In this document: piece after piece, positions 1-23,003 of the stretch | Position numbering within the stretch: position 1 is the first letter of the stretch | Layout of the letters: every line of letters starts with the position of its first letter | DNA from: a virus | Strand: one strand, 5' to 3' | IMG/VR virus record: IMGVR_UViG_3300009177_000119 | Coordinates: 1-23,003 of that record | DNA: 23,003 nt | The notes under the pieces: model-generated | Database searches by the model: none | Seen by the model: only the letters and a program-made list of their open reading frames with translations | What the model was told of the DNA's origin: nothing | Position numbers and translations under genes: made by a program

Positions 1-495
1 ATAGGTCGCTTTGACGTATTCAAAATAAGCCGCCGGCGTGACATGCCAATTGGGTTCGTTCATGCACTGAAAGTGCACACACTTGCCCTTTGTCGCGGTC
101 ACCACTTTCGTTACGAACTGACCCCAGTTGGCCGGCACCGGATACGGACCAATGCCGATCATCAGCGTTGGCTCAATCCCTCTGGCGACTTGGTCGTTAA
201 TGATCGCCATTGCCTCCGGCGTAGGCGCTATACCGGACGTATTGAAATAACTGTAATGAAGGTCGTCACGCGTGACCTTTGCGCCGATGGAAGTCAGCCG
301 CGCATTCGGGTCCGGGGTAATGGTTGAGTGAAAGTTGAGGCCGAATTTTACTGACGCGCTACTTTTGCTTATTGGCGTCGCGACGGTCCACGGTCCTGTC
401 GGGTCAGGCGGAAGCGCTGCATCAGTGGCTGTAATTGAGGTGGCTTGCGTGATCGTAACGGTGCTGCCATCGGCTTTCTTGATGACAGCTTTCAT
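1..495 (-). CDS. Clan GH-A-like glycoside hydrolase, partial (C-terminus beyond left edge)
   Basis: An open minus-strand frame runs from an ATG at 495 to base 1 without a stop, giving 165 visible residues. After an N-terminal module of about 45 residues, the sequence looks like the first half of a TIM-barrel glycosidase: FGLNFH near residue 50, an RDD strand end near 90, then QCMNEPNW near 143-150. Asn-Glu-Pro at 146-148 matches the acid/base Glu signature at the end of strand 4 in clan GH-A families (GH5, GH39 and relatives). The second catalytic Glu would lie outside the window. The start overlaps the stop of the upstream 60-residue gene (ATGA), so translation is probably coupled. Its place after the spike genes suggests a virion-borne enzyme attacking a host glycan. 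The substrate cannot be told, and the family assignment rests on motif recognition only. Confidence 0.72.
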   Translation of the reverse strand, partial: MKAVIKKADGSTVTITQATSITATDAALPPDPTGPWTVATPISKSSASVKFGLNFHSTITPDPNARLTSIGAKVTRDDLHYSYFNTSGIAPTPEAMAIINDQVARGIEPTLMIGIGPYPVPANWGQFVTKVVTATKGKCVHFQCMNEPNWHVTPAAYFEYVKATY

Positions 496-674
496 GATAG
501 GTCCACCGCGACATCGTGCTGGGCAGCCATGGCTATTTCATTATTGACCTTGGCTTTGTCGATCTTGGCTTGCAAGGCGGCGATGGTGGCCGCCGAGTCG
601 TCGGTGAAATTAACGGAAACCACGTTTGTGAGGGTAGTCGTCGTGCCGTCCACGTTCACTACGGACAGGTCCAT
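492..674 (-). CDS. Small virion-associated protein, 60 aa, unknown function
   Basis: This 60-residue frame has a good ribosome binding site (GAGAGG, about 8 bases before the ATG) and is coupled by an ATGA overlap to the glycosidase gene. The N-terminal 25 residues, rich in Thr and Val around DGTTTTLT, resemble the N-terminus of the downstream glycosidase (DGSTVTIT). The C-terminal half (residues 30-52) is a likely amphipathic helix, rich in Ala and Lys. It may be a short adaptor or fibre-type protein. No function is recognised. It is the first minus-strand gene after the inserted plus-strand PEP-CTERM gene. Confidence 0.65.
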   Translation of the reverse strand: MDLSVVNVDGTTTTLTNVVSVNFTDDSAATIAALQAKIDKAKVNNEIAMAAQHDVAVDLS

Positions 675-702
675 GCGTAACCTCTCTTTAAGAAGAATCC
701 AT

Positions 703-731
703 TTGCTTCACACGGGAGATAAGAAGACAAT
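703..731 (+). promoter_or_regulatory. Weak candidate promoter for the PEP-CTERM gene
   Basis: TTGCTT at 703-708 and GACAAT at 726-731 are separated by 17 bases and sit about 40 bases before the plus-strand start codon. The match to the sigma-70 consensus is only 3/6 and 4/6. It is listed because a gene opposed to all its neighbours needs its own promoter and this is the best candidate in the 96-base gap. Confidence 0.25.
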
Positions 732-756
732 GTTCTTTTTGCTGCCACCACCACAC

Positions 757-762
757 AAGGAG
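757..762 (+). promoter_or_regulatory. Ribosome binding site of the PEP-CTERM gene
   Basis: AAGGAG lies 8 bases before the ATG at 771. This near-perfect Shine-Dalgarno sequence supports both the start codon and the reality of this opposite-strand gene. Confidence 0.8.
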
Positions 763-770
763 AACCCATC

Positions 771-1343
771 ATGCGTCGCGCACTCTTACTGCTTACCCTG
801 CTGTCATCGCCTGGATACGCCACCGTGTACGAGCTGGACGCCACGTTTCAGCGCGGGAAAGGAGAAACCCTTGTCATTACCGGACTAGTAGACGATGCCC
901 CGCCTATTCAGCCTTGGTCTCCTGGGCTGAACTGGAGCCTAGATGCTTCTTTTTTGGGTGTCCCCTTCCCAAGACAAGTGCATTTCCAGCCAGGGACAGG
1001 ATGTTATATTCCCCTTATCCAAACCGACCCCGATTGCTACCACGGTAGCCTGACCAGAGAATCGCTTGAATTGGACAGAGGAAGATATTTGTATCTGCAC
1101 TTATCCCGAGACGATAAGGGAACCTTTGTGAGTGGCACCTATTATCTGGAATATGGCTCATTCGATGATGGCATAACAAGCCCAAACGCTGGCGTAGAGC
1201 CCTACTACCACCTTCTATCCGCCACACTGAACCCGACCAACGCAACGCTTGCTCAGATTGTTCCTGAGCCATCCACTTGGATGTTCCTGCTACTGCTGCT
1301 TATACCGTTCCACCTCCAGCGTTTGTATAAGTTACGGTCGTAG
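771..1343 (+). CDS. PEP-CTERM sorting domain protein (phage-carried cargo gene)
   Basis: A 190-residue exported protein. Residues 1-17 form a signal peptide (Arg-Arg, a Leu-rich core, then GYA before the probable cleavage site). The C-terminus has the complete tripartite PEP-CTERM signal: VPEPST at 164-169, a hydrophobic segment of about 12 residues rich in Leu, and a basic end (RLYKLRS). In bacteria this tail is recognised by exosortase/EpsH systems, which process proteins for the outer surface of exopolysaccharide-producing Gram-negative cells. The core (residues 18-160) looks beta-rich, with Cys78 and Cys89 possibly forming a disulfide; its function is unknown. The gene is opposite to all its neighbours, has an excellent ribosome binding site, and its last 44 bases overlap the end of the converging 135-residue gene. 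No exosortase gene is in the window, so the host would have to supply it. A cargo (moron) gene is the natural reading. Confidence 0.85.
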   Translation: MRRALLLLTLLSSPGYATVYELDATFQRGKGETLVITGLVDDAPPIQPWSPGLNWSLDASFLGVPFPRQVHFQPGTGCYIPLIQTDPDCYHGSLTRESLELDRGRYLYLHLSRDDKGTFVSGTYYLEYGSFDDGITSPNAGVEPYYHLLSATLNPTNATLAQIVPEPSTWMFLLLLLIPFHLQRLYKLRS

Positions 1344-1707
1344 CGGAAGCGACGTTTAAATCAAAATCACGCCATGCGTTGTTAGCTATCGTGGCGGTGC
1401 CGTTGACCGTCACGCCAGTTGCATTGGCGGTATAAGTAATCACCTGCCCGGTTGTGTTGACTACGCGAACGCGCCTCCAATGCCCTCCAGCAGTGTCTAC
1501 GCTACCGAGCGCCGTGATGATCTGCGGACCGGTAGCGGTAGTATCTGCGACCGCACCCGCAGGGGCTCCGGTTCGCAGCAATGTATCCGCTATGGACTCA
1601 GCGGCTGTCAAGCTAACGGAAACTGATGCAGTACTGAGAGTTAATTCTATTGACCGACGATTCAGTGAGATGCTCGCCCAGTTTCCAATTTCAGTATTAA
1701 AGATCAA
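1300..1707 (-). CDS. Putative fibre/appendage protein, 135 aa
   Basis: Rich in Thr, Ala, Val and Asn, with alternating hydrophobic residues typical of beta-structured phage fibre or decoration proteins. The central part (about residues 75-100, VVNTTGQVITY) resembles the 'GQ-x-ITLVN' strands of the preceding 118-residue protein, so the two may share a fold. The start appears to be TTG at 1707, 18 bases after the upstream stop, with no good Shine-Dalgarno; translation may be coupled. Its 3' end runs 44 bases into the end of the converging PEP-CTERM gene. The last residues (AGGGTV) look like an ordinary fibre tail, so it is probably intact. Function is inferred from context and composition. Confidence 0.6.
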   Translation of the reverse strand: MIFNTEIGNWASISLNRRSIELTLSTASVSVSLTAAESIADTLLRTGAPAGAVADTTATGPQIITALGSVDTAGGHWRRVRVVNTTGQVITYTANATGVTVNGTATIANNAWRDFDLNVASATTVTYTNAGGGTV

Positions 1708-1725
1708 CTGAACAGACTGGAAACT

Positions 1726-2082
1726 TCACAGAGTAATGCTCGCAACGGTCAAATTCAGATTCGTATTGCTGAGCGTGTTCCCATCTTGAATGATGAACGG
1801 ATTAGCGCTCGCGTTTACAAGCGTAATGACTTGCCCATCGAATCCATTTGGAATAGTAGGAGCTGCAGACAGCGTATAAGCCGCGCCAGTCGTCGTGACA
1901 ACAATGGCGGTGCATTTCTGCACTTCAGTATCTGATTGCGACAGCGCCTGACTTGCCGCGTCGAGCGTGACTACTAACGTCGTAGAATTTAGCGCCGGAA
2001 AGTAAGCGATAGAATCGGCGTTAGAATCCCACGTCCTGGCAGAAGCTGAAGCGCCAGACCTTAGAGTATAGGTAGCGGCCAT
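1726..2082 (-). CDS. Putative virion appendage protein, 118 aa
   Basis: A beta-rich 118-residue protein with no charged clusters. The stretch DGQVITLVNAS (residues about 82-92) is of a kind commonly seen in C-terminal beta domains of phage fibres and spikes. The start at 2082 follows the spike stop codon directly, with GGAG 7 bases upstream. It could be a trimerisation or capping protein, or a small fibre working with the upstream 760-residue spike. No catalytic motif is visible. Confidence 0.62.
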   Translation of the reverse strand: MAATYTLRSGASASARTWDSNADSIAYFPALNSTTLVVTLDAASQALSQSDTEVQKCTAIVVTTTGAAYTLSAAPTIPNGFDGQVITLVNASANPFIIQDGNTLSNTNLNLTVASITL

Positions 2083-4365
2083 TTAATAACTCCAAGTCTG
2101 CAGCAGCATCGCATCCAAATAAAGGCTACCAGCAGCGGCATCTATCAATTGCAGTTCAAATCTCAACTCAAGGAAAGCCGCCCATTCGGGGGCCAGCCAG
2201 GGTTGCTGCTGCGGAAGATTGATAAATCGCCAAGCAGCATCGCTTGGTGTAAATGTAGCAACAGGTAACTCCGCTCCAGGATTCCCACCATCAATATGAT
2301 AGTTGACCGGATGCGAGACTACGATTTCGTAAGTCGAACTGGCTAAATTTACAGAGGCAGCAGCCAAGTTTAATGCATAGATTTTCACCGTACCCGTAGC
2401 TGTGACATTCCCGAAAAACTGCACGCCTGCAGCATCAAACCCTGACGTCGTTGGTCCTCTGTTATAGATTTCTACTGTATCGCCCTTGGCTGCGCCGGGC
2501 ACGGTCACGGTAGCTAGCAGGCTCCCGTAACTACCAGCAGGTAGCAATACATTATCAAATGTAACTGCCTTTCTATATACGGTCTCTCTGGCCCGCGCCA
2601 TATCAAGAGATGCTCTCCATCCCGGATTCACATTAAATAAACCAGTACCGCCCGCGCTAATTTTATAGACACAATTGAACACGTATTGCCTGCCTGGGAC
2701 AACTGGCTTGATAATACTGAACGCTCTACTGCCGACGACTCCGCCGATCAGGCCAACACGAAGACATTGCGTTCCTTCAAATGCGGTAGCATTGGTGACG
2801 AATAATCCCATCGTGGATGACGATGTCGTGCTAGTAAGCGGTAAGTTATCCTGCACAATACGGATATCGTCATAGAACACCGTCAACTCTGGATCGGAGT
2901 CGTTAAGACCAGCCAATTCGAAGAGCGGGTCATACATATTATTAAATTGTCGAGCTGAGTCAGTATCAGTAATGTCATAGCACAACGTAGATGTTCTGCC
3001 GCTTGCTCCGGTGCCTCCGGTCCAACTCCAGTTTTTCATCTTAAAATTAGGCCATGTCAGAACTGGTGTGCCAGCATTATTAAGACGCGGAACTACCAGC
3101 ACATTAGAAGCCGGCCTCATGTTAATCATGTATGGATTATCTAATATAACGGTCCATCTATCAGTCAGTGAGAAGTATCCGGTTATACCAGATGCGGCGA
3201 GGACTCCTGGTTGAATGAAATAGCAGTTAGTTATAGTTAAAGTGCCATTAGTCCCGGTAGACCCGATGCTATTGCCAATGAACCAAGGCTCAAATTCGTA
3301 TCGCTCTTCGAAATGGCAGTTATCGAAATGCCACCGACCACGAGAAGCCCGGAAGATTGGTACGCCATTACCATATAAATTGCCGCCGTTATTATCAATA
3401 GATACGTGAGAAAAGAACCCGTCCCAAGTAGCATTGTCCCCGCCAATGGACGCACCGGCAGGTGTCTGCCCAGTACCATCACTAATAATTCCGCCGATCC
3501 AACTGAATCTTTCACCGCTGTTGGAATCTACATCTTCAACCAAAAAGCCCCATTGCTGACAACGTAGACTGTGAACATCTCGAAACTGTACCAAGTAACA
3601 ATTAGGTCCACGATGTACGATATTTTTCTTAAATTGCCGTACCTGCACATTGCGCAACATAGTGCGACACGAATTCAACCCGAGCACAATACCGTCTTGC
3701 GTGTGTAATTCCGACGGGCGTCCATCCGTTTCTAACCGGAAATTTTGCAAAACAGTTGTGTCCTTCTCCTTATCCTGTGACGAGCCAACTATTTGCATAG
3801 CGATGGTTGTAGCCGATGTCATCGCGGCGCAATACATCTGTACATCCTGCCCGTCGAATAAGCCAACCTTGTTCGTATTTATCGTTATGCCAGGGTCTCC
3901 AATGTGCAGACTCTGCCCCCCGCCAGCAGGTAGAGAGACGTAACCGTAGTCACCATCAGCAAAGGCAGCACACGCAGCGTTAATAAGTGCGCAATTGGCA
4001 TCAGCAAACGCCGGGTCATTGAAGACAAGTCCAGTTATGGTAGTTGTCCCCCTATTTCCTGAACCACCCCCGCCGCCGCCACCACCGCCAGTAGCGGGGT
4101 CGGCACACACGATCACATCAGTCAGCACCAGCGGCGTGACTCCGGCCCCCGCGATGATCAGCGTATAACGACCGCCTGGGACGTAGAACCAGTACAAGCC
4201 ATTGTCATCGGTAGTGACGGGATTTAACCTGGGCACCGTGCCGGCAGAATCGGCCCACAACGACAACTGCACGTTACCAGGATAGGTTTTGACCGTCACG
4301 GAGACGTTACGCAGCGCATCACCGGTTGTGGTCTGCGCAAAATCTTGGTATTTGATGAGCGCCAT
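2083..4365 (-). CDS. Tail-spike-like protein with probable beta-helix, 760 aa
   Basis: Domain order seen: residues 1-90 are a beta-sandwich-like module (typical of N-terminal virion-attachment or prealbumin-like domains); residues 93-101 are a run of nine glycines followed by SGNRG; about 105-480 is a long Asn/Gly/Ile-rich region with repeated short strands (for example ITNCYF, LRNVQV, LQNFRL) typical of right-handed parallel beta-helices in spikes; about 500-760 holds jelly-roll-like segments with two repeats of a carbohydrate-binding appearance. Spikes of this type bind and often cleave host capsule or O-antigen. I cannot identify catalytic acids from sequence alone. The gene is clearly AT-richer than the head genes (21 of 60 bases are G or C in 3121-3180, against 40 of 60 in 16741-16800), consistent with exchange of host-range genes. 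It begins 3 bases after the upstream stop. Confidence 0.78.
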   Translation of the reverse strand: MALIKYQDFAQTTTGDALRNVSVTVKTYPGNVQLSLWADSAGTVPRLNPVTTDDNGLYWFYVPGGRYTLIIAGAGVTPLVLTDVIVCADPATGGGGGGGGGSGNRGTTTITGLVFNDPAFADANCALINAACAAFADGDYGYVSLPAGGGQSLHIGDPGITINTNKVGLFDGQDVQMYCAAMTSATTIAMQIVGSSQDKEKDTTVLQNFRLETDGRPSELHTQDGIVLGLNSCRTMLRNVQVRQFKKNIVHRGPNCYLVQFRDVHSLRCQQWGFLVEDVDSNSGERFSWIGGIISDGTGQTPAGASIGGDNATWDGFFSHVSIDNNGGNLYGNGVPIFRASRGRWHFDNCHFEERYEFEPWFIGNSIGSTGTNGTLTITNCYFIQPGVLAASGITGYFSLTDRWTVILDNPYMINMRPASNVLVVPRLNNAGTPVLTWPNFKMKNWSWTGGTGASGRTSTLCYDITDTDSARQFNNMYDPLFELAGLNDSDPELTVFYDDIRIVQDNLPLTSTTSSSTMGLFVTNATAFEGTQCLRVGLIGGVVGSRAFSIIKPVVPGRQYVFNCVYKISAGGTGLFNVNPGWRASLDMARARETVYRKAVTFDNVLLPAGSYGSLLATVTVPGAAKGDTVEIYNRGPTTSGFDAAGVQFFGNVTATGTVKIYALNLAAASVNLASSTYEIVVSHPVNYHIDGGNPGAELPVATFTPSDAAWRFINLPQQQPWLAPEWAAFLELRFELQLIDAAAGSLYLDAMLLQTWSY

Positions 4366-4368
4366 TGG

Positions 4369-5436
4369 CTACATCCGCAGCAGGTAGGACATGCCGGTCT
4401 GAAAGAACGTCGGCGCACCCGCATCGCCGTAGAACGTGATGGTCTGAGCGGCGCTGCAGATTTCGATAGCAGAGACGTAGTGAGCGCCGATGCCGGGAGT
4501 GCCATTCCAACTGCCCTGCACGAACCCGGTTGACGCGACGGCCGAATTGCCGAAGCCGGCGAGCCCGCTAATGGTCGAAGTCGAGTCCAACGCAACCGCA
4601 ACCGTCGGCGCTACGGTGCTTGCGCCTACGAGCGGACGGTTTGAATGAGTTGCCGAAATTGCGTCCTCGCTTACCGTTCCACCGATCACAAACGAAACGC
4701 GCGCCGTTGCATTGCCGTTCGGCGCGCGCGGAGTCGCGGCGTTATAAGGCCACGAGTCGGTCGAGTCGCCAAGCTGCCCAGCAACAGTAACTCGGTTGTA
4801 CATATTCCAGACGTTGTGGATCGCCTGCCCCCAGTTCGCCGCAACCGTACCGTACGTCCACTCAATTCCGGCCGTGCCGTTCGAGCGCACCGTTCCGACG
4901 TAGCGACCGCACTTGATCGCCGGGCCGTTGGTGATCGCCACCGAATTGACCAGCACGCCGTTTTGCATGACCAGCGCGGTTCCGGCGCTGCGCGTAGTCC
5001 CGTCCGTCCATGCAGGGCCGCGCGTGAGCGCGAGGGTGCCCGCCGTTGTCGCGCCGAGCGAGGTGTCCCACACGAACATATCGTAATTGGTGTTGTTGGC
5101 CACCGCGAGCGGACCGGCACTACCTACGGTCGTGGCAGTGGTAACGTTGCTCAGCTCGGTGAACGTGAATGTCTTCCAGTTCGTGCCGTTGTAGATCGAG
5201 ATGCGATCTCCGGCATAGGGCGTATAGAAGAACGTGGTGACGCTCGCTACCGTAGAGGTCATCACCGGCACGAGCGTCGTCAGTGTGAGCCGACCGCCAG
5301 CACCGGCATTGCCGCCGATCGACGTACCGTCGGGGACCTGGAACAACACACCCATATGATCTTGGAACGTGGCACCGGACAGGTTGTAGATCGAGTACAG
5401 ACCGCCGAGCCAGTCCTGTACGATCGGGTCAGCCAT
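4369..5436 (-). CDS. Phage structural protein of the virion appendage region, 355 aa
   Basis: The N-terminal 60-110 residues include GGRLTLTTLVPV followed by a strand with FFYTPYAGDRISIYNG. I recognise this arrangement from many environmental phage structural proteins that are generally left unnamed. The remainder is Thr/Ala/Gly-rich and beta-structured; IHNVWNMYNRV (about 205-215) is the most distinctive element. No enzymatic motif is seen. The start codon overlaps the upstream stop (TAATG). It probably forms part of the spike base or a fibre, and the neighbouring 760-residue protein could mount on it. The exact role is unknown. Confidence 0.68.
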   Translation of the reverse strand: MADPIVQDWLGGLYSIYNLSGATFQDHMGVLFQVPDGTSIGGNAGAGGRLTLTTLVPVMTSTVASVTTFFYTPYAGDRISIYNGTNWKTFTFTELSNVTTATTVGSAGPLAVANNTNYDMFVWDTSLGATTAGTLALTRGPAWTDGTTRSAGTALVMQNGVLVNSVAITNGPAIKCGRYVGTVRSNGTAGIEWTYGTVAANWGQAIHNVWNMYNRVTVAGQLGDSTDSWPYNAATPRAPNGNATARVSFVIGGTVSEDAISATHSNRPLVGASTVAPTVAVALDSTSTISGLAGFGNSAVASTGFVQGSWNGTPGIGAHYVSAIEICSAAQTITFYGDAGAPTFFQTGMSYLLRM

Positions 5437-5711
5437 TAGTCGTTATCCCCGTAGCTGCGATCGCCGTACGTTGGCTTGGGCAATTCGCAGTAACCTTCAT
5501 CGCAATCTTCGGGCGTGACATAGCCGTCGCTCAGCACGCTGCCGAAGCCGTTCTTGGCTTGCGGCTCATAACCGGGCGGCATCTGATTGCCGTTCGCCTG
5601 CGCAGACGACTTGCGCGCAGACTTGGCCGTGGCCCACTTGTCGGCGCCCACGTCCTCGCCGGCCGGAACATCTACCGGTTGCCGCCAATAGAACTTAGGG
5701 GTCGCTGGCAT
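5436..5711 (-). CDS. Small hydrophilic protein, 91 aa, with GNQMPPG motif
   Basis: No family is recognised. The protein is hydrophilic and probably largely disordered, ending in an acidic, Tyr/Asp-rich tail. Residues 41-47 (GNQMPPG) resemble GNEMPPG in the 59-residue C-terminal part of the upstream acyltransferase fusion, which suggests the two are distant relatives. The start has GGGAG about 7 bases upstream, and that site begins immediately after the U-tract of a strong terminator, an unusual layout. The stop overlaps the start of the 355-residue structural gene. Confidence 0.65.
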   Translation of the reverse strand: MPATPKFYWRQPVDVPAGEDVGADKWATAKSARKSSAQANGNQMPPGYEPQAKNGFGSVLSDGYVTPEDCDEGYCELPKPTYGDRSYGDND

Positions 5712-5723
5712 ATCCGTTCTCCC

Positions 5724-5751
5724 AAAAAGAAAAGGCCGCCCAAAGGCGGCC
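5724..5751 (-). terminator. Intrinsic terminator after the glycan cassette
   Basis: Read on the minus strand this is a perfect 7-base-pair stem (GGCCGCC/GGCGGCC) with a four-base loop, followed by TTTTCTTTTT. It is the clearest intrinsic terminator in the left half. It separates the glycan cassette from the spike genes, and the ribosome binding site of the next gene begins directly after the U-tract, leaving no room for a promoter in between. Confidence 0.85.
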
Positions 5752-5773
5752 CTGATGCAACGCGAACTGCTAC

Positions 5774-5953
5774 TTAGTCTTGCCCGCTGCCCGGATAGCT
5801 CAGCGGTACGAGCTTCTTCATCTTCATCTCGGAAATATCAGCGTTCGATTGATCGCCGATATCCATTCCCGGCGGCATTTCATTGCCGGGCGCCGAGGTG
5901 CCCTTTTTGTTGATGTAACCGGAAGTCTGAAAGCCAGTGTCGTTCTCAGCCAT
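5774..5953 (-). CDS. Probable internally initiated 59-aa protein (C-terminal part of the acyltransferase frame)
   Basis: An ATG at 5953 inside the acyltransferase frame is preceded by AAAGGAG at an 8-base spacing, as good as any ribosome binding site in the window. The 59-residue product is hydrophilic, unlike a beta-helix, and contains GNEMPPG (residues 23-29), matching GNQMPPG of the next gene. The simplest reading is a once separate small gene whose upstream neighbour lost its stop codon; both the fused and the free forms may be made. Function is unknown. Confidence 0.55.
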   Translation of the reverse strand: MAENDTGFQTSGYINKKGTSAPGNEMPPGMDIGDQSNADISEMKMKKLVPLSYPGSGQD

Positions 5954-6394
5954 GCTCGTTGCTCCTTTGTTTAAAATAATCTTGCTGCCAATCACTTTCG
6001 CGTGCGCGGGCACGTTCTTAGTGACCACTGCCCCAGCCCCGATCATCGCGCCTCGGCCAATACGCACACCGGGCAAGATCGTCGCGTTTGCCCCGATCGA
6101 TACAAAGTCTTCCACGATCGTCTGCGGGCGAACAGGTTTAGCGCCGCCCGGCCCTACGTAGGTCGGCGGATACTTATCGTTGGTGAAACACACGTGCGGC
6201 CCGATGAACACGTTGTCGTGCAGGATCACGCCCTCGGGCAAGAATGCAAACGCTTGGATGCTACAGTTGCTGCCGATCAGTACACCGTTGCCGATCCACA
6301 CCGGAGCGTGAATGGTGCAGCCAAAGCCGCACTCGAAATCAAGCAGAACGGAGAGTTCGGGATGCCAGATCGTGCAGAGTAGTCCCTGCTTCAC
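5774..6394 (-). CDS. Left-handed beta-helix sugar acyltransferase fused in frame to a small protein, 206 aa
   Basis: Residues 25-140 are hexapeptide-repeat beta-helix (repeats such as VWIGNG, VFIGPH, VSIGAN, VRIGRG, AMIGAG). The motif GPHVCFTNDKYP near residue 85 is the loop typical of the WlbB/WxcM/FdtC-type N-acetyltransferases, which acetylate 3-amino sugars on nucleotide carriers. The likely role is acylating a nucleotide-sugar intermediate in the cytoplasm. The start is GTG at 6394 with AAAGGA 6 bases upstream, overlapping the epimerase gene by 56 bases. The enzyme proper ends near residue 147, but no stop follows; the frame continues into a 59-residue tail with its own ribosome binding site and ATG at 5953. 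No aminotransferase lies in the window, so the substrate may come from the host or from genes outside. Confidence 0.82.
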   Translation of the reverse strand: MKQGLLCTIWHPELSVLLDFECGFGCTIHAPVWIGNGVLIGSNCSIQAFAFLPEGVILHDNVFIGPHVCFTNDKYPPTYVGPGGAKPVRPQTIVEDFVSIGANATILPGVRIGRGAMIGAGAVVTKNVPAHAKVIGSKIILNKGATSMAENDTGFQTSGYINKKGTSAPGNEMPPGMDIGDQSNADISEMKMKKLVPLSYPGSGQD

Positions 6395-7229
6395 GCATAT
6401 CCTTTAAGCCAGATTTGAAGTCGTACTTCGCTTTGAAACCCAGCATCCGTTCGGCCTTGCTGCAGTCGTAGACGAAGCGGTCTGGGTCTACCGTGCGCTG
6501 CTCTTTGACTTCGATTTCGCCGTCGTAGCCGAACACCTCACAGATCGCGCGTCCGGCATCTTCGGCGCTCAGTTCCTCGCCAGTGCCCACGTTGTAGACT
6601 TGATTCCAGCGGTCCCAGCCGGCGGAAAGGGCCGCGACGTTAGCGGCAGCGACATCCAAAATGTACGTAAAGTCGTTGCTCTGCTTGCCGCCGTACAGCG
6701 TTGGCGCCAGCCCGCGCTCGATACGCTCCAGAAATCCACCGATCAGTCCGTGCGTGCGCTTATCACGCCCGTACAGGTGCGCGTAGCGCAAGATGATGTG
6801 CGGGGTGTGCTCACGCACGTACAGCTCGCCCAGGTACTTGGTGCAGCCATAGACCGAGTTGCCGCACGCGGCGAACGTCTCGTCAATCGGCGGTGCCTGC
6901 TTGACCGGCATGTACACCGAGCCGGTCGACGCGTACACCAGCGGGATCGCAAACTTGCGCGCAGCGGCCACGACGTTCTTGGTGCCGATCACGTTGATTT
7001 CGTGCGCCAGCTTCGGATCGGCATCGGCATCGGCAAATCGCGCAATCGCCGCGAGGTGCAAGATGCGCGTCGGCCGATGGACCGCGACGAAGTCCAGAAA
7101 TCGCGCTTCGTCGCGGATGTCCTGCGCATTCATCAGGTCATAGGAAATCCATTCCGTGATTCCCTTCTTCATCAGCAGATCGCAAGTAGCCGAGCCGACG
7201 AAGCCGTTTCCGCCCGTAATCAGGTACAT
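6339..7229 (-). CDS. NAD-dependent nucleotide-sugar epimerase/dehydratase (extended SDR), 296 aa
   Basis: The N-terminus has the Rossmann glycine motif TGGNGFVGS at residues 5-13. The active-site Tyr127-x3-Lys131 sits in SVYGCTKYLGE, with Ser/Thr residues at 101-104 supplying the third catalytic position. LHLAAIA (57-63) and YNVGTG (near 213) are also standard for the family. Length is near the usual 300-340. Such enzymes epimerise, dehydrate or reduce nucleotide-activated hexoses (the GalE, RmlB and GDP-sugar groups); the exact reaction cannot be assigned. The gene overlaps the upstream glycosyltransferase by 10 bases and the acyltransferase by 56, so the cassette is co-translated. It probably supplies a modified sugar donor to the adjacent transferases. 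Confidence 0.88.
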   Translation of the reverse strand: MYLITGGNGFVGSATCDLLMKKGITEWISYDLMNAQDIRDEARFLDFVAVHRPTRILHLAAIARFADADADPKLAHEINVIGTKNVVAAARKFAIPLVYASTGSVYMPVKQAPPIDETFAACGNSVYGCTKYLGELYVREHTPHIILRYAHLYGRDKRTHGLIGGFLERIERGLAPTLYGGKQSNDFTYILDVAAANVAALSAGWDRWNQVYNVGTGEELSAEDAGRAICEVFGYDGEIEVKEQRTVDPDRFVYDCSKAERMLGFKAKYDFKSGLKDMREAGTTLHDLASRTLRSA

Positions 7230-8116
7230 CGCACCTCCCCCACGTTGAGCGCGATGTCGACTGCGCGCTCGATATTTTTCAGAGAAAACTTCTCACCGAC
7301 TTGCGCACGGTAGAACGATGAGTCGTAGCGGCTGACCGGATCGAACTGCGCAGCAGCTTGCGATAAATCCACAAACCGGTTCACCGCTTCGAACTGATCG
7401 TCTGCGCCCGGCCAATCGTGAATCACGGGCTTGATGCCCTTGGCCATCGCTTCGATCACGTTGTTCGGATTGCCCTCGCTGATGCTGGTGGATAGGCAGT
7501 AGTTCATCTGCTCCCACCACACATCGAGCTGATCGTGCTGCACGTGGCCGTAGATATAGACCTTGCGGCGCATGCGTCTGGCGAGGTGATTCAGATACTC
7601 TGCCATGCACGGGTCCTGCACCTCGCCCGCTATGTGCAGCGTATAGTCCTCCGGCAAGCGCGCGAGAATTTGCAGTGCCAGCGGCAGATTCTTTTTCGGA
7701 TGTACGTGACAGGCCATGCCGATACGCGAGCCGTGAGCGCGGCGTTTAAACGTCCAGCTCTCAGCGTCGGTGCCGTTGTAGATCAGGTGCGTTGGCACCC
7801 GGATTTTCTTAAACGCAAAGTATTCCTGCACGCGCTCCCTGATCCAACTATTGACCAGGATGAGTGCGTCCGCCTTGCTCCAATCTATTCGTCCCAGACC
7901 GCCGTCGAACAGCTCGTAGCGGCGCAAAAAGAAGATATTGCGCGCGCCTTCGACCGGCTGCGTGTGTCCAGCAGCCCAGCCGTGCAGCACGATATCGGCC
8001 TCGCCGGCATTCACCGTCGTGGCAGAGGTCGTGAACTTGCACCCGCGATTGCGAAACGCGTGCGCGAAGTAGGGAACCCAGGCGTTATCCCAGGGGGTTA
8101 GCAGCGCGACTTTCAT
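7220..8116 (-). CDS. GT-B glycosyltransferase (GT4-like), 298 aa
   Basis: Residues 1-10 form the first Rossmann strand (MKVALLTPW). The C-terminal nucleotide-sugar-binding lobe carries the EX7E motif: Glu214 and Glu222 in SEGNPNNVIEAMAKG, typical of GT4 retaining transferases. The segment GMACHVHPKKNLPLALQIL (133-151) is the usual entry into the second lobe. The protein is somewhat shorter than the 350-400 residues common in GT4. It overlaps the methyltransferase by 4 bases (ATGA) and the epimerase by 10. It probably transfers a sugar to a host surface glycan or a virion protein; the acceptor is unknown. Confidence 0.85.
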   Translation of the reverse strand: MKVALLTPWDNAWVPYFAHAFRNRGCKFTTSATTVNAGEADIVLHGWAAGHTQPVEGARNIFFLRRYELFDGGLGRIDWSKADALILVNSWIRERVQEYFAFKKIRVPTHLIYNGTDAESWTFKRRAHGSRIGMACHVHPKKNLPLALQILARLPEDYTLHIAGEVQDPCMAEYLNHLARRMRRKVYIYGHVQHDQLDVWWEQMNYCLSTSISEGNPNNVIEAMAKGIKPVIHDWPGADDQFEAVNRFVDLSQAAAQFDPVSRYDSSFYRAQVGEKFSLKNIERAVDIALNVGEVRCT

Positions 8117-8769
8117 TGCCGCGTCATCACCACAAACGCGTAGGGTCTCTCAGGCTCGCAGTCGAATGTGGTGTACAACTCATAGGACTGCAACAGGAAT
8201 CCCGATCGCTCAATGAGGTGCAAATCATCGAGCCCGAACCTGTGATCGAATTGGCTGTCGTGGCCGCTAAACACTTCCTCAAGCAATGGCATGTTGATCA
8301 GCAACAGACCGCGCTGGGCGGTAACGCGCGCAATCTCGGCATAACCTTGGGCGCGGTCATCTGGATGCACGTGTTCTAGACTGTCCAACGCGATAACGCG
8401 CGTATATGCTCCATCGACGCCCGGCAGTTGTCGCACGTCAGCACACACCGCGTTTAGTCCGAACGTCTTGGCATGGCGTACGAACTTTGGCGACACATCG
8501 GTCCCTAGGTAGTTCCAGCAATTTCCTATACAAAGCTGCATCGCGGTCGCAGCCAGCCCAGCTCCGATCCCAATCTCTAGAACCGTCTGATTGACCCATG
8601 AGGCGTTTTTCAGCAAGCGCCCGGTGATGCGATGCCGCTTCCAAGGGTTATCGCGCAGCGAGCCGTCTTGTGGTGCGTTTTCTTCCGCAACCGTGTCCCA
8701 ATAAGCCGCTTCGCGTTCGTGCCTAGACGAAGTCTCGATAGAAACTCTCCAACTTGTAGATGTGTTCAT
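8113..8769 (-). CDS. Class I SAM-dependent methyltransferase, 218 aa
   Basis: Motif I is VLEIGIGAGLAATAM at residues 63-77, followed by an acidic strand end (YLGTDVSP, about 87-94), motif II-like ADVRQLPG, and a catalytic-region strand RVIALDSLEHV, as in small-molecule class I methyltransferases. Between two glycosyltransferases it most likely methylates a sugar, but the substrate is not visible in sequence. The start overlaps the upstream glycosyltransferase by 47 bases and the stop overlaps the next by 4. Length is normal for a free-standing domain. Confidence 0.85.
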   Translation of the reverse strand: MNTSTSWRVSIETSSRHEREAAYWDTVAEENAPQDGSLRDNPWKRHRITGRLLKNASWVNQTVLEIGIGAGLAATAMQLCIGNCWNYLGTDVSPKFVRHAKTFGLNAVCADVRQLPGVDGAYTRVIALDSLEHVHPDDRAQGYAEIARVTAQRGLLLINMPLLEEVFSGHDSQFDHRFGLDDLHLIERSGFLLQSYELYTTFDCEPERPYAFVVMTRQ

Positions 8770-9826
8770 TCATCGACCAGTTCTGCCGGCGCTTGATGAG
8801 CGCCTTGCGCAAGTCGCGGTGTTCTCGCCAGCGACTGCCAAGCTCCTCCGGTCCCTCAACACTGATGCCAACTCCCTCGCCCACGACAAATGCGGCGCAG
8901 TCGGTTGCGTTCATCGCCACCACCGGCACGCCGGCAGCCATGTACTCAAACAGCTTGTTCGGCATGGCTACTTCCCATTCGCGAGTGGGAATGCTGTTGC
9001 CCACCAAACCCCAGTCGTGACGGCTGACTGAGTTGAGCAGTTCATCGTAGTAGAGCGGCTTGTGCAGTAACGCACGATCGGCGTAGTGCTTGCGCAGTTT
9101 GTCGTCTACGCGCCCAGCGTAAATGTGGAAATCCATGCCCATCGCGGCGGCACGGGTGGCCACATCGGTGTAATCGCAATACGAAAATCCAGTGTTCGCG
9201 CCGGTTGTCTCGGTAGGCAAGTTCACCTTGCCTTCATAGACCAGCCCGCCGTGCCAGTCGCGCGCCTTGTAGTTATAGAAGCGCTTAGGCACATAGCTGG
9301 GCAAGGTGAGCGCCGGTTGATCGAGCGCAAATTCGTCGCTCACCAGCTTGCGAAAAGCATCACCAGGAAACACTAACCCGTCTGCGAGCTGAAAGTTGTT
9401 GCGCTCCTCGCTAGTCTCGCGGATATGCACCTTACCTTGCTCGCGCACGATATTCGCCTCTTCCGGCGTAGAGCGCGCGAGATAGGAATCATGCACATCA
9501 AGAATGACGGGAATTTCTGTTACTTCCTTAATCGCCGTCACGAACCACGATGGCTCGTTGTGGCAATGGAATAAGTCAATCCGGCCCGATGCCGCGTAAA
9601 TGCGGATGGCCTCAATGATCTGCTCGACATCGGTGCACAGCGTAAAGGTTTTATATTGCTCCCAAAATAGCGTGGTCTGCATCGAGATGAGATGCACGCT
9701 ATGGCCGCGCTCGATCAGCGGAATGGCCATCTTGTGCACGCGAATACAGCCGTGCCCAGAAACCATGACGATATTGAGGGGACGGTTACCCGCCCCCTCG
9801 GCACTGCTTGTTACGGCGTGTCCCAC
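8723..9826 (-). CDS. GT-B glycosyltransferase, 367 aa
   Basis: First Rossmann strand at NIVMVSGHG (18-26). FHCHNEPSW (86-94) and LDVHDSY (109-115) are typical of the acceptor lobe of GT4-like enzymes. The C-terminal lobe has MPNKLFEYMAAGVPVVA (288-304), the conserved donor-site helix with Glu294. The start is taken as GTG at 9826 because the next Met (residue 21) would cut off the first beta strand. It overlaps the end of the upstream structural gene by 16 bases. It is the first gene of the glycan cassette and probably adds a sugar to a surface polymer or virion component. Confidence 0.85.
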   Translation of the reverse strand: MGHAVTSSAEGAGNRPLNIVMVSGHGCIRVHKMAIPLIERGHSVHLISMQTTLFWEQYKTFTLCTDVEQIIEAIRIYAASGRIDLFHCHNEPSWFVTAIKEVTEIPVILDVHDSYLARSTPEEANIVREQGKVHIRETSEERNNFQLADGLVFPGDAFRKLVSDEFALDQPALTLPSYVPKRFYNYKARDWHGGLVYEGKVNLPTETTGANTGFSYCDYTDVATRAAAMGMDFHIYAGRVDDKLRKHYADRALLHKPLYYDELLNSVSRHDWGLVGNSIPTREWEVAMPNKLFEYMAAGVPVVAMNATDCAAFVVGEGVGISVEGPEELGSRWREHRDLRKALIKRRQNWSMNEHIYKLESFYRDFV

Positions 9827-10317
9827 TTACCGGTCGAGTCCCAGGTTGGGATGTAATCGACGAAAAAGGCTACCGTGCCGGTGACGGTGGACAGCACGCG
9901 CGTACCCTTGGCCGTGGTCGGCGTCGAGGTCTGCACCGTGATGTACTCGCCGGCCTTGCATTGGCGAACCGAGAAGGTCGTGGTCGAACCGATTGCCGCC
10001 TGAATCGCTGTGGCATCAGCCACCGCAACGAAGGTGCAGCCGGACGAAGCCGACGCCCCGCGCGTACGGATGCGCCCGTTAATCTGGGGATGCGATCCTG
10101 ATACGTGCGCGACTGTTCCCATTACGAACGCACCCGCCTTGACCATTTTGATTGGCCCGCGCGGATACCATTTGGCCACATGCGAAATGGTCGTGGCGCC
10201 GTGGGTCGCGGTATAAATGGTAAAACCAGTCGCCGTCTCTCCGCCCCACTTCTTGGTGAGACCAAACCACTTACGAGTGATGACGCCGAACCGGGAGTCA
10301 TCGTAAAAGTTACTCAT
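9811..10317 (-). CDS. Head-associated structural protein following the capsid gene, 168 aa
   Basis: The start is the ATG at 10317, with CAGGAGG at a 7-base spacing, 16 bases after the capsid stop. Upstream in-frame starts lie inside the capsid gene and lack a comparable site. The protein is small, basic at the N-terminus and beta-rich, with CKAGEYITVQT near residues 130-140 suggesting a compact barrel. Genes in this position often encode decoration or head-completion proteins. No family is recognised, so the role is inferred from position. Its 3' end overlaps the first glycosyltransferase. Confidence 0.68.
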   Translation of the reverse strand: MSNFYDDSRFGVITRKWFGLTKKWGGETATGFTIYTATHGATTISHVAKWYPRGPIKMVKAGAFVMGTVAHVSGSHPQINGRIRTRGASASSGCTFVAVADATAIQAAIGSTTTFSVRQCKAGEYITVQTSTPTTAKGTRVLSTVTGTVAFFVDYIPTWDSTGKWDTP

Positions 10318-10333
10318 GATATAGCCTCCTGAA

Positions 10334-11320
10334 TTAGGCCAACGAATCCCATTTGAGAATGCGGGTGTTATTCCGCGCCGAGGAATCGTTGTGCACAATT
10401 CCGAATCCACCGAGGTAGTACCACGCTACCCCCTTGGAGCGTCCGAAGTCCGTTGGAATCTTGCCGCGCATTTCTTCTGGTACAGCAACAGCCTCGGCAA
10501 CAGTGTCATTGCCGAAGAAGAAAATCCAGTCGGACAAACCAAACGTAGTCCAAGTGGTCGGTGCCGTTCCAGCAAATGCTCCGGTCGTATTCAGACCTTT
10601 GTAAATATTGGTCTGCTCGACGTAACGGATATTCTCATAGCGCCCGATCTCACCGTTCATGATCAACCGGAAACCAGATTCGGTGTACGTATGAATCGAT
10701 TCCAAGTTGTTCTTGAACGTGCGCAGCGTCGACGGCCATGCGATCGCGTAGTAATCGTCGGCGATGTACGCCGGGATGTTCCGCTCTTTCATGAAGTCGA
10801 CGACGAGCTTCGCATGCGTGTTATTGAACGCAGCGGAGTTGGTGCCGGTCGTGGTGCCGTTGGTCGAGAACGTCAAGGTCGTGGCCGACGTGCTTACACC
10901 ACGCAGCGCGCAGCTATTGAACTGCAGATACGCTTGCTGATCGAACGCCTTGGTCGCGTCGTTCTTCAGCACCTTGTTGATGATCTCGACGACCGGGAAC
11001 TTCGACAGGTCATCCAGCTTGCCAGAGTACGGCACGCTGTTGCCAAGTTCGCCCATCGTCAACGTGCCCTGCACGATGGTGAAGTTCGTCTCCGGCATCG
11101 TGTTCGTTTCTACGAGCACACCGCCGGGCGTCGCTACGTCAGAGAAGACATCCCAAGAAAAGATGTCGCCTTTCTTTCGGCCCTGCTGAGAAGCGTCTTT
11201 TACGTCGCAAAATTGTCTAAATTTTACTAACGGCTCCACTGCCGTCCGCAAGACGTTGCTCAACTGGCGCGAGTACATGAATCCGCCTAGCGAATTCACA
11301 CCCCACACTTGACCAGCCAT
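10334..11320 (-). CDS. Major capsid protein, HK97-fold, N4 gp56-like, 328 aa
   Basis: The N-terminal arm contains FRQFCDVKDASQQGRKKGD, leading into a beta-hairpin (E-loop-like), followed by a helix (DDLSKFPVVEIINKVLKND, about 103-121) and a peripheral domain with GRYENIRYVEQTNI (about 225-238). That last pattern is characteristic of the N4-gp56 family of capsid proteins. Position directly after a scaffold-like gene and two genes after the portal supports the call. An AGGA site lies about 10 bases before the ATG. It assembles the icosahedral head shell around scaffold and portal. Confidence 0.85.
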   Translation of the reverse strand: MAGQVWGVNSLGGFMYSRQLSNVLRTAVEPLVKFRQFCDVKDASQQGRKKGDIFSWDVFSDVATPGGVLVETNTMPETNFTIVQGTLTMGELGNSVPYSGKLDDLSKFPVVEIINKVLKNDATKAFDQQAYLQFNSCALRGVSTSATTLTFSTNGTTTGTNSAAFNNTHAKLVVDFMKERNIPAYIADDYYAIAWPSTLRTFKNNLESIHTYTESGFRLIMNGEIGRYENIRYVEQTNIYKGLNTTGAFAGTAPTTWTTFGLSDWIFFFGNDTVAEAVAVPEEMRGKIPTDFGRSKGVAWYYLGGFGIVHNDSSARNNTRILKWDSLA

Positions 11321-11322
11321 AA

Positions 11323-12402
11323 TTAAAATGTCCTAAGTTGTTGACCGCGTTTCTTCGCCATGTTGGCGATTACATCGGAAACGTTGTCTTCGGTTTCGTC
11401 TTCAACGACTGGGCGCACGTCTTTGACGGCGGCACTCGTTGGCGTGGCCACTGCAGCTTTCTTCTCGCGCTTGCTTTCCAGCGTCTGTGTGGGGGCGGGG
11501 CTCGACTTGGTGAGTGAGTTGCGCCAAGTGCGTAGTTCTTCTCCGATCTCTTTGTAGCGCTCACGGTAAGGCCGTTTGTCATTGGCCCGTACCTGACGCT
11601 CATCGCGATCGGCGAACATCGCACCGAGGGTGGCATCTGCAAACAAGTCGCTGTACTCGCTTTTGCACCAGTCAGCGGAGCTGCGAAAATCCATGGCATC
11701 GTTTACATACGCGCGCAAAGCAGCGTCAGGGACGGTAGCTTTCTGGCGGATTTCCTGTTGCCATTGCTGTGCTGCGAAAGTAGCTTCTTCGTCGGTGCCA
11801 GTACGCATCGCCTGCACCATGGCGGCAACGCCCGGATCAAGTTCGGGTGGTTGCTCGACTTGCGTCACGGCGGCCTCTGGGGATGGCCGTGCCCTGCTGT
11901 GAACTTCTTTGGCTTCACGAAGCAGTACTGTTGCTTCCTCAAGCCGTTTATCTGCCGTGCCTTTCTTCTGCGCATCGCGCACGAGGTCATCGAAGGTGAC
12001 GACACGGTCTTCACCGTCGATCTTGACCCGTACTTTTTTCTTGCCGTGCGTCGTGGCCTCGATGTATTCCTCGGGGTCAGCGTGTGCGGCCTCTTCTTTC
12101 GGCTCAGGCTCGACCTTGTCGGGCTTGGGCGCTTCCGGCTCATCGTCTGCCGGCGGCTCTTTGACTTCCGGCTTCTCTTCGGTGTCCGGCTGCGCGTCCT
12201 GCGCTTGCGGGTCGACCGATTCGGGCGTCAGAGTCGGATCATCAGTTGCTTCACCGAGCAGCATGTCGTGCTCAGTCGTCTTAGCGATCTCGTTCAGGTA
12301 CTGATTGCGCGGGTTGCGCGTGCTCATCTGTACATCGACGGGATCGGCCACTGGCTTCTCCACGCCCTTACGGGTAGCGGGTTCTGGCATTCGGATTTCC
12401 AT
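11323..12402 (-). CDS. Scaffolding protein, 359 aa
   Basis: The first 120 residues are strongly acidic and Pro-rich (repeated EPEAPKPDKVEPEP-type segments), followed by Gln/Glu/Lys-rich helical stretches with coiled-coil character (130-170, 200-225, 265-295) and a short basic C-terminus (KKRGQQLRTF). Low hydrophobicity, disorder and helical coils, together with a place between portal and capsid genes, are the usual marks of a capsid assembly scaffold; the basic tail would contact the shell. No protease motif is visible. The ATG at 12402 lies right beside a strong hairpin and lacks a clear Shine-Dalgarno, so its translation may be regulated; an alternative start is the Met at residue 5. Confidence 0.8.
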   Translation of the reverse strand: MEIRMPEPATRKGVEKPVADPVDVQMSTRNPRNQYLNEIAKTTEHDMLLGEATDDPTLTPESVDPQAQDAQPDTEEKPEVKEPPADDEPEAPKPDKVEPEPKEEAAHADPEEYIEATTHGKKKVRVKIDGEDRVVTFDDLVRDAQKKGTADKRLEEATVLLREAKEVHSRARPSPEAAVTQVEQPPELDPGVAAMVQAMRTGTDEEATFAAQQWQQEIRQKATVPDAALRAYVNDAMDFRSSADWCKSEYSDLFADATLGAMFADRDERQVRANDKRPYRERYKEIGEELRTWRNSLTKSSPAPTQTLESKREKKAAVATPTSAAVKDVRPVVEDETEDNVSDVIANMAKKRGQQLRTF

Positions 12403-12409
12403 AAAAGGA

Positions 12410-12463
12410 ACGGGCCGCTTGCAGGTCGAGAGGGAGGAGTTCTCTCATGCAGGTGCGGCCCGT
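12410..12463 (-). promoter_or_regulatory. Long hairpin immediately before the scaffold start codon
   Basis: A perfect 9-base-pair outer stem (ACGGGCCGC at 12410-12418 with GCGGCCCGT at 12455-12463) encloses TGCA/TGCA and GAGAG/CTCTC inner pairings. On the minus strand it is followed by TTCCTTTT and then the ATG at 12402. It takes the place of the ribosome binding site. It could be an attenuator, a weak terminator, an RNase processing site or a translational control element for scaffold. Confidence 0.6.
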
Positions 12464-12498
12464 GTTGCCCACCGTCTCACGACGTGAGGCGAACTCAG

Positions 12499-12582
12499 TT
12501 AATAGGGTTGTTTCTTGCCTTTCGGCTTCATCGGCGGCTTGGCCGGTTTCGTCTTGGCTTTCACTTTCTTAGCTTTCGCCAT
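12499..12582 (-). CDS. Lys-rich 27-aa peptide
   Basis: ATG at 12582, with GAGGA 9 bases upstream, overlaps the end of the 101-residue gene and encodes a 27-residue peptide ending at TAA 12499. It consists largely of Lys, Pro and Ala (for example KAKKVKAKTKPAK), with no acidic residues. Its composition suggests nucleic-acid binding or a partner for the acidic scaffold encoded next. It is short enough to be chance, but the overlap, the ribosome binding site and the biased composition support it. Function is unknown. Confidence 0.5.
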   Translation of the reverse strand: MAKAKKVKAKTKPAKPPMKPKGKKQPY

Positions 12583-12874
12583 CCTCACGTTCCTCTGTTT
12601 GTTGCTGTCTCAGTTGCGTTACGGCCTGCTGTCCGTCGCGGATCAGTCCGGCCAACCATCCTTCGAACTTCTCTGCTCGCCAGATGCGGTTCTGTAGCTC
12701 GCGTATCTGGTCCTGCTGCGTCGGATGAATGCTCTTCAGCTCATCCATCGCCTCCTGAGCTTCCTGCTCGGCCAGGGTGAGCATTGCCTGTCCGATGTCG
12801 CTGCCCAGAAAATCTTCCACTTGCTTGCCGACCACAGCTTCTGTGAGCAAGCCTTCGTCTAACGCCATGACCAT
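12569..12874 (-). CDS. Conserved-type phage protein between portal and scaffold, 101 aa
   Basis: All-helical, acidic protein. The pattern GKQVEDFLGSDIGQAML at residues 16-32, then EQEAQEAMDELKSI and IRELQNRIWRAEKFEGWLAGLI, is a type I have seen in many phages just after the portal gene, always unnamed. The helices (about 36-95) probably form a coiled coil. It may assist portal or head assembly. The start lies 3 bases after the portal stop, with a Met-Val-Met beginning. It overlaps the 27-residue peptide gene by 14 bases. Confidence 0.7.
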   Translation of the reverse strand: MVMALDEGLLTEAVVGKQVEDFLGSDIGQAMLTLAEQEAQEAMDELKSIHPTQQDQIRELQNRIWRAEKFEGWLAGLIRDGQQAVTQLRQQQTEEREDGES

Positions 12875-12877
12875 CTA

Positions 12878-15025
12878 TTACGCGGCCCCCGTGGCTGGTT
12901 TAGCTTCGATCTTCTTCATCTCGATCGCGTGCTTGATGCGCGTTTCTAACGAGCGCATCGTGATGTCGTCCTGGTGGTGCGCATGGTCTGCCAGCAGGCC
13001 GATTTTCTTCACCTGATGGTCGCGCATCTGCATCACCTGGGCGCTGACGGCCTGCTCCTTCTGCGCCTGGAGTTGCCGGTCGGCGATCTCTTGGTTCGTC
13101 GCGTTGGTGTCAGCCGCGATCTTGGCCTGCGTGTCGGCGTTGATCGCCGCCACCTTGACCTTGGCATCGTGGTCTAGCGACTTGTTATCGAGCTTGCCCT
13201 GCGTCTGTTGCAGCGCCTGCTGAAGCTGCGCAATACGCGGGTCTTCGCCCTCTTGCAGGAAGCGCTCGCCGTCCTGATAGCCGAGGAAGCCGAAGATTTC
13301 TTTGCCCACCTCGTTCAAGTTCAGGTTCGGCGGCGGGTTCATCGACACGCTTGCGTACGCCTGTATGCCTTGCAGCAGGCGCTGCAGCTTGGCCATCGGA
13401 TCGGTAGCGCCCATGCCCACGTTCACATCCAGTGTCAGCTCTTGCATGAGCAGATCATCGGTTACCTGATCGATGCCGAAGCGCTGGAACAGATTGGCGC
13501 GATTGGCCGCGATGTTGAGCACGACTTCGTCGGTCTCGTAATGTTGCTCCAGCAGCACGAGCTGGCGCAGCACCGGCTGCACCCACGTTTCTTTGAAGGT
13601 GCGCAGCCCGTATTCCGTGAGTTGATTCGAGCCCTGGGCGAGAATGGCCATCCCGCCCACCGTCTCGTTCATTCGTCGATTGCTCTGTACCGATCCTGAG
13701 CTGAAGTTGCCGACCAGCTCGTCGAAGTCCAGGTTAATGCGGTCCTGCTCCTGATACGCGCTCGCCGTAATGTCAGGAAAATTAACCTCGCGCACGTCCT
13801 TCTCGGGATCATTCGCGAGCGTGACCGAGCCTGGGACATTGCGAACGAGCGAGCGAACATCGACTTGGCTCCCCCTCTTGGCGATCCAGCGCTTGTTGAG
13901 CACGAACTTGATGTTGTCCATGCGCTGATTGGCCAGATCGTTGGCCTCGCGCTGCAGCCCGGCGGACAAGTCCGGCACACCGGCCGGGTAAATCTTGTGC
14001 GTCTCCAGCACGAAGCAGCCCATCGAAAATGGGCGCTGACCGTGGAAGATCACCTCTTTGAGCGGCACCGGATCGGTCAGCATCTCATCGACACCGAGCG
14101 TCCAGAACACATACTCTTTGCCTTTGCGGCGCACGTAGTTCACGTGCACCCAGGCGATGTCGTAGTCCGATATCGGGTTATCGGTATCCTTGGGGTCCTG
14201 GCGCTCGTTCTCGCGCGTGATGCGCGTAGAATCGTAGCGGTGCTTGGTTGACGAGCGGATCACCTCGTCGCTCAAGCGCTTCCATTTCGGACGCCCGGTC
14301 TTATCGTCGATCGTGTTCATCATCGCCCGGAGGTCGACGATGTAGTAGGGCACCAGATGAATCACGAACGGGCTGGAGTTGATCGGATCATCCCAGTCAG
14401 AGCCCCGATCGATGCGCAGATTCTCAATCGGAATCAGCTTGATCACCGGCTTGTCCGACAGCACTTCGACTTCCTCGATGGTGTGCATTTCCGGCTCGCC
14501 ATTTGCGTCGAGCGCCGCTTGCCCCATCTCATCGACAATCGGCTGTTGCCGGCTGGTCTTGCGCTGGCTATATTCCCAATATTGCGTAGAGGCGCAAACG
14601 CCGATGGTCTGCGCGTCTTGAATCGCGCCCATCAGCAGTTGGAACCAGCGGATACTTTTCGTGAGCCGATACTGAATCAGCTCCTTCATCACTGCGGCCG
14701 ATGCCACCTGCTTCGAATTGTTCGGGTCCACCGCATCGGTGCCGATCACGTCGTTGTTGCTGAAAAACGCGATGGCCGCCGCCGCTTCGTTCTTGCGGAT
14801 CACGCTGCGTGTCTTTGGGCGATACAGGCGCGAGCGATGGCGATAGGTGTCGGTGTTGTACTTAGAATCGCGTCCGTGCCGGCCCTGGAAGCTCAGCAGC
14901 GCGTTTTCCCAGTTCTTGCGGTAATTGGCGTCGACGTACGTCGTCGAGTTGTAGAAGGCGTCCTTCGCTATTTGCAGCCAACCCCCGTCTTCATCGCCCG
15001 CAACTACCTTCTTTGGCCTCGCCAA
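12878..15025 (-). CDS. Portal protein, 715 aa
   Basis: Size, position between terminase and scaffold, and internal features fit a podovirus-type portal. The N-terminal wing has NYRKNWENALLSFQGRH. The stem/clip region includes PDLSAGLQREANDLANQRMDN (split over about 370-390), a conserved helix of this family. A later segment (SSGSVQSNRRMNETVGGMAIL, around 455-475) is also typical. The C-terminal 150 residues form Gln/Ala/Asp-rich coiled coil, comparable to the barrel extension of P22-like portals. Twelve copies would form the DNA entry vertex and dock the terminase. The downstream 101-residue gene follows at once. I am confident of portal function and less so of the exact family. Confidence 0.85.
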   Translation of the reverse strand: MARPKKVVAGDEDGGWLQIAKDAFYNSTTYVDANYRKNWENALLSFQGRHGRDSKYNTDTYRHRSRLYRPKTRSVIRKNEAAAAIAFFSNNDVIGTDAVDPNNSKQVASAAVMKELIQYRLTKSIRWFQLLMGAIQDAQTIGVCASTQYWEYSQRKTSRQQPIVDEMGQAALDANGEPEMHTIEEVEVLSDKPVIKLIPIENLRIDRGSDWDDPINSSPFVIHLVPYYIVDLRAMMNTIDDKTGRPKWKRLSDEVIRSSTKHRYDSTRITRENERQDPKDTDNPISDYDIAWVHVNYVRRKGKEYVFWTLGVDEMLTDPVPLKEVIFHGQRPFSMGCFVLETHKIYPAGVPDLSAGLQREANDLANQRMDNIKFVLNKRWIAKRGSQVDVRSLVRNVPGSVTLANDPEKDVREVNFPDITASAYQEQDRINLDFDELVGNFSSGSVQSNRRMNETVGGMAILAQGSNQLTEYGLRTFKETWVQPVLRQLVLLEQHYETDEVVLNIAANRANLFQRFGIDQVTDDLLMQELTLDVNVGMGATDPMAKLQRLLQGIQAYASVSMNPPPNLNLNEVGKEIFGFLGYQDGERFLQEGEDPRIAQLQQALQQTQGKLDNKSLDHDAKVKVAAINADTQAKIAADTNATNQEIADRQLQAQKEQAVSAQVMQMRDHQVKKIGLLADHAHHQDDITMRSLETRIKHAIEMKKIEAKPATGAA

Positions 15026-15385
15026 TTAACTTCTCCAGGGACGATGGAAGCGCTTCTCAGTACCCTCAAGGTCGGGCATCTGCCCGGTCCATTTACCGCG
15101 TGGCAGTCCTGCCCGCTCCAGCAGTTCGCCGGCATAGAACAGCAACTCGCGTTTAAACTCGGAAGACGACGCGATTTTATGCGTCGGGTAGGCCATGCCG
15201 TACGGCCCGTAGATCGATGAAAGCGTCAGCTCTTTGATCACGAGCAGGCCGTCGCGCTCGACCACGGACCAGTTGTATGAAGGGTAGGCTATGCACAGCA
15301 GTTCGAACGCCTGCTCTGCCAGCGGCATGCCGTCTTCGTCGCTGGCCTGTCCGAGTACGATGTGTGTGTCCGTAACCTTCAGCAT
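15026..15385 (-). CDS. Hypothetical protein before portal, 119 aa
   Basis: A mixed alpha/beta protein of 119 residues, directly abutting the portal gene. The central part alternates short strands (YNWSVVERDGLLVIKEL, about 38-54) with a Gly/Tyr-rich turn (IYGPYGMAYP) and a helix (SEFKRELLFYAGELLERAG, 74-92). No family is recognised. Location suggests a virion-assembly helper, but nothing in the sequence proves it. Confidence 0.65.
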   Translation of the reverse strand: MLKVTDTHIVLGQASDEDGMPLAEQAFELLCIAYPSYNWSVVERDGLLVIKELTLSSIYGPYGMAYPTHKIASSSEFKRELLFYAGELLERAGLPRGKWTGQMPDLEGTEKRFHRPWRS

Positions 15386-15388
15386 TGC

Positions 15389-15553
15389 CTAATCCTCTTC
15401 TGGTAATTCGTCAGGTTCGGTGCACTCTTGCAGCAGCCGCTCGCGATTGGCCTGCCCCATCCAGCGGTAGTTCTCTTGGCTGACGACCTGCTTGATGATG
15501 GGCGGCAAATCTTCGTACTCGTAGTCGACTGCAGTCTTAGGTTTGCGAATCAT
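15389..15553 (-). CDS. Small acidic protein, 54 aa
   Basis: A 54-residue frame from ATG 15553 to TAG 15389 fills the gap between the methyltransferase and the 119-residue gene. It overlaps the methyltransferase stop by ATGA, a sign of coupled translation. The sequence has a YEYEDLPP motif, a helix (KQVVSQENYRWMGQANRERL) and a very acidic end (PDELPEED). Its role is unknown; small genes in this position are common between terminase and portal. Confidence 0.62.
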   Translation of the reverse strand: MIRKPKTAVDYEYEDLPPIIKQVVSQENYRWMGQANRERLLQECTEPDELPEED

Positions 15554-16314
15554 CTCGGAAACGCGAACAAGTTGAACGAAACGGTATTTCCGAAGAGATT
15601 ATTTTTGTTGCCGGCGTAGTTGTCCGGATTAAACATCATCGGTTCGTGCCGGCTCCAGTTGTACCCCATCTTGTCTAACTCACTCATCAGCGTAGCCACC
15701 GAGTGATCGCTATACTCCAAGTAGAGTAACGGCTTGTGCTTGGCGATCGTTCTCGCCGCACCGCGCAGCACGATAAGCTCCGCGCCCTCAACGTCTAAGT
15801 GAATGAAATTTGGCTCGATCGATAAGTCATCAATGGCGACCATAGGCACGGCGACTTCGCCATCGCAAATATGCGCTCCCCCCAAATTCTGGGGAGTTGT
15901 GTAGTCGAGTCGCGGCAGCGCACTCTCACCAGAGCGCGCGCCCAGTGCGGCGCACAGCGCTTTCCAATTATCTGGACAGTTCGCCGTCAGGTTCTCGCGC
16001 AGCAGCTCGTACAGCGGGACTTGCGGTTCGAACGTATAGAACTTGCCCTTCGGCCCGACCAGTTGCGACAGATACACCGCGTGCGAGCCGATGTTGCCGC
16101 CGGCATTGATCACCGTGTCGCCGGGCTTGATAAAGTAACGGAACAGCTCACACTCGCGCTCGGAGTACTCGGCGTACCAGCCCAGACTCTGCGCGATCCA
16201 AATATCAGTCAGTAGGTATTTCATGCGTCCGTAGCGGCACGCTTTTTCGCGCACGAGCGCGGCTATCTGCTCCTCCACCTTTCCTCCATTCACTCCGGGA
16301 ACGTAGTGCTCCAT
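15550..16314 (-). CDS. FkbM-family SAM methyltransferase, about 254 aa
   Basis: Motif I is GDTVINAGGNIGSHA (about residues 65-79), followed by a post-I acidic strand (FYTFEPQ) and the FkbM-typical FIHLDVEGAELIVLRGA, where LDVEGAE is the family hallmark. FkbM enzymes O-methylate sugars, lipids or polyketides; beside phage glycan genes a sugar substrate is most likely. Start choice is uncertain: ATG 16314 lacks a good Shine-Dalgarno, a TTG lies 12 bases upstream, and a downstream GTG has GGAGG close by. It interrupts the terminase-portal block, as inserted cargo genes do, and is coupled to the next gene by ATGA. It lies about 6 kb from the glycan cassette but could act on the same product. Confidence 0.85.
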   Translation of the reverse strand: MEHYVPGVNGGKVEEQIAALVREKACRYGRMKYLLTDIWIAQSLGWYAEYSERECELFRYFIKPGDTVINAGGNIGSHAVYLSQLVGPKGKFYTFEPQVPLYELLRENLTANCPDNWKALCAALGARSGESALPRLDYTTPQNLGGAHICDGEVAVPMVAIDDLSIEPNFIHLDVEGAELIVLRGAARTIAKHKPLLYLEYSDHSVATLMSELDKMGYNWSRHEPMMFNPDNYAGNKNNLFGNTVSFNLFAFPR

Positions 16315-16398
16315 GTGTAGCCGCAACGTATGCAGCGCACGACTGTTTTCCTATTTTGTGGGCTGATACGCAGCCAGCGGTGCTGACTCGCGCGACAC

Positions 16399-17979
16399 CT
16401 AGTCAACGGTTGCGGCAGGCTCAAGGTCGTGCTCTTCCATGATCAGCGGCGGCTGTACGTCCATGTCATAGAGGCGGCTGGTCGCGTCGATCAAGTCTTT
16501 CAGTCCGCCGAACGGGAAGTAGTGCACCTGCTCTAAGAAGTCTTTCTTCACGTCGTACAGATTTCCCGACGCATCTTTCTGCTGAATCGGACGGGCGATG
16601 CGATACGGCGAGCCCTCTTGCTGCACGCGCTTCTGTGAGCTGGTCAGGCGCCGGTCGTCGGTGTCGTACGGGATGAAGAAGCGCCCGTTACGAAAGTCAG
16701 GTATCAGGCGCTGCACGCGATCGACCTTGCTGCCCGGACCCTCGCGCGGCCACGCCAGCTCCTCGATCGGGAACACGATGCCCTCGATATCCATGCGCTC
16801 ATGGAAGTAATCGAGGTCTGATTGCGCGCCGATCGACTCGTAGCCCACCTGCACGGTCTGCACGCCGGGCTGATTGAGCCAACGCCGATACAGGCTGCGC
16901 ATGCCCTCCCAGCGCTCTTTCAGGTCCATGCGATGGTTGAGCCCGTCGAGCAGATATTTATTGCGCGCGTAGTCCACGCCGATCACCGACATCGCTGTCT
17001 TGGCGGAATCCTTCTTCACGCTGCGCGCCGGATCGACCATGATGTAGACGTTGACCGTCTCGGGGCGCACCTCAAAGATTTGCAGCCACTCGGTACGGAA
17101 CAGCGCTTGCTGCCCGGCGATCGGGTTCTGCAGCATCTGGCAGGCGATTACCGCCGGACCTTGATCGCGCTTCTTCGCTTCCCAGACATCGGGCTCAAAG
17201 AACACCGGATCGCCCTCGGCGGTGCCGTCAGCCGTAGCCGGGTAGATGCGCGGGATCACGCTCTTGCGATCGAGAATCGCCTGATACGTGTCTGCAAATG
17301 AATAGCGCGTGCCGATGTGCCACTTGCGCCCGCCGGCCATTCCGAGGTTATCGGACAGCTCCCACGCAGCGGTCGTCTTGGCGATCTGGTCTGGCGTGTT
17401 GACGCTCTCGTGCGTCATCACGTCGTCGTAGATCATCAGCTTGAAGTGCGCACCGGTCGGCTGGCCGTCGACCAGTCCCCAGGCTTCCAGCGTCGCCTCG
17501 CGAATGTTGCCTTTGCGGTTGACGCAGATGCCCTTCTCTTCTGACCAGCGCGTCGATTCCTTCTCCGGCTTCTTGAACAGAATGTCCGGGAAGATGCGCT
17601 TCAGTACTTCGTTGCTCTCGAATTCTTGCTTGATCTGGCCCCAGAACTTGCGCGCTATCGGGCGCGTATGACTAAAGATAGCAATCGTAATCTCTGGGTC
17701 TTTGAGTATTTCCTGGATCGACCCAGCAAACGTGATGATCGTCGATTTGTAATGCTCTCTGGCCCATAGGTCCAGATGCCCGTCCGGATTCCGCTCCACC
17801 TCGCGGCAACGAGCCAATAGCCATGGGTGCAGCGCATCCTGCCGCGAACAAGCCCGTACCAGGAGGTAGTAACGATCATTGAGGCACAACCAGCGGATCG
17901 CCGCGATGTTGGTGAAGCCTTCGTCGATCTTGTTCCATTCGCGGATGAGTCTGTCGAGCGGCAAGTCCCACAGTTTCAC
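16399..17979 (-). CDS. Terminase large subunit, 526 aa
   Basis: An ATPase-nuclease packaging motor. The ATPase domain has a degenerate Walker A (AREHYKST, 73-80), Walker B at LMIYDD (171-176, with Asp175-Asp176) and a coupling motif HIGTRYS (211-217). The nuclease domain begins with IMVDPARS (303-310), where Asp306 is a likely metal ligand, and ends with DLIDATSRLYDM, supplying another acid. Length is normal. The start is GTG at 17979, overlapping the small subunit stop by 4 bases (GTGA). The Walker A without the classic glycines is known in related podovirus terminases, so it is not a sign of inactivation. It docks on the portal, translocates DNA and cuts concatemers. Confidence 0.93.
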   Translation of the reverse strand: MKLWDLPLDRLIREWNKIDEGFTNIAAIRWLCLNDRYYLLVRACSRQDALHPWLLARCREVERNPDGHLDLWAREHYKSTIITFAGSIQEILKDPEITIAIFSHTRPIARKFWGQIKQEFESNEVLKRIFPDILFKKPEKESTRWSEEKGICVNRKGNIREATLEAWGLVDGQPTGAHFKLMIYDDVMTHESVNTPDQIAKTTAAWELSDNLGMAGGRKWHIGTRYSFADTYQAILDRKSVIPRIYPATADGTAEGDPVFFEPDVWEAKKRDQGPAVIACQMLQNPIAGQQALFRTEWLQIFEVRPETVNVYIMVDPARSVKKDSAKTAMSVIGVDYARNKYLLDGLNHRMDLKERWEGMRSLYRRWLNQPGVQTVQVGYESIGAQSDLDYFHERMDIEGIVFPIEELAWPREGPGSKVDRVQRLIPDFRNGRFFIPYDTDDRRLTSSQKRVQQEGSPYRIARPIQQKDASGNLYDVKKDFLEQVHYFPFGGLKDLIDATSRLYDMDVQPPLIMEEHDLEPAATVD

Positions 17980-18557
17980 TTCTCTTCAACCACTTCCGCG
18001 TCGAACGTCATGCCGCGAATCTTCTGCCCCAGCTCTTCGGCCTTGACCACGAGGTGCTGAATCTCGATCGGTCCGCCATCGGCGCCCGTGATCTCTTTCG
18101 TCGACACGTCTTTCCAGTCATCTGGCTGGCGGTTCTTGAGCCAGAAGATCGCCGATGCCGCGTCTGGCGGATAGTGCTCGGTGTACTTGACCTTGGTGAC
18201 CATGCCGTTCTGGCAGAAAATCTTCTCGGCTTCGTGCTCGTAGCCGCGCGCACGATGGAACAATGCGCTGACGATCTGCTCGTCACGGGCCGCGCGCCCG
18301 CCCTCGATCGCCGCCCGGAACTCTGGGAACTTCTTCATCCACGTGGAAATCATGACCAGCGTCGTCTTGAGCGCGATCGCCACGTCCTGCATGGTCCCGC
18401 CTACGCGCGTGATGTGATACGCCTTCTCGCAGCCAGCGAGGTTGAGCTTTGTATCGTTAAGGCGTCCCGGAGCACTGCGCGCCGGCAGCTTGAGCTTGTG
18501 GCGCGGGGCGCTGCGGATCGGCGGGTTAGCTGGCGGACTAGCCGTGCGTCGGGGCAT
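17976..18557 (-). CDS. Terminase small subunit, about 193 aa
   Basis: The N-terminal 40 residues are Pro/Arg-rich and disordered. A helix-turn-helix-like segment follows (GGTMQDVAIALKTTLVMIST), then an oligomerisation helix (ARDEQIVSALFHRARGY). The pattern YTEHYPPDAASAIFWLKNRQ is a hallmark of one group of phage small terminases. The start chosen is ATG 18557 with AGGA about 5 bases upstream, overlapping the 59-residue gene; an upstream in-frame ATG at 18608 is possible. It recognises phage DNA for packaging and passes it to the large subunit encoded next. Confidence 0.85.
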   Translation of the reverse strand: MPRRTASPPANPPIRSAPRHKLKLPARSAPGRLNDTKLNLAGCEKAYHITRVGGTMQDVAIALKTTLVMISTWMKKFPEFRAAIEGGRAARDEQIVSALFHRARGYEHEAEKIFCQNGMVTKVKYTEHYPPDAASAIFWLKNRQPDDWKDVSTKEITGADGGPIEIQHLVVKAEELGQKIRGMTFDAEVVEEK

Positions 18558-18717
18558 AGATTCCTGCAAATCCACCGGAGTCGTCGAACGTGCGCGCGGA
18601 GAACTCATAAGCGATCTCGGGCTTGCCCCACTGATCGCCCCAGGCTTTCAGCACTTCGTCGCGCCAGTTGTAAAGCGTAAACGTCACTTGGCACAGCGCC
18701 GGATTGGTAGCTGCCAT
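18538..18717 (-). CDS. Small protein at the head of the late operon, 59 aa
   Basis: ATG 18717 with GGAG at 9 bases; stop TAG at 18538, inside the start of the small terminase gene. The 59 residues are amphipathic: LCQVTFTLYNWRDEVLKAW, then a strand YEFSARTFDDSG. It resembles nothing I can name. Its overlap with terS and good ribosome binding site make it a real first gene of the packaging operon. Confidence 0.65.
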   Translation of the reverse strand: MAATNPALCQVTFTLYNWRDEVLKAWGDQWGKPEIAYEFSARTFDDSGGFAGIYAPTHG

Positions 18718-18744
18718 GTGGTTGAATCTCCGATCGAATAGGGT

Positions 18745-18781
18745 GGCTCGCCGCCTGGGGTCAACCGGCGACGAGCCTTTT
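18745..18781 (+). terminator. Hairpin with short T-run, weak plus-strand terminator
   Basis: GGCTCG pairs with CGAGCC, then after one C/A mismatch CGCC pairs with GGCG; TTTT follows on the plus strand. The stem is good but the T-run is short. On the minus strand it lies in the leader of the packaging operon, where it may act as an RNA structure rather than as a terminator. Confidence 0.45.
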
Positions 18782-18782
18782 C

Positions 18783-18806
18783 ACCCGCCGTGAAGGGGCG
18801 ACGGGT
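18783..18806. repeat. Second leader hairpin
   Basis: ACCCG and CGGGT form a 5-base-pair stem, with a C/A mismatch and CG/CG inside it, the same mismatch layout as in the neighbouring hairpin at 18745. It may be a duplicated RNA element in the leader of the packaging operon. Confidence 0.4.
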
Positions 18807-18839
18807 AAAAATAAACCCCGCGCAGTTGCCTGGGCGGGG
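18806..18839 (-). terminator. Intrinsic terminator upstream of the packaging operon
   Basis: On the minus strand: stem CCCCGC/GCGGGG, one mismatch, CAG/CTG, a GCAA loop, then TTTATTTTT. Structure and U-tract are convincing. It could stop transcripts of the right-end gene block, or act as an antitermination-controlled leader terminator for terS and the genes after it. Confidence 0.75.
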
Positions 18840-18924
18840 CGGGAAGGAAGCGACGTAGAGGATAACTACGCCAATTATGCGCGCGAGTCTGGTTTAAACT
18901 TTCAGGGTTGTCAAGGGTTTCGAT

Positions 18925-18942
18925 GACAGAAGCTGGTGTAAA
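18925..18942 (+). repeat. Direct repeat copy A (GACAGAAGCTGGTGTAAA)
   Basis: This 18-base element matches copy B at 19072-19090, apart from two transitions and one extra G in copy B. The spacing of about 147 bases and the location upstream of the regulator gene suggest a protein-binding site or phage-specific promoter. Confidence 0.5.
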
Positions 18943-19048
18943 AGCGACACAAGCGCCGCTTACGTTAGTTTACCTGCGCGCGCCACCGGAAAAGAATCGG
19001 CCCCTCGACAGTCAAAACTTTTCCGCCTGGACAAAAGTAACGGAATTC

Positions 19049-19065
19049 CAGGATGAAATGTCCTG
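19049..19065. repeat. Inverted repeat CAGGA-N7-TCCTG, possible operator
   Basis: Perfect 5-base arms separated by 7 bases, about 90 bases before the regulator start codon and just upstream of repeat copy B. The geometry would suit a dimeric repressor. The arms are short, so chance is possible. Confidence 0.35.
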
Positions 19066-19071
19066 ATTCGG

Positions 19072-19090
19072 GATAGAAACTGGGTGTAAA
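19072..19090 (+). repeat. Direct repeat copy B (GATAGAAACTGGGTGTAAA)
   Basis: Second copy of the element at 18925-18942. It ends in TAAACT, a 4/6 match to a -10 box, about 65 bases before the start codon at 19155; it may therefore overlap the regulator's promoter. Confidence 0.45.
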
Positions 19091-19154
19091 CTATCGGCGG
19101 GCCGCTCTCGGTCTTTTCAACCTAAGGGTTAGATGATCCACGTGGAGCCATCCC

Positions 19155-19652
19155 ATGGATGAGCCGATCTTCCACAGCCTCGACGCCGCCCTGGCGTTCG
19201 CCTACCGGATCGAATGGAGCAGCGTCCATCCCACCTCGCAGATGGGCAAACTGCACTTGGTTCGCTGGAAGCCGGACTACACCGTAGCCGAACTGCACGC
19301 GCAAGCGCAGATGATCCAGTCGCACGTCAACACCCGGCTGGACAAGCCCGAGCGCGCTTTTATCGAGTGTAAGTACCGGTTCGGGCCGCGCCGGTTTCAG
19401 AGCCTAGACGCGGTGGTGACGTACGTATCTGCCCTGACGGGCGGGAATGCCTCTCGGCGCATGGTGCGCGAGCTGTGCCACCGCTTCTACACGGGGCAAT
19501 TGACCTACGCGGCGATCGCCAAGATCGTCTGCTGCGACGTTAAGACCTTGGATAAATACAACAAACGGGTAATCGCGGCACTTTCGTCTCTGTGCGCGCG
19601 GGCGGAGGACCCGCTACTCACCGATTTTCGGGCCGGCGGGCTGATCCCGTAG
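19155..19652 (+). CDS. Putative helix-turn-helix regulator of late transcription, 165 aa
   Basis: The only plus-strand gene in the right half. GTGGAG lies 7 bases before the ATG. Residues 1-70 are helical with FHSLDAALAFAYRIEWSS at the start. Residues 110-150 look like a helix-turn-helix: a helix (ELCHRFYTGQL), then TYAAIAKIVCCDVKTLDKYN, similar to region 4 of sigma factors and to phage late activator/antiterminator proteins in other genomes. The DNA-binding assignment is from pattern only. It faces the right-hand gene block (its end overlaps the end of the 86-residue gene by 35 bases) and is preceded by a rich control region shared with the packaging operon. Likely role: switch to late gene expression, possibly by antitermination at the nearby terminator. 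Confidence 0.6.
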   Translation: MDEPIFHSLDAALAFAYRIEWSSVHPTSQMGKLHLVRWKPDYTVAELHAQAQMIQSHVNTRLDKPERAFIECKYRFGPRRFQSLDAVVTYVSALTGGNASRRMVRELCHRFYTGQLTYAAIAKIVCCDVKTLDKYNKRVIAALSSLCARAEDPLLTDFRAGGLIP

Positions 19653-19878
19653 CCGCCTCGCGCACAGCGTCAAACTGCTTAGCAATTGTATTACGCGCAG
19701 ATTCGGTAATAACGGCCCAGGCGTCGTAGGCTTCCTCCCTGGTCCTCACCGACCCAATGAGGCAGGCGATGAGGATACCAAATGCGACTTGCACCCCATC
19801 GGTCGCCACACATCCGGCCGCATCCAACTGATCGCCAAACCCCTCGGCTATCGCCTTACATTCCTGTGCTGTTTTCAT
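19618..19878 (-). CDS. Hypothetical protein, 86 aa
   Basis: ATG 19878 has GGAGG at a 7-base spacing and overlaps the upstream stop by 4 bases (ATGA). The protein is mostly helical, with a central hydrophobic segment (GVQVAFGILIACLIGSV, about 28-44) that could be a single membrane helix, followed by an amphipathic helix. It could also be soluble. Its 3' end overlaps the converging regulator gene by 35 bases. No family is recognised. Confidence 0.65.
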   Translation of the reverse strand: MKTAQECKAIAEGFGDQLDAAGCVATDGVQVAFGILIACLIGSVRTREEAYDAWAVITESARNTIAKQFDAVREAATGSARRPENR

Positions 19879-20129
19879 TTTTCTTCCTCCAGTGGCGCCA
19901 GCTCTCCGGCTGCGATGCGTTTCCAATCGCGATACCACATGATCACGATCGCCTCCTCTCGATCGCTGCGCGCGATCACGGCGGGGATATCGTCAGGGCG
20001 ACAGCACGCCGTGCACTGGTGCAGCCACTTGTAGACCACGATCCTGGCATAGCGTTTCATCTCAAGACGCCACGGCTTGGCCGTGATGTCATCGCCGGAG
20101 TCGCGCGCCTGCCCGAGATTGCGGCGCAC
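19875..20129 (-). CDS. Hypothetical protein, 84 aa
   Basis: A compact basic protein with two clustered Cys residues (HQCTACCRPDD, about 37-47) that may bind a metal, flanked by helices (WRLEMKRYARIVVYKWL and REEAIVIMWYRDWKRIA). The start given is GTG 20129, the first start codon after an upstream stop; a Met at residue 24 is an alternative. It is coupled by ATGA to the next gene. Function unknown. Confidence 0.55.
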   Translation of the reverse strand: MRRNLGQARDSGDDITAKPWRLEMKRYARIVVYKWLHQCTACCRPDDIPAVIARSDREEAIVIMWYRDWKRIAAGELAPLEEEK

Positions 20130-20172
20130 CGCGCGGCCCCAGCTCAGGGTCAGATCGTTCGCGGTTTCCCGC

Positions 20173-20628
20173 TCAAACGAGTGCCCCTTCGTCCTCTGTG
20201 ACTTTGACAGTCAGCATCCCCTTTACGTCCGCGTATGCGATCCAGCCGCGTACGTGTCTCCATTTCACATACTTCCCGCCGTTCTCATCGATGCACAACG
20301 CCCACGCATCTAGACGATCGGCGATCTCGTTAAAAGTCAGCGCTTCCGCGTCGTTCCAGGTAATGATTTGGCCGCGCACGTCCTCCGCAAAAAGCCCCAG
20401 CACGCGCCGCAGCTCATGGTCGAGGTCCTGAGGGTCGCGAAGTCTATGCCGGTTCTGATACCAGACCTTACCGAGCGCGCATCCAGAGGGCTCAAAAATG
20501 TTCCAATACTGGCTCCTAATCTGCCTGATCCCACTCGGCCGGCGAATCTCGCTCGCCAACCAACGCAGCACGTCACTGCAGAAAGTTGGGCGAGGGCCTT
20601 CGAATTTGCGTACCTCCAACATATCCAT
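20173..20628 (-). CDS. Hypothetical protein, 151 aa
   Basis: A soluble alpha/beta protein with no recognised family. The N-terminal half is Arg-rich and helical, the middle has EDVRGQIITWNDAEALTFNE (split at about 85-104), and the C-terminus has two short strands (WIAYADVKG, MLTVKV) ending in acidic residues. The start ATG at 20628 directly follows a GTTTAAAC palindrome, with GGGG before it as ribosome binding site. It sits in the block of small genes that probably act early or in the middle of infection. Confidence 0.62.
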   Translation of the reverse strand: MDMLEVRKFEGPRPTFCSDVLRWLASEIRRPSGIRQIRSQYWNIFEPSGCALGKVWYQNRHRLRDPQDLDHELRRVLGLFAEDVRGQIITWNDAEALTFNEIADRLDAWALCIDENGGKYVKWRHVRGWIAYADVKGMLTVKVTEDEGALV

Positions 20629-20641
20629 GTTTAAACCCCCT

Positions 20642-20974
20642 TCAAGACTTCGATTGATTGCGAAGAATCTCTTCCTGTTCGGCCGCGATACTCTCTAACA
20701 TTCTCTTCGCATCGGCACGGATTTCTTCGCGCATATCGCTCACGAGCAATTCTAGTTGCGTGCGCTGTTCGTGCGCGACTTTTCGCCAGCGCTCGGCGCG
20801 GTAGCGCACGCGGCAGCCGCTCGACCAAATAAAGAACGCAGTGAACCAAGCGATCGCTTGCGGCCAATCGCCATGACCGGCTGCGGCAGCCATCATCATC
20901 AGCAAAATCGCGCCACTGATCACCAGCCCGAAGCGATCGCGATACCAGCGCCACACCAGCAAGACGTTAGTCAT
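20642..20974 (-). CDS. Two-helix membrane protein with C-terminal coiled coil, 110 aa
   Basis: Start ATG 20974 overlaps the upstream gene's end by 8 bases. Residues 16-33 (Ile/Leu/Met/Ala-rich) and 40-54 (AIAWFTAFFIWSSG) are two membrane helices joined by a short turn. A positively charged segment follows (CRVRYRAERWRK), then a long Glu/Arg/Gln-rich coiled coil (65-106). This shape resembles some two-helix holins and some phage membrane-tethered proteins, but no lysin lies beside it. I call it a membrane protein of unknown role. Confidence 0.65.
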   Translation of the reverse strand: MTNVLLVWRWYRDRFGLVISGAILLMMMAAAAGHGDWPQAIAWFTAFFIWSSGCRVRYRAERWRKVAHEQRTQLELLVSDMREEIRADAKRMLESIAAEQEEILRNQSKS

Positions 20975-21230
20975 CGTAACCCCCGACCGGGTAGAGCACA
21001 GCGCACAGCTCGCACTCAGGATCATCGTGCTCCGGATGCCTGCGTTGAACCGCATCGCGTAACGCGTTTAGCTCTCGCTCCAACTGCACCATACGCGTTG
21101 ACATAAGAAGCTGCCTTCCAACCCAGGTGCGCAATTTCAGAGCGGCGCGCGCTGCACTCTCGGTGCGCGGGGTGTCTGGGAACTTGCCGAACTCTAATTT
21201 TTGAACGTGGCCCACGTTGACCCCCTTCAT
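20967..21230 (-). CDS. Hypothetical protein, up to 87 aa
   Basis: The C-terminal half is clear: a helix (MVQLERELNALRDAVQRR) followed by ECELC, a possible metal-binding Cys pair, and an acidic end. The start is uncertain. ATG 21230 gives 87 residues but no ribosome binding site; GTG 21215 has AGGGGG upstream; ATG 21104 has TGGAAGG at 9 bases and would give only 45 residues. Function unknown. Confidence 0.5.
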   Translation of the reverse strand: MKGVNVGHVQKLEFGKFPDTPRTESAARAALKLRTWVGRQLLMSTRMVQLERELNALRDAVQRRHPEHDDPECELCAVLYPVGGYDD

Positions 21231-21284
21231 GTAAGGACAACGTTTTCACTATCCGCTCTTTACACCGCGCGCGCAACGGGGCGC

Positions 21285-21644
21285 TTAAGAAAAATCTACC
21301 TTACTAATCGGGATGCCCGCAGCCTTGGCGCGACGCATCATGTCCATTAAACCAGTTCCGTGCTTGAACGCGAGTAACAAGTCAGGTTTCATCGCGATCA
21401 TTGTTGCATTGCGTTTCGGTGCAACCTTGCGCGCGCCACCGTATGTTCTGTAGTTCCAAGTGCACTCCGCCGTGATGATCGGTATCCTTTTGCGTCGGCA
21501 CCACTCCGCCGCCAAGCGATCGCCCTTACTACCCCACGGCGCATGTAACAGCTCTGTGATGCCGTAAGTCTCGTGGCACGCCACGATGCCCAGGTAAATC
21601 CGGTCGTTGGGTGTGTAATCGCCGCCGTCGACGAGCACCCTCAT
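21285..21644 (-). CDS. DUF2493/SLOG-type nucleotide-binding protein, 119 aa
   Basis: Starts with MRVLVDGGDYTPNDRIYLGI, the family's first strand and Gly-rich loop, in which a normal 'GGRDYTD' has become GGDYT. Later it shows HAPWGSKGDRLAAEWC (38-53), equivalent to the 'HGGARGAD-LA-W' motif, and APKRNATMI (74-82), equivalent to 'GPIRNQ-M'. The end (GTGLMDMMRRAKAAGIP) is also standard. Members have a Rossmann-like SLOG fold believed to bind nucleotides or nucleotide-derived ligands; they are common in phages and their role is unclear. ATG 21644 overlaps the upstream stop by 4 bases, with GGAAG upstream. Confidence 0.8.
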   Translation of the reverse strand: MRVLVDGGDYTPNDRIYLGIVACHETYGITELLHAPWGSKGDRLAAEWCRRKRIPIITAECTWNYRTYGGARKVAPKRNATMIAMKPDLLLAFKHGTGLMDMMRRAKAAGIPISKVDFS

Positions 21645-21808
21645 GACTCTTCCTTTTCTTCGGGCTCGGCGGCGTCAGTTGCGGGTTCGGGTTGCCGCTC
21701 GGTTGCAAATGGCCACGCCGGATGCCGCCCACACTGGTTTAAATGCCGCGATAGTTGTGACTTGCTCTCGATAATCATGCCGCATTTCGGGCACGGTACG
21801 TCGGTCAA
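21641..21808 (-). CDS. C2HC zinc-finger small protein, 55 aa
   Basis: I take the start as TTG 21808, which overlaps the TGA of the upstream 52-residue gene; a longer frame from 21928 would lie wholly on top of that gene. The finger is Cys6-x2-Cys9-x12-His22-x3-Cys26 (CPKCGMIIESKSQLSRHLNQC is split here as CPKCG and SRHLNQC). The remaining residues are Pro/Glu-rich with an acidic tail. It probably binds DNA or another protein. It is coupled to the DUF2493 gene by ATGA. Confidence 0.6.
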   Translation of the reverse strand: MTDVPCPKCGMIIESKSQLSRHLNQCGRHPAWPFATERQPEPATDAAEPEEKEES

Positions 21809-21963
21809 TTGGGCACTCCTCTGCGTCTTTGCGCCTGCCATTCCCGCCACAGGCGCTCGAATGTCGCGTCGTCTAAGTCCGGGCGCACACGGCGGGCGAC
21901 TTTGCGCCACTGCTCTTTGGTGAACCACAGCGTGCGGTTGCGCGCGTGTATGGTCTGTCCCAT
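21805..21963 (-). CDS. Basic helical protein, 52 aa
   Basis: ATG 21963 overlaps the preceding TGA by one base (TGATG), and the frame ends at 21805 with TGA inside the start of the zinc-finger gene. The 52 residues are Arg- and Trp-rich (LWFTKEQWRKVARRVRP and ERLWREWQAQRRR), a compact helical unit likely to bind nucleic acid. No family is recognised. Confidence 0.6.
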   Translation of the reverse strand: MGQTIHARNRTLWFTKEQWRKVARRVRPDLDDATFERLWREWQAQRRRGVPN

Positions 21964-22220
21964 CAGTGTATCCCCGTGACGCTGATCTTCACCGCGTCTG
22001 GGTGCCGCTTCATCAGCAGCAGTAAGTCCTGCAGGTACGAGGACTCATCGGCCAGCATGTCGTCCTCCTTGCGACCGTACATTTTCATCGTCGCGTACAT
22101 CATCGCGGCGTGCACCATGCCGGCCACAGCGAGACGTTGGTTTAAATCGTCCGGATAATGCAACTCTAAGATCGTTACGATTTCTGTGCAGATTCGCTGA
22201 AACAATTCCTCATCCATCAC
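21963..22220 (-). CDS. Hypothetical helical protein, 85 aa
   Basis: GTG 22220 (or ATG 22217) is preceded by AAAGGAG. The protein is helical throughout with many Met residues (MVHAAMMYATMKMYG, about 50-64) and a short C-terminal strand (DAVKISVTG). It is not a clear membrane protein. It overlaps its neighbours on both sides by one to four bases. Function unknown. Confidence 0.62.
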   Translation of the reverse strand: MMDEELFQRICTEIVTILELHYPDDLNQRLAVAGMVHAAMMYATMKMYGRKEDDMLADESSYLQDLLLLMKRHPDAVKISVTGIH

Positions 22221-22417
22221 AGCGATTCTCCTTTGTCCTCGCGCTTGATCCGCGAGCTGACGTAGGCGTCCTCATCCGGATGCGCGCGCATGTACATATC
22301 GACATAGCTCTTCGCCGACGATTCTACTTGGAACGGCGCGCTCACCGGACTCCATGCTCCGCGCGTACCTTTCTTGCGCGCCACGACGATCCAGCCGACG
22401 AACTTAGGCATCGTCAT
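22217..22417 (-). CDS. Hypothetical protein, 66 aa
   Basis: A small basic alpha/beta protein: a strand (KFVGWIVVARKK), a loop (GAWSPVSAPF), then a helix with SSAKSYVDMYMRAHPDED. The pattern looks like a compact phage accessory protein, but I recognise no family. Starts at ATG 22417, overlapping the previous gene by 14 bases, with a second Met two codons on. Confidence 0.6.
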   Translation of the reverse strand: MTMPKFVGWIVVARKKGTRGAWSPVSAPFQVESSAKSYVDMYMRAHPDEDAYVSSRIKREDKGESL

Positions 22418-22616
22418 TCACCAGCTCGCGCCACTTCACGCGCGCGGCAGTGCGTGCTTCCAGCAGGCCCGGATGGCGAAAGCGCTCCAGGTGCTCTACG
22501 TAATCGAACGCCGCGATCGCGATGTCGCACAGCCACTGCACCTCCATCGGCGGGCAGTGGCCGCCTGGGCGCGATACTTTCGCGCGGATGCGATCGACGT
22601 GGTCAGGCGTGGTCAC
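22404..22616 (-). CDS. Hypothetical protein, 70 aa
   Basis: The chosen start GTG 22616 overlaps the upstream TGA (GTGA) and has GGAAG nearby; a GTG at 22637 would add seven residues. The protein is helical with a GGHCPPMEVQWLCDIAIAAF segment (20-39) and a basic end. It may be a nucleic-acid or protein-binding accessory. No family is recognised. Confidence 0.58.
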   Translation of the reverse strand: MTTPDHVDRIRAKVSRPGGHCPPMEVQWLCDIAIAAFDYVEHLERFRHPGLLEARTAARVKWRELVNDDA

Positions 22617-22984
22617 GAATCTTCCATCTCCAGACACTTCACAAATCCTTCTCTCGGGTCGCGCGGACGGCCCTCATGTTCGGCCATCCACTTGTCTTGC
22701 GTGTTCCAACCGCTCAGCAACAACACGCTCCAGTTCTCTTTCTCTTCATCGGTCTCACCATCGTCTCGCACGTGGATTGCATCCTTCGGCTCATCGCCCA
22801 CCATCTGTTCGCGCGGCCACCACAGCACCCTTCCGGCGAAACCTGAGGCGCGATACCACTCGCCCATCGCCATGCGCTCACACTGAATCTGACGCGCGGA
22901 GTGCTTCTGCCCCGGCTGTGAACCTGCCTGAACATCCTGCGCACACAACATCAAGACGGCGACTGCTATCAAAGGACGCAACAT
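22613..22984 (-). CDS. Secreted or periplasmic protein, 123 aa
   Basis: ATG 22984 has AAAGGA at 7 bases. Residues 1-20 form a signal peptide: Arg3, a hydrophobic core (LIAVAVLMLCA), then VQA before the probable cleavage site. The Cys at 14 is not in a good lipobox. The mature part is hydrophilic, with two Cys (about 34 and 117) that may pair, and Trp-rich segments (VLWWPREQMVG, ENWSVLLLSGW). Some phages export small proteins that act on the envelope or block superinfection; no specific family is recognised here. Confidence 0.66.
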   Translation of the reverse strand: MLRPLIAVAVLMLCAQDVQAGSQPGQKHSARQIQCERMAMGEWYRASGFAGRVLWWPREQMVGDEPKDAIHVRDDGETDEEKENWSVLLLSGWNTQDKWMAEHEGRPRDPREGFVKCLEMEDS

Positions 22985-23003
22985 CGGTATTCCTTTCAAC
23001 TTG

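Follow-up and report, generated by a model that had tools for sequence, protein, structure and literature searches.

A phage gene for a putatively exported protein with a PEP-CTERM-like tail among the tail-spike genes of an environmental viral contig

The window analyzed here (the whole stretch of DNA, 23,003 bases) is one entire IMG/VR record of a phage from an environmental sample. Within its tail region, a plus-strand open reading frame at 771-1343 encodes a protein with a PEP-CTERM-like tail. On balance we favor the view that it is a phage cargo ('moron') gene, whose product would be exported, processed by the exosortase of the host and released to the cell surface or exopolysaccharide. 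The product itself we judge, with slightly better than even confidence, to be a plausible but degenerate exosortase substrate. We found no description of phage-encoded PEP-CTERM proteins or exosortase substrates in the open-access papers that we searched, and phage-borne PEP-CTERM genes appear to be undescribed there as a general pattern. One seemingly relevant paper title was set aside, as it concerns host genes.

Results

An exported protein with a PEP-CTERM-like tail

In the published model of the PEP-CTERM/exosortase (EpsH) system (PF07589, TIGR02595, NF035944; Haft et al. 2006, PMC1569441), proteins are exported by a signal peptide, retained by their tail and, once cleaved by exosortase, transferred to the outer surface or into the exopolysaccharide (PMC1569441). 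PEP-CTERM proteins and exosortase have been tied to floc and biofilm formation (PMC9850573; PMC12188702). The candidate gene and its surroundings contain the following features:

675-770, no strand: 96-base gap between divergent starts at 674 (minus) and 771 (plus), the likely place of a promoter
757-762, plus strand: Shine-Dalgarno sequence AAGGAG, 8 nt upstream of the ATG (from the sequence)
771-1343, plus strand: cargo gene candidate with an ATG start, coding for a 190-aa putatively exported protein with a PEP-CTERM-like tail (from the ORF list)
771-821, plus strand: predicted signal peptide MRRALLLLTLLSSPGYA, residues 1-17 (by eye and from a hydropathy peak; helix 2-11 in a poor model)
822-1259, plus strand: body, residues 18-163, with two cysteines and no family or structure match
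1260-1277, plus strand: VPEPST motif, residues 164-169, where the sub-threshold PF07589, TIGR02595 and NF035944 matches start
1278-1316, plus strand: hydrophobic stretch WMFLLLLLIPFHL, residues 170-182, the top hydropathy peak of the protein (model helix 167-189)
1317-1340, plus strand: QRLYKLRS, residues 183-190, a weakly basic C-terminus lying antisense to the end of ORF 1300-1707
1300-1707, minus strand: neighboring tail-type ORF, convergent with the candidate and overlapping it by 44 bases (from the ORF list)

The initial annotation had given the gene and its VPEPST motif exactly these positions and residues, and had credited it with an excellent ribosome binding site; the near-perfect AAGGAG is indeed the strongest Shine-Dalgarno sequence among the 12 window starts listed. 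Both hydrophobic peaks of the protein lie at its two termini. An AlphaFold2 model from the single sequence placed helices at residues 2-11 and 167-189, was unreliable over the rest (pLDDT 41.8) and was too poor for a fold search. Scanning of the gap 675-770 revealed no sigma-70-like site, and near 480-770 there was no match to a sigma-54-like site with 3 or fewer mismatches. A sigma-54-type upstream site accompanies most proteobacterial PEP-CTERM members and is not obligatory.

The gene had also been described as coding for a full PEP-CTERM protein. The tripartite tail is there and in order: the near-invariant Pro-Glu-Pro lies close to the C-terminus (VPEPST at 164-169 of 190) and is followed by 13 hydrophobic residues, where about 14 are expected, and then by a weakly basic end. 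The word "full" overstates the case, since the protein scores below every curated cut-off. The hydrophobic stretch encloses one proline and is devoid of the usual glycines, and only 3 of the 8 terminal residues are basic, without clustering. The search against the PEP-CTERM TIGRFAM model that had been proposed as a check was borne out in that PEP-CTERM models are the top family hits, and fell short in that all are sub-threshold: TIGR02595 reached 12.7 bits (cut-off 16), PF07589 14.9 bits with the whole protein and 16.8 with its last 58 aa (cut-off 20.7), and NF035944 14.7-16.6 bits (cut-off 35). The refuting outcome named at the outset, a lack of hits to PEP-CTERM models, is avoided on sub-threshold hits only. 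Because of these scores, the proline and the weak basic end, we refer to the protein as PEP-CTERM-like and not as a proven member.

Nevertheless, the tail resembles PEP-CTERM far beyond chance. We built a custom HMM from 70 viral PEP-CTERM tails, leaving the window tail out. The window tail scored 20.7 bits (E 7e-4) and ranked first of about 49,300 C-termini, a score that is somewhat flattering, as the training tails had been picked by the string VPEPSTW. The runner-up, at 13.1 bits, came from a set of 42,607 shuffled C-termini; among 6,443 C-termini from phage loci related by their major capsid protein (MCP), the highest score was 10.3 bits.

The body of the protein found no homologue in viral contigs, INPHARED phages, plasmids or genome contigs, nor in 398 genomes of one phylum or 151 of one family, and solved structures offered no match (best E 0.9). 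The phage database search suggested initially was therefore negative for relatives of this product. This is not strong counter-evidence, since PEP-CTERM proteins usually have no homologues outside the domain (PMC1569441). A generic PEP-CTERM tail (tblastn, with a low-complexity filter that may hide matches) and one viral PEP-CTERM family likewise gave no match in INPHARED. For an empty-site comparison, relatives of the flanking 1-495, 2083-4365 and 4369-5436 were sought in viral contigs and none were found. A role in lysis or as a spanin was considered and rejected, as no such family matched the ORF.

Strand context and coding potential

As the initial annotation had noted, the gene lies opposite to its neighbors: the ORF list assigns 1-495, 492-674, 1300-1707, 1726-2082 and 2083-4365 without exception to the minus strand. 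ORF 1-495, which is cut by the contig end, looks glycoside hydrolase-like by eye behind a short tail-type start; family models gave no match to it. The final 44 bases of the candidate are antisense to the end of ORF 1300-1707, for which we found no phage relative that could confirm that end. Judged by window codon usage, the annotated frame is the best of six, with a score of -0.09. This is atypical relative to the phage core, where most genes score 0.12 to 0.48, and equal to the score of the spike gene (-0.09). G+C content is steady across both borders of the ORF.

The phage, its relatives and candidate hosts

The phage origin of the window is supported by clear hallmark genes for the large terminase subunit (TerL, phrog_38), portal (phrog_1216) and MCP (phrog_1357), and the candidate lies within the tail region. 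Relatives of the MCP number in the hundreds among viral contigs and also occur in 12 bacterial genomes or MAGs, including Nevskia, Paraburkholderia, Polaromonas and Accumulibacter. Exosortase (PF09721) was detected in 3 of these 12 genomes and not in the other 9, and PEP-CTERM proteins occurred in the same 3. The window harbors no tRNA genes and thus gives no host clue by that route. Its closest relatives, L002 and L003, have the MCP, small genes and 4369-5436 in common with it, arranged in the order seen in the window. L003 additionally shares the portal and the start of the spike, and ends before the position of the candidate gene. The proposed comparison with related phages was informative only in part: PF07589 was detected in 0 of 50 records of MCP relatives, a search that had no phage positive control, covered many fragmentary records and would overlook so weak a tail. 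Together with the missing homologues, this looks like patchy acquisition.

Elsewhere in the window, the minus-strand segment 5774-9826, between the MCP and tail genes, encodes glycosyltransferases, a methyltransferase, an epimerase and a hexapeptide transferase. A different cassette of sugar- and methyltransferase-type genes occupies the matching place in L003 (3666-5739), which points to a cargo hotspot. In the hexapeptide-transferase ORF (5774-6394, minus strand), the reading frame carries on through 66 aa which in L002 and L003 (92-94% identical), as in most capsid relatives, make up a small conserved phage gene; the two may have become fused at the edge of the cassette. A methyltransferase-like ORF (15550-16326, minus strand) lies between TerL and the portal. 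In L105 and L134 the matching slot, with the portal on one side and on the other an ORF in whose sequence we read a terminase-like ATP-binding motif, holds a PEP-CTERM gene.

PEP-CTERM genes in other viral contigs

We scanned IMG/VR for one codon set of VPEPSTW and obtained at least 120 stretches. These yielded at least 76 loci with an ORF of at least 100 aa bearing a PEP-CTERM-like tail, some of which may lie in provirus flanks and not in phage DNA. Seven of 8 exemplars passed the PF07589 cut-off, with the eighth narrowly below. Family matches among the 94 non-redundant nearest neighbors include portal, terminase, tail fiber, primase, ligase and endolysin. TerL (PF03237, E <=0.001) was found in 14 of 50 PEP-CTERM records, 11 of them above the cut-off, and a portal of phrog_1216, the PHROG of the window portal, in 12 of 50. 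Either TerL or portal was present in 20 of the 53 distinct records tested. Besides L105 and L134, the PEP-CTERM gene adjoins the portal in L123 and L158 and is near tail-fiber genes in L125 and L160; in L160 it is convergent with them, as in the window. No exosortase was found in the 50 PEP-CTERM viral records, in keeping with reliance on the enzyme of the host. Dozens of viral contigs within L087-L201 (for example L110, L125, L127, L176 and L188) share one PEP-CTERM body family (TLQIEVFDNGALIDNVTGITTGAASLTANDANF). Some of these contigs carry TerL and portal, and the family would suit experiments better than the window gene.

The presence of PEP-CTERM genes among hallmark genes of other viral contigs makes phage use of host exosortase plausible in general, and phages probably do borrow this sorting system. 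The general case is better supported than that of the window. We also advance a wider proposal, tentatively and at a little less than even confidence: diverse exosortase substrates would be cargo of many phages whose Gram-negative hosts form exopolysaccharide, the sorting protease of the host would serve to rebuild the surface or matrix of the infected cell, and the window protein would belong to this undescribed class as one of its fast-evolving members. With clearer cases at hand (L105, L134, L125 and L160), the question can be put to the test however poor an example the window gene may be. If phages recruit exosortase, they have a way to deliver proteins of their own to the host surface or matrix, with a bearing on superinfection exclusion and on floc and biofilm behavior in sludge and soil.

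A host-processed cargo protein and alternative explanations

We propose that a cargo gene was acquired among the tail-spike genes and would be expressed from its own divergent unit. The signal peptide would carry the protein to the periplasm, where the tail, with its VPEPST, hydrophobic and basic parts, would keep it anchored in the inner membrane so that the PEP motif lies on the periplasmic side. Host exosortase, which such phage contigs do not encode, would then cleave and transfer the protein, so that the body would end up outside the infected cell or lysogen, on its outer surface or in its exopolysaccharide. Such a surface change would affect the access of other phages, adhesion and matrix retention. 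We can only guess that the phage would gain by blocking other phages, by changing adhesion or by holding matrix; superinfection exclusion as the benefit is equally a guess. The spike genes and the sugar-modifying genes at 5774-9826 would fit a life centered on host glycans. The proposal draws on the Shine-Dalgarno sequence, the predicted signal peptide and the tripartite tail, all in the right order and places, and on the minus-strand tail-type ORFs on both sides in a contig that also carries TerL, portal and MCP. Against it stand the sub-cut-off scores, the weak basic end and the 9 of 12 capsid-relative genomes with no exosortase.

Much of the same evidence bears on whether the tail is a sorting signal at all. 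If the tail were instead an ordinary membrane anchor at the C-terminus of an exported phage protein, with VPEPST a coincidence or a decayed signal and exosortase playing no part, the protein would face the periplasm from the inner membrane and might, for example, block entry or modify the envelope. The failure of every PEP-CTERM score to reach its cut-off, the weak basic end and the 0 of 50 related phage records (among which a weak tail would escape) all agree with such an anchor. We nonetheless regard it as rather unlikely, because the tail outscores all others among about 49,300 C-termini by a clear margin, and its motif, stretch and end follow one another in the order and at the spacing that define PEP-CTERM (PMC1569441).

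The origin of the gene is a separate matter. Atypical codon usage, the opposite strand, the missing phage relative, and a position 0.8 kb from the contig end with flanks unmatched in other contigs would all be expected of a host gene picked up by chance or joined by misassembly and having no role for the phage. Yet tail-type phage ORFs flank it on both sides with no room between, the adjacent spike is equally atypical in codon usage, no G+C shift marks the gene borders and similar genes recur inside phage gene blocks elsewhere; we therefore hold this explanation to be improbable. More improbable still is a spurious, unexpressed plus-strand frame. The absence of a homologue, the weak coding score and the overlap of its end with ORF 1300-1707 would suit one, but its overlap with another likely gene is limited to 44 bases, 675-1299 would be left empty without it, the frame is the best of six, and a strong Shine-Dalgarno sequence, signal peptide and tail are all rightly placed.

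Comparison with known systems

Taken as a host-processed cargo protein, the product of ORF 771-1343 is like PEP-CTERM proteins in its predicted N-terminal signal peptide, PEP motif, hydrophobic residues (13, against about 13-14 in known members), weakly basic end and homologue-less body. Unlike known members, it is phage-encoded and sub-cut-off, with a weak basic end and no sigma-54-like site upstream. As in the other PEP-CTERM ORFs of IMG/VR (L105, L125, L134 and L160), the gene is located inside or beside phage gene blocks, and the convergent arrangement with tail genes is shared by L160 and L190. In contrast, the PF07589 cut-off is exceeded by most of the other ORFs, many of which have a body family in common, and outside the tail the window protein matches none of them. 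The sorting signal of Gram-positive sortase (LPXTG) proteins is likewise a C-terminal tripartite one, with a motif, a hydrophobic stretch and a basic end; the motif and the enzyme are different and there is no Gram-positive cell wall, so that the likeness is one of analogy only.

Some phage moron genes alter the host surface, as in serotype conversion and superinfection exclusion. Like these, the candidate would be an accessory phage gene aimed at the cell surface, in a phage that also carries glycosyltransferase, epimerase and methyltransferase genes. It differs from them in that its product would rely on a host sorting protease and not on a sugar-modifying enzyme or a lipoprotein signal.
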